From positions 1,550,001 through 1,614,000 of the forward strand of contig CP047423.1 of the NCBI GenBank assembly GCA_014058405.1: 64,000 nt of DNA, in the 5' to 3' direction. The DNA is from Candidatus Nitrospira kreftii (lineage in GTDB: Bacteria; Nitrospirota; Nitrospiria; Nitrospirales; Nitrospiraceae). Under the pieces are notes generated by a model that made no database searches, had not been told where the DNA came from, and saw only the letters and a program-made list of their open reading frames with translations. Position numbers and translations under genes: made by a program. Below, one piece after another: positions 1 to 64,000 of this stretch; position 1 is the first letter of the stretch, and each line of letters opens with the position of its first letter.

Positions 1-1
1 T

Positions 2-1314
2 GCGCTGCTGTCGATCTCCACTGGCCTGTTGCTGGTTCCCTTGCTTCCTCGAGCGATGGCCTTGCGGACCCCTCAAGAGCTGGAGGCGTTGAATGCGAGC
101 CTGCGTGAGGTGTTGTGCGAGCGGCAGAAGGCGGTCGAGAATCTACAATCCTCCGAGGCGATGCTCATCCGTCGCAGCGAAGAATTGATTCAGCAACGAC
201 ACCGGCTGCGGGAAATGGCCTCGCAGCTGACGTTGATCGAGCAACGCGAGCGACGACGACTGGCCACAGACCTCCATGATTACCTCGCTCAGATGCTCGT
301 GGTATGCCGACTGAAGGTGTCCCGAGCCAAGAGGGCCCTTACCCCCCGCTAGTCGTTCTGTTAGATGAGCTCAACACCGACCTCGACCAATGCCTGCAAT
401 ACACTCGGACGCTGGTCAGGGAGTTATGCCCCACGGCGCTGTACCAGACCGGTCTCGTCGGCGCGCTTCAGCAACTTGCTCTGGAATTCGAAAAATATGA
501 TCTGCATATCATGGTCGTTGCCGAAGATCCCAATATTCCGCTGAGTGAGGATACGGCCATCTTGGTGTATCAAACCGTGCGGGAGCTGCTGTTCAATGTC
601 TTGAAACACGCGAAGACCAATCGAGCCCAGGTGAGGGTCAGCTCAACACCTCAGCATGCCGTGGAAGTGGTCGTGGAAGATAATGGAAGCGGGTTTGATC
701 CAGCAATCCTTCTGACCCGGTCCGCTCAAGGGTTTGGACTTCTCAGTATCCGGGAACGCATAGAAAGTCTGAACGGGCTCTTCGATGTCCGGTCAGCGCC
801 CGGTGTCGGGACGACGACCACAATCGCGCTGCCCGTCACATCTGCCCCTGATGCTAGACCGTCTTCGACCGGCGGTGGCGTCACGATGGCGGTGGAGCCG
901 GGTGGATCCGTGGCAACGTCGTCGAGTGAAGGCGCGATCACCGTCCTGCTGGTGGACGATCACGCGATCGTGCGACAAGGCTTGCGGTCCGTTCTGGAGG
1001 CCTATCCAGACATAGCCATTGTGGGTGAATCGTGTAACGGAGAAGAGGCGGTCAATGCCGTCCACCATCTTCGCCCATCGATCGTGGTGATGGACATCAA
1101 CATGCCGAAGATGGATGACATCGCAGCGACTCAGCACATCACCTCACAGTATCCGGACGTCGTCGTGGTGGGATTGTCCGTCAATGCGTGTGACGATGCA
1201 ACAACAGCGATTCTGACTGCCGGGGCTGTTGCCTTGATTGCGAAAGAGGCTGCGGTCGATCAATTGTATCCAACGATGCAGGATGCTCTTCGCGTAAAAC
1301 GTGCCAACATATAA
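2..1314 (+). pseudogene. Sensor histidine kinase with C-terminal receiver, cut by window edge and frameshifted
   Basis: The reading frame is open from the left edge and begins with a hydrophobic stretch that looks like a membrane segment. A coiled region follows, then a HisKA_3-type dimerisation helix with the phospho-acceptor motif DLHDYL. That frame stops at 350-352. The protein resumes one frame back with a HATPase_c domain (ELLFNVLKHA, EDNGSGFD, GFGLLSIRERI) and ends in a receiver domain (VLLVDDHAIVRQG, VMDINMP, a lysine in ALIAKEA) with no DNA-binding domain. The break lies at a run of six C (342-347). One more C would join the two frames exactly in the helix that links DHp and ATPase domains. 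It is either a recent mutation or a sequencing error in a homopolymer. The family is NarX/DegS-like cytoplasmic kinases. The sensory part lies outside the window. Confidence 0.8.
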
Positions 1315-1511
1315 CAACCACGGTCTCCCACGAGAACTCGATCGATTCGACCTATCGGGACTTGGGAGACGCACAATTGGAACGCCCGATTGCGGGATGC
1401 AGTGACGCGGCTGGAAACGTTTACAAAGGACGTTCTGAGGGGAGAGAATGACGTTCAGGTGCCACTTAGTGCCACCATCCTATCTAGACCTACCTGCAAG
1501 TCTGCGAAATA

Positions 1512-1587
1512 TGGTGCCGAGGGACAGAATCGAACTGTCGACACCAGCCTTTTCAGGGCTGTGCTCTGCCAACTGAGCTACCTCGGC
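1512..1587 (-). tRNA. tRNA-Phe (GAA)
   Basis: The minus strand folds as a complete 76-nt cloverleaf. The acceptor stem is GCCGAGG/CCTCGGC, the D arm is GCTC...GAGC, the anticodon stem is CAGCC/GGCTG with loop CTGAAAA (anticodon GAA), and the T arm is GACAG-TTCGATT-CTGTC. The 3' CCA is encoded. It stands alone between the kinase fragment and a small membrane protein. Confidence 0.97.
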
Positions 1588-1784
1588 ACATTGCGCGGTA
1601 CGATCACCCGGCGCATCTTACCAAGGTGGATGGTTGAAGTTCCACATCTTTTGTACGGTCGAGGCCTAGGCTCGGTTGGCGTGAAGGAGAATTGAAATAC
1701 CTGTCCAGTACGTATCGGCTCGGGTATGATTTCTCGGGTTGCGACATCCGGTGCTTTCTAGCATAGTGCGGTAGGAGATCGATC

Positions 1785-2054
1785 ATGCCGTCTGTTCATC
1801 TCGTGACAGAGGAGGATGCCACTCCCACGATCGTCACCCGTGTACCGATTTCACCTGGCAAGGTCTGGAGCTATATCGGGACCAGTGCTCTATTGCTTGC
1901 GATGATCGGTACCTGGCTGGTCTGGTTTTCGGCCTTCGTCCAGCGAAGTCTTCACGAGGACGGCATTCGAGCGGCCTGTCAACGAGCGATGCCGGATCAG
2001 GTTGACCGATGCTTTGATACGGTGGTGATTCAACGTGGAGGGGGGCGGCGGTGA
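1785..2054 (+). CDS. Small single-pass membrane protein, unknown
   Basis: This 89-residue protein has a charged N-terminus, one hydrophobic segment at about residues 33-53 (GTSALLLAMIGTWLVWFSAF) and a short basic tail with two cysteines. I do not recognise a family. It overlaps the next gene by 4 bases (GTGA), so the two are probably translated together. The following product is an outer-membrane protein, so this one may be an inner-membrane partner, but that is inference only. Confidence 0.6.
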   Translation: MPSVHLVTEEDATPTIVTRVPISPGKVWSYIGTSALLLAMIGTWLVWFSAFVQRSLHEDGIRAACQRAMPDQVDRCFDTVVIQRGGGRR

Positions 2055-3055
2055 CGGTATCACGGTACCCGTATCTCCCTTTCTTCACCAGCATTGTTGT
2101 ACTGGTACTGATTGCCCCGGCTGTGCCGAGTTGGGCGCAAGATTCTGAACCATATGTGAAGCCGCGAGTAGAGCTGTCACTCAGGTCGTGGTTGTACACG
2201 GCGGGCGACACACGATGGAGTCATGATGCGTCCGGGCTTGATCCTCGGCTGGGAGATCCTACGTCCAAATTGGCGTACAAGGACAACGACACCCATATCA
2301 TCGAACTGGGAGGGCGGCTCAATTTCGGCCGTCGTGGGTTTCTCCAGGCTGAGGGTGGTTTCTCCGTGTCGTTTGATCGAGGCCTCCTCGTTGACGATGA
2401 TTTTACTGCGGTGACAGGACAGCAAATCTTCTCGCGTACGCATAGCGATATCACGGGATCAGGTACTCAATACGGCAGTTTCAATATTGGGGTCCGTGCA
2501 GCGGAGTTTGCAGGATCGCGAGGCTATCTGGATGTGTTTGGAGGATTTCAATATTGGAGGACTCGGTACGAGGCGACTGGCGTTCGACAAGTGATCTGTA
2601 ACCCTTCGGGAATCCCTGGCTTGTCTTGCACGCCGAACCTCAACTTGCCTGGTGTTGTGGCGATCACCAATACAACGCATTGGATTACCCCAATCCATAT
2701 TGGGGTCGATACTGAATACCGGGTCACTCGTCGTGTGAGTCTTGATCTCAAGGTCTCAGTGAGCCCTGTCAGTGTCCTCTACAATGAAGACGTGCATCAT
2801 CTTCGCTCCGATCTGCAACAAGATCCCAGCTTTTCGATGTGGGGAGTCGGTGTCAGTGCCAATGCTGGCGCTGGTGCAAAGCTCGCTCTGACAGGAAATC
2901 TAGCCCTGACAGCCGGCTATCGCATTATGTGGAACCGCACATATGCCGGTGAGTGGACGAATCATCCGGTCGGAGGTGGTTCTGAAACCGTTCCGCTGAC
3001 TGAGTTCCAAACCATCCGCCATGGTGTTCTCCTCGGTGTGACCGGTTCATTTTAA
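2051..3055 (+). CDS. Predicted outer-membrane beta-barrel protein
   Basis: The GTG start overlaps the stop of the upstream membrane-protein gene. The N-terminus is a clear signal peptide ending in a PSWAQ-D type cleavage site. The 300-residue mature part alternates polar and aromatic residues, has many glycines, and ends in a strand finishing LGVTGSF with a C-terminal Phe, which is the usual signature of a BAM-inserted barrel. A loop of about 20 residues (around 180-198) holds two cysteines. The ligand is unknown, since no TonB box or porin family motif is visible. Confidence 0.65.
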   Translation: MTVSRYPYLPFFTSIVVLVLIAPAVPSWAQDSEPYVKPRVELSLRSWLYTAGDTRWSHDASGLDPRLGDPTSKLAYKDNDTHIIELGGRLNFGRRGFLQAEGGFSVSFDRGLLVDDDFTAVTGQQIFSRTHSDITGSGTQYGSFNIGVRAAEFAGSRGYLDVFGGFQYWRTRYEATGVRQVICNPSGIPGLSCTPNLNLPGVVAITNTTHWITPIHIGVDTEYRVTRRVSLDLKVSVSPVSVLYNEDVHHLRSDLQQDPSFSMWGVGVSANAGAGAKLALTGNLALTAGYRIMWNRTYAGEWTNHPVGGGSETVPLTEFQTIRHGVLLGVTGSF

Positions 3056-3075
3056 TCCCCTTAAGAGCACAGGGC

Positions 3076-4131
3076 CTATCGCCTCGAACGTCCCGAGGGG
3101 AGGGTTTCTTCTTCGTATTCTAAGAAGAGGCGCTTCGCCTCTGGATGGAGATGGGTAGGGTGTCCGTAGGGGATTCCCAAAGTCCTGAATAGCGGTGTCA
3201 GTTTTCCGTTGGGATGCAGATAGCCGGCCCTGAGTGGGACGGTGCGCTTGCTGTGCCGCACCAGTCTGCAGGCTGTAGGTCGGATCGATGTGAGCCAATC
3301 GGCAATGTCTTGCGGATTCCCGATCGAGGCAGAGAGCAAGAGCAGTTTGGCCTGAGAAGGGCAAAAGATGATGGTTTCTTCCCATACGACTCCGCGCTCG
3401 CGATCGGCGATGTATTGCGACTCGTCGAGTATCACGAGCCCCAGCGTGTCCAGCCTGACGTCGATTTCACCGCTGGCTGCATCATAGAGCAGATTGCGCA
3501 GGATTTCCGTGGTCATAATCAGCAGAGGGGCTTGGCTGTGTTCTTGACGATCCCCGGTCAAAATGCCGACTTTGTCCGGTCCAAACAGGCGAGAGAATTC
3601 CGTATATTTTGTATTGGACAGGGCCTTGAGTGGGGACGTGTAGATGACAGTGCGGTTATCTTCCATCGCGCGGCGAGCGGCTTCGATGGCGACGTAGGTT
3701 TTTCCGCTTCCGGTCGGTACGCTGATGATGACATCGCTTTCGCTGAGGGCCGACAAGGCTTCGGTCTGCCATGGGTCCGGTACGAACGGTTGTGGCTCGG
3801 GAACGCCGATGCCTTCCAGCCAACCTGTGAGCGAAATAGCCGGTTCGGACAACGCAGGAACCGGTGCCTGCGGAGTGGTTTTCTTCGGAGTGATGGGTAG
3901 AGGATGCTGGCTGCGCTGTGCGCCGGACTCTGATTGAGATGGCCACGCTTCCAACAGAGCCTGCAGATCGGACTCCAGCCCGGCGCGATTGTGACTCGAA
4001 TGTTGAAGCAGCAATTCAATCAAGCGTCGTTTCCCGGCGCGAAACTGCCGATGCACACGGCCTCGGGCTAGACGATGCAGAAGCGCGACAGGTTGTCGAG
4101 CGAGCAGTTGTTCAAGTTCTTCGGTGGTCAT
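3076..4131 (-). CDS. Ski2-like helicase, RecA1 (ATPase) half as a separate protein
   Basis: The 351-residue product has a short helical N-terminus (MTTEELEQLL), a Pro-rich linker, then the first RecA domain of a superfamily II helicase: Q-like region, Walker A (VPTGSGKT), motif Ia (YTSPLKALSN), Ib (TGDR), II (ILDESQYI, a DExH variant) and III (LLSASIGN). It ends soon after the RecA1 domain, so motifs IV-VI are absent. They are encoded by the neighbouring gene at 4292-6151, which lies upstream in the transcript, so the domain order is reversed at gene level. The start at 4131 (MTTEEL) was chosen over an in-frame extension to 4236 because the extension runs through intergenic repeat sequence. 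The two products together would make one complete Ski2/Mtr4-type helicase. Confidence 0.8.
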   Translation of the reverse strand: MTTEELEQLLARQPVALLHRLARGRVHRQFRAGKRRLIELLLQHSSHNRAGLESDLQALLEAWPSQSESGAQRSQHPLPITPKKTTPQAPVPALSEPAISLTGWLEGIGVPEPQPFVPDPWQTEALSALSESDVIISVPTGSGKTYVAIEAARRAMEDNRTVIYTSPLKALSNTKYTEFSRLFGPDKVGILTGDRQEHSQAPLLIMTTEILRNLLYDAASGEIDVRLDTLGLVILDESQYIADRERGVVWEETIIFCPSQAKLLLLSASIGNPQDIADWLTSIRPTACRLVRHSKRTVPLRAGYLHPNGKLTPLFRTLGIPYGHPTHLHPEAKRLFLEYEEETLPSGRSRR

Positions 4132-4176
4132 GTTTTTCTCGTGAAGCGTGAAGCGTATCGGTCGATGGTTGCAGGT

Positions 4177-4246
4177 AGCGTGTTTGAGGTTTGAGGTTTT
4201 TGGTTTTGGCAGAACTTGAAACGTTGAACGTAACACTTGGAACTCA
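4177..4246. repeat. Intercistronic repeat of the GTTTCAAG/GAAAC type
   Basis: The gap between the two helicase half-genes holds short iterated units such as TTTGAGG TTTGAGG and CTTGAAACGTTGAACG. They resemble the sequences at 13392-13431 and 16091-16149. This copy is the most decayed of the three. It sits just upstream of the RecA1 gene start. Confidence 0.45.
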
Positions 4247-4291
4247 AGATCGAAGGAACGAACGACGAGATGTGAGATACGCGCGAAGCGC

Positions 4292-6151
4292 TCACGGTAG
4301 TTCCTCCAAGACCCCGCGTCGGATCAGTGTGAGTGCTTCCGCCGCAGAGTCAGCCAAGCCAGGATGGGTGGCTTTCAGTGTCTGTAGCTGTGAGAGGAAC
4401 TCGATCGTCCTGGCAAGCAGCCGATAGATATCCCCCTCCGCCATCGTCGTGAGTCGACAGAGTCCGATCCATGTGAGGGTCGGCTCCGCCACCCACCGCT
4501 CCGCCAAGGCCGCGACATCTGCGCGGAGAAGCGGGGGATCTTCATGTGGAGCCAGGCTCTCGGCCAGCTTGCGAACCTGCCTCAGGAGTGAACTCAATCC
4601 GGTACTAATGCGTGGAAATGCCCCGGGGCGATCATCGTCGTGAGACAGGCTGGCCATGATACCGGTGAGGAGAGACGGGTCCGCTCCCGCAAACGCGTCG
4701 GCTCGTATCAGCTCCGTAATCAATAACGAGTGATCAATGCGAATCAGTCTCGCCCATTCCCCATCAGCCGTCAACTGTGCGGTCGACGTGAGATACCCGA
4801 ATGTTTCCAGCACGGTCACACGTTCTTGAAAACGATGCCATAAACTGGCTCGCAGGGCTTGAATGGATTTTGTGTGACGTTGTTGCTCCTGGCGAAGTCG
4901 GGAGGCGGTGGGAAAATCTTTCTGACAAGCCAGCCGGGATGAACAGGTCGGGCAAGGAAAATCGCCCAACGATTGCACGATAGCATCCGGCAATGTTTCC
5001 ACCGGAGGTGATGCCAAGATCGGGAGAATGGGCAAGCGAGGAGGAAGGTCTTCCAACTGTTCGCTGAGCCGATCAAAGCTGTCTGCTGAGCACCACGGGT
5101 ACGTTACAATCTCTGCACAGTCGTAGGTTCGATCGTAGACTTCTCGCACACTCGTGACGGGGCATTCTGTGACGGCGCCATCCGGCCGCAACATGGTCAG
5201 CATGGAGTTCTTTTGGCCTTTGCTCCGATACTGTCTGAGGATAATTCCGCGTCCCTTGTGAAGCCCCACGACTCGTCCCGGTGTGAGAAACGGCAACCGC
5301 GCGGCGATTTCCGGTGACTCTGAGCGGTGTGTCTGATGTCGAGCAGGACGGTGCCTCCGCACGCGATCGAAGGTCTGCCATTGCGTGATCCAATCCGTGC
5401 ACACTCGGGGGCCGAACGGTTCTAACTGGGTATGCAGCAGATCCAATTTTCGTTCCAGAAGCTCGGCACGTTGGTTGAGTTGGAATTGCGCAAAACTCTT
5501 GGCCAGGATTCCTTGAATGTGCTCGTGTGGATGGGCCTTGAGGAGGTTCAGCACCATGGGATAGCTGATGGTAAATTGGCTGTCGATGGCTTCCGGTTGT
5601 CCCGTCAGCCCCTTGGTCAGCACGCTCAAATCGATATAGGGAGAGGGTGTGATCACTGCAAAGCCCACATGATCTTTTCCTCGGCGTCCGGCTCGCCCAG
5701 CGATCTGTTGGACTTCGCCGATCGTCAGATCGGTGAAGTCACGCGATTTGCGGATGCTGGACTGCGTGATCACGACTGTGCGGGCTGGAAAATCGACGCC
5801 TGCCGCTAGGGTGGTGGTGGCGAAGACGGCGTCAAGATGGCCCTGTCGCATCAGCTCTTCGATCGCGATCTTCCAAGAGGGAAGGTGTCCGGCATGGTGG
5901 GCGGCGACACCGATCCGCTGTACGATGGGAATGAGGGGATGTTCGGCAATGCTTGGGTACTGCGCAATGACTCGTTCGAGTGCTGTGCCGATCGCTGCTT
6001 GCCGAACCGGAGGAAGGACGAGGTCGGCATGGTCGAACGCCTCCATGGCTTCATCGCAGGCACGGCGTGAGGTAAGAAATACGATGGCTGGCGTGAGATG
6101 TTTGTGGCGGAGGGCGGTGACTAGGTCAACCGGATGGATCGACGGCGGCAT
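4292..6151 (-). CDS. Ski2-like helicase, RecA2 plus DSHCT half as a separate protein
   Basis: The protein has 619 residues. It opens directly with the second RecA domain: motif IV (AIVFLTSRRACDEA), motif V (ATTTLAAGVDFPART) and motif VI (QIAGRAGRRGKD). A long middle part follows with a CPTC...C cysteine cluster, and the C-terminus is DSHCT-like (DGEWARLIRIDHSLLITELIR). There is no Walker A or DExH motif, so it cannot act as an ATPase alone. The missing RecA1 domain is encoded by the next gene in the transcript. Its ATG lies within the last 26 bases of glgC in another frame, which points to translational coupling with glgC. Confidence 0.8.
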   Translation of the reverse strand: MPPSIHPVDLVTALRHKHLTPAIVFLTSRRACDEAMEAFDHADLVLPPVRQAAIGTALERVIAQYPSIAEHPLIPIVQRIGVAAHHAGHLPSWKIAIEELMRQGHLDAVFATTTLAAGVDFPARTVVITQSSIRKSRDFTDLTIGEVQQIAGRAGRRGKDHVGFAVITPSPYIDLSVLTKGLTGQPEAIDSQFTISYPMVLNLLKAHPHEHIQGILAKSFAQFQLNQRAELLERKLDLLHTQLEPFGPRVCTDWITQWQTFDRVRRHRPARHQTHRSESPEIAARLPFLTPGRVVGLHKGRGIILRQYRSKGQKNSMLTMLRPDGAVTECPVTSVREVYDRTYDCAEIVTYPWCSADSFDRLSEQLEDLPPRLPILPILASPPVETLPDAIVQSLGDFPCPTCSSRLACQKDFPTASRLRQEQQRHTKSIQALRASLWHRFQERVTVLETFGYLTSTAQLTADGEWARLIRIDHSLLITELIRADAFAGADPSLLTGIMASLSHDDDRPGAFPRISTGLSSLLRQVRKLAESLAPHEDPPLLRADVAALAERWVAEPTLTWIGLCRLTTMAEGDIYRLLARTIEFLSQLQTLKATHPGLADSAAEALTLIRRGVLEELP

Positions 6152-7364
6152 GCAGCTTCATTCCCTTTGAGATCACAACGAGACCGGAGTCTGTGACAGT
6201 AAAGCGCTGGGCATCGGCATCTCGGTTGTAGCCGATTTCACTATTGGGAGGGATCGTCACATCTTTGTCGATGATGGCCCGCCTGATGCGGCTGTGCTCG
6301 CCGATCGTCACGTTCTCCATGATGATGGATTCGCGGATATCGGCATGATCTTGCACGCGGACATTGGGAGATAACACCGAGTTCTGCACGCGTCCGCCTG
6401 AGACGATGCACCCTCCGCAGACGACCGAATCAAGGGCGACACCCATTCGCCCACCTTGATAATCCTGAGCGAAGACGAACTTGGCCGGTGGAAACTGTCC
6501 CTGATAGGTTCGGATCGGCCAGTCTGCATCGTACAGATTGAATTGAGGATCCACGGTAACCAGGTCCATATTCGCTTCCCAATAGGCGTCGAGCGTCCCA
6601 ATATCCCGCCAATATTGAACAGCCTTTTTGTTGGCATCCTGAAACTTGAATGCGTAAACACGCTTCTGTTCGATCATTCGGGGGATGATGTTTTTTCCAA
6701 AGTCATGCGCCGTGCCTTCTTGAGCATCGGCGATCAGATGTTCGCGTAGCGCCTGGGTGCGGAAGAGGTAAATACCCATCGACGCGAAGGCATGGCTCGG
6801 ATCATTGGGGAGTGGGATAGGATGCGTCGGTTTCTCATCGAAGCGGGTGATCCGGTGGTCTTCGTCGACCGCAATGACTCCAAAGCGAGTTGCGTCTTGC
6901 ACCGGAATGTCGATGGCACCGACCACCACATCCGCGCTTTTGGCGATGAGCCAATGGAACATCTCTGCGTAGTTCATTTTGTACACATGGTCGCCGGCCA
7001 GGATCAACAAATACTGCGGATTCTCACCGTCGATCAAGAACATGTTCTGATACACGGCGTCGGCGGTACCGCGGTACCAATCTTCGCTGATCCGTTGCTG
7101 AGGAGGTATCGAGGCGATGTATTCGCCTAATTCGGCGTTGAGAATATTCCAGCCGATCCGGATATGGCGATCAAGAGAGTGCGATTTGTATTGGATCAGC
7201 ACGGCGATCTTACGGAGCCCCGAGTTGATACAATTGCTCAGTGTAAAGTCGATGATGCGGTATTTCCCTCCGAAGGGGACGGCGGGTTTCGCCCGTTGGT
7301 CCGTGAGCGGAAAGAGGCGCTCCCCTTTCCCGCCCGCCAGGACCATCGTAAAAATGTTCTTCAC
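6126..7364 (-). CDS. glgC: Glucose-1-phosphate adenylyltransferase
   Basis: The enzyme makes ADP-glucose from ATP and glucose-1-phosphate, the committed step of bacterial glycogen synthesis in the cytoplasm. The nucleotide-binding start ([15 protein letters not shown]), the [14 protein letters not shown] segment, [22 protein letters not shown] and the FDEKP motif are all present, followed by a left-handed beta-helix C-terminal domain. A GTG at 7364 gives 412 residues, the usual length for the family. An in-frame extension reaches 7490, but that would leave only 17 bases to the divergent gene at 7508. No strong ribosome site is visible at any candidate start. The C-terminus overlaps the helicase gene. 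Confidence 0.93.
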
Positions 7365-7507
7365 GGGATGGATTCTAGCAGGACGACCATGAAATAGAAA
7401 GGAAGCGGAATCGTTGACTTCCTCCTTCATGCGGATAATACTAGCCCCAGGCTTGGTTCCCTTGGCGGACTGGTCAACAGTCTGAAGCATGATGTAAAGG
7501 AGTCAGC

Positions 7508-7804
7508 ATGAAGCGAGATGTTGTTGTCGCCGCGCTACCGCGAAGCACGACGAGGCGTGTGGTGAAGCTCTCGGCAAAGCCTTCGACCAGTCCCGTGAGC
7601 GACTTGACGTGGCGGCTCGAGCGGCTGGAAAGCCAGATGCAAAAGCTGTCTGAACTCGTCCGGGATCATGCCGAAGATATGGACCGTCTGGTCAGGATCG
7701 TCGCAGAGAACAGCGACATCCTCCGCCGACAGCTGCTGCGTAAGCACCATGAAAAGGTTCGGGTGAGGAAGCATCTGCGAGCGGCTGATGCGGCAATAGA
7801 GTAG
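7508..7804 (+). CDS. Small coiled-coil protein, unknown
   Basis: The product has 98 residues and is preceded by a good ribosome site (AAAGGAG, 7 bases before ATG). The N-terminal 30 residues are basic and probably disordered. Residues 33-85 form a heptad-patterned helix (LTWRLERLESQMQKLSEL) and the tail is Arg/Lys-rich. There is no recognised domain. It is transcribed divergently from glgC, but nothing in the sequence links it to glycogen. Confidence 0.6.
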   Translation: MKRDVVVAALPRSTTRRVVKLSAKPSTSPVSDLTWRLERLESQMQKLSELVRDHAEDMDRLVRIVAENSDILRRQLLRKHHEKVRVRKHLRAADAAIE

Positions 7805-7951
7805 TCTCCGTTACTTTTTGAATACGTGCCACTCTAGTCCTGCTCCCACCGTTTTCTGAGTGCGGCTGCGGGCCAACCATCCATCGCCTGTTCTAGATGG
7901 CGATCTAGAAATTGAAGTATGCTAACTAAAACTAAAGGAGGTGAAAGGATC

Positions 7952-8740
7952 GTGATCAAGTCACTGAGCATTGCCGCGGTGATGATCTCCGGATTGGTGG
8001 GGGGAGAAACTCTCCAGGCGTTCTCTGATCAGAGTGTTCCACTGTGGCACATCCAACTGCCCTATGATGCGCCACCAGCAAGTCAGGATGTACCGGATGT
8101 CTCAATCCCGCCGAATACCAATCCGCTAGGTCAGGAAGAACTGCAACGCGCGGAGGCGTTGCTCCCGTTGTTGGAAGGGAAACAGGAATTTTGGGCCATG
8201 GGAGAGTTCGTGCATCTTGGAGAATCGTCTGTGCCAGTCTTGGTCAAGGCCTTGGCGATGCCCAGCCCGCGGATCCGCTACAATGCAATTGAAACCTTAT
8301 TAATGATGAAGGGGGTGGCTGGGGTTCCCGCGCTCCTTGCGACCGCGAAGGAACCCAACGAAATCCCACGCGTGCGCGAACATGCGTTACGGGTTGCAGT
8401 CCGGTTGAGTCCAGCTCAAGCGCCGGAGGCCATTGAAGTGATGGCGAAGGATCTTAATCCATCAGTCCGGAAGAGTGCGGTTTTTGAAGCCCGGTATGTG
8501 CGACAGAAGGCCATCATCCCTATCTTGATCCCGATGGTGAGCGATGACGAGCGCTTTGTGGCGCTATCGGCACTGCAATCACTGTGGATCCTGACGCGCC
8601 ATGAGACCGAATTTCATGATTGGGAAGCATCGACCAAGCAGGATCGCGCGACATGGTCGAGCGAATGGATCGAGTGGTGGGAAGACAACAAAGACGTGTT
8701 TGAGATTCCCGAGCCGAAACAGCCGAGACGGAGTTCCTAG
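7952..8740 (+). CDS. Secreted HEAT-repeat protein
   Basis: The GTG at 7952 is preceded by a strong site (AAAGGAGGTG). The first 25 residues are a signal peptide (IKSLSIAAVMISGLVGG). The rest, from about residue 70, is a set of HEAT/PBS-like helical pairs, for example VPVLVKALAMPSPRIRYNAI, VPALLATAKEP and IEVMAKDLNPSVRKSAVFEA. Such proteins act as scaffolds, and the partner is not evident. It stands alone upstream of def. Confidence 0.7.
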   Translation: MIKSLSIAAVMISGLVGGETLQAFSDQSVPLWHIQLPYDAPPASQDVPDVSIPPNTNPLGQEELQRAEALLPLLEGKQEFWAMGEFVHLGESSVPVLVKALAMPSPRIRYNAIETLLMMKGVAGVPALLATAKEPNEIPRVREHALRVAVRLSPAQAPEAIEVMAKDLNPSVRKSAVFEARYVRQKAIIPILIPMVSDDERFVALSALQSLWILTRHETEFHDWEASTKQDRATWSSEWIEWWEDNKDVFEIPEPKQPRRSS

Positions 8741-8793
8741 GGCCCGACCGGGAAGTTGCGGCCAAAACACTCCTATGGTACGAATATAGAGAT

Positions 8794-9339
8794 ATGAAGA
8801 CCAAGACAGGGGCTATGCTTACAATTGCTAAGCTCGGCAATCCGATCCTTCGGAAAATCGCGACCCCGGTCGATTCCCGGGAGATCCGGTCGTCGGATAT
8901 TCAACGGTTGATCGACGACATGCTTGAAACGATGTACGACGAGCCAGGCATTGGGTTGGCGGCACCGCAGGTCTCACGTTCGATTCAATTGGCCGTCATG
9001 GGGTGTAAAGGCGAAGGCGGATTTCCAGAAACGGTCCTCATCAATCCGTCGATCGTGTACTATGGGCCTGAGCAGGTCGAAAACTGGGAAGGCTGTTTGA
9101 GCGTCGACGGACTTCGAGGGAAGGTCACACGACCTTCCTTGGTACGCGTCAAAGCGCTCGATCGGAAAGGGAAAGCACTAGATTTTGAAGCAACCGGCCT
9201 CTTTGCCGTGTGCATTCAACACGAGCTTGACCACTTAATCGGTAAAGTATTTCTCGACCGTATGACCGACATGTCCACTCTGACCCAACTGGATGAGTTT
9301 ACACAGTATTGGCAAAAAGAGCCCACGAACGTGATTTGA
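8794..9339 (+). CDS. def: Peptide deformylase
   Basis: The enzyme removes the formyl group from nascent proteins. All three metal-site motifs are intact: GIGLAAPQV (about residue 52), EGCLSV with the ligand Cys (about 99) and QHELDH with the two His ligands and catalytic Glu (about 143). At 181 residues it fits the type I enzyme. A second start at 8815 (MLTIAKLG) matches the usual family N-terminus better, though its spacing from a purine-rich site is short. It is followed after 22 bases by an ABC exporter. fmt is not in the window. Confidence 0.95.
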   Translation: MKTKTGAMLTIAKLGNPILRKIATPVDSREIRSSDIQRLIDDMLETMYDEPGIGLAAPQVSRSIQLAVMGCKGEGGFPETVLINPSIVYYGPEQVENWEGCLSVDGLRGKVTRPSLVRVKALDRKGKALDFEATGLFAVCIQHELDHLIGKVFLDRMTDMSTLTQLDEFTQYWQKEPTNVI

Positions 9340-9361
9340 TGCCTGCCGTGCCGGATCCATC

Positions 9362-11086
9362 GTGAAATCCCTTTTTCGCGTTCTGCAATATCTCCGTCCC
9401 CACCGCCGTCTCGCGATCACGACGTTGATCTGCGCGGGTTTCGCCACGGCGATGGAATTGGTTCCCCCCTGGGTCATCAAAATCATCATCGACGATGTCA
9501 TTCAGGCGAAGCAGGCCTCGCTGCTTCCCTGGGTGATCGGGCTGCTGATCATCGCCTATCTGTTCAAGAACGTGTTTGCTTCACTACGCATTAGGCTCAA
9601 CAATCAACTTGAGCAGAGGGTCGTTCACGATTTACGTCGCCAAATCTTTTCCGCTCTCCAACGCCTATCGATCACCTATTTTGAGAATCGGTCGACGGGC
9701 GAGATCATGTCCCGAGTGACGAACGACACGGAACATGTCGAGCGGATCTTTATCGATGGACTAGAAGGGATGCTGACGGCCTTACTCACGCTGATCGGGA
9801 TTACGGGGCTCCTGTTCATGCTTAATTGGAAACTGGCAGCGCTCTCTCTCTTACCGATCCCTGTGCTTGCTTTATCAGCGAGTTGGTTTACGTCGAAGGT
9901 GCATGGGTACTATCGAGAGACTCGCCAAAGTGCCGCTGAATTGAACGGCTACCTACAGGACGCCTTGTCCGGTATCAGGGAAACGATGGGATTCGGACGT
10001 CAAGGACATGAACAGGCGAGATTCAATCGGCTGAGTCAAATCTATAGCGACAAGAATCTCAACGCGATGGTGCTATGGTCCGTGTATTCGCCCGGGATGA
10101 TCCTTGTCGCCGCATTGGGGACGGTGCTGATTCTTTGGTACGGAGCCGGTGAGGTGATTGAAGGCCGGCTCACCCTCGGGGAGCTGGTCTTGTTCCTCTC
10201 CTACTTGGCGATGTTCTATGTACCGATCAACCAGATTCATTCCGTCAATCACATGCTGCAACATGCCTTGGCGGCGAGTGAGCGAGTGTTCGATGTATTG
10301 GACACGGTTCCAGAAGTCGTCGATCGTCCTGGATCGGTCGCTCCAATTCATCGTATTCATGGAGAGGTGAGATTCGACCAGGTGCGATTCCATTACCGGC
10401 CGGACGTTCCAGTCCTGAGAGGGTTCTCAGCCGTTGTACCGGCAGGTGAGCGTGTCGCTTTGGTGGGGATGAGTGGGGCAGGGAAGAGCACGCTTCTCAA
10501 GCTGCTGATGCGGTTTTATGATGTCACGGACGGGGCGATCTGTATTGATGGAACGGATATCCGCGATCTGCCGATTGCGTATCTACGGCAACAGATCGGG
10601 TTCGTTCAGCAAGAACCGTTCTTGTTCAACGGAACAGTCAAAGACAACCTCCTCTACGGTGATTTGCAGGCGGGTCAAGATCGGCTGGAGGCAGCGGCTC
10701 ATGCCGCGCGAGCGCACGACTTCATCGCGGCGTTGCCGGAAGGATATGATACCTGGATCGGTGAACGAGGTGTGAAGCTGTCGGTGGGGCAGAAGCAACG
10801 AGTCTCCATCGCCCGGGTATTGTTGAAAGATCCCCCCATCGTGATTTTTGACGAGGCGACATCCAATATCGACACGGAGACTGAGGTGAAAATTCGTGAA
10901 GCGTTGAACGAACTCACGATGGGCCGGACGACGTTCATTATTGCCCATCGATTGTCCACGCTGCATGATGTTGACCGGATCTTGGTGCTCGATAGAGGAC
11001 AACTGGTGGAAGATGGTCGCCACGATGAATTGCTGAGCCGAGGCGGAGTCTATGCCGGTCTCTATGAAGCGCAGTTTCAGGTGTAA
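9362..11086 (+). CDS. ABC exporter, MsbA-like fused permease-ATPase
   Basis: The 574-residue half-transporter has six membrane helices within residues 1-310 and a C-terminal nucleotide-binding domain. Walker A (GMSGAGKSTLL, about 370), Q-loop, signature (LSVGQKQRVSIAR, about 473), Walker B (IVIFDEAT, about 493) and H-loop (IIAHRLS) are all intact. Family members are homodimeric lipid or peptide exporters, with MsbA flipping lipid A core. The substrate cannot be told from sequence. The start is GTG, 22 bases after def. Confidence 0.85.
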   Translation: MKSLFRVLQYLRPHRRLAITTLICAGFATAMELVPPWVIKIIIDDVIQAKQASLLPWVIGLLIIAYLFKNVFASLRIRLNNQLEQRVVHDLRRQIFSALQRLSITYFENRSTGEIMSRVTNDTEHVERIFIDGLEGMLTALLTLIGITGLLFMLNWKLAALSLLPIPVLALSASWFTSKVHGYYRETRQSAAELNGYLQDALSGIRETMGFGRQGHEQARFNRLSQIYSDKNLNAMVLWSVYSPGMILVAALGTVLILWYGAGEVIEGRLTLGELVLFLSYLAMFYVPINQIHSVNHMLQHALAASERVFDVLDTVPEVVDRPGSVAPIHRIHGEVRFDQVRFHYRPDVPVLRGFSAVVPAGERVALVGMSGAGKSTLLKLLMRFYDVTDGAICIDGTDIRDLPIAYLRQQIGFVQQEPFLFNGTVKDNLLYGDLQAGQDRLEAAAHAARAHDFIAALPEGYDTWIGERGVKLSVGQKQRVSIARVLLKDPPIVIFDEATSNIDTETEVKIREALNELTMGRTTFIIAHRLSTLHDVDRILVLDRGQLVEDGRHDELLSRGGVYAGLYEAQFQV

Positions 11087-11189
11087 CGACGAGAGCGCGA
11101 GATCGGGCCGATTCTCTTTTCGGTAGTTGCGGGTCAGAGGAGGCAGCCGGTATACTCGGTCTGAGCGAACAATCGGATAAGGTCGATTG

Positions 11190-11384
11190 ATGGTGCTGCT
11201 ATACGAGAGTGATCCGTTGGACGATGAACATGCGCGCGGGCGTTTTTACCACGTCTGCCGAGGGCGGATTGATCGCATTCCGTTGGACGTGCCCGCAGTC
11301 GAGAGTCCATACGAATGTCCGCAATGTGGAATTGATCTCGAAGCTGAAGATTTTTTCGTGGCCCTTCAAAAAGGATCGGTGTAG
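11190..11384 (+). CDS. Small zinc-ribbon-like protein
   Basis: The product is 65 residues long and acidic, with a single CPQC knuckle (YECPQCGID) and an earlier Cys in YHVCRGR. This could bind a metal as a half-ribbon or as a dimer. The function is unknown. It ends 3 bases before the next small cysteine-containing gene, so the two are likely one unit. Confidence 0.5.
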   Translation: MVLLYESDPLDDEHARGRFYHVCRGRIDRIPLDVPAVESPYECPQCGIDLEAEDFFVALQKGSV

Positions 11385-11387
11385 CAG

Positions 11388-11594
11388 ATGGGAAGTGGCG
11401 GAAGGAAAACAGTGTCGGTTTCACGCGGACTCATCATGTTGTGCGATACCTGCCATGATCAGGTGATGGCTGAGAAACTCCCCAACGAAAAAAATTTCGT
11501 CGCCGACTTTGAAGCGCTCTTCGATACGATCTGTATCGGCTGCACCGACATCAATCGACCCCTCATCGACGACATGGCCGGCAGCGGCGAATAG
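11388..11594 (+). CDS. Small protein with two CxxC knuckles
   Basis: The product has 68 residues. LCDTCHD and ICIGCTD form a likely zinc ribbon separated by about 37 residues. CDTCH also fits a haem c motif, but there is no signal peptide, so zinc is more likely. A shorter start at 11436 (MLCDTCHDQ) is possible. It follows another small cysteine protein after 3 bases. I do not recognise a family. Confidence 0.5.
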   Translation: MGSGGRKTVSVSRGLIMLCDTCHDQVMAEKLPNEKNFVADFEALFDTICIGCTDINRPLIDDMAGSGE

Positions 11595-11637
11595 CTGGAC
11601 CGGCGTGGCTGCCATCACATTGATCGGAGCCCTTCTT

Positions 11638-11964
11638 CTACTTACACTCCTTTCCATTAAAATACATGCAGGTCGACTCGCCTGATTTGACCTTCCAGGT
11701 TTTGATCACGGGCATGTGCTCATCACCTTTCCAATCAACCACAAAGTCCACGAGGCCTGAAACCGGAAGTTTTTCCATATGGGGGCGCGCAATGTCCGGG
11801 ACATCGATGTAGAACACCCCGCCGAGTTGAGAGATCAGGATGCGGTGATTTTCGACATCGATATAAATGACGGGGCTATAGAAACTCTTGTCCTCAGCCT
11901 GGCTCAAGCTGGGCATGCCGATAACCAGCAGCAGTGTGAACAGCATGGCCTGCAACAGTCGCAT
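11638..11964 (-). CDS. Small periplasmic protein, unknown
   Basis: The 108-residue product has a signal peptide (MRLLQAMLFTLLLVIGMPSLSQA) and a mature domain of about 85 residues that contains two cysteines near the C-terminus (STCMYFNGKECK), probably disulfide-bonded. The start at 11964 has a GGAG site at suitable spacing. It is the last gene of the minus-strand sulfur-carrier run, although a signal peptide makes a direct role in that cytoplasmic chemistry unlikely. Confidence 0.6.
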   Translation of the reverse strand: MRLLQAMLFTLLLVIGMPSLSQAEDKSFYSPVIYIDVENHRILISQLGGVFYIDVPDIARPHMEKLPVSGLVDFVVDWKGDEHMPVIKTWKVKSGESTCMYFNGKECK

Positions 11965-12044
11965 AGTCATCGCTCCGTCCGAGGAATGTTGCTGGTCCGA
12001 CAGTACCATATCTCACGGCAGAGAAGAAGACCGGGCGGGTCAAA

Positions 12045-12554
12045 TCAGCGGACTGTGAAAGCGGCGAGGGCAACGTGTCCAGATTTGATCCAATAGCATC
12101 GCACATCCGGAGTAGGATTCATGAGCGAGACGAGAAGGTAAGCAGGGATCGGGAGATTGATCTTCGGCCAAATCTCTTCGTAGTCGGTAGCAATTTTGAT
12201 GTCGGTGACCGATGGACGCGCAGGATCGTGAGGATGCGAGTGATAGACGACTTGAAGGTCGAGCCCGTTGTTCCGCATGTCTTTCTTGGCGGTGGAGAAG
12301 TCCTGCATGTCCATCACGAACGCAATCTCTGCACGCTCCTCAGGAGAGAGTCGTTCAAGGTGCGCAACTTTGGCTGGATCGAATGACGAGAGATTTTGTG
12401 CGCCTTCCATCGCGACGATATTCTTAATGCGATAGATGCGGCTGACGACCCCGTTGGTTCCCGCCAACAATCCACAACATTCATGCGGAGTGAGCTCGTT
12501 CGCGTGGGCAATGATGTCGTCGAGAATAGTTTTGGGAATGGTGAGGTCCGCCAC
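12045..12554 (-). CDS. JAMM/MPN+ metallopeptidase (Mec/HcyD/QbsD type)
   Basis: This is a zinc peptidase of the JAMM family. The full motif is present: Glu25 in PHECCGLLAG and the H-x-H-x7-S-x2-D block at residues 105-118 (HSHPHDPARPSVTD). In known relatives the enzyme either trims residues beyond the Gly-Gly of a sulfur carrier (QbsD, HcyD) or releases cysteine from a carrier-cysteine adduct (Mec of mycobacteria). It sits one base after a MoeB-type gene and in the same run as two carriers and a cysteine synthase, which supports one of these roles. The product has 169 residues, normal for bacterial JAMM enzymes. Confidence 0.85.
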   Translation of the reverse strand: MADLTIPKTILDDIIAHANELTPHECCGLLAGTNGVVSRIYRIKNIVAMEGAQNLSSFDPAKVAHLERLSPEERAEIAFVMDMQDFSTAKKDMRNNGLDLQVVYHSHPHDPARPSVTDIKIATDYEEIWPKINLPIPAYLLVSLMNPTPDVRCYWIKSGHVALAAFTVR

Positions 12555-12555
12555 G

Positions 12556-13365
12556 TTAAATCGTACAGGTGACGGTGTAGTCCAGGCTAAGATCTTTGAT
12601 CTTAGGATTAGACCCGCACAGCGGGCAAGCGGGGTCCTTGGGCCGGCCGACCTTTCGAAACTTCATGTCGAGCGCATCGTAGATCAAGAGTTTATCAGCG
12701 ATCGTTTCTCCGATACTGAGAATTTCCTTGATGGCTTCTGAAGCCTGGAGAATACCCATCGTTCCCGCTAACACACCGAGGACACCGGCCTCCTGGCAGT
12801 TCGGCACTAGTCCGGCTGGAGGAGGTTCTGGATAGAGGCAGCGGTAGCAAGGATAGCCCTGATGTGGCTTGATGGTCGTCAGCTGACCTTCAAACCGAAA
12901 CATGCTGGCTGAGATCAGTGTTGTCTTGGCAAAGAAACAGGCATCATTGACTAGGAATCGAGTCGTGAAGTTATCGGAGCCATCGAGCACCACGTCGTAT
13001 TGCGAGACAAGGGGTAAGATGTTGTCGGCATCGACCAGCTGATGATACGTGTTGATGGTAATGTCCGGATTAATGGCGGAAAGAGTGTTTCGGCCAGACT
13101 CCACCTTCGGCTGTCCAAGGGTAGCGGTCGAGTGCATGATCTGCCGCTGCAGATTCGAGAGGTCGACGACATCTCCATCGACGAGGCCGATCGTGCCGAT
13201 ACCGGCGGCGGCGAGATACAGACCAGCTGGAGACCCCAGCCCGCCCGCGCCGATCAACAGGACTTTGGCCCGCTTGAGCTTGAGTTGCCCCTTACCACCG
13301 ACATCTTGAAGAATGATATGCCGGCTGTATCGTTGGATTTCTTGCTCGGTGAGTTCCAGTTCCAT
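12556..13365 (-). CDS. moeB: MoeB/ThiF-type E1 enzyme, copy 2
   Basis: The enzyme adenylates the C-terminal glycine of a ubiquitin-like sulfur carrier. Visible features are the Rossmann ATP site (LLIGAGGLGSPAGLYLA), the Asp/Arg pair (DLSNLQRQI), the catalytic-region Cys in PNCQEAGVLG and the zinc knuckles CYRC and CPLC. At 269 residues there is no rhodanese domain, so sulfur must come from another protein. A paralogue lies at 15254-16072. The two differ enough to serve different carriers. This copy is adjacent to the JAMM gene. Confidence 0.88.
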   Translation of the reverse strand: MELELTEQEIQRYSRHIILQDVGGKGQLKLKRAKVLLIGAGGLGSPAGLYLAAAGIGTIGLVDGDVVDLSNLQRQIMHSTATLGQPKVESGRNTLSAINPDITINTYHQLVDADNILPLVSQYDVVLDGSDNFTTRFLVNDACFFAKTTLISASMFRFEGQLTTIKPHQGYPCYRCLYPEPPPAGLVPNCQEAGVLGVLAGTMGILQASEAIKEILSIGETIADKLLIYDALDMKFRKVGRPKDPACPLCGSNPKIKDLSLDYTVTCTI

Positions 13366-13391
13366 TGTGTCGATTGCGAGTTGCTAGTGAT

Positions 13392-13431
13392 GAGTTTCAG
13401 GTTTCAGGTTCAACATGAAACAAGAAACGTT
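13392..13431. repeat. Intercistronic GTTTCAGG repeat
   Basis: AGTTTCAGGTTTCAGGTTCA is followed by ATGAAACAAGAAACG, giving a partly inverted arrangement. It shares its core GTTTCAGGTTTCA with the better palindrome at 16106-16141. Both lie just upstream of a moeB gene. Confidence 0.6.
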
Positions 13432-13469
13432 AAATCCGCCACTACTTACTAGGTGCGCTTCACGTTCTG

Positions 13470-13709
13470 TTATTCCACCACGTTCAATTCAATGGGATCA
13501 ACGACACAGCCCTTCGTTCGTAGACCGGTGATGGCTCGTTCAATTTCCGCAATGTCACCAGAAAACTCTACATCCGCCCAGCCGGTGGTCTCGCGAACAT
13601 CGGCTCGTCTGACATCGGTCACCACGTTATATTCACGCCCTATCTGATAGATGATCGGCTCTCTGATCTTGTCTTCAGGGAAACGAATATGGAAGCGCAA
13701 ATGTGCCAT
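13470..13709 (-). CDS. NIL-domain (ferredoxin-like fold) protein
   Basis: The 79-residue product has the pattern of the NIL domain known from the C-terminus of methionine ABC ATPases (MetN), here as a stand-alone protein (LRFHIRFPEDKIREPIIYQI, then a WADVEF strand and IERAITGLRTKG). Stand-alone NIL proteins are often encoded beside thrC- or met-type genes. It may sense or bind an amino acid such as methionine. It lies 2 bases after the sulfur-carrier gene, in one operon. Confidence 0.75.
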   Translation of the reverse strand: MAHLRFHIRFPEDKIREPIIYQIGREYNVVTDVRRADVRETTGWADVEFSGDIAEIERAITGLRTKGCVVDPIELNVVE

Positions 13710-13711
13710 GA

Positions 13712-13984
13712 TTATCCTCCCGCGATTGCTGGGACGATGGAGACCTCATCACCGTCCTTCAGGGAGGTCTCTTTTCCTTTGAGAAAGCGAATGTCTTCTT
13801 CGTTGACATAGATGTTCACGAAGCGACGAAGTTCTCCTGTTTCATCACAGAGGCGATCCTTGATGCCGGGATGCGCGCCGTTCAACGTTTCGATCATTTC
13901 CACTACGCTGCTGGCCTTGGTCTCGACTTCGCCCTGGCCTTTGGTCAGGGGACGAAGGGGAGTCGGAATACGAACTTTAATCAT
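13712..13984 (-). CDS. MoaD/ThiS-family sulfur carrier
   Basis: This 90-residue protein has a beta-grasp pattern and ends exactly in Ala-Gly-Gly, the functional C-terminus that an E1 adenylates and then converts to a thiocarboxylate. It overlaps the stop of the threonine-synthase-type gene by 4 bases and is followed by the NIL gene. No moaA, moaC or moaE is present, so a role in molybdopterin synthesis is not supported here. Sulfur donation to an amino-acid enzyme is more likely (inference from context). Confidence 0.85.
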
Positions 13985-15231
13985 TTGTCACCACCACCAT
14001 TCTTTCCCATTTTGAACGTCTTTTCAAAGTCGACCAGGCTGGGCTGAATTCGAACGGGACGACCGACTGAATCGATCACCGCTTCCTGCGTCTTCAATCC
14101 ATTGCCGGTGACATAGGCCACCGTGACCTCGTCTTTCTTGATGATACCCTGCTTGACGAGTTTCTTGAGCACGCCGATCGTGACGCCCCCGGCCGTTTCT
14201 GCGAAGATGCCCTCCGTTTGAGCCAGCAGTTGAATACCCTCGACGACTTCCTCATCTGTTACCATATCCATGGACCCATGACTCTCAACTGTGGCTTTGA
14301 GCGCATAGTACCCATCGGCCGGGTTGCCGATGGCAAGCGACTTGGCGATCGTCTGCGGTTTCACCGGCTTGAAAAAGTCTCGCCCCGCTTTGAATGCCGT
14401 CGAGATCGGTGAGCAGCCTTCGGCTTGGGCGCCGTTGATCTTCGTACGAACCTGATCGATCAGGCCCAAGGCCTTCATCTCATGGAGCCCTTTCCAAATC
14501 TTCGTCAGGAGCGAACCGGAGGCCATCGGAATGACGACTTGATCGGGCGTTCTCCATCCCAATTGTTCGACTGTCTCGAAGGCCAGTGTTTTGGAGCCTT
14601 CGGCATAGTAGGGGCGAATGTTGATGTTCACGAACGCCCAGCCGTGTTCGCCGGCAATTTCGCTGCACAGCCGGTTGACGTCGTCGTAGTTGCCTTCTAT
14701 CTCGACGACGTGTGGCTTATAAATCAAATTACCCAACACCTTGGCGGCTTCAAGGTCTCCGGGAATAAAGACGTAGCAATGCAGATTGGCGGCGGCGGCG
14801 TGGGCGGACACCGAGTTCGCCAAGTTGCCCGTGGAGGCGCAGGCCACCGTTTCAAACCCGAGTTCGCGCGCGCGCGTCAACGCGACGGCGACGACGCGAT
14901 CCTTGAACGACAGCGTCGGATGGTTCACGGTGTCGTTCTTGATATAGAGCTCATCGAGCCCAAGATATGCGCCGAGGTTTTTGGCTCGGACGAGCGGAGT
15001 GAACCCGGCGTGTGGGCCGACGAAGTTTGTGCCCTCGACCGGAAGCAAGTCGAGATAGCGCCACATGCTATGTGGGCCATCTTCGATCTTTTTGCGAGAA
15101 ATGGTCTTCTTGATTTCGTCGTAGTTGTACTTCACTTCGAGGGGGCCGAAGCACATCTCGCAGACATGGATCGCTTTCGTTGGGTATTCCTTGCCGCACT
15201 CTCGGCAAACCAGCGCTTTCATTTTGCTCAT
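13981..15231 (-). CDS. thrC: Threonine-synthase-type PLP enzyme
   Basis: A fold-type II PLP enzyme of 416 residues. An N-terminal zinc ribbon (CRECGKEY...CEMCFGPL) precedes the catalytic domain. The PLP lysine lies in TLSFKDRV, and the phosphate-binding segments [10 protein letters not shown] and ETAGGV are present. Threonine synthase turns O-phosphohomoserine into threonine. Its close coupling to a sulfur carrier, a NIL protein and MoeB enzymes makes a second possibility worth keeping: sulfhydrylation of phosphohomoserine to homocysteine with carrier-bound sulfur. The sequence alone does not decide between them. Confidence 0.8.
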
Positions 15232-15253
15232 CGTTGCACCACCTTGTTACTCT

Positions 15254-16072
15254 CTATGCTGATGGACGCACGGCGCATCCGGCATAGGGGTCTCCATCGT
15301 CGAACAGCTCGGTGATCGTGGAATGCTCGCCGCAGAGCGCACAATTCGAGTTACGACGGACTTTGATCTCACGAAATTGGGTTTTACGAGCGTCGAAGTC
15401 GAGCAACCGATCCGTAAGAGGCCGTCCGATACCAAGCACGAGCTTCAACGCTTCCGTTGCTTGAATCGTTCCGATGATACCTGCCAGCACCCCAATAACT
15501 CCAGCCTCCTGGCAGGAAGCGACCAAGCCGGGTGGGGGAGGTGCCTTAAATATGCACCGATAGCAAGCCGATTTCTTTGGAATAATGGTGGTAACACGGC
15601 CGTCGAATCGAAGAATGCCTCCATGAATCAGCGGTTTCTCGGCGAAAAAACAGGCATCGTTGATGAGAAACTTTGCCGGGAAATTATCTACGCCATCGAT
15701 CACGACATCATAGTCGCTGATAATCTTGAGCGCATTGCCGGCCGTGAGCCGCTCTTCGTACATCGACACCGAGACATCAGGGTTCAGCGCCTGGATCTTT
15801 TCTTTACCGGATAGGACCTTGGGACGCCCGATGTCCGGAGTGTGGTGAAGAATCTGTCGCTGCAGGTTGGTGAGGTCTACCACATCACTATCGATCAATC
15901 CAATGGTGCCGACTCCCGCTGCGGCCAGATACAGCGCGGCTGGGGAACCGAGACCGCCGGCACCGACGAGAAGAATCCTGGATTTGGCGATCTTCTTCTG
16001 CCCCTTGCCGCCGACTTCCGGTAACAGAATATGTCGACTGTAGCGGTTGATCTGTTCTTCAGTGAATTCCAT
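15254..16072 (-). CDS. moeB: MoeB/ThiF-type E1 enzyme, copy 1
   Basis: The start at 16072 gives MEFTEEQINRYSRHILL, the standard N-terminus. Key parts are LLVGAGGLGSPAALYLA (ATP site), DLTNLQRQILH, ASCQEAGVIG, and zinc knuckles CYRC and CALC. The product has 272 residues without rhodanese domain. It is followed after 22 bases by thrC and preceded by cysK with a repeat-filled gap. It most likely activates the ThiS-like carrier, the MoaD-like carrier, or both. The paralogue at 12556-13365 shares the same architecture. Confidence 0.88.
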   Translation of the reverse strand: MEFTEEQINRYSRHILLPEVGGKGQKKIAKSRILLVGAGGLGSPAALYLAAAGVGTIGLIDSDVVDLTNLQRQILHHTPDIGRPKVLSGKEKIQALNPDVSVSMYEERLTAGNALKIISDYDVVIDGVDNFPAKFLINDACFFAEKPLIHGGILRFDGRVTTIIPKKSACYRCIFKAPPPPGLVASCQEAGVIGVLAGIIGTIQATEALKLVLGIGRPLTDRLLDFDARKTQFREIKVRRNSNCALCGEHSTITELFDDGDPYAGCAVRPSA

Positions 16073-16090
16073 TGCGTCGCTTGTGACGTC

Positions 16091-16149
16091 AGTTTCTCGT
16101 TGCACGTTTCAGGTTTCAAGTTCGAACCTGAAACCTGAAACTCGAAACT
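16091..16149. repeat. Palindromic intercistronic repeat
   Basis: Positions 16106-16141 are a nearly perfect 36-bp palindrome built from GTTTCAGG units (left arm GTTTCAGGTTTCAAGTTC, right arm GAACCTGAAACCTGAAAC), flanked by AGTTTC and GAAACT. In RNA it would form a long hairpin in the cysK-moeB gap. There is no T tract, so it does not look like a standard terminator. Confidence 0.75.
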
Positions 16150-16151
16150 GC

Positions 16152-17081
16152 CTAGATATTAAAATACTTCTCAATGCTGATGTAACGTTCGCCCGTGTCG
16201 CACAGGATGGTGACCACATTTTTACCTGGGCCCAGTTCTTCAGCGATCTTTTGGGCGGCAAACACATTCGCCCCGGCTGAGATGCCGACCAACAACCCTT
16301 CTTTCTTCGACAATTGTTTCGCGGTCTGATAGGCCTCGTCATCCGTCACGGTGATCACCCGGTCGAGAATCGTTCGGTTGAGGACCTTGGGAATAAAGCC
16401 TGCACCGATCCCTTGAATCTTATGCGGTCCCGGATCACCACCGGACAATACGGGTGAGCCGGCCGGTTCGACCGCGATGACTTTCACGTGCGGGTTCTTT
16501 TCTTTGAAGACTTCACCGCAGCCTGTAATGGTCCCGCCAGTTCCGACGGCAGCCACGAAGGCATCGATCTTTCCTTCCATCGCACTCCAGATCTCCAACG
16601 CCGTCGTTGCCTTATGCATCGCGGGGTTGGCAGGGTTCGAGAACTGATCGGGCATGAAGTACGATGGATTCTGTGCCAAGATACTTTCTGCCTCTTTGAT
16701 CGAACCCTTCATGCCTTCCCACGCTGGTGTCAGCACCAGCTGTGCTCCATACGATGACAGTAAGCTGGCCCGCTCCATGCTCATGCTCTCTGGCATCACG
16801 AGGATCAGTTTGTACCCACGCACTGCCGCGACCAAAGCCAGACCGATGCCCGTGTTTCCGCTGGTCGGCTCGACGATGGTTCCTCCCGGCTTCAGTTTGC
16901 CCTGTTGTTCTGCCTCGTTGATCATGTTGAGGCAGATCCGGTCTTTGACGCTACCACCAGGGTTGAAAAATTCTACTTTTCCATAAATTGTGGCTGATCC
17001 CTCTTTCGAAAGGCGGTTCAGCCGTACGAGCGGAGTGTTGCCGATCAGTTCGGTAATATCGTTGTACAAGCTTGCACTCAC
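16152..17081 (-). CDS. cysK: Cysteine synthase (PLP-dependent)
   Basis: This 309-residue enzyme has the PLP lysine in NPGGSVKDRI, the substrate loop TSGNTG and the phosphate site GTGGTITG. These identify the O-acetylserine (or O-phosphoserine) sulfhydrylase family. The GTG start overlaps the stop of a ThiS-like carrier gene, so the two proteins are made together. By analogy with CysM-CysO of mycobacteria, it may take sulfur from the carrier's thiocarboxylate instead of free sulfide. CysK and CysM cannot be told apart with certainty by eye. Confidence 0.9.
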   Translation of the reverse strand: MSASLYNDITELIGNTPLVRLNRLSKEGSATIYGKVEFFNPGGSVKDRICLNMINEAEQQGKLKPGGTIVEPTSGNTGIGLALVAAVRGYKLILVMPESMSMERASLLSSYGAQLVLTPAWEGMKGSIKEAESILAQNPSYFMPDQFSNPANPAMHKATTALEIWSAMEGKIDAFVAAVGTGGTITGCGEVFKEKNPHVKVIAVEPAGSPVLSGGDPGPHKIQGIGAGFIPKVLNRTILDRVITVTDDEAYQTAKQLSKKEGLLVGISAGANVFAAQKIAEELGPGKNVVTILCDTGERYISIEKYFNI

Positions 17082-17290
17082 CGACCACCCCCCATGTAGA
17101 AGAGAAACTCCACCTGGTCTCCTTCATTGAGGTGGGTCGCGGCAAGATGGTCGCGTTCCAGCACCTTGTCGTTTACTTCGACGGCGACCATCTGGGGCTC
17201 GATGTTCTTCGCTTTCAATAAATCCAGAACCGTTCCCCCCTGAATCTCTTCAGGCTTCCCATTGATCTTGACCTGCACAAATTCTCCCAA
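17078..17290 (-). CDS. ThiS/CysO-like sulfur carrier with a C-terminal Arg after Gly-Gly-Gly
   Basis: The 70-residue protein is of ThiS type (VQVKINGKPEEIQGGTVLDL, ending FLFYMGGGR). The usual free Gly-Gly end is masked by one extra arginine, so the protein would need trimming before an E1 could use it. A JAMM peptidase, which does this in the QbsE/QbsD system, is encoded in the same run. It is the first gene of the operon and overlaps cysK. It could also serve thiamine synthesis, but no other thi gene is present. Confidence 0.85.
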   Translation of the reverse strand: MGEFVQVKINGKPEEIQGGTVLDLLKAKNIEPQMVAVEVNDKVLERDHLAATHLNEGDQVEFLFYMGGGR

Positions 17291-17488
17291 GTTGGCTTAG
17301 AGATTGAAGAATTTCACAACGTAGCAAAGCAGAGCTCTTCTTGTCAAGGCTGGCCCATAGCGCATGAGAGGCAGGAATCGCCGAGAGGATTCATCGAGAA
17401 AGGAATCGAATCTTCTACGAGAAGGGCAGATATGGTGACTTGACTTTGGTTCGTCTGGTCGCCACTATGCCGCCTGCAGGACGCTGGG

Positions 17489-17866
17489 ATGTGGAAAAAG
17501 AACTTCCTCTTTCGTGCCACGGAATCGATACCCTTAACCCAGTCTGAGAACGAGCTGTTCCATGACACGGAACCGGCGCTGGACAGCGCCGGCCTTGTCC
17601 TTGAGAAGTTTCTCTCTGTCTGGGTACAGGGCGAAGGGTCTGAAGAAAAGCCCTCCGCCTTCACCACCATGTATGTCCGGACCGCGATGCTGGATATCAA
17701 CAAACATGTAAGCCTCCTCCAGCCGCTCCAAGGCCGATCTCACCAGATCAAACAGCTTCTTCTGCCCGAGCAGAAACAGTTTCTCCGACAATGGCTTGAG
17801 GTGCATGCTCCACAGGCCTGGGAATCTTCCGAAGACCATTTTCGCGATCTCTTCGAGCTGGAATGA
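17489..17866 (+). CDS. Hypothetical protein
   Basis: A 125-residue product without signal peptide, rich in charged and aromatic residues near the end (QWLEVHAPQAWESSEDHFRD). It has no known domain. Its stop overlaps the ATG of the PLD-like gene (ATGA), which favours this strand. A 101-residue frame on the other strand (17534-17839) is also free of stops, so the strand is not certain. Confidence 0.45.
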   Translation: MWKKNFLFRATESIPLTQSENELFHDTEPALDSAGLVLEKFLSVWVQGEGSEEKPSAFTTMYVRTAMLDINKHVSLLQPLQGRSHQIKQLLLPEQKQFLRQWLEVHAPQAWESSEDHFRDLFELE

Positions 17867-18426
17867 GGTGGAGCTTGCTGCCCCAGCTGTGGAAGCCTTT
17901 CAACAGGGGACTTTTCTGCGTGCTGGTCATCCCCGTTCTTGTTGGGGCGAGCCCAGGACCTACGATCGCAGCGGTGGAAGTGTGGTATGGACCGGATGAT
18001 CGACCGCTCGAACATCTTGTGCAGACGTATGATCGTGCGAAGCGATACATTTTTGTTGCGGCCTACGGATTGACGTCCCCGTTATCGGTCAAAGCTCTGG
18101 TCGGGGCGAAAAAACGTGGAGTGGATGTTCGGGTTCTCACAGACCGAGAACGGTTGAATGATCCGAAACAGCAGACGGCGCTCTCGGCGTTGCGGGAAGC
18201 CGGGATCCCCATCAAGATCAATCGGCACGATGGGCTTATGCATCTCAAGCAGACCGTCATTGACGACGAGGTGAATACTAACGGTTCGATGAATCAGACG
18301 ACCAGTGGAAATCGCTACAATGATGAGCGGCTGGATATCATCAGAGACCATGCGATGACAGTCAAAGCTCGTGAGAGGTTTCTCTTGCTGTGGAAAGACC
18401 AAGAACGATTCCAGGAGTGGAAATAG
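17863..18426 (+). CDS. Secreted PLD-family nuclease/phosphodiesterase
   Basis: The 187-residue product has an N-terminal signal peptide or anchor (LFCVLVIPVLVGASPGPTIAA) and one phospholipase D domain. The catalytic HKD motif is complete: His127, Lys129, Asp134 in HLKQTVID, with the downstream GSMN segment. With a single HKD it resembles the Nuc-type endonucleases that work as dimers in the periplasm. It overlaps the preceding gene and lies 11 bases before the FAD monooxygenase. Confidence 0.8.
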   Translation: MRWSLLPQLWKPFNRGLFCVLVIPVLVGASPGPTIAAVEVWYGPDDRPLEHLVQTYDRAKRYIFVAAYGLTSPLSVKALVGAKKRGVDVRVLTDRERLNDPKQQTALSALREAGIPIKINRHDGLMHLKQTVIDDEVNTNGSMNQTTSGNRYNDERLDIIRDHAMTVKARERFLLLWKDQERFQEWK

Positions 18427-18437
18427 CGAGAACGGCG

Positions 18438-19709
18438 ATGGTTGAGGAAACAGACATTGCGGTCGTCGGAGCCGGTGGAGGTGGGGCTGTCCTGGCTCTG
18501 GCGTTGGCCCAGAAGGGGGTGAGAACTATTGTTCTCGAGCAGGCGCCTGGACCGCCGCAGGGCTTGCGCGGCGAGATTTTGCAGCCGAACGGGCAGCAGG
18601 TGCTCGACCAGCTGGGCATTTTAAGTAACTTGCCCAGTGAATCGACCTGCGCGGTACGCAAGTTTCATTTCTGCCGCGTCGGCGGCGAGCGGTTGTGCAC
18701 CGTAGATTATGGAGATCTTCCGCCTCCCTATAATCGTGCGGTAGTCACACTTCCCAATGTGGCGCACCATGCCATTCTCGACGCGATCGAACGCGAGCCT
18801 TCTGTCTCACTGCGGTACCGATCGATGTTTACAGGATTGCTGCGTGAGCAAGGCCGAGTTGTCGGATTGACGGCCAAGCAGGGCGAAGCTCCGTTATCCA
18901 TACAGGCCAAGGTGGTCGTCGGCGCCGATGGAGCATTTTCAAAAGTTCGGGAAGCCCTGCAGATTCCAGCCGAGCTGTATCTCTATCCGCAGGGATATTT
19001 AATTGCCATGCTAGACGCTGCGCTTCCTATGGATGAGGCCAAGTATTTTGTTGGGAAGCGGACGATCCTCGGGATGTTTCCCGCTGCTGGAAACAAAGTG
19101 TACGCCTTTTACATGATCAAAGCCGGTTCGTATGACAGCGTGAAAGCGCAAGGTCTTCCATCTCTCCAGGAAGCCTGGATCAAGATCGATCCGTCCAGTG
19201 GACCAATATTCAGAACGCTGACAGACTGGAAGCAAACTGCCTTTATGCCGACCGGGCGGGTTCGTACGCCGACGTGGGTGGCCGACGGGGCGGTGCTGAT
19301 CGGAGATGCCGCGCATGCCATGAATCCACATGCCTCGCAGGGTCGCATGCAGGCGATGGTCGATGCGATGACGTTGGCGGACCTCTTGCCTGAGTGTTTG
19401 GCGGCGAACGAGTATTCCGCCACAACACTCAAGACCTATGAAACCGCACGCCGGCCTCAGGTGACGATGCTGCAGAAGTTGGCTGACGAACAGGTGTTGT
19501 TTTGGAATACGGCAAATCCGGTCGTTGGGTTTCTACGCGACCGGGTTTTCAGCACATTGGATCGCAATGCACGACTTCGATACCGTGTCTTATCGACGAC
19601 AGCCGGACTTCGCAAGGATCCTCCATTCGGCATGATGGACCGCCTCATGGCGGCTGGATTTTTGCCCGATCCGTCCGCTCGCGACATGGCAGCGGGAGGG
19701 GTTCGGTAA
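18438..19709 (+). CDS. FAD-dependent monooxygenase (UbiH/PHBH fold)
   Basis: The 423-residue enzyme starts with a dinucleotide-binding motif (DIAVVGAGGGGAVLALALAQ). It has the second FAD motif GDAAHAMNPHASQG near residue 290 and the VVGADGAFSKVRE segment (DG motif). These place it among aromatic or quinone-ring hydroxylases and related group A flavin monooxygenases. The substrate is unknown. It is in the middle of a plus-strand operon. The start MVEETDIAVV was preferred to one 48 bases earlier, which would overlap the PLD gene. Confidence 0.85.
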   Translation: MVEETDIAVVGAGGGGAVLALALAQKGVRTIVLEQAPGPPQGLRGEILQPNGQQVLDQLGILSNLPSESTCAVRKFHFCRVGGERLCTVDYGDLPPPYNRAVVTLPNVAHHAILDAIEREPSVSLRYRSMFTGLLREQGRVVGLTAKQGEAPLSIQAKVVVGADGAFSKVREALQIPAELYLYPQGYLIAMLDAALPMDEAKYFVGKRTILGMFPAAGNKVYAFYMIKAGSYDSVKAQGLPSLQEAWIKIDPSSGPIFRTLTDWKQTAFMPTGRVRTPTWVADGAVLIGDAAHAMNPHASQGRMQAMVDAMTLADLLPECLAANEYSATTLKTYETARRPQVTMLQKLADEQVLFWNTANPVVGFLRDRVFSTLDRNARLRYRVLSTTAGLRKDPPFGMMDRLMAAGFLPDPSARDMAAGGVR

Positions 19710-19713
19710 CGCG

Positions 19714-20466
19714 ATGCCGCCGACTGACTGGAGCATCGATGGGTTGTTGGAAGACACACAGAAACTCTTAAAGTTATATGTAAAGGATGTCGTAAAAGTA
19801 TTTGGAAATGAATTGGAAGGCATCATCCTCTATGGCAGTGCTGTCCGTGGAGAATTTTTGCCTGGTCTCTCCAACCTCAACGTTCTGTTGATATTGTCCT
19901 CCGATAATCTCTCGGTCTTGAAACAGTACGACAGCCTTCACACACGTTGGAGCAAGGAGCATGTCGTCGTTCCTCTGTTCCTCACGGCGGCTGATCTGAA
20001 ATCAGCCTCAACCGTATTCCCACTCGAGTACCAAGAGATTCTGGATTGTCACCGATTGCTCTGGGGGCAAGATCCCTTTGTTGGTCTCAAGATCGACGCG
20101 CGGTATTTGGCTGCCGAAGTCGTGCAGGGATTACGTGGAAATTTGTTTCGTCTCCGTCAACGTCTGGTGGAAGGACGAAGCACCGAGGAGGCCATCACCA
20201 TCCTGTTACCGCTGTCCGTTACTGCGCTGCTGCCGGTGCTTCGAGGCTTACAGCGGTTGGTGGGTCGGCCTGTCGTTGCACATGGGGAACCGCTCTTGAG
20301 CGACATCGAATCTCATCTTGGGATCGATCTTTCCGGCCTTCGTGACGCGCTGGCGCTCAAGCGAGGGCACATCTCCCCCGGACAGAAAGAGATCCCGAGG
20401 CTGATGGATCGCTATCTCGAAAGTCTGAGCCGACTGGTTACGACCGCGGAGGTCCGTCTCACGTGA
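19714..20466 (+). CDS. Degenerate Pol-beta-type nucleotidyltransferase-like protein
   Basis: The N-terminal 100 residues resemble a minimal nucleotidyltransferase: YGSAVRGEF (Gly41-Ser42) followed by a LSNLNVLLIL strand. The metal-binding Asp-x-Asp expected at this place is Asn54-Leu-Asn56, so catalysis is unlikely. The remaining 150 residues are helical, similar to HEPN-like or substrate domains of the family. It follows the monooxygenase after 4 bases and overlaps the TPM gene, so it belongs to the operon. It may act as a regulatory or binding protein. Confidence 0.65.
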   Translation: MPPTDWSIDGLLEDTQKLLKLYVKDVVKVFGNELEGIILYGSAVRGEFLPGLSNLNVLLILSSDNLSVLKQYDSLHTRWSKEHVVVPLFLTAADLKSASTVFPLEYQEILDCHRLLWGQDPFVGLKIDARYLAAEVVQGLRGNLFRLRQRLVEGRSTEEAITILLPLSVTALLPVLRGLQRLVGRPVVAHGEPLLSDIESHLGIDLSGLRDALALKRGHISPGQKEIPRLMDRYLESLSRLVTTAEVRLT

Positions 20467-21221
20467 TCGGGTTCCGATTCAGTCGGCAAGGTCTCTGGGG
20501 AATAGCCTCGCTTGGGTTGATAGTCGTGCTGTCGGCAGCGGACGCACCGGCCTCGTTGTACGAGCGGCCCAAGGAGCGTGTGCCGCTTCCCAATCCCATG
20601 GGGTATGTCAGCGATCACGCGCAGGTGGTGGATGCAGAATGGAAAGAGCGTATCCGTTCCGTTTGCACTGATCTTGAAAAGAAAAGCGGCGTGGAGATGG
20701 TGATCGTGACGGTGCCTAATATCAAACCCTATCCAACAGCCCGAGACTATGCGAACGCGCTGTATCAAAAATGGCAAATTGGCTCGATGCAGCAGGAGCA
20801 TGGGGTGATGGTCTTGGTGGCCGTGGAAGAGCGGCAGGCGGCGATGGCTTTGGGTCGCAGGATGTTTCCGGTCATCACCCCGGCTGTCCGGAACGAGGTG
20901 AGTCGTACCTATCTTCAGCCTGCGATTGAACGAGGAGATTTCGGAGAAGGGCTCTATCGCACGTCGGTTGCGCTGGCGACACCGGCGCAAGAAGTCAGGC
21001 TCGATACTCCGTTGCGGCCTCGAATCAAAGGGCTCGGGGTCTGGATCACGCTGGGGACTACCGGTGCCATTGTGGCGTTCTTTTGGTTGATCAGCCGGCC
21101 CGATCTCCGGCATCCCTATCGGCGTATTCAGAAGGGGGAATATTGGGGAACCGGACAAGGGGGATTCGGTGGAAACTGGGGCGGGTTTGGCGGCGGTACA
21201 AGAGGGGAGGAGTGGAGGTAA
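20463..21221 (+). CDS. TPM-domain membrane protein
   Basis: The 252-residue protein has a signal peptide, a TPM domain (NPMGYVSDHAQVVDAEWK, then DLEKKSGVEMVIVTVPNI and a GVMVLVAVEERQAAMALGRR block), one membrane segment near residue 200 (GVWITLGTTGAIVAFFWLI) and a Gly-rich tail (GGFGGNWGGFGGG). TPM proteins are periplasmic and occur in photosystem repair and membrane-associated roles, with the biochemical role in most bacteria unclear. The GTG start overlaps the previous stop. Confidence 0.8.
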   Translation: MIGFRFSRQGLWGIASLGLIVVLSAADAPASLYERPKERVPLPNPMGYVSDHAQVVDAEWKERIRSVCTDLEKKSGVEMVIVTVPNIKPYPTARDYANALYQKWQIGSMQQEHGVMVLVAVEERQAAMALGRRMFPVITPAVRNEVSRTYLQPAIERGDFGEGLYRTSVALATPAQEVRLDTPLRPRIKGLGVWITLGTTGAIVAFFWLISRPDLRHPYRRIQKGEYWGTGQGGFGGNWGGFGGGTRGEEWR

Positions 21222-21249
21222 TTGGGGAAACACCACAGGAGAATCATCC

Positions 21250-22023
21250 ATGAACAGTCATCGTGTCTGTAGCCGCTTCCCGTTTTCGCTGAGCATCCTG
21301 ATCATCCTCCCGCTGTTTGTGACTGGTTGTGCAACCAAAGCCAACGAGACCAATGGTACGTCGACTCCATCTCCAGATGTCACCGATGCTGCGATTGAGC
21401 GCTACATTCGTGCCCATCCGGAAGTGATCGAGCAGTCGTTACAGACCTTGGAAGCGAAGCGCGAAGCCGAGCAGCGCGAGCGTCAAAAGATAGCCCTCAA
21501 GACCAAACAGAACGAGTTGTTGCACGATCCCTCGTCACCAGTCAGCGGCAATCACAAGGGCGAGATCACGTTGGTTGAGTTCTACGATTATCGGTGTGGC
21601 TTCTGTAAACGAGCAGCATCGGCTGTGACGGAACTCCAGAAGGTCGATTCTCGACTTCGGGTGGTCTATAAAGACTTTCCCATTCTTGGTGAACCGTCGG
21701 AGTTCGCAGCCAAGGCGGCGCTCGCATCCCAGGCGCAAGGCAAGCACCAAGCCTTCCACGAGGCACTACTCGCCTCCCATGCCGACATGACAAAGGATGA
21801 GGTCTTGAAGATCGCGGTGAGCGTTGGCCTCAACGCCAAACGCCTGGAAGCGGACATGGCCAATCCGAAGTGGCAGGCCGTCATTGAGAAGAATCGAGCT
21901 CTTGCCCAAGAGCTCGGCATCTCGGGGACACCTGGCTTCATTGTGGGCAACGAACTGGTCCCTGGAACGTTGGATTTGAAGGGACTGAAAGAATTGATTG
22001 CCCGGGCGGGACAGGAAAAATGA
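21250..22023 (+). CDS. DsbA/DsbG-like thioredoxin-fold lipoprotein
   Basis: The start is an ATG after a GGAG site. The signal ends in a lipobox (FVTGC), so the mature protein is probably lipid-anchored. A helical segment precedes the thioredoxin domain, which carries the active site Cys116-Gly-Phe-Cys119 (YDYRCGFCKRA), a long helical insertion and the cis-proline loop SGTPGF. It acts in periplasmic disulfide formation or isomerisation, perhaps for cysteine-rich secreted proteins. A decayed copy of its last 50 codons lies 505 bases downstream. Confidence 0.88.
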   Translation: MNSHRVCSRFPFSLSILIILPLFVTGCATKANETNGTSTPSPDVTDAAIERYIRAHPEVIEQSLQTLEAKREAEQRERQKIALKTKQNELLHDPSSPVSGNHKGEITLVEFYDYRCGFCKRAASAVTELQKVDSRLRVVYKDFPILGEPSEFAAKAALASQAQGKHQAFHEALLASHADMTKDEVLKIAVSVGLNAKRLEADMANPKWQAVIEKNRALAQELGISGTPGFIVGNELVPGTLDLKGLKELIARAGQEK

Positions 22024-22063
22024 TGAATTGTAAGACATCCTTTCCCATCAAAGGACCTGACCA

Positions 22064-22312
22064 ATGAGAATCGCGGAACTGCAGGCAGAACCAAACTGGG
22101 TCCTCTCCATTATGTCAGACGACGGTCGGATCGGCCGGTTTGACGTGAGCCCGTATCTTCAGTATGAAACGTTTGGGGCACTTCAAGACGAGCCCGAATT
22201 TGCGAAGGTTATTAACGGCGGATACTTTGTCGAATGGAGCTGTGGTGCGGACTTGTCAGCCGACACGATCGAGGCGCGGTGGGAGGTGTTTGGCAACGCG
22301 GCCCAGCAGTGA
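22064..22312 (+). CDS. DUF2442-type protein
   Basis: The 82-residue product fits the short family found next to toxin-antitoxin-like genes and in many bacterial chromosomes (WVLSIMSDDGRIGRFDVSPY, then FAKVINGGYFVEW and ADLSADTIE). The function is unknown. It lies between the dsbA-like gene and its decayed duplicate, which suggests it arrived with or during that duplication. Confidence 0.7.
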   Translation: MRIAELQAEPNWVLSIMSDDGRIGRFDVSPYLQYETFGALQDEPEFAKVINGGYFVEWSCGADLSADTIEARWEVFGNAAQQ

Positions 22313-22365
22313 ACTGCCTAACAAATCGCCAGCTCGCTTTCGTTCCGCTGCTAAACTTCGTGACT

Positions 22366-22515
22366 CATCCGAGATGGCAGGCCATCATTGTGAAGAATTA
22401 GGCCCTCGCTCGCGCGCTCGGCATCTCGGAAACACCTGACTTCATTGTGGGCAACGAATTCGTGGCTGGGTGGTTGGACTTGAATGGGTTAAAAGAATTA
22501 TTTGCGCGGGCGGGA
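22366..22515 (+). pseudogene. Decayed duplicate of the 3' end of the dsbA-like gene
   Basis: About 150 bases match 21861-22011 at roughly 80 percent by eye, for example GGCAGGCC-TCATTG, CTCGGCATCTCGG, CATTGTGGGCAACGAA and AAAGAATT. A stop (TAG, 22399-22401) and other changes break the frame. This fills most of the 308-base gap between DUF2442 and the SEC-C gene. No promoter or RNA was recognised in the rest. Confidence 0.85.
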
Positions 22516-22620
22516 ACATATGTACCGCATTTGGGTCCAATAGCAGAAACCGAAAGCTGCGACGTGGTTATTGTTATGTGTCCAGTCTACCAGCTGGCCA
22601 ATCTTGCCTAGACACTCTTT

Positions 22621-23856
22621 ATGCCCGAACCCTTCCGCCGCAGTAGCCCAAAAATCGGACGTAATGACCTCTGCATTTGCGGAAGCGGTCGGAAGTTCAA
22701 GCATTGCCATGGTCAGCCGCAATTTGCCTTACCAAACCTCATTGCTAGTGCGGACCTCGATCGACAGATCATTGCCGAGGGTAAACGCCAACTTGAGCGC
22801 CACAAAGCTCATGAACTCCAGCGACAGAAGCAGCAAGGTTGTGGGCGTCCCATTATTTCTGTAGAGCACCAGGGCTATCGATTTGTTGCAGTCGGAAGTC
22901 GTCTCCATTACGGAAAGTGGAAGACCTTCATCGATTTTCTCGGCAACTATATTAAGGAAGCGATAGGCAGCGATTGGGGCAATGCTGAGATTGCAAAGCC
23001 GTTAGAAGAGCGCCATCCCGTCATGCAATGGTATGACAGGCTCTGCCACCTCCAGAGCGTTCACGTTGGGAACCCTGGCGAGCTATTCAGTACCCCTATC
23101 ACCGGCGCTGTATCTGCCTATAACAGATTAGCCTACAACCTGTATCTTATTGCGCACAATGGAAAGGATATCCAAACACTACTATTGGCACGTCTCAAGA
23201 ATCAGGACAACTTTCAGGGCGCATATTACGAGACTCAGGTTGCGGCATGGTTAATAAGAGCAGGCTTTGAGCTGGATTTTGAAAACGAGCAAGACAGGTC
23301 AAGCACCCACTGCGAGTTCACTGCGACCTATGTGACAACGGGCGAGAAGTATTCGGTCGAGGCAAAGTCTCGTCAGACGCGTCTGGGTGGTGCTGCGCGG
23401 ACGCCTGTCGGCAAGCAGATCCGCAAGGCTCTGGTAAAGAAAGCCGACTACAAACGGTGGATCAGTACGTTCGAAATGACACCCGAAGAACTTATCGACT
23501 ACGCTAGGCATCCGGACACCTTTTTCGGCGTCTATAAGAGGCAACCCAAGGGTCTTCACACAATCATGGATATGTATGACTTCTTCACAGAAGGCTATGT
23601 GAATACACACAAGGACAAGCTGATCGAGCTGTTGCCCAATTACCCTGACCAGGAAGAGTTAAGGCGCTTGAGCCAGAAGGAATTGGTGGAAATCGCCGCA
23701 GAAAGCTTTACCTATGGCGCAATGTCAAGCCGCTTCAAGTTCAAGACGAGAGAGGAATTGCGAAAGGAGCGGCGTGGCTACGGGCCTGAGGCTGTTGAGG
23801 TGGTAGCTCAACAGCAAACAACAGAGGACAGTTCTTCCCAGGATTCTTTAACATGA
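22621..23856 (+). CDS. SEC-C motif protein with a PD-(D/E)xK-like region
   Basis: The 411-residue protein starts with a SEC-C zinc motif at residues 14-30 ([19 protein letters not shown]). Residues about 195-255 contain [19 protein letters not shown], then CEFTA and YSVEAKS. That spacing (Glu in helix, acidic strand, E-x-K strand) is what one sees in restriction-endonuclease-like folds, so a nuclease domain is possible. The tail is Gln/Ser-rich. It stands alone, after pseudogene debris, and looks like an accessory gene. A defence role is only a guess. Confidence 0.7.
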
Positions 23857-23964
23857 ATCCAATAGAGGCCGTTTTGCCATGCGGTCTCTTGCTCCATATC
23901 TTCCTGGGATTGTACCTTGTCTAGGTATGCGTATGATCGCGCGGCTTCATGCTGTGGAGGTACT

Positions 23965-24765
23965 ATGGCGAAGATCACCGAGATCGCTCCAGACCTATTC
24001 CGCATCACGACATTCGTTGCGCCGTTCAATATTCAGTTCAGTCAGTTCTTAGTACGTGACGAAGAGCCGCTACTGTTTCATACCGGCCCGCGTGCTCTGT
24101 TTCCAGAGGTGAAAGCCGCGGTGGCGTCGCTCATCGATCCGCAGACTTTGCGCTGGATTGGGTTCAGCCATTTTGAATCCGACGAATGCGCGACCGTCCC
24201 GGAGTGGCAGCAACTGGCTTCGCACTCGGAAGTGGTGTGTAGTGTGGTGGGCAAGATGGTGAGTGTCGATGATTGTCTGGCGCTTCGTCCTGCCAAAGCG
24301 ATGGCCGATGGCGAGGTGCTTGAGACCGGGCGATACCGTTTCAGATTTTTGGCTACACCGCATGTCCCGCATTGCTGGGAGGCGGGGTTGCTGTTCGAAG
24401 AAACAGAACGGACGCTCCTGTGCTCGGATCTCTTTCACCAAGACGGGGATGTCGAACCGATGACGGAATCAAGTGTCATTGATCGGTGTCGGAAGACGCT
24501 GGTGGGCTATCAGCAAGGTCCGTTGGCGAATTACGTGCCCTATTGTTCGGTGACTGATACGACGCTACACCGGTTAGCAGTACTGCAGCCGAAGCGGCTG
24601 GCCACCATGCACGGTTCGGTCTATGTCGGCGATGGAAGCAAAGCACTTCACGACCTCGCCGCTGTTTGGCGGGAGGTTCTCGGTCCACTGCCACTGTGTT
24701 GCATCCGAAGCGACCACCGAGCTATTGGCGATCATGATTACAATACGCACGTGAATCCTTCCTGA
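23965..24765 (+). CDS. Metallo-beta-lactamase-fold protein (ODP/flavodiiron type)
   Basis: The 266-residue protein resembles the diiron domain of flavodiiron proteins without a flavodoxin domain. Metal-ligand-like motifs appear in order: SHFESDEC (H-x-E-x-D, with the following His changed to Glu), a His in [11 protein letters not shown], an Asp in LLCSDLF and a His in TMHGSV. Family members reduce O2 or NO, or act as simple oxidoreductases. With one ligand altered, the activity is uncertain. The start [14 protein letters not shown] was chosen by family pattern. Confidence 0.75.
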
Positions 24766-24900
24766 AAGAATCCCCGCTCCCGGTGGATTTAATGGCGCTT
24801 GACCAGAACCTACGAACGGGCTGAGAATGATCAAGTCGAAGGTTTGCTACTCGGGTCAGTCCAGAGAAGCATTATTAGCGCTGACATCAAACACAGGAAC

Positions 24901-25527
24901 ATGAAAATCGCAATTATCGGTGCCTCGGCTGGAATAGGACTCCAGTGCACGCGCCTCGCCTTAGAGAAGGGTCATGAGGTCGCCACCTTGTCACGCCGGA
25001 TCGTTCCGCTTCCCAATCACGCTAAACTGAAAAGAGTCCAGGGCAGTGCGACCAAGCCAAGCGATGTCAGGGCAGCAGTGGAGGGGACCGATGCGATCCT
25101 GGTGACGCTTGGTGTGAAGAGTCCATTCGCTACTACTCGGTTTTCCGATTCGGCGCGCATCCTGCTGCAGATCCTCAAGGAGACCAGCTCATCGCCAATG
25201 CTTATCGCGCTCACTGGTTTTGGTGCAGGCGACAGCTGGAGCTACAATTCTTTTCCTATGAAACTCCTCTTCACGCTGCTCCTCAAGGCTGTCTATACAG
25301 ACAAGAGCGAGCAGGAACGGCTGATCGCCGGTGGGGATTCTCGTTGGGAGATCGTACGTCCAGGTCGCTTAACCAATGGCGCGATGACAGGCCGCTACCG
25401 TGTGATCGAGGAACTTGTTGAAGGCATGAAGGTAGGGGCAATTTCTCGTGCTGATGTGGCGCACTTCATGGTGGCACAGGCGGAAAACCCGACCTGCTTG
25501 GGCAAATATCCAGCGCTGACTTACTGA
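24901..25527 (+). CDS. NAD(P)-binding atypical SDR protein
   Basis: The 208-residue protein opens with a Rossmann nucleotide motif (MKIAIIGASAGIGLQCTRLA) and continues like the NmrA/SDR-a5 group (GTDAILVTLG, LIALTGFGAGDS, WEIVRPGRLTNG). These are oxidoreductases or redox sensors, for example biliverdin-reductase-B-like. AGGA precedes the ATG. Its stop overlaps the convergent DUF5069 gene by 7 bases. Confidence 0.8.
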   Translation: MKIAIIGASAGIGLQCTRLALEKGHEVATLSRRIVPLPNHAKLKRVQGSATKPSDVRAAVEGTDAILVTLGVKSPFATTRFSDSARILLQILKETSSSPMLIALTGFGAGDSWSYNSFPMKLLFTLLLKAVYTDKSEQERLIAGGDSRWEIVRPGRLTNGAMTGRYRVIEELVEGMKVGAISRADVAHFMVAQAENPTCLGKYPALTY

Positions 25528-25970
25528 GGCTCGTGCGTTGTGACTCGTCTGGGAACGACTCGCCCTTCTTCCAAGTCTTGCAAATCCGACCAGGCGGTGA
25601 TGTCAGTGCGCGAGGGATCGATGGCAGCCAGATATTTCTTGAACCTGGCTGCGCTCTCGGAAGAACTCGGTCCCCGCGTCAGTAACGTCTGATTCCACTC
25701 GTCTAGTTCAGTTGGCTGGTGTGGCTTGGCCTTCCTCTCAAACCACGTGACGACTCCTTCATCGGTCGGGTTGGCTTTCACGGCAGCTGTAAACTGTTCA
25801 CTGGTGATACCCGCAAACTCGAGCAGCCGATCGTCTATCGGGCAGGGGTAGATATATTCGCCCTCGGTTCCCGCAAGGACGGCACGGCATTTGTCGATCA
25901 TGCGAGCTAGATGAGCATAATCGGCTAGCTGAAATCGCATGCTGCGAGGGACGTTCTTTCGCAAATCCAT
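25521..25970 (-). CDS. DUF5069-type protein
   Basis: The 149-residue product matches the pattern of this family (MDLRKNVPRS, RMIDKCRAVLAGTEGEYIYP and the CPIDDRLLEFAGI block). The protein is small, cytoplasmic and mainly helical. The function is unknown. It follows the DUF3386 gene after 2 bases on the minus strand, so the two are one transcript. Confidence 0.72.
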   Translation of the reverse strand: MDLRKNVPRSMRFQLADYAHLARMIDKCRAVLAGTEGEYIYPCPIDDRLLEFAGITSEQFTAAVKANPTDEGVVTWFERKAKPHQPTELDEWNQTLLTRGPSSSESAARFKKYLAAIDPSRTDITAWSDLQDLEEGRVVPRRVTTHEPQ

Positions 25971-25972
25971 GG

Positions 25973-26644
25973 TCAGAGCAACGTGTGATTCTTGAAGGTC
26001 AGGTTTTTGACCACGACCTGGTTGTCCGCATACGTGATGATTCGTCTGGTGGCCGGGAGATCGCAGGCACCGATACGGACATGAGTGTCCGTGAAACTTT
26101 CAACATTGGTGAGTTTCCCATCGGTGGGTGAATAGTAGTAGACGATGTATTTGGTCGTGAGATTCTTCTGGTCTTGCGTGACGGCGCTTTCTTCCACGTT
26201 GATCGTAAACGCAAACGGATTCATACCTGGATGGGCCATTTTGCGGTTGATCTGGGTGATGCGGTTGTCCTTGACCCGGTAGAAGGAATTGGAGCCATGG
26301 ATGTTGAGCTTCGTCCCGAAAGGGTGGCCATCCTCTTCCATGGTGAGGGAATATTTGCCGTCTGATTCTTCGAAGCTCCGTGGGCCACGATGGACCGCGA
26401 TCATCCCGAGTTGTTCCTGAGCCCACTTTTGGGTCTCGCCGTCACTGAGTTGAACGGAAACTTCACGGGGGCTTTTGACCGTGACCGATCCGCTGGTTTC
26501 TTTGCCATTCACATTGACGGTGAGGTCGGCGGTAAATCCCGGAAAGTCTTTTGGCCAGCGAGCGGTCGCTTCAAAGGCTCGGCGAAGGAGCTCGCGAGCT
26601 TGAGGGTCGTCTGCCACGGTCGAAGGTTCTTGTTGTGGTTGCAT
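25973..26644 (-). CDS. DUF3386-type protein
   Basis: A 223-residue protein preceded by GAGAGGAG. The helical start (ARELLRRAFEATARWPKDFP) is followed by a beta-rich body (FTADLTVNVNGKETSGSVTV and a YYYSPTDGKL strand). This pattern belongs to a family mostly seen in cyanobacteria, plastids and Nitrospirota. There is no signal peptide. The function is unknown. Confidence 0.7.
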   Translation of the reverse strand: MQPQQEPSTVADDPQARELLRRAFEATARWPKDFPGFTADLTVNVNGKETSGSVTVKSPREVSVQLSDGETQKWAQEQLGMIAVHRGPRSFEESDGKYSLTMEEDGHPFGTKLNIHGSNSFYRVKDNRITQINRKMAHPGMNPFAFTINVEESAVTQDQKNLTTKYIVYYYSPTDGKLTNVESFTDTHVRIGACDLPATRRIITYADNQVVVKNLTFKNHTLL

Positions 26645-26901
26645 TCACAATCTCCTCTCAGAAAAAATGACTTGATTGTCTGTAGTTATACCGGGATCGT
26701 GAGAGAAGGCTCAAGTCTCATATCGAGATGGTCGGAAGTTACTTAGTCGCGAACGCAAGGTATCGTCGTAAGTAGGCACAATATTTGATGTTCCCAAGAA
26801 TCCAGGACTCTGATATACTCCAGCGATTTTCTTAGGACCGGGCATTGATTGAATAGTAGAAACCCTGGTCGGCCGTCGGCGCTAGTCGAGAAAGGATGGG
26901 C

Positions 26902-27285
26902 ATGGAACGGCGAGCTGCTTCGCATACCGAAGAAGAAGAGATGAATCAACGCCGGAAGCTTCTGAATGCGGCGAGACGAGGCGATACGAAAGCTATCAGC
27001 AAACTCTTTGAGCTTTATCAAGTGCGTGTGCTTAGCGGAGATCAGTTGGCCAAGGTCAATCGGACCTCCACCTATATGGTTCCAGTCAAGCCTTCGCAGA
27101 GCGGTAAGTCGAGGTCATCAGGAAAAGGGAAAAAGTCGACTCCTTCATCAGCAAAGGGAGATAAGAAGCCAGTCAAGGTCACGATGGCCAAACCAGCAGT
27201 CAACGCTTTAGTCAAAACTGCTGGTAAGAAGCGTGCAGAAGCAGTCAAGACACCAGCGAAAGGTAAAGCCAGGCATAAGAAGTAA
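26902..27285 (+). CDS. Small protein with a histone-H1-like Lys/Ala/Pro-rich tail
   Basis: The start was chosen by an AGAAAGG site 6 bases upstream. Residues 1-50 form a short ordered region (MNQRRKLLNAARRGDTKAIS, then LFELYQVRVL), reminiscent of an ankyrin-like helix pair. The last 75 residues consist almost only of Lys, Ala, Ser, Pro and Gly (for example SGKGKKSTPSS and KTPAKGKARHKK). Such tails bind nucleic acid in bacterial H1-like proteins. DNA or RNA binding is inferred from composition alone. Confidence 0.6.
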   Translation: MERRAASHTEEEEMNQRRKLLNAARRGDTKAISKLFELYQVRVLSGDQLAKVNRTSTYMVPVKPSQSGKSRSSGKGKKSTPSSAKGDKKPVKVTMAKPAVNALVKTAGKKRAEAVKTPAKGKARHKK

Positions 27286-27297
27286 GGGAAGGGTAGA

Positions 27298-27594
27298 TTA
27301 CTGCACCGCCACCTTGAGCCCCCCTCCTGCGAGTTTTGCCGCGATGTTTTCGGCTTGCTCTGTTGCCCCGCTGAAGACGATAGCTTCCCCATCATGATCG
27401 ATTCGATACGCCAACTCGAAAGCCTTCGTCGATGTCATGCCGGGAATAAACCGGCAAAACAGCTCGATGACCTGCTGGTAGGTATGGCAATCGCAGTTGA
27501 AGACGACTACACGGGACTCGAATTCCGTACCTGAAGTGGTTTGAATATCCTCGCTGATACTGGGAATGGTTTCTGGTGTAGCAGGTGTCGGCAT
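27298..27594 (-). CDS. clpS: ClpS-like adaptor
   Basis: The 98-residue protein has a disordered N-terminus and a ClpS core (RVVVFNCDCHTYQQVIELF, then AFELAYRIDHDGEAIVF). In ClpS the N-degron pocket uses the motif NDDYTPM and a His in HxxG. Here they read NCDCHTY and DHDG, so the pocket differs. ClpS hands substrates to ClpA or ClpC, but neither gene is in the window. It converges with the Lys-rich protein gene, leaving 12 bases between stops. Confidence 0.75.
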   Translation of the reverse strand: MPTPATPETIPSISEDIQTTSGTEFESRVVVFNCDCHTYQQVIELFCRFIPGMTSTKAFELAYRIDHDGEAIVFSGATEQAENIAAKLAGGGLKVAVQ

Positions 27595-27670
27595 GCAGTG
27601 GGAATTCTAGGGAAATTGAGGAAGCCGAGTCCTGTTTGAGTTGCACCATTTCATCGCATCCAACTCACTC

Positions 27671-27883
27671 TTACACTTTGTCCATATCGATCACTTCTGT
27701 AGCGTCCCATAGATTCTTCAGCTCGGCATCGGCCAACTCTTTCTCTCGGTCCTGATCGGTCTCTGTGCCAAAGGCTGTGTCGGCCGGTGACGAGGCTCTG
27801 TCAGCATGCGCCTCCTGAGGAGTCGGTTCCGTCGTCCGTTGGGGGCGACGGCGCTTCTTTGCAGGGTCCATGTTCACTGGCAT
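27671..27883 (-). CDS. Small hydrophilic protein, unknown
   Basis: A 70-residue product with GAGGG at good spacing. It is basic at the start (DPAKKRRRPQRT) and acidic at the end (KELADAELKNLWDATEVIDM), with no hydrophobic core, so it is probably disordered. No family is recognised. It lies between hemW and clpS on the same strand. Confidence 0.5.
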   Translation of the reverse strand: MPVNMDPAKKRRRPQRTTEPTPQEAHADRASSPADTAFGTETDQDREKELADAELKNLWDATEVIDMDKV

Positions 27884-28014
27884 TGTAACCCTCTGAGACT
27901 ACACGTAGTCTCCTCCGATTGCGCGTGTCTTGTCAATCGGGCGGTGATCGGATGAACGAAAATCGCTCATTCTGGAGTTTTAAAGGAAGCCGGACAAGTG
28001 ATCGCGTGTTCTGC

Positions 28015-29142
28015 TCAAAACAGGGTCTCTGCTACGGTATCCGCATATCGGCGTCCCAAGGGAGTCAGCCAGAAGCGATCATGATCCGAATCGAGTAGGC
28101 CTTTCGCCAACAGTTCGTCAATCTGGCGATCTCGCTCTGCCGCTCGAGTTGTTGGTCGAGGGACACCGCGGAGGAGACGCAAACCAAATATGAGTGCATC
28201 TCGTTGTCGTTCGGAAGCCGAAAGGGTCGTATGGTCTACGATCGGCAGATGATGGTTGCCCAGTGTGTCCACATACGATTCAAGATTCGCCATTTTCCCG
28301 AACCGGGTCCCCCCAAGATATGACTGGGCGCTGGGGCCGAGTCCAAGGTATTCGCCGCTTGTCCAGTAAAGCAGATTGTGGCGACAGGCATAGTCCGGTT
28401 TGGCGTAGTTGGAGATCTCATAGCGAGTAAATCCCGCGTTGGTAAGGATCCGTTCCGCCGCGGCCTCCATCTCAATCTGTAGCGCATCATCGGGTGGTGA
28501 CACGATCTGCCGCGTGATGTCCTGAGCCAGTCGTGTGTCTTCCTCTACAGTCAGGGCATAACAGGAGATATGACTTGGTTCAAGTGCCACCAGTGATTCC
28601 AGCGTGTCGCCCCAATCTTGTAATGATTGAGCAGGCAGTCCGTACATCAAATCGAGGTTGATATTCGTGAACCCAGCGCGGCGTGATTCATGAACAGCCG
28701 CCGTCGTATCTCGGACACGTCCGAATCGCCCGATGGAGGCGAAATCCTGATCTTTCATGGATTCTGCTCCAAGGCTGATTCGATTAAACCCGGCCTGGGC
28801 TAATGCCGTGAGATCGGTACAGGTGAGAGAAGAAGGGTGCGCCTCCAAAGTGATCTCCGTGGTCGAGCTGGTCGGCCACGTCGTTTGAATCAGGTTCAGA
28901 AGTGTCGTGAGGTATTCAGTGGGAAGAGACGTGGGCGTCCCTCCACCAAAATAGATGCTGTGCAAACAACGTCCCTGTAAAAAATCATGTTGGGCGTGGA
29001 GCGCAATCTCCTGTAAGAGGGCAGACTGAAACCGTGCTATCCGGTCGGGCTGAGCGATCTCCAGATAAAAAGCGCAAAAGTGGCAGCGGTGGCGACAGAA
29101 GGGGACATGAATGTATAGGCCGATGGCTTCCGAGGAGATCAT
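28015..29142 (-). CDS. hemW: Radical SAM haem chaperone HemW
   Basis: The 375-residue protein has the HemW-specific cluster motif C-x3-C-x2-C at residues 16-23 (FCRHRCHFC), the GGGTPTSL segment, the glycine-rich RISLGAES motif and the C-terminal HemW region. HemW loads haem into respiratory enzymes and is often misannotated as oxygen-independent coproporphyrinogen oxidase. An organism with many c-type cytochromes such as HAO has strong need for haem handling. It overlaps the preceding small gene by 4 bases. Confidence 0.9.
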   Translation of the reverse strand: MISSEAIGLYIHVPFCRHRCHFCAFYLEIAQPDRIARFQSALLQEIALHAQHDFLQGRCLHSIYFGGGTPTSLPTEYLTTLLNLIQTTWPTSSTTEITLEAHPSSLTCTDLTALAQAGFNRISLGAESMKDQDFASIGRFGRVRDTTAAVHESRRAGFTNINLDLMYGLPAQSLQDWGDTLESLVALEPSHISCYALTVEEDTRLAQDITRQIVSPPDDALQIEMEAAAERILTNAGFTRYEISNYAKPDYACRHNLLYWTSGEYLGLGPSAQSYLGGTRFGKMANLESYVDTLGNHHLPIVDHTTLSASERQRDALIFGLRLLRGVPRPTTRAAERDRQIDELLAKGLLDSDHDRFWLTPLGRRYADTVAETLF

Positions 29143-29411
29143 CTGTCGAATGGAAAGAGAACAGGTTTTGAGTAGTCTCTCGTTAGGACGATCTCGATCT
29201 CATCTGCTGGAGACACTCCGCGGTTCCGGATGTGCGAGGTCCAACCTCCATGTCGGCGAAGAGACTCAAACACCGACTTGATCAATTGCGGTTTGATCGT
29301 GGCTTCCCACTCTCGAACCCAATTTCGTTCATCTTCGTCGCCGGCGTATTCGTCCGGAAACGACGCTTCGAGCGTGAAGCGGAGGGCAAACGTTTTGTCT
29401 TCCTGGTACAT
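29139..29411 (-). CDS. Small conserved-type protein, unknown
   Basis: The 90-residue acidic, soluble protein (LRFTLEASFPDEYAGDEDER, then a helix and EIEIVLTRDYS) is translated just before hemW with an ATGA overlap. The coupling suggests a link with HemW, but I do not recognise the family. Confidence 0.6.
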   Translation of the reverse strand: MYQEDKTFALRFTLEASFPDEYAGDEDERNWVREWEATIKPQLIKSVFESLRRHGGWTSHIRNRGVSPADEIEIVLTRDYSKPVLFPFDR

Positions 29412-29484
29412 AAGTTCCCTGTCGTTGCGATTCGGTAAAGGTGATCTTATACTGCGCCAGTACTTGAAAAAGGAGTCGTTCTTT

Positions 29485-29709
29485 ATGCCTATCTTCGAAT
29501 ATGTCTGTGGTCAATGCAATCATCGTTTTGAGCTCCTGATCCAGGGATCCACAGAGGCGGTTTGTCCACAGTGTAAGACGACCAAGCTTGATAAACAGTT
29601 TTCAGCCTTTGGTGTCGGGGCAACGGCCGGTTGGGGCGCTTCAGACGGCCCTGGCGCTTGCGGAAGTTGCGGCGACCCCCGTGGCCCTGGCGCCTGTTCG
29701 ATGAACTGA
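29485..29709 (+). CDS. FmdB-family zinc-ribbon protein
   Basis: The 74-residue protein starts with the typical MPIFEYVCGQCNHRFELL and a second knuckle CPQCKTTKL. A Gly-rich tail with three more cysteines (ACGSCGDPRGPGACSMN) follows. AAAAGGAG precedes the ATG. FmdB-like proteins are thought to be regulators or metal-binding accessory proteins. The next gene follows after 7 bases. Confidence 0.85.
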   Translation: MPIFEYVCGQCNHRFELLIQGSTEAVCPQCKTTKLDKQFSAFGVGATAGWGASDGPGACGSCGDPRGPGACSMN

Positions 29710-29716
29710 ACGTCCG

Positions 29717-30046
29717 ATGGGTTCACCGGGTGAACAGGCGCTGCAAGGCGCAATCTCAGCCATCTCGCAATCCGATCCGCTGATCAAGCTGCTGCAGCAG
29801 GTTCGGTTAGGTCGTATGAAACCGACAGATGCCGGGTTGCTCGCTGTGACCGAATCTTGGCTTGATGCCTATGAGAAGGCGCTCAACACGGAAGGACTCA
29901 GGGAGTTCGATCTTCGCCGACTCAACCCCGCTCCTCGGCTCATGGTTCTCTTTGAGGTCGGGGTGCTCACGGAGGATCATCCAGGCGTGATGGCCTTGAA
30001 GGATTCCTATAATCGAATGCTGGCTCGTGCTGCTGATAGGGGATGA
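29717..30046 (+). CDS. Hypothetical helical protein
   Basis: The 109-residue soluble protein is predicted helical (EQALQGAISAISQSDPLIKL, VTESWLDAYEKAL). It lacks cysteines, a signal peptide or a known motif. It is probably cotranscribed with the FmdB-like gene. Confidence 0.55.
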   Translation: MGSPGEQALQGAISAISQSDPLIKLLQQVRLGRMKPTDAGLLAVTESWLDAYEKALNTEGLREFDLRRLNPAPRLMVLFEVGVLTEDHPGVMALKDSYNRMLARAADRG

Positions 30047-30162
30047 ACAGGTAGAGGTTCTTGCCAAAGACCAACAGACCGCCTGATCCCAACTTTGGCG
30101 CTGTCGTCTACACTAAGTCTAACAAGCAACGTTGCTGAAAAGCCGATTTCCTCATGGAAAGA

Positions 30163-31047
30163 TCATAACGCGTCCTTTGCACATCGAAATCCGGTGCCGC
30201 TGGGACGGCTGTCCATCGTTCCCCAATCGCGATCACTTGTGCGGAGACTCCGAGCCGGCTTCAGCCATGATCCGCCGCGCATAGCCTTGATTGCACCTCG
30301 GTTTGGACCGGACGGATCACTGAGAAGTGCCTGTGGATAATAATTGGGGTCGTACCAGTCTTGTACCCATTCTGCGGCATTCCCCGCCATGCCGAAGAGC
30401 CCATATGGGCTGACCGAGTGTGGGAAACTGTCAACCGGCATCGTTAAGACTTCGCCCTGTATCCCCTTTTCTTTGGCTATGCGAGCGCCGTCGCCTTTGA
30501 TCCAGAAGGCATCCCAATCAGCTCCGCTGGTGAACTCAATCGTACGTTGTGCCCAATAGCTTGCGCTATTGGCCCTGGTAAAGTCCCACTCGTTTCCCCA
30601 GGGATAGCGCCGACCATCGGTTCCTCGCGCGGCCTTTTCCCATTCGGCTTCGGTGGGCAGGCGCTTCCCGACCCACTCACAATAGGCAGCGGCATCGCTC
30701 CAGCTCACATTGATGACGGGATGCTGTTCGATGCCTGGTACGGGTTGATTGTTTACCCAGAGCGTCGCAGCACGGTTTGAATTCTCCGGAGCGCGATGAC
30801 CGGTTGCGTGGACGAACGCGGCATAGGCTTGGTTGGTGACCTCGAAGCGATCAATGAGGTACCCACTCAGATACACACGACGTTCGGGATGTTCGTCGGG
30901 AAACCCATCCCTTCCCTCAGGCGTTCCCATCGTAAACTCTCCGGGAGGAATGAATGCCATGTCTGACGAGATTCCTGCACTGCTTATCGACGGCGAGAAT
31001 CCAAGGACGATGAGCAGGACGCACAAGTAGGGGAAGGACCGCATCAT
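30163..31047 (-). CDS. Secreted FGE/SUMF1-like (sulfatase-modifying-factor fold) protein
   Basis: The 294-residue protein has a signal peptide (SFPYLCVLLIVLGFSPSISS) and a complete FGE-sulfatase fold: FIPPGEFTMGTPEG, the HPVINVSWSDAAAYCEWVG block, RLPTEAEWEKAARG, YPWGNEWD, GMAGNAAEWVQDWY and GTGFRCAKD. The catalytic cysteine pair of true formylglycine-generating enzymes (before the RxAAR segment) is missing, so it is more likely a ligand-binding or non-heme-iron relative than a sulfatase activator. Its ATG overlaps the stop of the diiron-oxidase-like gene. Confidence 0.82.
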   Translation of the reverse strand: MMRSFPYLCVLLIVLGFSPSISSAGISSDMAFIPPGEFTMGTPEGRDGFPDEHPERRVYLSGYLIDRFEVTNQAYAAFVHATGHRAPENSNRAATLWVNNQPVPGIEQHPVINVSWSDAAAYCEWVGKRLPTEAEWEKAARGTDGRRYPWGNEWDFTRANSASYWAQRTIEFTSGADWDAFWIKGDGARIAKEKGIQGEVLTMPVDSFPHSVSPYGLFGMAGNAAEWVQDWYDPNYYPQALLSDPSGPNRGAIKAMRGGSWLKPARSLRTSDRDWGTMDSRPSGTGFRCAKDAL

Positions 31048-31793
31048 GAAGGCTTGGGAATACCGCAAGCTTTGGCGACAGCATCTCGATAGTTCAACCA
31101 TAGGGCTAAACTTTTCGTGACGCTGGCCAGGACCACAGGTCGAAGCGCCGGCGGTGTGTAGTTGACGACCATGTCATAGGCATCATGTCGATGGCCTGCT
31201 TCAACCAGTTGGTGGGCTCGAACCAGGCCCATATGTTTTGGCGAGACTCCATGATATCGGACGAGTGGGTGACGACGAACGATGGAGTCAAGGTCCTTGG
31301 CATGGCTCTTCTTGGAAGTGGCACGCAGTTCTTGGCGATCCTTCACACTGCCCTCAACGAAAACGGTGAACGTCGCCGCGGCAACTACCCAGTGGCTGTG
31401 GCGAGACATCCTGTCCAGCCAGGCTCGATAGGTTCGGGCTGCTGGCACGAGACGGTCATGCTCGAAATCGTTCCGGGTGAACCCTAATCCTTCCATCATC
31501 GTCAGGAAAAGTTCAGGGTGGGACTGTCCCAGTGAGAGTCCACCGGTTTCTTCTTCGTAGATGTTTTCGGCCAGCATATGGCGGACTGAAGGAGGAGGGT
31601 TCTTTCCCAAGATCCGCGCTAAGAAGACAGGAAAGTCTCGAACATATACGGCGTACTCATGCTGAAAGTGGGCTCTGAGCTGGGCCTTGCTGAGAAGGCC
31701 TGAGGAAAAATGTTCCCAGGCCCAGTGATGTTTCCTATCCATGATGGTGAGGAGAGATTCAAGGAACGAGGATTTTTTCATGCCCATAGCCAC
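31044..31793 (-). CDS. Haem-oxygenase-like diiron oxidase (CADD/PqqC fold)
   Basis: The 249-residue all-helical protein has the metal-site pattern of the HDO superfamily: AENIYEEETGG with downstream HPELF, an early Glu/His helix (AHFQHEYAVYVRDFP), and a late helix EAGHRHDAYDMV. Homologues include Chlamydia CADD and a Nitrosomonas protein linked to p-aminobenzoate synthesis, as well as PqqC and TenA. A folate-related role is therefore plausible, though unproven here. The start is probably GTG with AGAAGG upstream. The gene is coupled to the FGE-like gene. Confidence 0.78.
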   Translation of the reverse strand: MAMGMKKSSFLESLLTIMDRKHHWAWEHFSSGLLSKAQLRAHFQHEYAVYVRDFPVFLARILGKNPPPSVRHMLAENIYEEETGGLSLGQSHPELFLTMMEGLGFTRNDFEHDRLVPAARTYRAWLDRMSRHSHWVVAAATFTVFVEGSVKDRQELRATSKKSHAKDLDSIVRRHPLVRYHGVSPKHMGLVRAHQLVEAGHRHDAYDMVVNYTPPALRPVVLASVTKSLALWLNYRDAVAKACGIPKPS

Positions 31794-31851
31794 AATCGCT
31801 TGCCTTCTCTAGTGGTGCCTCGTTAGAATTCACACGACACACAAACAGCCG

Positions 31852-32136
31852 ATGAATCCACTAACTGTACAGAACCCCGACGAAATCCTCACCATCTTAG
31901 CCGATGTGACGCTCCGAGGAGTCGGTTTTACGACGGAATCCTTACTCGACTATGTCTTAGAAGAAGGATTTACAGAACCCATCTTCCTCAATGCGAGCGG
32001 CGAGGATCCTACCGCCTTCTTTCAAGGGCAGCCGAATGCCTGGGCCATCTACCAAATTCGCGAATGGAAACGCGTGCTCACGATTTCGGGCGGCCCGGGT
32101 CAGGAAAGGCGCGCGCGCATTACGGAAACTCCGTAG
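31852..32136 (+). CDS. Hypothetical protein
   Basis: The 94-residue acidic soluble protein (PDEILTILADVTLRGVGFTT, then EPIFLNASGEDPTAFF) has no recognised domain. It is divergent from the diiron-oxidase gene with about 60 bases between the starts. Downstream, 32137-32418 holds no convincing gene. Confidence 0.5.
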   Translation: MNPLTVQNPDEILTILADVTLRGVGFTTESLLDYVLEEGFTEPIFLNASGEDPTAFFQGQPNAWAIYQIREWKRVLTISGGPGQERRARITETP

Positions 32137-32418
32137 CCCGAGTTCGAGTGTAAAGAGATGGGCAGTAAAGTGCAATCACAGAGCTGGTTTCAACCGAAAG
32201 AGGTGAGTAGGGAAGTTCATCCGGATGATTCATCCCATGAGCGCCTGTATTCGGATGTGCCGTTTTTTGTAAGCAGAATCTTGGTGGGTGAATCTCACCA
32301 GGCGGGTGCAGACGGTCTTGCCCAGCCCGATTTCACCCTCCATCCGCGAAGCGTCAGTTTGAATTGTTAATTTCAACCGCTCGGTAGCGCGTCCTTCATA
32401 TTTCGTCAAACGCGGGAG

Positions 32419-32859
32419 TTACGGTTGAATTCGTGGGTGAGGTTTCTCTGCAGGTAAGTCGCGGAAATGACGTTCTCGCGTTCCCTCGTACCATCCTCCC
32501 ATGAGGATCCCTTCTTCAAAATAGAGATAGCGATGGCGGACGATCGCTGAACTCTCCCAATCTTCGAAAATCCATTCTTCCTGCCGGATGCCGTCTTTCG
32601 TGAAGGTCGTATTGATCGTCTGCGGCCCACCCCACGATTGCAGGACTTGTTCTTTACTCATACCAACCATCACACGATGTTGTTCGATGTGCTTCTCAAA
32701 TTTTGGGTCGCTAAGCTGCACGATCATCGGCCAGATCACTGCCATGAGGAGAAAGAGTGCCAGCCCTACATAAATGATAATCCTCACCGGGCGGCGTCGA
32801 ATGAACGACGGTTCTTCAGTGTTGGGATCGAAGGAAAGGGGTTGAGATTCCGTATTCAT
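32419..32859 (-). CDS. Membrane-anchored protein with a SmpA/OmlA-like domain
   Basis: The 146-residue protein has one N-terminal membrane helix (IIIYVGLALFLLMAVIWPMI) and an outside domain of about 85 residues. GMSKEQVLQSWGGPQTINTT resembles the BamE/SmpA repeat (GMTxxxVxxxxGxP). It may help in envelope assembly. The assignment rests on that one motif. Confidence 0.6.
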   Translation of the reverse strand: MNTESQPLSFDPNTEEPSFIRRRPVRIIIYVGLALFLLMAVIWPMIVQLSDPKFEKHIEQHRVMVGMSKEQVLQSWGGPQTINTTFTKDGIRQEEWIFEDWESSAIVRHRYLYFEEGILMGGWYEGTRERHFRDLPAEKPHPRIQP

Positions 32860-33023
32860 AAGGATTGAGGGATGGATGCTAACAAGTGCGTTCTCTATGA
32901 GTCAAGGAGGAGGAGTCAAGCAAGTGCCAATAATAGTCAACAAAATCAAAATGATACGATGAGGCGCTATACTTATTCTAGCAATTTACGACCACCCCAT
33001 ATATTTATGGATGGCGCCGCAAG

Positions 33024-33563
33024 ATGCAATATCGGATCTTACTAATATGTCTTTGTGTTGTGCTTGGGCATGGTACTGTTTCCGAACTCTGGTCTGCGAC
33101 CATCTACTCCTACATTGATGACCAGGGCAATCCTGTGTTCACCGATTCACCGGAGACGATACCAGAAAAGTATCGGACGAAAGTGAAGCTTCATGAACAA
33201 CCGGATTCTGCGACGAAAGCGCCGTCTAAACTGCCATCAGTGCAACAGAAACTTCAGGGCCAAGCGAAGTCTCTTGGATGGAATATACCGTCGTTTCAGG
33301 GCGAGATGAAGAATCTACGCCTGGGCGAGGCGCCTCTTCTGAACTACGCCGGAATCGCAGCAATCGTGTTGTTGCTCATGATGTACTTCAGCAGGGAAAG
33401 CCCCATGATCCGGTTGTTGGCCTTGGCCCTCCTGATTGTCCTTGGCATCGGGACTCCGGTGCTCATGTATTTGGGTGATGATGGGCCTATGGGGATGATG
33501 AAGAAAAAGGCCGTTGCTTCGGGCCAAGCTCACCAAGATCGTCTTCAGCAAGTTCCGCAGTAA
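33024..33563 (+). CDS. DUF4124-type envelope protein with two membrane helices
   Basis: A signal peptide is followed by a DUF4124-like domain (TIYSYIDDQGNPVFTDSPET), a linker, and two membrane helices (AAIVLLLMMYF; LLALALLIVLGIGTPVLMYL). The 179-residue product ends in a basic tail. DUF4124 domains are found in Gram-negative envelope proteins of unknown function. Confidence 0.7.
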   Translation: MQYRILLICLCVVLGHGTVSELWSATIYSYIDDQGNPVFTDSPETIPEKYRTKVKLHEQPDSATKAPSKLPSVQQKLQGQAKSLGWNIPSFQGEMKNLRLGEAPLLNYAGIAAIVLLLMMYFSRESPMIRLLALALLIVLGIGTPVLMYLGDDGPMGMMKKKAVASGQAHQDRLQQVPQ

Positions 33564-33588
33564 GTCTCCCTCACACGCTCTCAGCAGA

Positions 33589-34374
33589 CTATTCCTCGTA
33601 TTGGGGAACCGGGATTGGCTTGGGTAGAGGCTTGGCGGGAATCGTTTCGTGCTCGACGTGGTCAGCGTAGGGATTGGAAATTGGTTCATGGGTGTGCCGC
33701 TGCCGACGCGTCACTAATTGCAGGCTCTGGGTACTGATTTCCATGCGGTCGATCGACGGACTGGGTGTGAGGGAAGTAGGAAGTCCCTGCATCGAGAACA
33801 ATTGGAAGCAAAGGCTCCAATCAAGTTGATCCTTTCCGTTCTCCCTCACGATGAAGCGAGCCGCTGATGAAGGAGGGCCTTTGAACAACAGTAGCCAGAT
33901 ATTGGATCGAAAGGCGGGGGATCTGGAATCCGTTGAGGGCTGAAACTCTGGAACTAAGGCCGGGATGCGGTAGATCGGAACGGCCTGTGAAAATTCAATG
34001 TCCACGAGTCGAACAATCAGCGGGCGATCCTCATTCTCATCGTTCGGGTCGACGGCGTAGCTGAATGAATATCGGACATCGATGCCTTCGCGTAAGAAGG
34101 TATATACATCTTCCCCATTCTCAGGCGAGACCAGTTTGCTGAAATACTTGGACCAATCAGTAATGGGATAATAGGTGAAGACGCGCAGTGCGGATTTTCG
34201 ATCCCGCACGGCCTGCGGCAGGCCGAGTTTGGTGTGTAATTCTTTCTGGGAGAGGCCGAGAAACCCGTCCTCAAAGTAAGGCTCGGCAAGGGTCGGGGAA
34301 GGGTCTACCGGGAGAGCGGTGGCACACAAAGCAATAATGAGAGTCGTGATTCGTAAGGCTGATGAATACGACAT
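33589..34374 (-). CDS. Secreted protein, unknown
   Basis: The 261-residue protein starts with a signal peptide (LRITTLIIALCATALPVDPS). The mature part has FLGLSQKELHTKLGLPQAVR, a SmpA-like GLSxxxLxxxLGxP pattern, followed by a beta-rich domain and a Pro-rich tail (AKPLPKPIPVPQYEE). It is convergent with the DUF4124 gene. No catalytic motif is seen. Confidence 0.6.
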   Translation of the reverse strand: MSYSSALRITTLIIALCATALPVDPSPTLAEPYFEDGFLGLSQKELHTKLGLPQAVRDRKSALRVFTYYPITDWSKYFSKLVSPENGEDVYTFLREGIDVRYSFSYAVDPNDENEDRPLIVRLVDIEFSQAVPIYRIPALVPEFQPSTDSRSPAFRSNIWLLLFKGPPSSAARFIVRENGKDQLDWSLCFQLFSMQGLPTSLTPSPSIDRMEISTQSLQLVTRRQRHTHEPISNPYADHVEHETIPAKPLPKPIPVPQYEE

Positions 34375-34507
34375 CACTTGGCATCGTAGCTAGGGCATCA
34401 AATGCCTGTCAAGAAAGGGCAGCCAGCTTGCTCGCCATGAAGTCCTTCCAGTATGATCGCGAACGCAGTGCGACTCACTCACATCTTTAAATTTAAATAA
34501 GGTGATC

Positions 34508-37500
34508 ATGTTGATACATCACGTGGCGTCCATTCAGTCTCTCTTGCAGGAGCGAATCCTGATCCTTGATGGCGCCATGGGCACGATGATCCAGCAGCGT
34601 AAATTGGATGAAGCTGCGTTCCGGGGCGAACGATTCAAAGACTGGACGAAAGATTTGAAGGGCCACAACGACCTGTTGAATCTTACCCAGCCCACAATCA
34701 TTGAGGACATTCACCGACAGTACCTGGAGGCTGGTGCGGATATCGTCGAGACCAATACGTTCAATTCACAGGCGATCTCTCTGGCCGATTATGGGATGGA
34801 CAGGCTGGGCTATGAATTATCTAAAGCAGGAGCAGAATGTGCCCAGCGTGCGGCAGCGGCGGTACAACGGGCGCAGGCAGGACGGTGTTGTTTCGTAGCA
34901 GGGGCGATTGGTCCGACGACAAAGACGTCGTCGATTTCCACTGATGTGAACAACCCCGCTGCTCGCGGCGCAACCTATGACGAATTGGTCAACGCCTACA
35001 GTGAGCAGGTTCAGGGTTTACTCGATGGCGGTGTCGATCTTCTGCTTATAGAGACGATCTTTGATACGTTGAATGCAAAGGCTGCTTTCTTTGCGGTCCA
35101 GCAGGCGTTTGCCTCCGGCGCGCGCCAGGTTCCGATCATGGCGTCCGTGACGTTCATTCAAGCCGGTAGCAATCGGGGCGTGACCGGCCAAACCGTCGAA
35201 GCCTTCTGGAATTCTATCTCTCATGTGCCGTTGCTCAGCGTGGGGATGAATTGTGCGCTGGGCCCAAAGGAAATGCGTCCTCTGATTGAAGAATTATCGC
35301 GCATTGCGCCGATCCATATCAGCGCACACCCTAATGCCGGCCTTCCAAATCCGTTGCTGCCGACCGGATTTCCCGAGACTCCGGAAACCTTGGCGCCTCA
35401 GCTGCGTACATGGGCAGAAAATGGATGGCTGAATATCGTCGGAGGATGCTGTGGAACGACACCGGTCCATATCAAACGCATTGCCGAAGCCGTGCGTGGC
35501 GTGAAGCCGCACGCGCTCTCGAAGGTCGAACCATACACGCGATTGAGCGGGCTCGAAGCCGTGACCATCAGACCTGAATCGAATTTCGTCAATATCGGTG
35601 AGCGAACCAATGTGACGGGTTCACCTGCGTTCGCCAAGCTGATTCTGTCCGGGGACTATGAGACGGCCCTATCGGTGGCGCGCCAACAAGTAGAGGGGGG
35701 GGCGCAGGTCATCGATATCAATATGGATGAGGGCATGCTCGATTCGAAAGCCGCGATGGAAAAATTCCTTCGTCTGGTGGCCTCCGAGCCGGATATCTGC
35801 AGAGTCCCCATTATGGTCGATAGCTCCAAGTGGGAGGTATTGGAGACTGGGCTGAAGAATATTCAAGGTAAGGCTATCGTCAATAGTATCAGCCTCAAGG
35901 AAGGCGAGCAGAAACTCATTGAGCAGGGAACACTCGTCCGTCGCTATGGTGCGGCGGTCGTCGTCATGGCCTTCGATGAGAAGGGACAAGCGGACACCTT
36001 GGAACGGAAGAAGGAGATCTGTGCACGGTCTTACAAGATCCTTACCGAGCAGGTCGGTTTTCCTCCCCAGGATATTATTTTTGACCCCAACATTTTGACC
36101 GTAGCGACGGGGATCGAGGAACATAACAACTATGCGATGAATTTCATCGAAGCGACGCGCTGGATCAAGCAGAACCTGCCTGGTGCAAAGGTCAGCGGAG
36201 GGATCAGTAATATCTCATTTTCCTTCCGTGGCAACAACATCGTTCGTGAGGCAATGCATGCGGCCTTCTTGTACCACGCCATTAAGGCTGGGCTCGATAT
36301 GGGCATTGTGAATGCCGGGCAGCTCGCTGTGTATGAAGAAGTTCCCAAAGACCTGCTCGAACTTGTCGAAGACGTGTTGCTCAACCGTCGTCCGGATGCG
36401 ACGGAACGCTTGGTGACGTTTGCGGAGACAGTGAAAGCGAAAGGGAAGGTAGTCGCGAAAGATGACGAATGGCGAAAAGGCACCGTTGAGGAGCGGTTAT
36501 CCCACGCGCTCGTGAAAGGCATCACCGACTATATCGACGTCGATACAGAAGAGGCCCGTCAAAAATACCCCAAGCCGTTGGAGGTGATCGAAGGGCCCCT
36601 GATGGCAGGCATGAATATCGTCGGCGATCTGTTCGGGTCAGGCAAGATGTTCTTGCCGCAAGTCGTGAAGAGCGCTCGTGTGATGAAGAAAGCCGTCGCC
36701 TATCTGATGCCCTTCATGGAAGAGGAGAAAAAGCGAACCGGCAATTTCCAGGCGCAGGGAAAGGTGTTGCTCGCAACCGTGAAAGGTGATGTGCATGACA
36801 TCGGGAAGAACATCGTCGGGGTCGTACTTGGCTGCAACAACTATGAAGTGATCGATCTCGGCGTGATGGTGTCCTGTGAGAAGATTCTCGCTGCCGCCCG
36901 AGAGAACAAGGCCGACATTATTGGTCTGAGCGGGCTCATCACGCCGTCACTCGATGAGATGGTGTATGTGGCGAAGGAGATGACGCGCGAGGGATTTGAT
37001 GTCCCGCTCTTGATCGGCGGGGCGACGACGAGTAAAGCCCACACGGCGGTGAAGATTGCACCATCCTATCAGCCTGGCGTGGTCCATGTATTGGACGCTT
37101 CACGTGCAGTCGGTGTCGTGGGAAGCCTGGTCAGCCAAACGCAGCGGCAAGAGTTCGTGAAAAAAGTGAGAGACGATTATGAGCGGGTACGACAGTCTCA
37201 TCACGAGCGTGGCACCAAGTCTCTCCTCTCGTTCACCCAAGCACGCGCCAATCGTCTTCAATCTGACTGGGCCCAAACCGATATTCCTACGCCGGCCAGG
37301 CTGGGCATTCAGACCATTCTCGATCAATCCCTGGTTGAGCTGATTCCCTATATTGACTGGTCGCCGTTCTTCCATACGTGGGAGTTGCGAGGACGCTACC
37401 CGACGATCTTCGATGATCCAACCGTTGGTCCAAAGGCGAAGGAGCTGTATGACGATGCGCGTCGTCTACTGGACGAGATTGTCCAGCAGAGACAGCTCAA

Positions 37501-38203
37501 GGCCAACGCTGTGTATGGATTTTTCCCTGCTGCCAGTCTGGGAGATGATATCGAGCTTTATCAGGATACGGCTCGCAAGGCCGTGCTCACGACGATACAC
37601 CATCTGCGGCAGCAATCGGAGAAGCCGACGGGCCAACCCAATCTCTCACTAGCTGACTATGTTGCACCGAAAGAATCCAGCCGGCAGGATTATATCGGGG
37701 CCTTCGCGGTTACGACCGGCATCGGACTCGATGCGCTCTGTATACGGTTTGATCGAGACCATGATGACTACAACTCCATCATGGCCAAAGCCCTCGCCGA
37801 TCGGCTGGCTGAGGCGTTTGCCGAATTTCTCCATGCACGAGCCAGGAAAGAGTGGGGCTACGGAAAGGATGAACGACTGACGAACGAAGATCTCATCCGT
37901 GAGCGATACCGTGGGATCCGTCCCGCGCCGGGATATCCGGCTTGTCCGGACCATACGGAGAAGCAGCTTCTGTTCGATCTGTTGCAAGTCGAAACGAATA
38001 CCGGAATCACCTTGACCGAGAGCTTCGCGATGCTGCCGACTGCGGCTGTCAGTGGGTTCTATTTCGCCCATCCGGATGCTAAGTACTTTGCTGTCGGCAA
38101 GATCGGTAAAGATCAAGTCGAGGACTATGCCCGTCGGAAAGGAATGGATCTGCGCACGGTGGAACGCTGGCTCTCGCCGAATCTGAATTATGAGCCTGAG
38201 TGA
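34508..38203 (+). CDS. metH: Cobalamin-dependent methionine synthase
   Basis: This 1231-residue enzyme methylates homocysteine with methyl-tetrahydrofolate through B12. Four modules are present in order: homocysteine domain with zinc cysteines (GMNCALGP about 245; GGCCGTTP about 310), pterin domain ([13 protein letters not shown] onward, 360-620), B12 cap and binding domain ([11 protein letters not shown] about 760, with the ligand His) and AdoMet-activation domain ([17 protein letters not shown] near the end). The length equals the E. coli enzyme. The ATG at 34508 has AAGGTG before it. No riboswitch fold was recognised in the 130 bases upstream. It would use homocysteine, the possible product of the sulfur-carrier operon. 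Confidence 0.95.
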
Positions 38204-38349
38204 ATCTGGAAATTTGTGCGAACCCTCTCACTCGTCCCAAAGCTATCGTCAGGATCGATACCGCTCTGAAGTCAGCAGCGAAGACATCTTCCTCTAGGGC
38301 TGATCTTCTACTACAATAGGGCCGCACGAATCTGTATCCAGGGGAATCC

Positions 38350-39741
38350 ATGCAGGCACGCGTTCTCATCGTCGACGACGATCCCGATATTCTGACATCA
38401 CTCACCAAACGCTTGACGTGGATGGGGCATGATGTGCTCACGGCTGAGGACGGTGAACAGGCGCTGAGACTCGTTGCTGAGGATCAGCCTGATCTGATGC
38501 TGCTCGACATCGAACTGCCGGGTCTCAGCGGATTGGACATCCTCAAACGCCTGGCCGAAAAATGTTCGAACGGTATGACACACACTCTTCCGGAAGTGAT
38601 CGTTATTACGGCGTTCGGAACGATCGGTCGGGCGGTGGAAGCCATACGGTTGGGTGCGTGTGAGTTCCTCACGAAACCGTTCGAACCTGACCACCTCTCG
38701 ATCGTGATCGAAAAGGCGATGGCACAGGCGGCCATTACACGTCAGATCGGTCTACTCCAAGCGGAAGTGCAAGGACGGTATGAGTGTATTGTGGGACCCA
38801 GTCAGCGTATGGAGCAGCTCCTTGAGACGGCACGGCGTGCGGCCGCCTCGTCAGCTACAGTTCTGTTGCTAGGTGAAACGGGGACCGGCAAGGAGGTGAT
38901 GGCACGCGCGCTGCACCGGTGGAGTCCACGCGCAGGGAAGCCCTTCGTGGTTGTGAACTGCGCGGCCTTGCCGGAGAGCTTACTCGAAAACGAGTTGTTC
39001 GGCCATGAAAAAGGCGCGTACACAGGAGCTGTGACGCGAGAGCCTGGGAAGATTGAGGCGGCGGCGGGTGGTACGGTGTTTCTCGATGAGATCGGTGATA
39101 TGCCGGCTGGGCTCCAGACCCGGCTCCTCCGTGTGTTACAGGATCAGGAGTTTTATCGTGTCGGCGGCAATCGACCGATTCGCACCGATGTGCGCTTTGT
39201 GGCGGCGACGAACAAGGATCTTAAGGACGCGATTGAGAAGGGTCTGTTCCGAGAGGATCTCTACTATCGCCTCAATGTAATTTCTCTGACTCTTCCGCCA
39301 TTACGAAAGCGGAGGGAGGATATCCCTGCGTTGGTAGACTATTTTATCCACCGCCAGAGCGCTGCCTTGGGCCGTCGTGCTTTCAGGGTGAGTCACGATG
39401 CACTAAAAATAATTCTTGAGTACTACTGGCCTGGAAACGTGCGCGAGTTGGAAAATGTATTGTCTCGGGCCACCGTACTTTGTCCCGATGACTGCATCGA
39501 ACCTGAACAGCTCGGGATTAAGGCCCAGCGGAAATTGCCGTTCGAGGCGGATGTATCGGAGGAGTCCAGCCTGAATTACCATGCTGTGATGGAGGTCTAC
39601 AGCCGAAGGATCCTCGAAGAAGCGCTGCGCCGAGCAGGATGGAATCAAACGAAGGCAGCCGAGTTACTCGGTCTGCAACGAACTTACCTCACCAGACTCA
39701 TCAAACAGCGAGGCGTATCGACGAAGCCATCTTTTATGTAG
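38350..39741 (+). CDS. NtrC-family sigma-54 response regulator (module 1)
   Basis: The 463-residue protein has a receiver ([10 protein letters not shown], phospho-Asp in MLLDIELPGLSG, Lys in LTKPFEP), an AAA+ domain (Walker A GETGTGKE about 176, sigma-54 loop GAYTGA about 223, Walker B VFLDEIGD) and a Fis-type helix-turn-helix at the end ([17 protein letters not shown]). It activates sigma-54 promoters. AGGGGAA precedes the ATG. The convergent neighbour is its probable kinase (39802-41598). A close paralogue lies at 59800-61236. Confidence 0.93.
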   Translation: MQARVLIVDDDPDILTSLTKRLTWMGHDVLTAEDGEQALRLVAEDQPDLMLLDIELPGLSGLDILKRLAEKCSNGMTHTLPEVIVITAFGTIGRAVEAIRLGACEFLTKPFEPDHLSIVIEKAMAQAAITRQIGLLQAEVQGRYECIVGPSQRMEQLLETARRAAASSATVLLLGETGTGKEVMARALHRWSPRAGKPFVVVNCAALPESLLENELFGHEKGAYTGAVTREPGKIEAAAGGTVFLDEIGDMPAGLQTRLLRVLQDQEFYRVGGNRPIRTDVRFVAATNKDLKDAIEKGLFREDLYYRLNVISLTLPPLRKRREDIPALVDYFIHRQSAALGRRAFRVSHDALKIILEYYWPGNVRELENVLSRATVLCPDDCIEPEQLGIKAQRKLPFEADVSEESSLNYHAVMEVYSRRILEEALRRAGWNQTKAAELLGLQRTYLTRLIKQRGVSTKPSFM

Positions 39742-39801
39742 GCATGGCACGGGCATGCGGTAGCGTTCGATCTATTCTCGTGCTATTTCGGTCAGTGGCT
39801 A

Positions 39802-41598
39802 CTATCGGATCGTGTGAGGGTAGGGGGAGATGAGTGGGAAAGCTTGTGCCATAGCAGGTCGTCTGGTTTGAATCGAATGCAGCGTGAACGAAAAGCGACT
39901 GCCACATCCAGGCACGGTCTCGACCCACAGTCGGCCATAATGCAGTTCGACGAGCAACTTGGCAATCGAAAGTCCTAGACCTGCTCCCTTTGATTTCTTT
40001 CCTGTGGTGGATACTCGATAGAAGGGTTGAAAGATTTTTTCGGCATCCTCCAACATAATCCCAGGTCCTGCGTCCGACACCGAAATTTGGACAGTGCCGT
40101 CCGACAACGGAGCGGCTGAGACGTCGACCGTCGTGTCAGAATGTGTAAACTTCACTGCATTGTGGAGGAGGTTCAACGTAATCTGATAGAACTTGTCGGG
40201 GTCAGCCGATACCTCGGGAAGATCGGATGCCAGCGTGATCACGACATTTACTCGACGTTCGGAAGCCATAGGGTAGACATCTTCGACGGCCTTGGCGATC
40301 ACAGTCCCGACCGTGACCGGCTTCACATGTAGGGCAGTTTGTCCCATCTCAATCTGTGACAGATCCAGAAGATCATCGATAAGGAGCTGAAGTCGCGACA
40401 GGTTGGCCTCGACACGCGCCAGTGATCGTCGTTGCTCGTCCGAGACGGCTCCATCAATTCCATCTCGCAGGTTGGCCACATGGACTTTCATCGAGGTCAG
40501 CGGTGTCCGGAGTTCGTGCGATGCCGTGGAGACGAAAATGGATTTACGACGATCAATTTCTTGTAACCGGGCGTTGGCCGCGGCGAGCTCCTCCGTTCTG
40601 ACCTTCACGCGATCTTCAAGGGTATGGGCCAACTCACGCAACTCCCGCTCACGGGCATGCAACCGTGTGGCCATGTTGTTGAAGACTCCTGTAAGCGTGC
40701 CGATCTCATCGCGGGTCCGTATATCCAAGGGCGGCACCGTTTCTCCACCGGCGAGTTTTGTAGCTGCGAGAGTGAGGCCTTGTAACGGAATAGTGATGCG
40801 GCGAGCCAGTATGACCGCGATACACAACCCACCTGCCAGGGTACTCAGCGTAATCATCACCGCTTGCCACAACAGCCGCCGCAGACCCTGCTGAAGACGG
40901 GATGTCGATAACCCAATCTGCACCAGAGTTGGCGTGGGAGGAGTACGCGCCATGCTTTCTTCAGATCCATCCAATCGCTCTTCGAGCGTGAGCTGCAGCG
41001 CAGGATCCCAGCGCGGCACCAGTGCATAGGGTGGGACGTGAACGGTAATGTCATAAAAGATGGGGAGCTCGGCCCCTCCCACGAGATTCATGAGTTCTCC
41101 CGGGGTCAATTCGAGTTTCTGTCGGAGAACGGGGCCCTCCGTCTTCAGATCGATGGCACTGACGAGCGGTTCGCTCGTGATACCCGTACGATGACGTGGC
41201 AGCAACAATGTCGTTGCAGAAAATTGTCGCTGGCCGGTTGTTTGCTGGGAGAATTGATCTTCCCACGTGCCTTTCCCAAACCCGGTTTGGAGCTCACCGT
41301 TCGGAGAGATGACCGCAACGTACGCCACTGGATTCACGGCGAGAATCTCCCGAATAAGCTGGTTCAGCCGAGGAATGTCCCCCTCCACAATACTGGATCG
41401 CCCCATGTGTGCCAGATGTTGTGCGAGGAGTGTACCGCTTTGCACCGAGCTCTCGGCGGTTGATCGTACCTGTTGTTGAATGAACAGCCAGCCGAGCAGG
41501 AGGCATGCAATGATGAGGATGATCGCAGTACAGAACACGAGCTTGGTTCGGAGCGTCATCGAAAACCAATGAGGAGTCAGTGTGCCAGGATGGGTCAT
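39802..41598 (-). CDS. HAMP-containing sensor histidine kinase (module 1)
   Basis: The 598-residue kinase has a first membrane helix near 20-40 (VFCTAIILIIACLLLGWLF), a periplasmic sensor region of about 210 residues, a second helix (MITLSTLAGGLCIAVILA), HAMP, a coiled linker, HisKA with SHELRTPLTS and HATPase_c (NLLHNAVKF, DAGPGI, GAGLGLSI). It lies 11 bases after a periplasmic binding-protein gene and shares an operon with it, so the binding protein probably feeds the sensor domain. The NtrC regulator is convergent. Confidence 0.92.
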   Translation of the reverse strand: MTHPGTLTPHWFSMTLRTKLVFCTAIILIIACLLLGWLFIQQQVRSTAESSVQSGTLLAQHLAHMGRSSIVEGDIPRLNQLIREILAVNPVAYVAVISPNGELQTGFGKGTWEDQFSQQTTGQRQFSATTLLLPRHRTGITSEPLVSAIDLKTEGPVLRQKLELTPGELMNLVGGAELPIFYDITVHVPPYALVPRWDPALQLTLEERLDGSEESMARTPPTPTLVQIGLSTSRLQQGLRRLLWQAVMITLSTLAGGLCIAVILARRITIPLQGLTLAATKLAGGETVPPLDIRTRDEIGTLTGVFNNMATRLHARERELRELAHTLEDRVKVRTEELAAANARLQEIDRRKSIFVSTASHELRTPLTSMKVHVANLRDGIDGAVSDEQRRSLARVEANLSRLQLLIDDLLDLSQIEMGQTALHVKPVTVGTVIAKAVEDVYPMASERRVNVVITLASDLPEVSADPDKFYQITLNLLHNAVKFTHSDTTVDVSAAPLSDGTVQISVSDAGPGIMLEDAEKIFQPFYRVSTTGKKSKGAGLGLSIAKLLVELHYGRLWVETVPGCGSRFSFTLHSIQTRRPAMAQAFPLISPYPHTIR

Positions 41599-41609
41599 GG
41601 TTCGTGAGA

Positions 41610-42572
41610 CTAAGGGATGAGATCAGCCGCATGGGGATTTTTTGCTATGGGCATTGATCCACCAAACACATGGCCGGCCAATCGAATCTGCTCAGGATTC
41701 AACGCAATGTGTAAATACTCTGCAGATCGCAGGTTTAATGCCCATTGCGAGTGTTCCGGCGCTTCAATGATGCCTGCAGATGTACTAGTATCCCGGAGGC
41801 GTGCGAGTGAAAGCCTGGCTGCCTGCTGTCCCACAGCCCAAGGATCTAACACCAGCGCGCCGACCGCTCCCTGCTGAACCAATGTGGACGAAAAGGTAAA
41901 GATGGGCACTTTGGCATTCAAGGTCGATTCCAACAAAAAAGGTATAGAGGATTCAGAGACAACGATCTGGTCTTGAATCAGCCACAGGACGTCGATCTTA
42001 GGCAGCAACCGAGAGGCGGCACGAGGGATGTCTTCTTGGCCGCGGACTGCGACCGATACGAGTTCAAGGCCTTGCTGACTCGCGACGTTGATCGCCTCTT
42101 GTACAAAAGCCCCCGTTTGTTCCTCATCGTACAGCACGCCGATTCGTTGTCGATTCGGCATGAGAGAGTGAAGTGCTGCAAGCTGAGTCACCGGTGGCGC
42201 CCGGACGGCAATCCCGGTCATGTTGGAGGTGGGCAGGCCGTGTGCGTCGGGATTCAAAACCATACAGAACACAACCGGGGTGTCGAAAATTTCTAGCTTG
42301 GCGGCGATTGCTGCCTTGAGGCCGACAGCCAACACAAGATTAGGAGGTGAGGCTCGCAAGGACTTGCCGACCTCTCTGCCACGTGTGAGCTGACTGTCTA
42401 GGTTGTATTCTTTCACCTTCGTCATCGGGGGGAGGCCTGCCTTGAATCCTAGAATCGCCTGGTCGTAGTACGGCAGGTCAGCCGACTTGAGAATGGCTAT
42501 TTCGGCTGCGTCAGCCCTGTTCCATGGCGTTGTAAAGGAGAGTAGAACGAGGAGGACTGAAACTAGCCACAT
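41610..42572 (-). CDS. Periplasmic ABC-type substrate-binding protein, orphan (module 1)
   Basis: The 320-residue secreted protein has the two-lobed pattern of the TrpX-like/uncharacterised ABC-binding family (FKAGLPPMTKVKEYNLDSQL, IGVLYDEEQTGAFV, VPIFTFSSTLVQQGAVGAL). No permease or ATPase gene is nearby. Its operon partner is a sensor kinase, so it is more likely a ligand receptor for signalling than for import. A paralogue, also next to a kinase, runs off the right edge of the window. Confidence 0.82.
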   Translation of the reverse strand: MWLVSVLLVLLSFTTPWNRADAAEIAILKSADLPYYDQAILGFKAGLPPMTKVKEYNLDSQLTRGREVGKSLRASPPNLVLAVGLKAAIAAKLEIFDTPVVFCMVLNPDAHGLPTSNMTGIAVRAPPVTQLAALHSLMPNRQRIGVLYDEEQTGAFVQEAINVASQQGLELVSVAVRGQEDIPRAASRLLPKIDVLWLIQDQIVVSESSIPFLLESTLNAKVPIFTFSSTLVQQGAVGALVLDPWAVGQQAARLSLARLRDTSTSAGIIEAPEHSQWALNLRSAEYLHIALNPEQIRLAGHVFGGSMPIAKNPHAADLIP

Positions 42573-42603
42573 AAGATATCCAGATTCAATCGACTAATTA
42601 AGT

Positions 42604-42633
42604 ATCATAGCCGATACCTACGCTCGTTGCCAA
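42604..42633 (-). promoter_or_regulatory. Sigma-70-type promoter for the binding-protein/kinase operon
   Basis: On the minus strand, TTGGCA (42633-42628) and TATGAT (42609-42604) are separated by 18 bases, and the start codon follows 31 bases after the -10 box. This is a good match by eye. Confidence 0.5.
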
Positions 42634-42721
42634 CGATGCCAGTGATCGAAGAGGATGCCGATCGCATAAGAGATATTTGGAAGCAATTATTGGGCCGGAT
42701 GATTTGTTTTTGGAGAATGGA

Positions 42722-44758
42722 TCAGAGTCTCACGGTCAACCATCCCATCACCCGAGAGCCCAGCAGATCACCCAGTGGATGCTCTCGATGCACGTCATTC
42801 AAGGCGTTGAAGACGGAAACCGCAATCTCGGCTTCGCGGCGATTGCTGCCCCTCGTCACTTCCTGCCAGAAACGATAGGCCCCGCGAAGGTTTAAGAGGT
42901 GGTAACTCCCAAGATACGCATTGGGGGAAATGACTCCAAAGGGCTGAAAGTCGACAAACCGCTGGCTTAAGGGGTTGGTGGTCGCACCGACCCAGTGGTA
43001 GGCGATCTCGCCGCTGAGGCCGTTCTCCCACTGGGCTCGCAGGCCGGCGTTGTACTTGAACCGGGGACCGGCCCGTTTAACGGTATCGGGGAGGGTCTGG
43101 CCGATTTCCTGGTAAGCCATGTTGGCGAATCCACTCAGCCACTTGGTCGCAAGAAACTCGATGCCGGCCTCGCCCCCATAGATGTCAGCAGTTCCAGGTT
43201 GGAGGTTTAATCCGGCCGTTCTGGTGATGAGATCGGAGAGATGGTTATAAAACAGTGCGCTGCGTATTCGAGCGCGATGTTGTAAGAACCAACCCTGGTA
43301 CTCCAGCTCATGGGAAATGATTTGCTCTGGTTGGAAAGCACCGCTCCCGTGGAAGTGGAACAGGAGCGGAGAAGAATTGGGCAGAGGCAATGTGATAATG
43401 GAATTAGACTCTGCGTAGGTCTCATGCAGTGTGGGGGGACGGTACCCTACGGCCACGGTCGCACGGATGGTGTGGTCTGGTAAAGGTGTCAGAATGAGTG
43501 ACCCGCGTGGACTGATGGTCGGGTTGATAAAGGTATCCAGGTCGTAGCGAACCCCGGCGACTATCTGGAGCAGCGGTGACGGCTTCCATTCGCTTTGTAA
43601 GTACAACCCCAAGCGGTCCTCAGTACGAAAGCGATCAATATAGTTCATGGACAGAGTGTTATGTCGGTAGTTGATGCCGGCGGTGAGGCTCGCTATGGGC
43701 CCCACCTCGATCCGCCGTTGGGCTTCGAAGTCATACGTCTGACCTTGAGACTTTAGAGTTGGGTCGAAGTCCCGACCGGTGAGACGCAAGAATGGGGCAA
43801 AGACAGAATTAACGACAGTTGGCCCATCGAGATTATAGCTGTTCCAAAATCCCCGCACAAAAAAATTGGGGCGCTCATAACTCGCCGCGGCGTAACCGAG
43901 AACGGGTATGCCGGTTTGTACGACGACATCAGTAACCTGGCCATCGAACCGATTCACGTTGACGAGGCCTCCTGAGAAAGAGAGCTTTGATCCACTGCCC
44001 AGGGCATATTCCGTTTGGATGTTGAACTTGTTGTCGCGATACGCCAGGGCTCCGCCATTCCGCCATTGCTGAGTTTGGTCGTGGCCGTAGGAAAGGCGAA
44101 ATCCCAAATTCTTGTACCTGTTGGCATAGACGGCGGCGCTACTGATCGTGCCATAGGCACCTCCACCAACCTGGACGGTAGTGCCCTTCATTTCCTCCGG
44201 TGACTTCGTGATGATGTTAATGATTCCATCGAAGGCATTGAAGCCATAGAGCACCGAGGCGGGGCCCTTCTGGACCTCGATGCGTCTTATTTCCGGCAAG
44301 GTCGCTGGGATTGCTTTCCAATATGTGCTTCCTTGCACATCGACATAGATCGACCGCCCATCGACCATCACCAAGAGCTTGTTACTGCTTAGTTGGTTGT
44401 CCCCCCGCATGCTCACGTTGAAGTCCGCACCCGTGACCTGCATCACTTCAAGACCAGGAATACGCCGAAGAATTGTAGGAAGATCCGTGGCGCCGGATTG
44501 GCGAATGTCGTCATCGGTAATCACGTACACGTTCGATGGGGCTTGCGAGACTGGTTGTTCGTGGCGAGCGGCGATCGATACGGTTTCTTCCTTCAGATAG
44601 AGCGTCTCTTCATGGATCTGCTTTTCTACCGTTGATGACGGGCGGGGAATGGGAATAGAAGTCTCAGCCTGACAGTAAAGTGGAAGACCCCACTGCCAGA
44701 TCAGAATTATAGTACTTGTCACCCACCCTATGACTGTACGGGCTACTGGTTGCGGCAT
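42722..44758 (-). CDS. TonB-dependent outer-membrane receptor
   Basis: The 678-residue receptor has a signal peptide, a plug domain (SNVYVITDDDIRQSGATDLP, MRGDNQLSSNKLLVMVDGRS, then RRIEVQKGPASVLYGFNAFD) and a 22-strand-type barrel ending in MGWLTVRL. The family imports iron siderophores, cobalamin or other metal complexes, and copper-binding members exist. The substrate here is unknown. It lies upstream of the binding protein and kinase genes on the same strand. The tandem 17-bp operator at 44957-44989 is about 200 bases upstream of its start. Confidence 0.93.
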   Translation of the reverse strand: MPQPVARTVIGWVTSTIILIWQWGLPLYCQAETSIPIPRPSSTVEKQIHEETLYLKEETVSIAARHEQPVSQAPSNVYVITDDDIRQSGATDLPTILRRIPGLEVMQVTGADFNVSMRGDNQLSSNKLLVMVDGRSIYVDVQGSTYWKAIPATLPEIRRIEVQKGPASVLYGFNAFDGIINIITKSPEEMKGTTVQVGGGAYGTISSAAVYANRYKNLGFRLSYGHDQTQQWRNGGALAYRDNKFNIQTEYALGSGSKLSFSGGLVNVNRFDGQVTDVVVQTGIPVLGYAAASYERPNFFVRGFWNSYNLDGPTVVNSVFAPFLRLTGRDFDPTLKSQGQTYDFEAQRRIEVGPIASLTAGINYRHNTLSMNYIDRFRTEDRLGLYLQSEWKPSPLLQIVAGVRYDLDTFINPTISPRGSLILTPLPDHTIRATVAVGYRPPTLHETYAESNSIITLPLPNSSPLLFHFHGSGAFQPEQIISHELEYQGWFLQHRARIRSALFYNHLSDLITRTAGLNLQPGTADIYGGEAGIEFLATKWLSGFANMAYQEIGQTLPDTVKRAGPRFKYNAGLRAQWENGLSGEIAYHWVGATTNPLSQRFVDFQPFGVISPNAYLGSYHLLNLRGAYRFWQEVTRGSNRREAEIAVSVFNALNDVHREHPLGDLLGSRVMGWLTVRL

Positions 44759-44956
44759 GTCTCCGTGCAGAACTCTTCCTCAGATCCGTAAAAGCATAAA
44801 GGTTTCTATTTTGAGGCGATCAAGAGCCGATATTTACATTGAGTGAAAGTGTGAAGTCTAGGCGTAAAAGAAAACTGCCGTCGGGCGGATGAATAATATC
44901 TACTGGTGGTTTCTCGTGGCAAACTTGCTTGCTCACGAATGTTTTTCTGCCCAGAT

Positions 44957-44989
44957 GAATCCAATTAGATACCGAATCCATTTGGATAC
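44957..44989. promoter_or_regulatory. Tandem 17-bp-period operator, site A
   Basis: Two direct copies of a 16-base near-palindrome occur one base apart: GAATCCAATTAGATAC (44957-44972) and GAATCCATTTGGATAC (44974-44989), followed by AT. The same arrangement occurs at 49049-49081 and 50153-50185. Site A is about 200 bases upstream of the TonB receptor start on the minus strand and about 1 kb upstream of haoA on the plus strand. Confidence 0.75.
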
Positions 44990-45336
44990 ATGTTCTGTGT
45001 AACAGCGCCTTTTTTTTCGCGTTCTCGCACGGTGTCAGAAGGTTGAGCAGACAGAACACATTAATGATGAGTGGACAGCGCTGTGAAGGATCGAACGATG
45101 ATTTCTGGTATGAAACTGGCAGTGCAGTTAGCACCGTCAATCCCAGGCCGCGGCCTGGACTGGATCACCCTATCCAGCCCATCTCCTTGTGAGGCTCCGA
45201 CCTGGGCTGGCAAGTCCGACGGTGATTCCCCAGTGTCACCGTCGGGTGCCGTCATGAGCCGTGGCAAGGAATCGACATGATAGCGGAGGGGCATAGAGCT
45301 GAGAATTATCGTATGGAATACGCGCATGGTATCTCA

Positions 45337-45420
45337 ATGCAAAGGAATGTTTTCATGGCGTCATCACAGGCTTGTTGAGGTTCGTGCTGCTCGTCTGCGG
45401 TGTGGTAGTGGCCGCATCCT
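45337..45420 (+). pseudogene. Remnant resembling the haoA leader region
   Basis: Bases 45338-45416 align loosely with the start of haoA (46000-46078). One frame reads ITGLLRFVLLVCGVVVAAS, against [20 protein letters not shown] in HaoA. The frame ends in a stop soon after and no haem motif follows. It is best explained as a decayed duplicate of a signal-peptide segment, but similarity between unrelated signal peptides is possible. Confidence 0.4.
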
Positions 45421-45588
45421 TACACGTGATGGTGTAATTGGTTGCAAGCAAAGGTTATCTATGCCGGACAGAGTGGCAATCGAAATCAGCCGACAGGGAT
45501 GAGCGAAAACCTATTGCGATCAAGTGAACGGCTTGTGGGCCACAGTGACGCTCAGGAACGTATTCTGGAAAGCAAAGGATCAGGTCGC

Positions 45589-45807
45589 ATGAAGGTGAAG
45601 GAGTTCATTATGGAAGACGATCATGGAAAGGAGTTCATTGTGGTATGCGAGAAGCCGTACAGGCAGCCGAAGAAAATCTTCGCACTTAAGGGCTGGCAAC
45701 GACGGCGGATGGTTCCGTTGCAATGTACAGGACAAGAGCTTCGCCAAATCACCGGGGGAGTGCTGATGACACTTGATGACTTGTGTCAAAGCCTTCGGAG
45801 TGTGTGA
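45589..45807 (+). CDS. Small protein upstream of haoA, unknown
   Basis: The start at 45589 has an AGG-rich site before it and gives 72 residues. Earlier in-frame starts at 45499 and 45442 would extend it to 121. The sequence is charged and beta-like (KVKEFIMEDDHGKEFIVVCE, then KKIFALKGWQRRRMVPLQCT) with two cysteines. No family is recognised. It lies 180 bases before haoA on the same strand and could be cotranscribed. Confidence 0.5.
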   Translation: MKVKEFIMEDDHGKEFIVVCEKPYRQPKKIFALKGWQRRRMVPLQCTGQELRQITGGVLMTLDDLCQSLRSV

Positions 45808-45987
45808 GGAAGCACAAGGTAGGCCCCTTCCCCGTTCTGGTTTGGGAAGGATGGCTCGCGCAGGAGGGGTACGCATTGAGTGTGATGAAGCAGTGTATTC
45901 TTCCCCCTCTCCCATGAGCCGGTAACAAAGGAGTTTATCCTGGGAGTCGGTCAGCCCTAGGCCTTCAACGAAAGGTGGTACCACATC

Positions 45988-47724
45988 ATGGTATGGAAAC
46001 AAGGCATGTTTACGATGAGCATCAGTCTCCTGCGAACATGTGTGCTAGTAGTCTGCGGCATGTTGCTGGCCGCGCCCGTGCAGGCGGATTTTCCCTCCGT
46101 TCCAAAGGAGACGTACGAGGCGCTAAAGATCGATCGCTCGGCCTCACCCAAGGAACTTTATGAAGCCTTGCTCACGCGGTATCTCGATCCGGAGCAGGGT
46201 GTGGGGAAAGGGAAATATGGTCAATACTGGCAGCCGGTGTCGTTTAGTAAGTATTTTGATCCTCATACGTTCTACAAGCCACCGCAAGCCGTGAAGGAAG
46301 TCGCCAGCCGGCAGGAGTGCGTGAAGTGCCACACCGATGAATCTCCAGGGTGGGTGGTGGCATGGAAGAAAAGCACCCATGCCAATCTTGATAAGATTCG
46401 CAAGCTGAGCCCGAAGGATCCAACCTTTTACAAGAAGGCGAAGCTGGAAGCGGTTGAAGACAATCTTCGATCGATTGGGAAATTGGGTAAGGGCGAGAAG
46501 CTGAAAGAAGTGGGCTGCATCGACTGCCACTTCGACATCAATACCAAGCAAAAGGCGGATCACCGTAAAGATATTAAACTCGCCACGGCGGATACCTGCG
46601 GCACCTGCCACCTGCAGGAGTTTGCAGAGCGAGAATCCGAGCGTGATACCATTACCTGGCCAAAAGATCAGTGGCCCAAGGGCCGACCGTCCCACGCGTT
46701 GGACTACAAGGCCAACGTGGAAGTGGAAGTGTATGCGGGGATGTCGCAGCGAGAAATCGCCGATGGGTGCACGGGCTGCCACGTCAACCAGAACAAGTGT
46801 GATACCTGTCATGCGAGGCATGATTTTTCAGTGGCCGAATCACGCAAACCAGAAGTCTGCGCGCAGTGCCATAGCGGTGCCGACCATAATAACTGGGAGG
46901 CCTATAATCTCTCGAAGCACGGCTTGAAGTACCAGCGAGATAAAGAACATTGGAACTTCAACGTGCCAATCAAAGAGGCGATGAAAAATGGGGCCGAAAC
47001 GGCCCCCACGTGTCAATACTGCCACATGGAGTATCAAGGGAAAATCACCCATAACGTCGTACGCAAAGTTCGTTGGGCCAACTATCCCTTTGTGCCGGGG
47101 ATCCGTGAAAACATCAAGACCGAGTGGGCAGACAAGCGCAATGACGCCTGGGTGAAGACATGTACGAATTGCCACTCTGAAACCTATGCTCGGGCGTGGA
47201 TGGAGTTCATGGACAATGGAACGTTTTCAGGCCTCGACAAGTATGATGAAGCGCATCATGTGGTCGAAGAGCAATACAAGTCAGGCCTTTTGACCGGGCA
47301 GAAAACAAATCGTCCGACACCCCCGGCGCCGGTTCAGGAAGGATTTGAGCAATTCTTCCAGATTTATTGGTCGAAGGGGAACAACCCTGCCGCCAATGAG
47401 TTGAAGCTCTTTGAAATGGCCGAAGACCACCTGGTTCAGCTGCACGTGAGCTTGGCCCACCAGTACTGGGGCTATACGTACACAGTCGGTTGGGCGGCCA
47501 TGAATCGCGCCTATGTCGAAATCATGGATGACGACACGCGTCTGAAGGAGAAGCTTGAACTACAGGCGCGAGTGGCGAAGCTTGAAGGTCAGATGAAGCA
47601 TAGTCTGCTTGATTTAGACAGTGACACTGGCAAGATCTCACTTGGTTCGATCGGTGGTGGAATGATGCTGGCCGGGACGCTCGCGATGGCTGGGTGGCGG
47701 AGGAGCGGAAGGAAGGATCGTTGA
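45988..47724 (+). CDS. haoA: Octahaem hydroxylamine dehydrogenase (HAO)
   Basis: This periplasmic enzyme oxidises hydroxylamine in ammonia oxidisers and passes the electrons on. The 578-residue product has a signal peptide ([17 protein letters not shown]), eight CxxCH haem sites between residues 111 and 392, and long stretches close to the Nitrosomonas enzyme, such as [20 protein letters not shown] and [15 protein letters not shown]. The Tyr of the P460 cross-link region is kept (WGYTYTVGW). A C-terminal hydrophobic helix ([15 protein letters not shown]) with basic tail could anchor it. AAAGGTGG precedes the ATG. A strong terminator follows, so no haoB or cyc gene is cotranscribed downstream. 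Confidence 0.96.
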
Positions 47725-47776
47725 TCTCTGCTCCGTCCCTGAACGCACCAGTGTCGAATCAATCAGGGGCTAAGAT

Positions 47777-47819
47777 CCTCCCGTCACTAGGTGTTATCCT
47801 AGTGACGGGAGGCCTTTTT
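47777..47819 (+). terminator. Rho-independent terminator of haoA
   Basis: A perfect 15-bp stem (CCTCCCGTCACTAGG with its complement, loop TGTTAT) is followed by CCTTTTTC. It lies 52 bases after the haoA stop. Confidence 0.93.
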
Positions 47820-48154
47820 CTGATATACGCGGAGTCGTCGCCAGGGTCAGCTATGGGCTAAACCTTCTAACGCTGCCACAGTGACGATTACGGTGGCAAA
47901 ACTGTGGGGTGCAGGACACAAGTGTGAGCGAAGTATCCAGAAATTGGGCTACAGACTATTTGGGCGGATATCACAACTTCACCGTAAGCCATCCCATCAC
48001 TCGAGTGCCGAGCAGGTCGCCCGAGGGATGCTCGCGATAGTTGTCATTGAGGGCGTTAAATACAGAAATAGCCAGCTCGGCCTCACGCATGTAGTCAGCA
48101 GTCTGTTGGCGCCATAGAGTATATCTGAGTCGGAGGTTCAACAAGTTGTAACTA

Positions 48155-48969
48155 GGGTCTGTTAACACTACTGACCATTTTTATGCGATACTGCGCCCAT
48201 GGAACTCACCGAGGCTCAGTATCGTCACATCGAGCGCTGCTTGCCCACCCAACGCGGCAACGTCACGCTCGACAATCTGCACGTCCTCAATGCGATCTTG
48301 TACGTCGCCGAGCAAGGCTGCAAATGGCGCGGCCTCCCCAAGCGGTTTGGGAACTGGCACACGATCTATACGCGCATGAACCGGTGGGCGAAGAGTGGGG
48401 TGCTAGATCGCGTCTTCGCCCAGTTGCAACAGGCTCAGATCATCCGCGTGAAGCTCGAAGCCGTCGCGTTGGACAGTACCATCGTCAAGGTCCATCCGGA
48501 TGGCACGGGGGCGTTAAAAAAAACGGCCCGCAAGCCCTTGGCCGATCCCGCGGCGGGTGGACCACCAAGATTCATCTGGTTGCCGCGGATGCTCGAACGG
48601 CCCTGACGTTTGCCCTGTCGCCGGGCCAAGCTCACGATGCTCCAGAAGGGCGCAAGCTGCTGCATCGCTTCGGGAAAAGGCCATGTCCTATCCCCTTATT
48701 GATGGATCGGGCGTATGAAGGCGATGAGACGCGACACCTGGCCGTGGAACTGGGGTATATCCCAGTGGTGCCTCCCAAGCAGAATCGCTGCACGCCATGG
48801 GAATACGATCGTGTCCTCTATAGACGACGCAATGAGGTCGAACGGTTGTTCCGCCGGCTCAAAGGATTTCGCCGTCTCTTCTCGCGATTTGACAAGCTCG
48901 ATGTCATGTTCAGCGCATTCATCAACTTTGCGTTAATCGTTGATGGCTTACGGTAGTGCTAACAGGCCC
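48155..48969 (+). mobile_element. IS5-family (IS427-type) insertion sequence
   Basis: The element is 815 bp. The terminal inverted repeats read GGGTCTGTTAACACTACTGA on the left and GGGCCTGTTAGCACTACCGT on the right (17 of 20 the same). A TA duplication (48153-48154 and 48970-48971) lies in a CTAG target, typical of the IS427 group. It carries a two-frame transposase and looks intact. Confidence 0.9.
48199..48956 (+). CDS. IS5-family transposase made by -1 frameshift
   Basis: The first frame (48199-48606, 135 residues) holds the N-terminal helix-turn-helix region and the first catalytic Asp (VALDSTIVKVH). The second frame, ending at 48956, holds the second Asp (LLMDRAYEGDE) and the Glu region (RRRNEVERLFRRLKGFRR). 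The overlap contains a run of eight A (48516-48523), where a -1 slip joins the frames in KKTARK/KKNGPQ. This is the usual arrangement in the IS427 group. The DDE triad is complete after frameshift. Confidence 0.9.
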
Positions 48970-49048
48970 TAGGGACACGTTCTTGTGGAAGAAGCCCAAT
49001 AGGGTAGCAACACTTAGGAATCAGTATGGTGCAATCACTCCTCGAGGT

Positions 49049-49081
49049 GAATCGAAATGGATACAGAATCGAATTCGATAC
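49049..49081. promoter_or_regulatory. Tandem 17-bp-period operator, site B
   Basis: GAATCGAAATGGATAC (49049-49064), one base, then GAATCGAATTCGATAC (49066-49081), followed by AT. It lies 165 bases upstream of the NarL-type regulator on the plus strand and upstream of the TonB remnant on the minus strand. Confidence 0.75.
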
Positions 49082-49245
49082 ATCTCGACATAACGGGTTC
49101 ACCTCGGCGCCGGAAGCCAGTGACTCAATGGTGTTCTTACGGAGATTTCCCGCCTTTGTCGCTAATATATCAAGTTGATACAAAAGAACTGCTGGATGTT
49201 GGTGCTTCCCCATCGGTCATCTGTGATTGAGGAACGGAATTCGCA

Positions 49246-50040
49246 TTGGCCTTTCCCCTCAGTCGTCAAATTACGAGGTTTTCACCGAACAGAGTAGAGT
49301 GCGTGGAGCAATCACCAGACATTCGACAACAAGTGCGTGTGTTGTTAGTTGATCATTCGGATCTTATCCTTCAAGGGCTGAAGACGACCCTCTCTCAGAT
49401 TCGACACATCGTTGTTGTCGGCACTGCAAACTCGCAAGGTGAAGCAGTTGCTTTACTAAAGACCTGTCGGCCCGATGTCGTTGTTTTGGATATCCAAGTA
49501 GGACACTCGAGCGGTATTGAGCTCTGTCGGACTATTCGCAAGTCCTACCCGCAAATCGCCGTCCTTTTCTTTACCGCGAACGACGACAAGCTCCTTCTCA
49601 GGGCTGCCATTCTTGCCGGCGCGCAGGGCTACCTGCTGAAGAGAGCGTCGAGTCAGGCCGTTGCAAAAGCGATCGAGATCGTTTCAGCCGGGAGGGCCGT
49701 CGTGGACCAACAATTGACGCAGGAGCTTCTTGCGTGGGTTCGGGATGGCAAGCGGACTGCACTATGCGAACGAGTGGAGGATTGCTCAAGCGCCGATCGT
49801 CGAATCTTATCGCTCATTGCAGCCGGGCAAAGCACCAAGGAGATTGCACGGGAACTAAAGGTCACGCCCAGCGTCCTGGCGGCTCGACTGCGGAGGCTGT
49901 ACAAACGGTTGAACATCTCAAATAGATCGCAAGCGGCGCGGCACTTTGTGCAATGGGAAAAAGGATTGTCTGGGCGTACGACCCATTCTCATTCAACGGC
50001 TATCTCAGCACCGTCGGCCCCGAGCCAATTACCATCCTGA
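49246..50040 (+). CDS. NarL/LuxR-type response regulator
   Basis: The product has 264 residues from a TTG start at 49246; a GTG at 49303 would shorten it by 19. It has a receiver (VRVLLVDHSDLILQGL, phospho-Asp in VVLDIQVG, Lys in GYLLKRAS) and a LuxR-type helix-turn-helix (DRRILSLIAAGQSTKEIARE, then RLRRLYKRLNISNRSQAAR). No kinase gene is next to it. Operator pairs lie 165 bases upstream (site B) and 113 bases downstream (site C), so it may bind them and control itself. This link is inference from position. Confidence 0.88.
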   Translation: MAFPLSRQITRFSPNRVECVEQSPDIRQQVRVLLVDHSDLILQGLKTTLSQIRHIVVVGTANSQGEAVALLKTCRPDVVVLDIQVGHSSGIELCRTIRKSYPQIAVLFFTANDDKLLLRAAILAGAQGYLLKRASSQAVAKAIEIVSAGRAVVDQQLTQELLAWVRDGKRTALCERVEDCSSADRRILSLIAAGQSTKEIARELKVTPSVLAARLRRLYKRLNISNRSQAARHFVQWEKGLSGRTTHSHSTAISAPSAPSQLPS

Positions 50041-50578
50041 CTGATTGTATTTCTCAGCGATCGCCGTCCGTGAGTGCCTAGTAACCACTGATGTGCTGAT
50101 TGCCCCCATGGTTCATGTGTTTCCTCAGCATAAGCCTCCAGATTCGATTGGTGAATCGAATTAGATACAGAATCTATTTGGATACATTGATGCCTGAATG
50201 AGGATTCTATTGACCACGTCCCATTGCCTGAGAGTCTAATCCGTTGGATCTCCTGGAGTATGAACACCAGGTCGAGAGGGCATATTCTACTTATTTGCCG
50301 ACTAGTGGAGTGCTGCTTTGAGTAGGGATCCTTACGATATATCGTCGGTCCAGTTTGCAGGAATGAAAATTGCTGTGGTCTTGGACAACCGTGAGCTTGG
50401 ATCCTGCTTTGTGTGATGGTGGATGGGGTGTGGTATGAACACGCGCGGCCACTGCAGGGGGATAGATGAACCAGATGAAGTGGCTTGCGTGAGGGAGCAC
50501 GATCAAGAGCAACATTCAAGGAAAGGTTTCGTTCCAAACCTCTGAACGGATCGTTGGTCATAACTAGGGAGATGAACT
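50041..50578. other. Intergenic region upstream of the multicopper oxidase
   Basis: About 540 bases. It holds the operator pair of site C (50153-50185) and otherwise no gene that I can support. A minus-strand open frame across it is rich in His, Ser and Arg and looks like a shadow. Confidence 0.6.
50153..50185. promoter_or_regulatory. Tandem 17-bp-period operator, site C
   Basis: GAATCGAATTAGATAC (50153-50168), one base, then GAATCTATTTGGATAC (50170-50185), followed by AT. It lies 394 bases upstream of the multicopper oxidase start. The additional GATTCGATTGG just before it may be part of the site. Confidence 0.75.
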
Positions 50579-52525
50579 ATGGATCAAGTTTTCCCAGGCT
50601 ATTCTGCGAAGGTCGTGAACGTTACTAGTTGGAAAGCGTGCCTCGTCGGTATCTTGGTGCTCATGCTGTGTGTGTCCGGTAATGAATCGGCACAGGCCAC
50701 CGCTGGAAACGGGCTTTCTGATCCGTATCAAGTTCCAGTGATCGTAGACACAACTGGAACAGTCGGTCCGACCACCGCCGAGGTAGACCTTGAGGCAGTC
50801 GAGGCGCCGGTCGACATCGGCAATGGGGTCATGGCGAAGGCGGTGACGTTTAACGGGACCATCCCGGGTCCTGAGTTTCGGCTCAAGGTGGGAGACACGG
50901 TCATTGTCCATTTTAGAAATAATCTCAAGACGCAGGAGACGGGTATACACTGGCATGGCATCGAGCTGAACAATGGAGCGGACGGCAGTCCAGTGTCACA
51001 GAAGCAAGTGAAGCCAGGGAAAACATTCAATTATAAGTTCACCGTCACGCGGCCGGGGATCTTCTGGTACCATCCGCATCACCACTCGTCGACTAATCAA
51101 GTATTCAAAGGGCTCTACGGTCCATTGACTGTGACCGATCCGCATCAGCTTGCCGGGGTCCTTCCTTCGGCGGCGCAAACCAAGACGCTGGTGCTCAGCG
51201 ATATCACGGTCTGCAAAGCGCCGGGGAGTAACGATTTGGCGACATTTGCTGCTTCGCTGCCGCACGTCGGCCCCAGTGGCGTGATGTCGGGCCCGAATAA
51301 CGGTCCTTCCCCCTATGACCTCTGCGAAGGGTCTCCGCTTGATAACGAGGGGAATTTTACTGGGGATGTACTCCAGGCAGGAGACGTTCCGAACATTGTG
51401 AAGTTGGGACCTGGGCCGGTCGGTGAAGGACAGACCGTCCTCACGAATGGCGTCAATGTCGGGGCAAGGGCTGGAAGTCCGACGAATCCACTTGATCTTG
51501 CAGCCGGTGCGCGGACGCTTGACGTCCAGCCAGGTCAGGGACTGCGGTTGCAGGTCATTAATGCCGCGGCGACCCGCTATGTTCGCCTCCATTTGACTGA
51601 CAACTCGGGGCAAACCATCAACCTTGTTCGAATCGGTGGACAAGGTGGATTGCTCAACCAGGCTCGTGTTGAGGGGGCTGTGGGGGGTGTTGCTCCTAAT
51701 GGGTTTAAAGTCAACCATAACCCCGGCGAGATCCTGATTCCGCCTGGAGGTCGTGCCGATGTGGTAGCGGCGATTCCAGGCAGTGCGACGGGCGTTCTCA
51801 CCCTCTGGACGGAGGACTTCCAGCGAACCGGAGCAGGATTCGCGTGGGTACCCTCTGTTCCCGCGGCGCATTTGAAAGTCGCAGGAGCTCAGGTGAACCC
51901 TCCCTACGAGATTTCGGAAGGCACAGCACTGCGTTCGGAGCCGGTCGAGGAACTAGTTGCTGGAACGGGGGAATTCCTCAATCCTCCGGATGGCGTAGCT
52001 GGGATTGATCCCACCAGTCATCCGGACATCACGTTCACGAATACAGGAGGCGGGCCAGGAATCAACGACATACGGGCAGATCACGATCACAGTATTCGTC
52101 CGGATTCGGCTCGTTTTGCTCAGATCGGAGATGTGCTGCAAATCAAGGTGATCAATAAGACGGGGGCACACCATCCGTTTCATTTGCATGGGTTTTCGTT
52201 CCAGCCGGTGAGCCTGACCGATACTCTTCCTGAGGACCCGGGAAATGGGCCGAATGCCAGTCCGGGTATTGGACCGTCATACGAGTTCCAGTATCCGGAG
52301 TTTGTCGACGAAGTTGATATTCCTGGGGGATACACCCTGACGTTCCTGGTCCGCTTGGACGATCGTCCGGATTTTTATAATGATAAAGGCAAAGTGCTGA
52401 AGGTGAAGAAGAAGAAGACGGGTGTGGAGCCCGATGGGGGAGGCCTGGGTCGGTGGCTCTTCCATTGCCACATCCTCTTTCACGCCAACTTGGGCATGAT
52501 TTCGGAACTTGAGGTAGTCGAATAG
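50579..52525 (+). CDS. Secreted multicopper oxidase
   Basis: The 648-residue enzyme has a signal peptide and three cupredoxin domains. All four copper motifs are intact: His124-Trp-His126-Gly, WYHPHHHSS (163-171), HHPFHLHG (531-538) and HCHILFHANLGM (629-640), with Met as axial type-1 ligand. It oxidises an electron donor and reduces O2, with possible substrates being copper(I), iron, manganese or organic compounds. The class cannot be settled by eye. AGGGAG precedes the ATG. It is followed by a hairpin and then an amicyanin-like/beta-propeller gene. Operator site C lies upstream. Confidence 0.92.
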   Translation: MDQVFPGYSAKVVNVTSWKACLVGILVLMLCVSGNESAQATAGNGLSDPYQVPVIVDTTGTVGPTTAEVDLEAVEAPVDIGNGVMAKAVTFNGTIPGPEFRLKVGDTVIVHFRNNLKTQETGIHWHGIELNNGADGSPVSQKQVKPGKTFNYKFTVTRPGIFWYHPHHHSSTNQVFKGLYGPLTVTDPHQLAGVLPSAAQTKTLVLSDITVCKAPGSNDLATFAASLPHVGPSGVMSGPNNGPSPYDLCEGSPLDNEGNFTGDVLQAGDVPNIVKLGPGPVGEGQTVLTNGVNVGARAGSPTNPLDLAAGARTLDVQPGQGLRLQVINAAATRYVRLHLTDNSGQTINLVRIGGQGGLLNQARVEGAVGGVAPNGFKVNHNPGEILIPPGGRADVVAAIPGSATGVLTLWTEDFQRTGAGFAWVPSVPAAHLKVAGAQVNPPYEISEGTALRSEPVEELVAGTGEFLNPPDGVAGIDPTSHPDITFTNTGGGPGINDIRADHDHSIRPDSARFAQIGDVLQIKVINKTGAHHPFHLHGFSFQPVSLTDTLPEDPGNGPNASPGIGPSYEFQYPEFVDEVDIPGGYTLTFLVRLDDRPDFYNDKGKVLKVKKKKTGVEPDGGGLGRWLFHCHILFHANLGMISELEVVE

Positions 52526-52544
52526 CAGACGAATGAAGACAGCA

Positions 52545-52575
52545 AGCGCCCCCCGCCGGAAGGGCGGGGGGCGCT
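52545..52575 (+). terminator. GC-rich hairpin after the multicopper oxidase
   Basis: A perfect 13-bp stem (AGCGCCCCCCGCC with its complement, loop GGAAG) starts 19 bases after the stop. No T tract follows, so it may be a processing or stability element that lets some transcripts reach the next gene. Confidence 0.55.
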
Positions 52576-52635
52576 CCATAAGAAATGTGAGAACCGTTGT
52601 ATGTTCACGATGAAAAAAACAAAAAGGAAAGCACT

Positions 52636-54807
52636 ATGACAAAACGACGCCTCTTAGTGGCTTTGCTCAGTATATTGGTGGGTTGGGGCACGGTTGGCAT
52701 GGCCCAGGCCGACCCTACCGTATCATTCTATGCCACAGACAACCCAGGAACCTGGTTTGAATGTGCGAATACAGGCACCCCGCCTTCTCCAGGCGCCCCG
52801 ATTTCGGCTTCTGGACTCGGGTGTGTGCCTGAGGCGGAAGGTCTTGGCACGGTAGGACTGAAATCCCTCGCAATCATTCAACAGGGAGAATCGGTTGGGT
52901 TTCCGTCGCTCGGTGGAAAGACTCGTACGGTCCATACGGCTATCCCCTTGATCTACCCCACCGGAGCCCATAGTACCCCTGCCATATCGACATTCCATAG
53001 AGACGTGGATCTTCACGCACCGATGCCGATAGAGGATCAGACCATTACCCTGAACACTCCAGGGCTGTATGTCTTCATCTGCGACATCCATGTCTATATG
53101 TTCGCTGGTGTCATTGTCGTGCCCGAGGGCCATTCATTAGCGAACGACCCCCCAAACCTCTTTCCATTGGACCTTGGGCAAACGCTCGATCTTCCTCTCG
53201 TAAGGGCCGGTGGATCTTCAATTGTAAACATGCCAACCGCGTCGGACTTAGCCTTAAGGCTCGTCCGCACGTTTTTCATCATCACCAACCCCAATAACTG
53301 GCAATCCTACCCAGCCAGTGAAACAGCTACATGGAATCCAATATATCCAAAAGTTCCAGTCAGGGCGTATCCCTTCGAGAGCGCCACAGGTGTCGAAATT
53401 AACCTGGACACACTTATGGATTTGTACTTTGAGGAGCCTGTGACTCTCGCAGCTCCTGTTCCGCCGACGACCCCAGGAGTGGGACAGGTCTGGGTGAACA
53501 CCCAGTTCGAAAAGATGTTGCAAAAGAATAAGCCGGGCACCGCGACAGCCGTGAACGCGGATTCGTGGAAAGTAGAAAGAAAAGTTGGACTCCCACAGAT
53601 CAATATGAATAACCCGCACAATATGTGGACGGATAAAAATCAGGAGGTGATCTATCAGACCCAATGGTTCGACGAGATTTTGACAGTGTTTGATAGAAAG
53701 ACCGGCGCTTTCAAGTGGAATCGTGACGCGGGTCCCGCCCCGTCACATGTCATGACCAGAGCCAACAACGACGAAGTGCATGTGGCGCAGAACGGTGGCG
53801 ATAACGTCATGGAGTATCAATCTCTGGCGGACGGAAATGGCTTCATTAGGGCTATCCCGATGGATGAAACCCCAAACCATACAAACACAAATCCTCACGG
53901 TCATTGGATGAGCGCTGATGGAATGAAAATGGTGACACCCAACGAAAGAGTAGCCACGTCGACGGTGTATAACTTCTCAGGCTCAGGAGCTGGGTCGATC
54001 GAGGAAACAATTTCTGTGGGGCATGCACCACTTGCCACGGGAATGATGCCCGATGGAAGCAAGTACTATGTTGCCGACTTTTTGGACAGCACCTTAAGCG
54101 TGATTAACATGAACGACGCCACCCCGCGTCGTTCAACACCCATCCACTTGCTCGCGAATTATGAGAATCCATTCAAATTAAAGTGCGGGTTCCTGGGTAC
54201 ACCGCCCCCCTGCGCGCAGGTCACTGGTTCGGTGGGAGGCTTGCCGATCCAAACTCCCGTGAGTCCGGATGGTAGGTTTGTGGTCACGGCGAACACCTTG
54301 ACCGCCACCATTACGATTGTTGATACCGCAACAGACCAGGTGGTAGCGATGTTACCTTGTGACCCAGGCTGCCACGGGGTTCAATTTGGCGCGAAAAAAG
54401 GCGGCGGATATTATGCCTATGTCGCCAACAAATTTTCGAACCGGATGCAAGTTGTAGATATGGATGGAACCGCAACCGGACCTGGAGCATTCGCCCTTAA
54501 CTCAGATGGAACACCAGGCCCATGCGTTGCCGGCAAACCCTGCATCGCCGGAACCGTGCTTCTGACGGAGGCGAATAAGTCAGCTGGTTACCAAACGGAT
54601 GGAACCGTTAGGGGGCTTGCTGGAATGGGTGGTCAAGGCGTGTTGGCCGTTCCGAACGTCTACAACGGCTGGGTGCAGCAATGGGTTGAGAACTGCACGA
54701 ACAAGGACTGTAGAGCCTGGAAGCGCCAACTGACTGCCGAGCAGAAAAATCCGATCGAGATGCCCGCTGGCCAGAATCTGAATAACGGGAAGCCTAAGAA
54801 GAAGTAG
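52636..54807 (+). CDS. Secreted cupredoxin/beta-propeller protein
   Basis: The 723-residue protein has AAAGGAAAG before the ATG and a signal peptide ending in MAQA-DP. The N-terminal domain is a cupredoxin with an amicyanin-like type-1 site: Cys149-x2-His152-x2-Met155 (FICDIHVYMFAGVIVV), with upstream His in HTAIPLIYP as possible fourth ligand. A beta-propeller of the YVTN type follows (YVADFLDSTLSVINM, GRFVVTANTLTATITIVD, YYAYVANKFSNRMQVVDM), and the tail has cysteines and ends in Lys. It may pass electrons to or from the oxidase encoded upstream, or bind copper for it. The fusion is unusual. Confidence 0.75.
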   Translation: MTKRRLLVALLSILVGWGTVGMAQADPTVSFYATDNPGTWFECANTGTPPSPGAPISASGLGCVPEAEGLGTVGLKSLAIIQQGESVGFPSLGGKTRTVHTAIPLIYPTGAHSTPAISTFHRDVDLHAPMPIEDQTITLNTPGLYVFICDIHVYMFAGVIVVPEGHSLANDPPNLFPLDLGQTLDLPLVRAGGSSIVNMPTASDLALRLVRTFFIITNPNNWQSYPASETATWNPIYPKVPVRAYPFESATGVEINLDTLMDLYFEEPVTLAAPVPPTTPGVGQVWVNTQFEKMLQKNKPGTATAVNADSWKVERKVGLPQINMNNPHNMWTDKNQEVIYQTQWFDEILTVFDRKTGAFKWNRDAGPAPSHVMTRANNDEVHVAQNGGDNVMEYQSLADGNGFIRAIPMDETPNHTNTNPHGHWMSADGMKMVTPNERVATSTVYNFSGSGAGSIEETISVGHAPLATGMMPDGSKYYVADFLDSTLSVINMNDATPRRSTPIHLLANYENPFKLKCGFLGTPPPCAQVTGSVGGLPIQTPVSPDGRFVVTANTLTATITIVDTATDQVVAMLPCDPGCHGVQFGAKKGGGYYAYVANKFSNRMQVVDMDGTATGPGAFALNSDGTPGPCVAGKPCIAGTVLLTEANKSAGYQTDGTVRGLAGMGGQGVLAVPNVYNGWVQQWVENCTNKDCRAWKRQLTAEQKNPIEMPAGQNLNNGKPKKK

Positions 54808-54838
54808 TAGGAACGGCAATCTCGTTTAGTTGCACAAT

Positions 54839-54887
54839 GAGGACCCGGTGCGATGGCATTTGCCATCGCACCGGGTCCTCTGGTTTT
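54839..54887 (+). terminator. Rho-independent terminator
   Basis: A perfect 20-bp stem (GAGGACCCGGTGCGATGGCA with its complement, 2-base loop) is followed by TGGTTTTG. It starts 32 bases after the stop of the cupredoxin/propeller gene. Confidence 0.9.
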
Positions 54888-55066
54888 GTAACCCCTCAGT
54901 TCCAGCTGACACAAGAATACAACGGGACCCCCAATCCTCAGCGCGCAATTCACGTACTGCGTTCGGATCCTATGCAGCGGCGGCCTGGCGTGCGCGTGCA
55001 CTTGTATCGGTCTGTGAAGTGGATATCAGAACTGCGGGGCTCAGGTTAGCACAGACGGCGAGGAAT

Positions 55067-55573
55067 CTAGATTGCCGGCTTGAGCACATCTATCTCTAGA
55101 CCCACTATCGCGCTTCGTAAGGCATCGATGAGCTGTCTATAACGCTCTTCCGCCCAGACGTTGAAGGATTCGGCATCTGTGAAGACGAGGTCCCAGGCTT
55201 TGGCAGCATCTAGTACGAGAAGCTTTTGAGGTTTGCGATGTCCGGGGAATAGGACAAGGAGAACGGCCGAGTTACCAGTGAGGCTGATGTCGGTGAAGAT
55301 GTGTACCATAGAACCTGGGGGAAGCATGACGTCTCTCGAGGCGGCCTCCACGATCGGTTGATAAAGGCGATGTAACAACTGCGCGGTGACCTCGTGAGGG
55401 TTCGTTGGCGTCAATAAGCGTGGATTCGGTTTTTCACCGAACAAGTTTTCAGTCAGGTATGTGGCGGCTTCCCAAGTCGGCATGGCGCCGGAGGTGACTA
55501 GGGATTCGCATAGATAGGCGATCCAGTTTCGAACTCGAGGCCGTTTACGAACCGCAGTCAGCTTTTTTGGCAT
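55067..55573 (-). CDS. Hypothetical protein
   Basis: The 168-residue soluble protein is basic at the start (KKLTAVRKRPRVRNW). It has a middle helix and a beta-strand block (MVHIFTDISLTGNSAVLLVL) and an aromatic helix (AESFNVWAEERYRQL). I do not recognise a domain. It stands alone between the copper genes and the HD-GYP regulator, on the opposite strand to the former. Confidence 0.55.
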   Translation of the reverse strand: MPKKLTAVRKRPRVRNWIAYLCESLVTSGAMPTWEAATYLTENLFGEKPNPRLLTPTNPHEVTAQLLHRLYQPIVEAASRDVMLPPGSMVHIFTDISLTGNSAVLLVLFPGHRKPQKLLVLDAAKAWDLVFTDAESFNVWAEERYRQLIDALRSAIVGLEIDVLKPAI

Positions 55574-55717
55574 ACTATCTCTTTATCTTTTCACTCGCCG
55601 GCGTCGATTTGGAACAGACCAGATGGTCTGAAGAGTTAGAAAAGTATAGGGGTGAACCCGCAATCGGTCAACGAATCGTTAAGAATCAAGTGCGCGTGAG
55701 AGGGGGCGAGTGCAGGA

Positions 55718-56860
55718 TCACAGTTCGTTGAGGGGATCCGAATTAGCACGGTCTGCATATTGCTCATGGATCTTCGCAAGTTCGTCACCCGAGGCAACGA
55801 AGATATCCAATAACTCCGGATCGAAGTGTTCACTTCGATGTTTGAGCATGAGTTCAATCGCGTGGCTAAGTTCAAAGGCCGGTTTGTAGACACGCTGTGT
55901 TGTAAGCGCATCAAAGGCGTCGGCAATGGCCGCGATGCGGCCTTCGATTGGAATGGTTTCGCCCTTCAAGCCTCGTGGATATCCGGTGCCATCGAAGCGT
56001 TCATGATGGGTATAGGCAATCACCGCGGCAACTTTCAGCAGTTCAGCATCCGACCCGCTCAGAATCCGGTAGCCGATCTCTGCATGCTGCGCGATCACGC
56101 CGAATTCCTCCTGTGTGAACTTTCCCGGTTTTAAGAGTACATGATCCGGCGTGCCGATCTTGCCGATGTCATGCATCGGGCTGGCCGTTCGAATCAAGTC
56201 ACATCGATCGGGAGAGAGTCCGGCCTTCCGCGCGAGCAATTCACAATAATGACTCATGCGCTGGATGTGTTTGGCGGTGGCATGGTCTCTGAATTCCGCG
56301 GCAATGGCAAGTCGCTGAATGGTCTCTTCCCGCGACAGGCGGAGCTCTTTTTCGGTGCGTTCCAGCCAGTCCAATGCCTGCTGTAGCGCAAGTGTTCTCG
56401 TGCGGACGATGTCTTCCAGATTTTCGCGATGGAGACGATTTTCCATTTCGAGCCGGCGGCGGCGGAGCGCGTTCGCGACGTCGATCAGTACTTCGTTGGA
56501 TTCGAACGGTTTGACGATGTATCCGAATGCGCCTACCTCGAGTGCCGCATTGGCCAGAACTGAGCTGTCGAGTCCTGTGACCATGATCGCGGCCGTATGC
56601 TGATGTTCTGTAACAGTGTGACGCACGAGGTCCATGCCGGATTCTCCAGGCATGTTGACATCGCAGAGCATCAAGGCAAATGCTTGCTCTCCGAGCTTCT
56701 GTCGAGCCTCCCGTGCGTCTCCCGCACCTTCTACCTGATAGCCATGAGATTGGAGAAGATATGCGAGGAGGCGTCGGATCGGCTCTTCGTCATCGACGAC
56801 CAAGATATGGCGATTGTCGAGGAGCGCTTGATGGGTGGTCTGATCGAAGAGTGTTGCCAT
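55718..56860 (-). CDS. Response regulator with HD-GYP phosphodiesterase domain
   Basis: The 380-residue protein has a receiver (HILVVDDEEPIRRLLA, phospho-Asp in LMLCDVNMPGESG, Lys in YIVKPFE), a coiled linker, and an HD-GYP domain with HDIGKIG and HERFDGTGYPRGLKG. Such proteins hydrolyse cyclic di-GMP under control of phosphorylation (RpfG type). The His/Asp metal ligands look complete. No partner kinase is adjacent. Confidence 0.92.
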   Translation of the reverse strand: MATLFDQTTHQALLDNRHILVVDDEEPIRRLLAYLLQSHGYQVEGAGDAREARQKLGEQAFALMLCDVNMPGESGMDLVRHTVTEHQHTAAIMVTGLDSSVLANAALEVGAFGYIVKPFESNEVLIDVANALRRRRLEMENRLHRENLEDIVRTRTLALQQALDWLERTEKELRLSREETIQRLAIAAEFRDHATAKHIQRMSHYCELLARKAGLSPDRCDLIRTASPMHDIGKIGTPDHVLLKPGKFTQEEFGVIAQHAEIGYRILSGSDAELLKVAAVIAYTHHERFDGTGYPRGLKGETIPIEGRIAAIADAFDALTTQRVYKPAFELSHAIELMLKHRSEHFDPELLDIFVASGDELAKIHEQYADRANSDPLNEL

Positions 56861-57309
56861 GAGTGGAATCGTGTATGTCTGGTTGGGGCCGAAGATTGTC
56901 CCGTTTCTTCTTCTTCTTCTTTATCGGCTCATTGGCGTCAAACTTAAAGGTGGGAAGATGTCTACGGGGCCATGCAGCGTTTGTGCCATAGATTCTTACC
57001 TAGGGGGCTAACTGTCTCTGTCCTGGATCATTTGTCGTTCCAAGTGAGCAATGATGGAATCGACGCAGCTGGAAAGGCTTTGTGCAGTTCCGTGTTGTGC
57101 ATGGATTGCGTTCCTTCACTATGCCAGGAGCCGCCGGCCCGTCAAGGAATTGTACAGATTTCGCCAAATCCGATGGGCTGGATTTGTACAGCACGAGCGT
57201 GCATGAGCTCATTGTCCCATCGAATGCGATCGTTCTACAGGCAGTTTGCGCTTTCTCCGAGCCTTCACTATAATTCGCCTCCTAATTCTTGACGAAGGGG
57301 CGAAAGAAC
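56861..57309. other. Intergenic region between HD-GYP and rph genes
   Basis: About 450 bases between divergent genes. It holds the rph promoter at 57246-57274. The rest has no recognised RNA gene or protein-like frame. Confidence 0.55.
57246..57274 (+). promoter_or_regulatory. Sigma-70-type promoter of rph-rdgB
   Basis: TTGCGC (57246-57251) and a perfect TATAAT (57269-57274) are separated by 17 bases. They lie 36 bases upstream of the rph start. Confidence 0.7.
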
Positions 57310-58053
57310 ATGAGTGGAATCTCTGGGCTAGTACGGTTCGATGGGCGTCGGAAGGACCAGGTCCGTCCCGTGAAAGTGACGAGGCACTTTATCAAACATG
57401 CGGAAGGCGCGGTGCTCATCGAAATGGGGGATACGAAGGTTATCTGTACGGCATCAGTTGAGGAGAAAGTCCCTCCATTTCTGAAGGGAAAAGGAACGGG
57501 CTGGGTGACTGCGGAGTACGCGATGTTACCACGGGCGACTCATGAGCGATCCCCTCGAGAGGCAGTCAAGGGCAAACAAGGCGGCAGAACGTTAGAAATT
57601 CAGCGTCTGGTCGGGCGCGCCCTACGCTCCGTTACGGATTTATCAAAACTGGGAGAACGGTCCATTTGGGTCGACTGCGACGTGATTCAAGCGGATGGGG
57701 GGACGAGAACGGCATCCATTACAGGCGCCTTCATTGCGTTGGCGGATGCCTGTGCCGTATTGAAAAAGAAAGAGCTATTGAAGACGATCCCATTGACCGA
57801 CTACCTGGCCGCGATTAGCGTTGGAAAGGTCGGTGGCGAAGTCATGGTGGATCTGGCCTACACTGAGGACTCGATGGCCGAAGTCGACATGAACGTGGTG
57901 ATGACCGGTCGAGGTCAGTATGTTGAAGTGCAGGGAACTGCCGAACGCACCCCTTTCGCCAAGCAAGATATGGACGAGTTTTTGGCTCTGGGGTGGCAGG
58001 CGATCCAACGGTTAACGGCGATCCAGAAAGAATTGATCGGTGCGCTTGCTTGA
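57310..58053 (+). CDS. rph: Ribonuclease PH
   Basis: The enzyme trims tRNA 3' ends with phosphate. The 247-residue product has the family segments [47 protein letters not shown] and [19 protein letters not shown], which include the phosphate site. The start [13 protein letters not shown] was preferred over one seven codons earlier. It overlaps rdgB by 14 bases, a common pairing. Confidence 0.95.
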
Positions 58054-58657
58054 GTCGGTCAACGAGATCGTTCTTGCTACTCGCAACCCGGATAAGGGAC
58101 GAGAGCTTGGGGCCCTACTCGGAGGGATCGGCATACGTATCCGAACGTTGAAAGACTTTCCGACCGCACCAGAGGTGGAGGAAGACGGAACGACTTGTGA
58201 AGCGAACGCGATAAAAAAAGCGAGGGAGATTGCCAGGGCCACGAGAATTCCTGCACTTGCCGATGATACAGGACTAGAAGTCGATGCACTGGAGGGTCGA
58301 CCAGGCGTCTATGCCGCACGCTATGCGGGGGAACATGCCACCTACGAGGATAATTGTCGGAAGCTACTTTTGGAGCTCGCGGGCGTTCCCCCCGTGAACC
58401 GGAAGGCAAGATTCCTGACGGTTGCCGCGATTGCATTTCCTAGTGGCGATGTTCACGTCACACAGGGTATTCTAGAAGGAGTGATCACAGAACAGCCGAT
58501 TGGAGAGCGCGGATTCGGGTATGATCCGGTGTTTTTTGTGCCTGAATTCAACAAGACGCTGGCGCAGTTGACGATTGAAGAAAAGAATCGTACGAGTCAC
58601 CGTGCGAAGGCGTTTACACAAATGTGTGCGTGGCTAAAAGAATATCCAGTAGCCTAA
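58040..58657 (+). CDS. rdgB: XTP/dITP pyrophosphatase (RdgB/HAM1)
   Basis: The enzyme removes non-canonical purine nucleotides. The 205-residue product has [45 protein letters not shown], the [11 protein letters not shown] block and TSHRAKA at the end, all typical. The GTG start lies within the end of rph. Confidence 0.94.
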
Positions 58658-58729
58658 GGGCTATCACGCGCATCTCTGCGGACCTATGCAAAGAAACGGA
58701 CGCACACTTCCAGGTAGCATTCGACAAGT

Positions 58730-58808
<79 letters not shown>

Positions 58809-58863
58809 CCGCACTTCGTGCGTACCGCCGGCTATTCATCGCTTTATCGCAACTGGCGCCGGC

Positions 58864-58964
58864 GGATAAAACCCACCAGTAATCTTACTCTTTCCCAACA
58901 CCAAGCTTGCTCGACCCGGAACCTAGAAATTGAGGCGACGGGATAAAACCCACGAGTGATCTTA
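58864..58964. repeat. Pair of 24-bp direct repeats
   Basis: GGATAAAACCCACCAGTAAT (continuing CTTA) at 58864-58887 and the same with two changes at 58941-58964. They are 77 bases apart and start 58 bases after tRNA-Pro. Confidence 0.7.
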
Positions 58965-59175
58965 ATTTATGAGCGCATGCGTGGCACAGACTATTATTGG
59001 TGGATTGTAAAGCGGTACTCCCTAGCAAAATTGGACGAGGATGATTCGAGTTCGTGCTTGAGCTGTTCGATGCGAGCCGGAGGGGAGGGCCCACTCATCC
59101 CGGCTCGCATCCAGATCCATTCCTCACGACGAAAACCTCTTTGGTCAGAGATCAAAGCCGCACGCATCACCACGA

Positions 59176-59268
59176 TTACTCGCGCTCAGGCCGAAACGTC
59201 CCATACATGAGGAACAGCGCACCGATCACCAGCACTACAATGTTCAACACCATCAACAGCAGTATCAT
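59176..59268 (-). CDS. 30-residue membrane microprotein
   Basis: The minus strand has a strong ribosome site (AAAGGGGGTGAG) 5 bases before ATG and a 30-codon frame. The product starts MILLLMVLNIVVLVIGALFL, with a short cytoplasmic-type tail ending RPERE. It is one membrane helix with positive residues at the end. In size and ending it resembles KdpF-like or respiratory small subunits, but no kdp or oxidase gene is near. A 7-codon frame (59288) overlaps its start by an ATGA. Confidence 0.6.
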   Translation of the reverse strand: MILLLMVLNIVVLVIGALFLMYGTFRPERE

Positions 59269-59799
59269 CGCCTCTCACCCCCTTTCATGAAGCGTTCGTC
59301 GCAATGCTGCGCCGTGCAAGATTGCGACAAACCTAATTCTCACGCGTCACGCCTTGCGCATAAACATCGTCTACATCATCACTGCAAAATTATCGCGCCC
59401 GAGATCGTCAACATGGGCCATATCATCACTCATCATATCCATACCCATTCTGTCTGTGTCTCCATCGTGGTTCATTCACGTGGAGCACGAGTGGTATGCT
59501 CGAAATCCGACGATAAAATCCGAGTTCTAGGTAAAACCGCTCTGCATCGAGGATCCTCCAGCCTTTCTTCATGACAAGTACTGTGCATGTCTTATGCCCC
59601 ACACGATCAAAATCTAACTCGCGGTATCTTCAGCGCCTACGCAGATGCACGCATAGCGTGATGGCTTTTCCCCTGAATCAGGATGGATTCCAGGTGGATC
59701 AAATTGGATGCGGGTAAGTGGAAACGGTCAGTTGATCTGCGGCTGTTCTGGAAGGGCGAACTAGGAGATGAGAACCACTTCAGAATGCCGCCCACTCGT

Positions 59800-61236
59800 T
59801 CAGTCTGAATTAGCAGGTGGTTTCGCTGAAATCTGCTTCTGCCTGAGCAGCTTTGTCAGGTAAGTCCGTTGCAGGCCCAATTCGGCTGCCGCCTTCGTTT
59901 GGTTCCATGCATTCCGACGTAAGGCGGTCTCGATCAGCTTCTGGCTATAGGCATCCATGCTCTTATGATAGGAGAATAAGAATATGTCCGACTGGGGTTC
60001 CTGACTGGGCGGGGATGCGGAGGTCCAAGGAGTGAGTGAAAGGTGCTCGGGTCCGATCGTGTCTCCGGGACATAAAACCAGGGCGCGGGTGAGCACGTTC
60101 TCCAACTCACGGACATTGCCCGGCCAAGTATACGCTTGCAGCGCGTCCAGTGCAGAGTCACTGAGGACGCAGTGTTTGTTCAGTCCAAATTTACCTGGTT
60201 GAGTGAGAAAGTGCTCTGCGAGGGCAGGAAGGTCATCCAGTCGTTCGCGCAGAGGTGGCAGCTTGATGGTAATCACCGCAAGGCGGAAATACAGATCCTC
60301 TCGAAATGTGCCTTGACGAATCGCCCGTTGTAGATCCTTGTTGGTCGCTGCGATAAACCGAACATCGGCTCGGACCTCCTGCGTTCCACCGACCCGATAG
60401 AACGTCCGGTCGTTGAGCACCCGTAGGAGATGACTTTGCATGGTCAGTGGCATATCTCCGATTTCGTCGAGAAACAACGTGCCTCCCTCGGCGATCTCGA
60501 TCTTGCCGGACTCCCGCTTGGTGGCTCCAGTATAGGCCCCTTTTTCGTGACCAAACAGCTCGTTCTCCAGTAAGTTCTCTGGAAAGGCCGCGCAATTGAC
60601 GGCGATGAAAGGTCGAGCAGAACGAGGGCTCCATCGATGAATGGCCCGTGCGACCACTTCCTTACCGGTACCAGTTTCGCCAAGCAACAAGACGGTGACA
60701 GCAGAGGCCGCCGCCTGTTTGGCCATGGCTAGTTGTGCGCTCATCTGCTTGTTGGTCGTGATGGCAGGCTCGAAGTGCTCATCGACCTCCTTACGGAGCG
60801 TGGCGACGTGGCGATGCAGGGTGACGGTGTCCAGCGCTTTCTTGATCACCACCGTCAGATGGTCGGAGGTAAACGGTTTCGGCACAAAGTCGAAGGCGCC
60901 GAGTTGCATGGCTTGCACCGCGCGTTCGATTGTCCCATAGGCAGTGAGCATCACAATGAGGGGGGTTGTATAGGTTGCAGAACTCTGGGCTGCGTCTTGG
61001 TCCAGTGAGTCTGGGCGAGCGGATCTCTCGCCCACCTGCTTTAGTACGTCCAGACCTGAAAACAGCGGAAGTTCAAGATCCAATAGGACAAGATCGGGCT
61101 CTTCTTCCTGAATCAAGCGGAGGGCATCCTTCCCATTCGTGGCAGTCAGCGGTTCATGCCCCATAAAACTGACACGATTCTGCAAGCTGAGAAGGATATC
61201 GGGGTCGTCATCGACAATCAGAATTTTTGCTCGCAT
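59800..61236 (-). CDS. NtrC-family sigma-54 response regulator (module 2)
   Basis: The 478-residue protein has receiver ([14 protein letters not shown], phospho-Asp in [12 protein letters not shown], Lys in VPKPF), AAA+ domain ([22 protein letters not shown]) and Fis-type helix-turn-helix ([20 protein letters not shown]). The last 45 residues are close to those of the module 1 regulator, so the two may recognise similar enhancer sites. Its gene follows that of the kinase at 61252 after 15 bases. Confidence 0.93.
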
Positions 61237-61251
61237 AAAGTCCTCATCCTT

Positions 61252-63591
61252 TCAAGAGATACGTTGCTCCCCAGCTTCCGGGACTTTGAAAGTCAGTTCC
61301 TCCTGCGATGCGGAAATGGGAAGGGTAAAATAAAACCGTGAACCGGCTTGTGGCTGGCTCTCCACCCATATCCGGCCACGGTGCATGGTGACAAGCGTCT
61401 TAGTGATCCAAAGGCCTAGTTGAGCGCCTTGTGACGTGGGCATAGCAGACGGGACCTTGGAGAACTCTTCAAAAATGTTCGGGAGGTGAGCCACATCGAT
61501 CCCACAACCAGTATCAGCCACACAAGTCTGCACGAAGCCTGATTGCGATACGGAAGTTTCAATAGTTACCTGTCCGCCGGAGGGTGTGAACTTGATGGCG
61601 TTGCCGATGAGATTCACAAAAATCTGTTCCAATTTGTCGCGATCGCCTTGAACGGGTGGAAGTGACTCAACCGATGCCACGATCAGGGATACATTCTTCT
61701 CTGACGCAACCATCTGTAAGCCGTCGGCAGCAGTTGTGGCGATTTGATGGATACAGATGTTCTCTAAACGCAGCTGGATCCGTTTGGTGTCCAGCCCCGA
61801 CCAGTCAAGCAATTGAGCGATAATCCTGCTCAATCGTGCGACGTTATGTTGAACACGTGTGAGGTAGGTTCGTTGCAGTTCGGTCAATGGACCGGTAACA
61901 CCGTCAAGCATGTTTTCGGCGAAGCTTCGAATGGCCGTCATCGGGGTTCGCAATTCGTGTGAGACGACGGAGAGAAACGTCGATCGACGCCGGTCATGCT
62001 CTTGGAGTTGAGCATTGGCACAGGACAACTCTTCGGTTCGTTGCTCGATGCGTTCTTCTAAATGCTGAGTGAGTTCGGCAAGCTCAGAGTAGGCCTTGGC
62101 ATTGTCGATAGCAGCCGCAACGTGACCGGCAATTGTGAGTAGAATGTGGAGATCATCCTCGTTGCATGGGTGTGGCCCTCTGTCCGCCCCCAGATACCCC
62201 AGAACCTTGGCATGGCTTTGGAGTGGTACAGCAACAAAGGACTGAACCCCCGAGCGGCGCATTAAGTCGAGCACTGGTTGTTGTATCCGATGAGCAACGG
62301 TTCCAAGATCATGGATCAGTAAGGGTTTGCCAAGAATGACAAGCTCAGCCGTCATGCTGTCCTTGGTGATGGGTATTTCGAAACGGCGGCTTGCCTCCTG
62401 GATATCGGGAGGAAATCCCACACTTTGAGCGATAACGACACTATTCCGTTCAGAATTTTTGAGAAAGACCACCATTCTGGAAAAGCCCAGATTCTCAGTC
62501 AGTAACCAGAGCACCGAGTCGAGAAGCTGGTTCATATCAAACATATTTGCACTCGCAACTGCAGTGCTGACTTTGTGTGCAGTCGTCAGCTGCTTGATCT
62601 GCCTTCTGATCGTTTCGAGGTTCAAGCTGATCGCCTGATTCCGCTCATGCAGAGATTGCGTCATCACATTGAAAGCTTGGGTGAGCTGGCCTACTTCATC
62701 ACTCGTGGAGGCAGTAAGCGGAACCGGTGCCTCATGTCCATCTGCGAGTTGCCGAGCTGCACCGGCCAGACTCCGCAGCGGTGTCGTAATGCGAGAGGTG
62801 AGCAGGTGCGCACTGAGAATGCCTGCGGCGATGATGAGCAACGTCAAAAGCGCGACATTGCGGATAATAATCAGCAAGGCCCCTTTAGCCTGTGCATCGG
62901 TTAGCCCGATGCGGACCACACCAACTACTGACGAGTTGGTGGTTGGGGATGAGGGACCTCTCTTTTCTTCTTCGAGCTCGTCCGATAGTTGGGACGGGTG
63001 AGCCGTATCCCTGATGACCGGCATCGCAAAGTCGAACAGGGTTTCTTTCCGAACCAAAAAAGGAAGGAGCCAGTCTGACGATTCATCTTGCGGGATCAAT
63101 TCCCGTTTAGACGAGAGTACGAATCTGGTGATGACCGGAGCAGTCAGGGGAGCATGGAGTAGCGACTCGGAAACGCTATCGTCTGGGTAGATCGGTTGCT
63201 GGGTGGTTTTTGGTGATCCACCGGGCATTCTCCTCGTGCGCTTGCTCTGTTGATCCAGGATACGCCCGTCAGAAGCCGTGATCACCAGATAGACGACACG
63301 GTCGATCGCCATGAGACTGTGCATGAACTGGCCAAGCGTTTCCCGATCTTCCAAGACAATCCCACCGATTCGAAAATGGTCGTTCTGTACTGTATTGGTG
63401 AGGAGGATCGTGCCTAGTTCTTGGAGATTCTCTGCCATAGCCCTGCGTCTCGTTTCGATGAAATACCAGCTTAATGACGAACAAGTCACGATAAGAATGA
63501 TGCTGAACAACAAGACAAACTTCAACCGAAGCCCAAAAAACCTTGTGATGGAGTGTGAGCGAAGGTCTCGGTTCATGCGTTCAGTGTCCAT
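61252..63591 (-). CDS. HAMP-GAF sensor histidine kinase (module 2)
   Basis: The 779-residue kinase has a membrane helix near 25-45 (FVLLFSIILIVTCSSLSWYF), a periplasmic region of about 200 residues, a second helix (IIRNVALLTLLIIAAGILSA), HAMP, a GAF domain (about 370-510), HisKA with SHELRTPMTA and HATPase_c (NLIGNAIKF, DTGCGI). It differs from the module 1 kinase mainly by the added GAF domain. The start could be 15 bases later (MNRDLRSH). It is flanked by a binding-protein gene and an NtrC gene in the same direction. Confidence 0.92.
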   Translation of the reverse strand: MDTERMNRDLRSHSITRFFGLRLKFVLLFSIILIVTCSSLSWYFIETRRRAMAENLQELGTILLTNTVQNDHFRIGGIVLEDRETLGQFMHSLMAIDRVVYLVITASDGRILDQQSKRTRRMPGGSPKTTQQPIYPDDSVSESLLHAPLTAPVITRFVLSSKRELIPQDESSDWLLPFLVRKETLFDFAMPVIRDTAHPSQLSDELEEEKRGPSSPTTNSSVVGVVRIGLTDAQAKGALLIIIRNVALLTLLIIAAGILSAHLLTSRITTPLRSLAGAARQLADGHEAPVPLTASTSDEVGQLTQAFNVMTQSLHERNQAISLNLETIRRQIKQLTTAHKVSTAVASANMFDMNQLLDSVLWLLTENLGFSRMVVFLKNSERNSVVIAQSVGFPPDIQEASRRFEIPITKDSMTAELVILGKPLLIHDLGTVAHRIQQPVLDLMRRSGVQSFVAVPLQSHAKVLGYLGADRGPHPCNEDDLHILLTIAGHVAAAIDNAKAYSELAELTQHLEERIEQRTEELSCANAQLQEHDRRRSTFLSVVSHELRTPMTAIRSFAENMLDGVTGPLTELQRTYLTRVQHNVARLSRIIAQLLDWSGLDTKRIQLRLENICIHQIATTAADGLQMVASEKNVSLIVASVESLPPVQGDRDKLEQIFVNLIGNAIKFTPSGGQVTIETSVSQSGFVQTCVADTGCGIDVAHLPNIFEEFSKVPSAMPTSQGAQLGLWITKTLVTMHRGRIWVESQPQAGSRFYFTLPISASQEELTFKVPEAGEQRIS

Positions 63592-63603
63592 CGATCGATC
63601 TGC

Positions 63604-64000
63604 TCAATATGTATCATCGATCAGGCTATCCAGTTCCTTGGGAATCGCGATCTCCAAATAGCGCACCGTCTTCTGATTCACCGAAATACTGACTCGTTGA
63701 ACGCTAATCGGCTTCGACGGGAATGATTTCTCACCATCCAAAATGCGTTTCGCAAGGAGACCAGTTTCCCGGCCGATTTCGCTGTGGCGAATAGACAAAC
63801 TGGCCAGCGCACCCAGGCGCGTAAACTCTGAGGAAAAGCCGATGACAGGGATCTGTTTAGCCAGTGCGGATTCGATGAGAAAGCGAACCGACTCGTCTGT
63901 CAGCACCGTCGAGTCTGGGATTAGCCACAAGGCCTCCGACGAGGCAAGAAGCGATCGTAGTTGTTGGGAAAATTCTTTTTCGTTCTCAACAGGGAAGCCT
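63604..64000 (-). CDS. Periplasmic ABC-type substrate-binding protein (module 2), cut by the window edge
   Basis: The frame is open to the right edge, so the N-terminus and signal lie outside. The 131 visible residues match the C-terminal half of the module 1 binding protein in pattern (LIPDSTVLTDESVRFLIESA, IPVIGFSSEFTRLGALASL, then IGRETGLLAKRIL). It lies 12 bases before the kinase gene in the operon. Confidence 0.8.
   Translation of the reverse strand, partial: GFPVENEKEFSQQLRSLLASSEALWLIPDSTVLTDESVRFLIESALAKQIPVIGFSSEFTRLGALASLSIRHSEIGRETGLLAKRILDGEKSFPSKPISVQRVSISVNQKTVRYLEIAIPKELDSLIDDTY

Follow-up and report, generated by a model that had tools for sequence, protein, structure and literature searches.

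The window analysed here, 64,000 nucleotides of the genome of Candidatus Nitrospira kreftii, carries two consecutive plus-strand genes for large copper proteins, as the first-pass annotation had proposed. Gene 1 (50579-52525) encodes a three-domain multicopper oxidase (MCO) of 648 amino acids and gene 2 (52636-54807) a cupredoxin-propeller protein of 723 amino acids, counted from the ATG at 52636; an alternative TTG start at 52597 would extend the latter to 736 amino acids. Both N-termini have the appearance of signal peptides when read by eye. A GC-rich hairpin with a 13-bp stem lies between the genes (52545-52575, plus strand; z = -4.9 against shuffled sequences). Lacking a T-run, it is ruled out as a classical terminator and is possibly an mRNA-processing or stability element. 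Of 14 other Nitrospira pairs, 7 also have strong intergenic stems, of unrelated sequence. The hairpin that follows gene 2 (54840-54879, plus strand; z = -8.1) leads into a T-rich stretch and is probably the intrinsic terminator of the operon. Both structures had been anticipated on first reading.

The upstream neighbour (49246-50040, plus strand) encodes a response regulator of the NarL/LuxR type, and the order of regulator and MCO is kept in related Nitrospira loci (57-66% identity); a NarL-type regulator lies upstream in Nitrospira loci and in those of ammonia-oxidising bacteria (AOB) alike. An operator had also been proposed near position 50153. The sequence does contain a perfect 8-bp inverted repeat at 50142-50161, but four relatives that share the gene order have no such repeat, and a conserved operator at this position was rejected.

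Gene 1 matched the Pfam domains Cu-oxidase_3 (E = 6e-33) and Cu-oxidase_2 (E = 2e-17). The four copper-binding motifs by which MCOs are recognised (HxH, HxH, HxxHxH and HCHxxxHxxxxM) are complete, with T1, T2 and T3 ligands in H124-W-H126, H165-P-H167, H532-PF-H535-L-H537 and H629-C630-H631...H635...M640, and are unchanged across 16 Nitrospira homologues. The structure model of this protein was too poor to use (pLDDT 57). Weak matches to the copper-resistance MCO model TIGR01480 (CopA/PcoA; 128 bits) and to CueO (NF008205; 88 bits), along with a TonB-dependent receptor in the vicinity of the pair at several Nitrospira loci, would suit a copper homeostasis module in which the MCO oxidises Cu(I) in the manner of CueO or PcoA and the cupredoxin-propeller acts as a periplasmic copper store or chaperone. 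Both scores fall far short of the curated thresholds of 479 and 525 bits, respectively, placing gene 1 outside either family, and the scan of neighbouring genes in the window recognised none for copper resistance. The established copper-resistance systems are not known to contain an MCO half fused to such a protein or a conserved seven-bladed propeller with an invariant set of histidines. A role in copper homeostasis is thus considered unlikely.

The N-terminal domain of gene 2 (approximately residues 28-165; 52717-53130, plus strand) has the His, Cys, His and Met ligands of a type-1 cupredoxin at His100, Cys149, His152 and Met155. The copper loop, Cys149-x2-His152-x2-Met155, is exactly that named in the first-pass annotation; its three ligands are kept in 91 of 91 homologues and His100 in 90, the remaining sequence having a gap. 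Conservation of the ligands predicts a type-1 copper site. Matches of the domain to pseudoazurin, copper nitrite reductase and amicyanin were weak. The remainder of the protein is dominated by a seven-bladed propeller of the YVTN/YncE type (approximately residues 280-694; 53473-54717, plus strand). An AlphaFold2 model (pLDDT 77, pTM 0.85) comprised a beta-sandwich region and the seven-bladed propeller, and its propeller superimposed on that of 1l0q (Z 36.0, rmsd 2.2, 295 residues aligned). The union of an amicyanin-like domain with a YVTN propeller was accordingly upheld by ligands and fold, as was the view that it belongs to no recognised family: searches of Pfam and NCBIfam returned no named family for the combination, only sub-threshold matches, among them Pfam YNCE (PF21783) at 26.5 bits against a gathering cut-off of 27.1.

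Within the propeller, His328, His371, His421, His423, His580 and Gln667 are invariant, the five histidines in all 91 homologues, although some homologues came from a motif scan whose selection relied in part on motifs that include His328 or His580. In four of the seven blades the histidines lie close to where the inner strand begins and, in blade 3, His423 aligns with a valine of the ordinary YVTN repeat. Because five propeller histidines are invariant, gene 2 is probably not merely an electron carrier, and a second metal or substrate site is suggested; their invariance and blade position, as judged from an alignment of the blades, point to a His-rich site on the propeller. The same residues could instead have a part in folding or in binding a ligand, with no metal involved.

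A cupredoxin joined to a His-lined propeller recalls nitrous oxide reductase, and gene 2 might function in the same way as NosZ or L-NosZ, its domains being in the opposite order. The two proteins share the same two domain types, NosZ (5i5j) appeared in the structural search (Z 29.6, rmsd 3.0, 312 residues), and the NCBIfam L-NosZ model gave weak matches of 27-40 bits. Many unrelated propellers score equally well structurally, however, and the L-NosZ model (NF052460), which carries a cut-off of 700 bits, scored gene 2 at 32 bits and also matched 7 of the 14 genomes used as controls, E. coli among them; membership was rejected. The copper loop holds the single conserved Cys149, as in type-1 sites, and not the two cysteines of CuA. 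With respect to CuZ, the propeller is rich in histidine; comparison by sequence profiles gave no significant alignment with NosZ propellers. N2O reduction is therefore regarded as very improbable. The archaeal surface-layer protein 1l0q is the closest solved propeller by both sequence and structure, as might be expected of a non-enzymatic surface or scaffold protein lying beside an ordinary laccase. Conservation of the T1 ligands and the repeated, independent linkage to MCOs described below leave that explanation hardly credible.

Among 59 Nitrospira genomes searched, the MCO and the clade-A cupredoxin-propeller were adjacent in all 17 that hold the pair, and neither member was found alone. 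Since the two adjoin in every one of these genomes, their adjacency is more than chance, bearing out the expectation that the pair would be conserved. A 1,317-aa frame in one assembly, which resembled a fusion of the Nitrospira MCO and the propeller protein, was rejected; it contains an N where the two parts meet and the MCO portion is missing its end, indicating a scaffold gap. The nitrifier host that had been supposed was confirmed by an AmoA-type gene, and the organism is therefore a comammox-type Nitrospira. Within the genus, the pair was found in 11 of 34 AMO-positive and 6 of 25 AMO-negative genomes (p = 0.57), and no significant link to ammonia oxidation was detected for either the pair or the whole family.

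This distribution bears on the possibility that the genes encode an NO oxidase or a hydroxylamine-handling enzyme of nitrifiers. Nitrifiers dominate the host range, and such a protein would fill a proposed NO-oxidising step, the enzyme for which is described as unknown in comammox (PMC6478695). Nevertheless, 12 of 34 AMO-positive Nitrospira and 33 of 47 Nitrososphaeraceae lack the family, and 11 of 25 AMO-negative Nitrospira have it. So patchy a family cannot be the general NO-oxidising enzyme, and we consider this assignment improbable.

Relatives of gene 2 were present in 76 of 101 Nitrosomonadaceae and 14 of 47 Nitrososphaeraceae genomes. In these AOB and ammonia-oxidising archaea (AOA), a two-domain MCO (Pfam) is often fused to the N-terminus of the cupredoxin-propeller. 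The fused half keeps HTFHxHAH and HCHxxxHMEAGM in 19 of 19 sequences, and its domain 1 is devoid of HxH. The neighbouring gene upstream encodes another two-domain MCO, in which the domain-2 ligands are lost and the HCH motif is absent; it retains H137-x-H139 and H188-x-H190 in 18 of 18. Within the Nitrosomonadaceae, the partner occurred in 61 of 61 genomes with an intact fused gene versus 0 of 9 with the unfused form only, and it was present in 10 of 10 AOA tested that carry the fused gene and in 0 of 10 Nitrospira tested. These co-occurrence counts, like those for the Nitrospira pair above, are not independent, since the genomes are related by descent. Both genes occur in named strains, for example Nitrosovibrio sp. 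Nv17 and Nitrosomonas sp. JL21. We read the fused half and its upstream partner as a split MCO, the ligand sets being complementary and a joint cluster being implied. In a phylogenetic tree the fused forms from AOB and AOA grouped in a single clade (support 99), apart from the clade of MCO-adjacent Nitrospira proteins. Given a complete adjacent MCO in Nitrospira and a split one in AOB and AOA, the cupredoxin-propeller has gained an MCO partner twice, by different routes. An MCO is not obligatory, since 63 of 104 tree rows have none adjoining or fused.

The explanation that we favour, with slightly better than even confidence, is that the products of the two genes work as a copper oxidoreductase pair in the periplasm, with a split-MCO counterpart in AOB and AOA. 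The first-pass annotation had suggested a periplasmic electron-transfer pair. This is consistent with the data, and the fusion of the same protein to half an MCO in AOB and AOA strengthens it, while a mere carrier role became improbable in view of the propeller histidines. Because of that recurrence, the protein probably belongs to a copper enzyme of nitrifiers that uses oxygen and is as yet uncharacterised. Most likely, the type-1 copper would shuttle electrons between the propeller site and the MCO, which would reduce O2 at its trinuclear cluster. In Nitrospira the latter role would fall to the complete three-domain enzyme encoded directly upstream. In AOB and AOA it would fall to the split MCO, to which the fused half would contribute the type-1 site together with the trinuclear ligands of domain 2 and the upstream gene the two HxH motifs of domain 1, the halves presumably assembling one cluster. 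Small reductants such as NO, hydroxylamine or Cu(I) would fit the hosts as substrates; the evidence favours none of them. A bolder proposal, offered tentatively and with some doubt, is that these proteins represent a new class of nitrifier periplasmic copper oxidase, in which a cupredoxin and a His-lined propeller with its own catalytic metal site are wired to an O2-reducing MCO, heteromeric in AOB and AOA, where two gene products would furnish the trinuclear copper cluster.

Copper redox chemistry is a known gap in the understanding of nitrifiers. The enzyme oxidising NO in comammox is unnamed and these organisms lack nitrosocyanin (PMC6478695); the roles of MCOs in AOA are still conjectural (PMC11561398). 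No description of the cupredoxin-propeller family was found in the open-access literature, though subscription journals may hold one, and no report of a two-domain laccase split in this manner was found in the same literature. The family, common to most AOB, some AOA and many Nitrospira and without a name in the libraries searched, yields a specific testable prediction, that of an MCO divided between two genes.

Gene 1 resembles three-domain laccase-like MCOs such as CueO and PcoA/CopA in its domains and complete motifs, and differs from them in its low scores against both models and in the cupredoxin-propeller partner that always accompanies it in the Nitrospira genomes searched. Gene 2 shares the type-1 site with amicyanin and pseudoazurin, and its loop spacing with amicyanin, whereas sequence similarity is marginal and the domain is fused to a propeller. 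NosZ and L-NosZ likewise join a cupredoxin to a seven-bladed propeller with conserved histidines; gene 2 departs from them in the reversed domain order, in a type-1 site instead of CuA and in the want of a significant sequence relation. The fold and repeat pattern are those of YVTN/YncE propellers, 1l0q and the hydrazine synthase beta subunit, from which gene 2 is set apart by invariant histidines in four of its seven blades. Solved two-domain (small) laccases of the Streptomyces SLAC type (for example 9ix9, 3tas, 4m3h) can be aligned with each of the AOB/AOA halves across both domains. Such laccases are recognised by having all T1, T2 and T3 ligands on one chain and a trinuclear cluster at a domain-1/domain-2 subunit interface, whereas in AOB and AOA the ligands are shared out over the products of two genes and one of these products is fused to the cupredoxin-propeller.

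The source genome, a single Nitrospira contig of 4.13 Mb, carries an AmoA-type gene and is therefore that of a comammox-type organism. Gene 1 (50579-52525) encodes a multicopper oxidase (MCO) of 648 aa and gene 2 (52636-54807) a 723-aa protein in which a cupredoxin domain is joined to a propeller. The coordinates, residue numbers and domain calls of the first-pass annotation were correct for both genes, and the copper-protein pair it described is real. A strong hairpin without a T-run separates the two genes and a strong terminator-like hairpin lies 3' of gene 2. Strong intergenic hairpins of unrelated sequence were present in 7 of 14 other MCO/cupredoxin-propeller pairs, and may determine the relative amounts of the two proteins made.

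In an AlphaFold2 model of gene 2 (pLDDT 77, pTM 0.85), a linker connects an N-terminal beta-sandwich to a seven-bladed propeller at residues 280-694, for which YVTN/lactonase propellers are the closest solved structures. Among 91 homologues from Nitrospira, ammonia-oxidising bacteria (AOB) and archaea (AOA), Rokubacteria and others, Cys149, His152 and Met155 were invariant; His100 was found in 90, the remaining one having a gap there. Propeller residues His328, His371, His421, His423, His580 and Gln667 were likewise invariant, although for His328 and His580 this is less independent than for the others, since some homologues were fetched by motifs containing one or other residue. When the inner strands were aligned by eye, His328, His371, His423, Thr468, Thr540, His580 and Gln667 occupied one equivalent position across the seven blades; in blade 3 an ordinary YVTN repeat has Val at this position (alignment with the archaeal surface-layer protein 1l0q). 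This pattern suggests a putative metal or substrate site in the propeller. Cys575 and Cys579 were absent together in two homologues (loci L103 and L127), suggesting a disulfide.

A search of 98 genomes of the order recovered the gene 1-type MCO from 17 Nitrospira genomes; a single further match, more distant, came from a different family. The same 17 genomes carried a full-length cupredoxin-propeller of the MCO-adjacent clade, every time immediately downstream of the MCO. Ammonia monooxygenase (AMO) was present in 11 of these and absent from six, which shows that carriage of the pair does not depend on ammonia oxidation; any clear family member was found in 22 of 34 AMO-positive versus 11 of 25 AMO-negative Nitrospira genomes. 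Several genomes share a slot consisting of a TonB receptor, NarL-type regulator, MCO, cupredoxin-propeller, orf168, HD-domain regulator, rph and rdgB. The window departs from this order in having, between TonB receptor and regulator, an HAO-type octahaem cytochrome gene (45988-47724) and an IS4/IS5-type transposase (48183-48956), neither of which occurs in relatives of the same gene order; AmoA lies 1.5 Mb from the HAO-type gene. In some Nitrospira, whole or remnant stand-alone paralogues directly 5' of the MCO (L042, 5983-7818; L043, 12895-13338; L047, 6473-6874) suggest duplication at the locus. Elsewhere in the source genome, a second family member (locus L002, 1975876-1977324) is interrupted by an internal TAG, has an open frame of 487 aa and is possibly a decaying stand-alone paralogue.

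In related Nitrospira a NarL-type regulator (57-66% identity) adjoins the MCO. Regulators of this type also precede the operon described below in most AOB loci read, but are only 20-28% identical to that of Nitrospira. The operator proposed at 50153 was not supported: regulator and MCO are separated by a perfect 8-bp inverted repeat (50142-50161) that occurs once in the window and is absent from four relatives of the same gene order.

A search across 85,000 species genomes yielded 255 relatives, of which the best 78 were mainly from Nitrospira and Nitrosomonadaceae, with a few from Nitrososphaeraceae, Rokubacteria, Methylomirabilota, Methanoperedens and Chloroflexota. When whole genomes were searched, 76 of 101 Nitrosomonadaceae and 14 of 47 Nitrososphaeraceae proved to carry the family. 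The Nitrosomonas stand-alone form (L084) lies between a DUF6502 gene and a protein of approximately 300 aa lacking a Pfam match (4848-5744 and 8060-8950), an arrangement kept in about 20 loci. At least 61 Nitrosomonadaceae and about 10 Nitrososphaeraceae genomes encode a longer form (approximately 910-1150 aa), in which some 300 N-terminal residues constitute a two-domain MCO (Cu-oxidase_3 and Cu-oxidase_2) preceding the cupredoxin-propeller. One AOA genome (G247) has three such copies (L169, L170 and L171) of approximately 1000-1090 aa with long N-terminal extensions; L171 has no adjacent partner gene of the kind described next. Fused forms constitute one clade (support 99), apart both from the Nitrospira MCO-adjacent clade and from the stand-alone clade, and their link to an MCO is a second, independent one. 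The window pair leads in this way to a wider and apparently uncharacterised family of copper proteins in nitrifiers, which is partnered with MCOs in two different ways.

Of 19 fused loci examined, 18 have a gene for a two-domain MCO-like protein of 320-410 aa directly upstream. Both domain-1 HxH motifs are retained in this partner (H137-x-H139 and H188-x-H190; 18/18), whereas its domain-2 ligands are lost and it has no HCH motif. In the fused protein it is domain 2 that is retained (HTFHxHAH and HCHxxxHMEAGM; 19/19) and the domain-1 HxH motifs that are lost, so that in alignments the losses are complementary. The partner was present in all 61 Nitrosomonadaceae genomes with an intact fused gene, in five more where that gene is truncated or interrupted, and in none of nine with the stand-alone form only; one genome was left unclassified. 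It also accompanied the fused form in all 10 tested AOA genomes that carry this form (as a fragment in one), and was not found in two stand-alone-only AOA, six family-free AOA or 10 Nitrospira.

We infer a scheme in which the propeller site or the cupredoxin would take electrons from a substrate, an occupied type-1 copper would hand them to the MCO, presumably within a complex, and the MCO would reduce O2. Nitric oxide is an attractive candidate substrate because the NO-oxidising enzyme of comammox has no name yet (PMC6478695), but the patchy distribution of the family excludes a universal role in this step. There is less support for copper detoxification or for a role like that of N2O reductase.

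All component domains are already known; what is new is the arrangement of domains and genes, together with the apparent splitting of an MCO between two genes in AOB and AOA. In Nitrospira the MCO is complete at 648 aa and its relatives are of laccase/CueO type, whereas the MCO part of the fused form is of the two-domain type, related to small laccases. Two-domain laccases have their trinuclear cluster at the interface where domain 1 of one subunit meets domain 2 of its neighbour. Partner and fused protein each align with solved two-domain laccases across both domains, and given that inter-subunit arrangement the two products could, by analogy, form one working trinuclear cluster.

Follow-up and report, generated by a model that had tools for sequence, protein, structure and literature searches.

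The stretch of DNA considered here, hereafter referred to as the window, spans 64,000 nucleotides of Candidatus Nitrospira kreftii and contains, in a gap of about 1 kb between a tRNA-Pro gene (58730-58803) and a regulator gene (59800-61236), an open frame of only 30 codons. Such a short frame raises the question of whether it is a gene at all and, if so, what its product would do and what would switch it on. In the first-pass annotation, this frame at 59176-59268 was viewed as a membrane microprotein with one helix, preceded by a strong ribosome site and a clean ATG, lying in a 1-kb region without other genes and possibly coupled in translation to a 7-codon frame overlapping its start. The coordinates are exact and the frame is open in the window, on the minus strand. 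As for the surrounding region, no other intact gene was recognised in it, but it is far from empty as it contains a broken gene (ORF1), a promoter and an activator site. The strand, ORF1, the sigma-54-like promoter, the tandem activator site and the adjoining kinase/activator pair had all been missed. The features referred to throughout are as follows.

59069..59112, minus strand: GC-rich, terminator-like hairpin with no T tract, downstream of ORF2
59176..59268 (stop codon included), minus strand: ORF2, putative 30-aa single-helix membrane microprotein (open frame, homologues and helix prediction)
59265..59288, minus strand: 7-codon frame MKGGERR overlapping the ORF2 start, not conserved
59275..59285, minus strand: ribosome site AAAGGGGGTGA, read from the sequence, with a 6-nt gap to the ATG of ORF2
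59371..59436, minus strand: ORF1 remnant, frameshifted, with a stop after 21 codons
59585..59598, minus strand: sigma-54-like promoter core GG-N10-GC, the window copy fitting 8 of 12 consensus positions by eye
59677..59709, minus strand: tandem candidate activator site ATC-N6-GAT-N9-ATC-N6-GAT, from a spacing-relaxed scan
59800..61236, minus strand: NtrC-type response regulator with receiver, sigma-54 AAA+ and Fis-type HTH domains (Pfam)
61252..63591, minus strand: sensor histidine kinase with HAMP, GAF, HisKA and HATPase domains (Pfam)
63604..64000, running past the window end, minus strand: ABC_sub_bind-type protein (PF04392, E 1.1e-30, read in L179), upstream of the kinase gene

Read from 59268 to 59176 on the minus strand, ORF2 translates as MILLLMVLNIVVLVIGALFLMYGTFRPERE*. 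The strong ribosome site and the ATG are indeed present, and comparable purine-rich sites precede most ORF2 homologues. A single helix is likewise predicted, residues 2-25 forming one helix in an AlphaFold2 model (mean pLDDT 85.5). When the microproteins were compared with Pfam, NCBIfam and PHROGs, the best E-values were 0.25, 0.043 and 0.05, respectively, the sole Pfam match at E<=10 being Tetraspanin (E 0.25), and PADLOC returned no match. The 7-codon frame (MKGGERR) also exists where it had been reported; among 21 ORF2 loci, 8 show an ATG frame of 6-7 codons that extends to the start, 6 only a longer and different one, and 7 none. Translational coupling through this frame was therefore rejected, the frame not being conserved.

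The check proposed at the outset, namely conservation in Nitrospira genomes, gave ORF2 homologues, with open frames of about 25-31 residues, in 24 of the 79 genomes of the genus, where they likewise follow this regulator gene. This count depends on how the homologues were sought: across the 79 genomes a protein search returned 15 intact homologues and a profile search 18 at E<=1.1e-4, while a local profile search matched 21 of 25 loci, weakly in G020, G030 and G052 (scores 10.6-19.7); the figure of 24 further includes G077, found by reading, as well as G064 and G065, found with a wider profile, ORF2 having been read in G064 and being only a profile match in G065. Among 395 Nitrospirota genomes of 169 genera, all 17 matches to the ORF2 profile fell within the single genus Nitrospira. 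The distribution inside the genus is patchy, the small genes being absent behind many copies of the regulator. For 21 ORF2 sequences, mean pS is 0.300 and mean pN 0.206 (dN/dS 0.63), with pN<pS in 159 of 196 pairs; the substitution pattern thus leans moderately towards synonymous changes, which is supportive of a coding role, not strong proof of it. An indel test comparing gaps in multiples of three with all others (96 vs 69 in ORF1, 83 vs 85 in ORF2 and 162 vs 767 in the leader) was not counted as coding support, because the frames compared had been chosen as open ones and the aligner introduces compensating gaps. With its conserved frame, ORF2 looks like a real gene of the window, and we infer that it is expressed as a genuine inner-membrane protein spanning the membrane once.

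In relatives, ORF2 mostly comes second in an operon of two genes. The leading gene, ORF1, appears in the alignment of relatives as a protein of about 29 residues with one helix, beginning M[ML]SDEM[AT]MLTISG..., and is intact in 22 of the 79 genus genomes. It is under clear purifying selection (dN/dS 0.30 over 22 sequences, pN<pS in 210 of 223 pairs). Its matches among the 395 Nitrospirota genomes fell in 1 of the 169 genera; one 8-residue ORF1 pattern, searched in a collection of 84,980 species, gave 13 loci, i.e., 12 in Nitrospira sp. and 1 in a Nitrospiraceae bacterium, and a search of plasmids for ORF1 gave no match. As regards the broken copy in the window, a sequencing error was rejected since the same one-base deletion is present in the separate assembly G021. 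ORF2 is intact despite a broken ORF1 in the window and G021 and, by eye, also in G058 and G064; conversely, G063, G051 and G053 keep ORF1 copies with no recognised ORF2. A longer leader frame at 59426-59602 was set aside, its reading frame shifting between relatives (by eye).

Upstream of the small genes, the GG-N10-GC core occupies one and the same alignment position in all 25 loci. Agreement with the full sigma-54 consensus is moderate, at 7-9 of 12 positions for the three ORF1/ORF2 loci that were scored; the window's genome has one copy of rpoN. The tandem site was sought in the same 25 loci with spacers of 8-12 allowed, and both halves are exact, with a spacer of 9-11, in 22 of them, one half being exact in the other 3. 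It lies about 76-79 bp above the promoter core in most loci and occurred once in 16000 shuffled sequences.

The regulator gene lies directly upstream of the small genes in all 24 relatives compared, and in 22 of the 24 it is preceded by a kinase at least 57% identical, the exceptions being G033, whose contig starts at the regulator, and G058, where the kinase match reaches only 36%. Downstream, tRNA-Pro is found in 17 of 24 relatives and RdgB in 15 of 24; five contigs end too soon, and tRNA-Pro was not found within 4.6 kb in G005 nor within 9.9 kb in G016, so the far side of the locus is not always kept. The model of the kinase sensor domain was too poor for use (mean pLDDT 51.8). Regulator homologues at E<=1e-150, paralogues included, occur in 55 of the 79 genus genomes. 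The window itself holds a second NtrC-type regulator at 38350-39732 on the plus strand, which shares about 55-56% identity with that at 59800. ORF2 is probably switched on by the adjoining sensor system; binding of its regulator to the tandem site is suggested by position, and a paralogue could take its place.

The sensor pair and the small genes seem to have had different histories. In 100-base blocks, the window and G021 are 93-98% identical from 59800 to about 58900, a figure that drops to 64-84% within the regulator gene. The regulator tree places the window with G008 and G058 in a clade of 14 rows (100/97) and G021 in another of 22 rows (100/99). The tree thus disagrees with the nearest relative of the small-gene region, with a sharp mosaic boundary at 59800, the regulator stop codon. 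Recombination has probably exchanged the sensor pair as far as this stop codon and left the small-gene region in place.

What follows the regulator varies across the genus. In G075 (L144) and G031 (L146), transposase-like frames (by eye) lie directly behind it, where relatives have the small genes. In G064 (L155) and G065 (L157), a sigma-54-like core comes next after the regulator, and then the gene of a 660-aa protein that matches Lactonase beta-propeller; the promoter before this gene fails the tandem-site pattern even with spacers of 8-12, and in G064 a second site and core then precede an ORF1 remnant and an intact ORF2. Of note, two 24-nt repeats, GGATAAAACCCAC..., lie 77 bp apart downstream of tRNA-Pro in the window (58864-58887 and 58941-58964), and a 13-mer of these repeats also occurs in the loci of some relatives.

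Other small genes occupy the same place or resemble those described above. In G009, G036 and G076, the regulator is followed by a similar site and core and then by ORF3 (MRSELTILALW...), which is interrupted by stop codons in G004 and G006, and in G063, G051 and G053 three such genes stand one after another, namely ORF1', an ORF3-like gene and ORF1. ORF1, ORF1' and ORF3 align with a common pattern, the ORF1 and ORF3 types being only 21-32% identical, and they probably, though not provably, share an ancestor. With a joint profile, 31 of the 79 genus genomes gave a match, and its further loci proved to be MFGD... proteins, mostly of 44-60 residues, which form a second group of small single-helix proteins (L230-L247); their own profile matched 13 of 395 genomes at E<=1e-12, all in this genus, and the window's genome carries one (G000:C1:3363573-3363710, minus strand, L242). 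Among the 17 MFGD... loci inspected, a sigma-54-like core matching 10 or more of the 12 positions is present in 13, and the tandem site, even with relaxed spacing, in only 5.

The combination of site and promoter extends beyond these loci. Defined strictly as an exact tandem site with a spacer of 10, followed within 60-90 bp by GG-N10-GC, the pattern is present in 50 of 79 genus genomes, about 18 being expected from base composition, with 149 matches in total and two or more in 37 genomes. This is a clear excess over chance, even if many of the sites are doubtful when taken singly and the promoter core is poor in several matches. A reversed-pattern control gave no match in the 79 genomes and was too lenient, because it is built of TAG/CTA, which amount to 0.6% here vs 2.2% for ATC/GAT. 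In 720 kb of DNA enriched for sites, the true spacing gave 34 matches vs 0-5 for each of 13 altered spacings or orders; the control with 5 matches, ATC-N6-GAT-N5-ATC-N6-GAT, has 3 copies in the window itself. The genome of the window itself has one exact copy of the strict site pattern (1.03 expected) and 19 copies with one mismatch, with no clear excess, and the window's tandem site, given its 9-base spacer, misfits it by 2 mismatches at best; the single pattern match in this genome precedes the gene of a von Willebrand-domain protein. Across the genus, the sites (L195-L229) precede varied genes; those behind good sites include one for a DUF2278 protein, and DUF2235-like proteins recur (by eye). 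The common site thus predicts a broader sigma-54 regulon in Nitrospira.

From the conserved frame, the promoter core, the activator site and the adjoining regulator, which are all observed, a scheme can be proposed in which the neighbouring kinase would sense an envelope signal and phosphorylate the NtrC-type regulator, which would bind the tandem ATC-N6-GAT site and open the sigma-54 promoter. The ORF1-ORF2 operon would then be made in a burst, both products would insert in the inner membrane as single helices, and the ORF2 helix would modulate a membrane partner by helix-helix contact; in the window, the gene of its companion ORF1 has decayed and ORF2 is retained. With moderate confidence, ORF2 is thus seen as a signal-induced membrane microprotein, the survivor of an ORF1-ORF2 pair, modulating an inner-membrane partner. 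The partner would most likely be, at a guess, the kinase itself, in a feedback, or another signal-regulated inner-membrane complex. Counting against this reading are the only moderately low dN/dS of ORF2 (0.63), its DNA conservation, which does not exceed that of the leader, its patchy distribution, the chance-level count of the strict site pattern in the window's own genome and the loss of ORF1 in the window, which ORF2 could follow.

This last point, taken to its end, would make the window ORF2 an open remnant on its way out, functionless since ORF1 broke, as two of the three codon differences separating it from its nearest relative, G021, change the residue. Such an outcome is unlikely, given that ORF2 remains intact in all four genomes where ORF1 is broken (window, G021, G058 and G064) and that the window keeps the promoter core and both activator half-sites. 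The broken copies could otherwise be read as the repeatedly selected loss of membrane-damaging peptides, be they a toxin-like output or a type I toxin: ORF1 and ORF2 are very short and hydrophobic, and besides the four broken ORF1 copies, two of them judged by eye, ORF3 is broken in G004 and G006. A consensus scan of 58600-59900, which can miss a promoter, found no sigma-70-like one on either strand, hence no sign of an antisense antitoxin; with an inducible sigma-54-like promoter where a toxin would have its antidote, nothing matched in PADLOC and the clear purifying selection on ORF1, a toxin is unlikely as well, slightly more so than a remnant.

The conserved unit might also act mainly as an RNA, either a leader or a small RNA, with the short frames incidental to it. 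At the DNA level, ORF2 is no better conserved than the non-coding leader, the mean pairwise identity between relatives being 0.847 for ORF1, 0.797 for the leader and 0.786 for ORF2, and the downstream hairpin, recognised by eye in 12 of the 15 relatives aligned, counting the window, folds better than shuffled sequences (-24.5 kcal/mol for 59056-59110, z -2.7). On the other side, the sequence surrounding the start of ORF2 folds no better than shuffled DNA (z -1.0), an Rfam search, which can miss an antisense RNA, gave the tRNA as its single match, open frames persist in 22 genomes for ORF1 and in 24 for ORF2 despite differing lengths, and the dN/dS of ORF1 is 0.30. An RNA appears, by a small margin, the least probable of these alternatives, and the signal-induced membrane microprotein is retained as the preferred reading of ORF2.

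As such, one short frame has grown into a testable gene system, in which a promoter, an activator site and a candidate sensor accompany two families of microproteins, and this in a genus of environmental importance that is difficult to cultivate. More tentatively, and with real doubt, Nitrospira may possess its own class of signal-induced membrane microproteins, composed of the ORF1/ORF1'/ORF3/MFGD... group and the separate ORF2 family, which would serve as exchangeable outputs behind genus-expanded NtrC-type two-component systems with a common tandem ATC-N6-GAT site. Working in pairs or arrays, they would regulate the sensor or an energy-converting membrane complex through helix-helix contacts. 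A keyword search of open-licence papers found no account of microproteins of this kind in Nitrospira; work may have been missed, most subscription journals lying outside its scope.

Among known systems, very small membrane-enzyme subunits such as KdpF are proteins of about 30 residues with one helix, and the tail of the microprotein resembles KdpF, judging by eye. The present case differs in that the KdpF family was not matched in Pfam at E<=10 and that no transport or respiratory genes occur among the conserved neighbours tested. A modulator role is favoured for ORF1 and ORF2. MgrB of the PhoQ/PhoP system of Escherichia coli inhibits its kinase and requires its membrane helix to do so (PMC8404706). 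Compared by description only, ORF2 would share with it the character of a small single-helix membrane protein within a two-component regulon, since we infer from site and position that ORF2 belongs to the regulon of the kinase itself; MgrB differs by its 47 residues, and in the case of ORF2 the promoter is sigma-54-like and contact with the kinase is only proposed. In the PspG/PspF regulon, membrane effectors of a membrane-stress response are switched on by an activator (PMC2763126), PspF, which acts with sigma-54; the likeness is again one of description, the activator in the window being a two-component regulator with its kinase. The window regulator falls below the cut-off of the PrsR family TIGR02915, with 402.7 bits against 502.6, and the targets here are tiny membrane proteins, where PrsK/PrsR controls PEP-CTERM genes. 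In other respects the PrsK/PrsR regulon offers a parallel (PMC1569441), with a kinase and an NtrC-type regulator acting through a two-part motif, i.e., an activator site followed by a sigma-54 core, placed before many genes.
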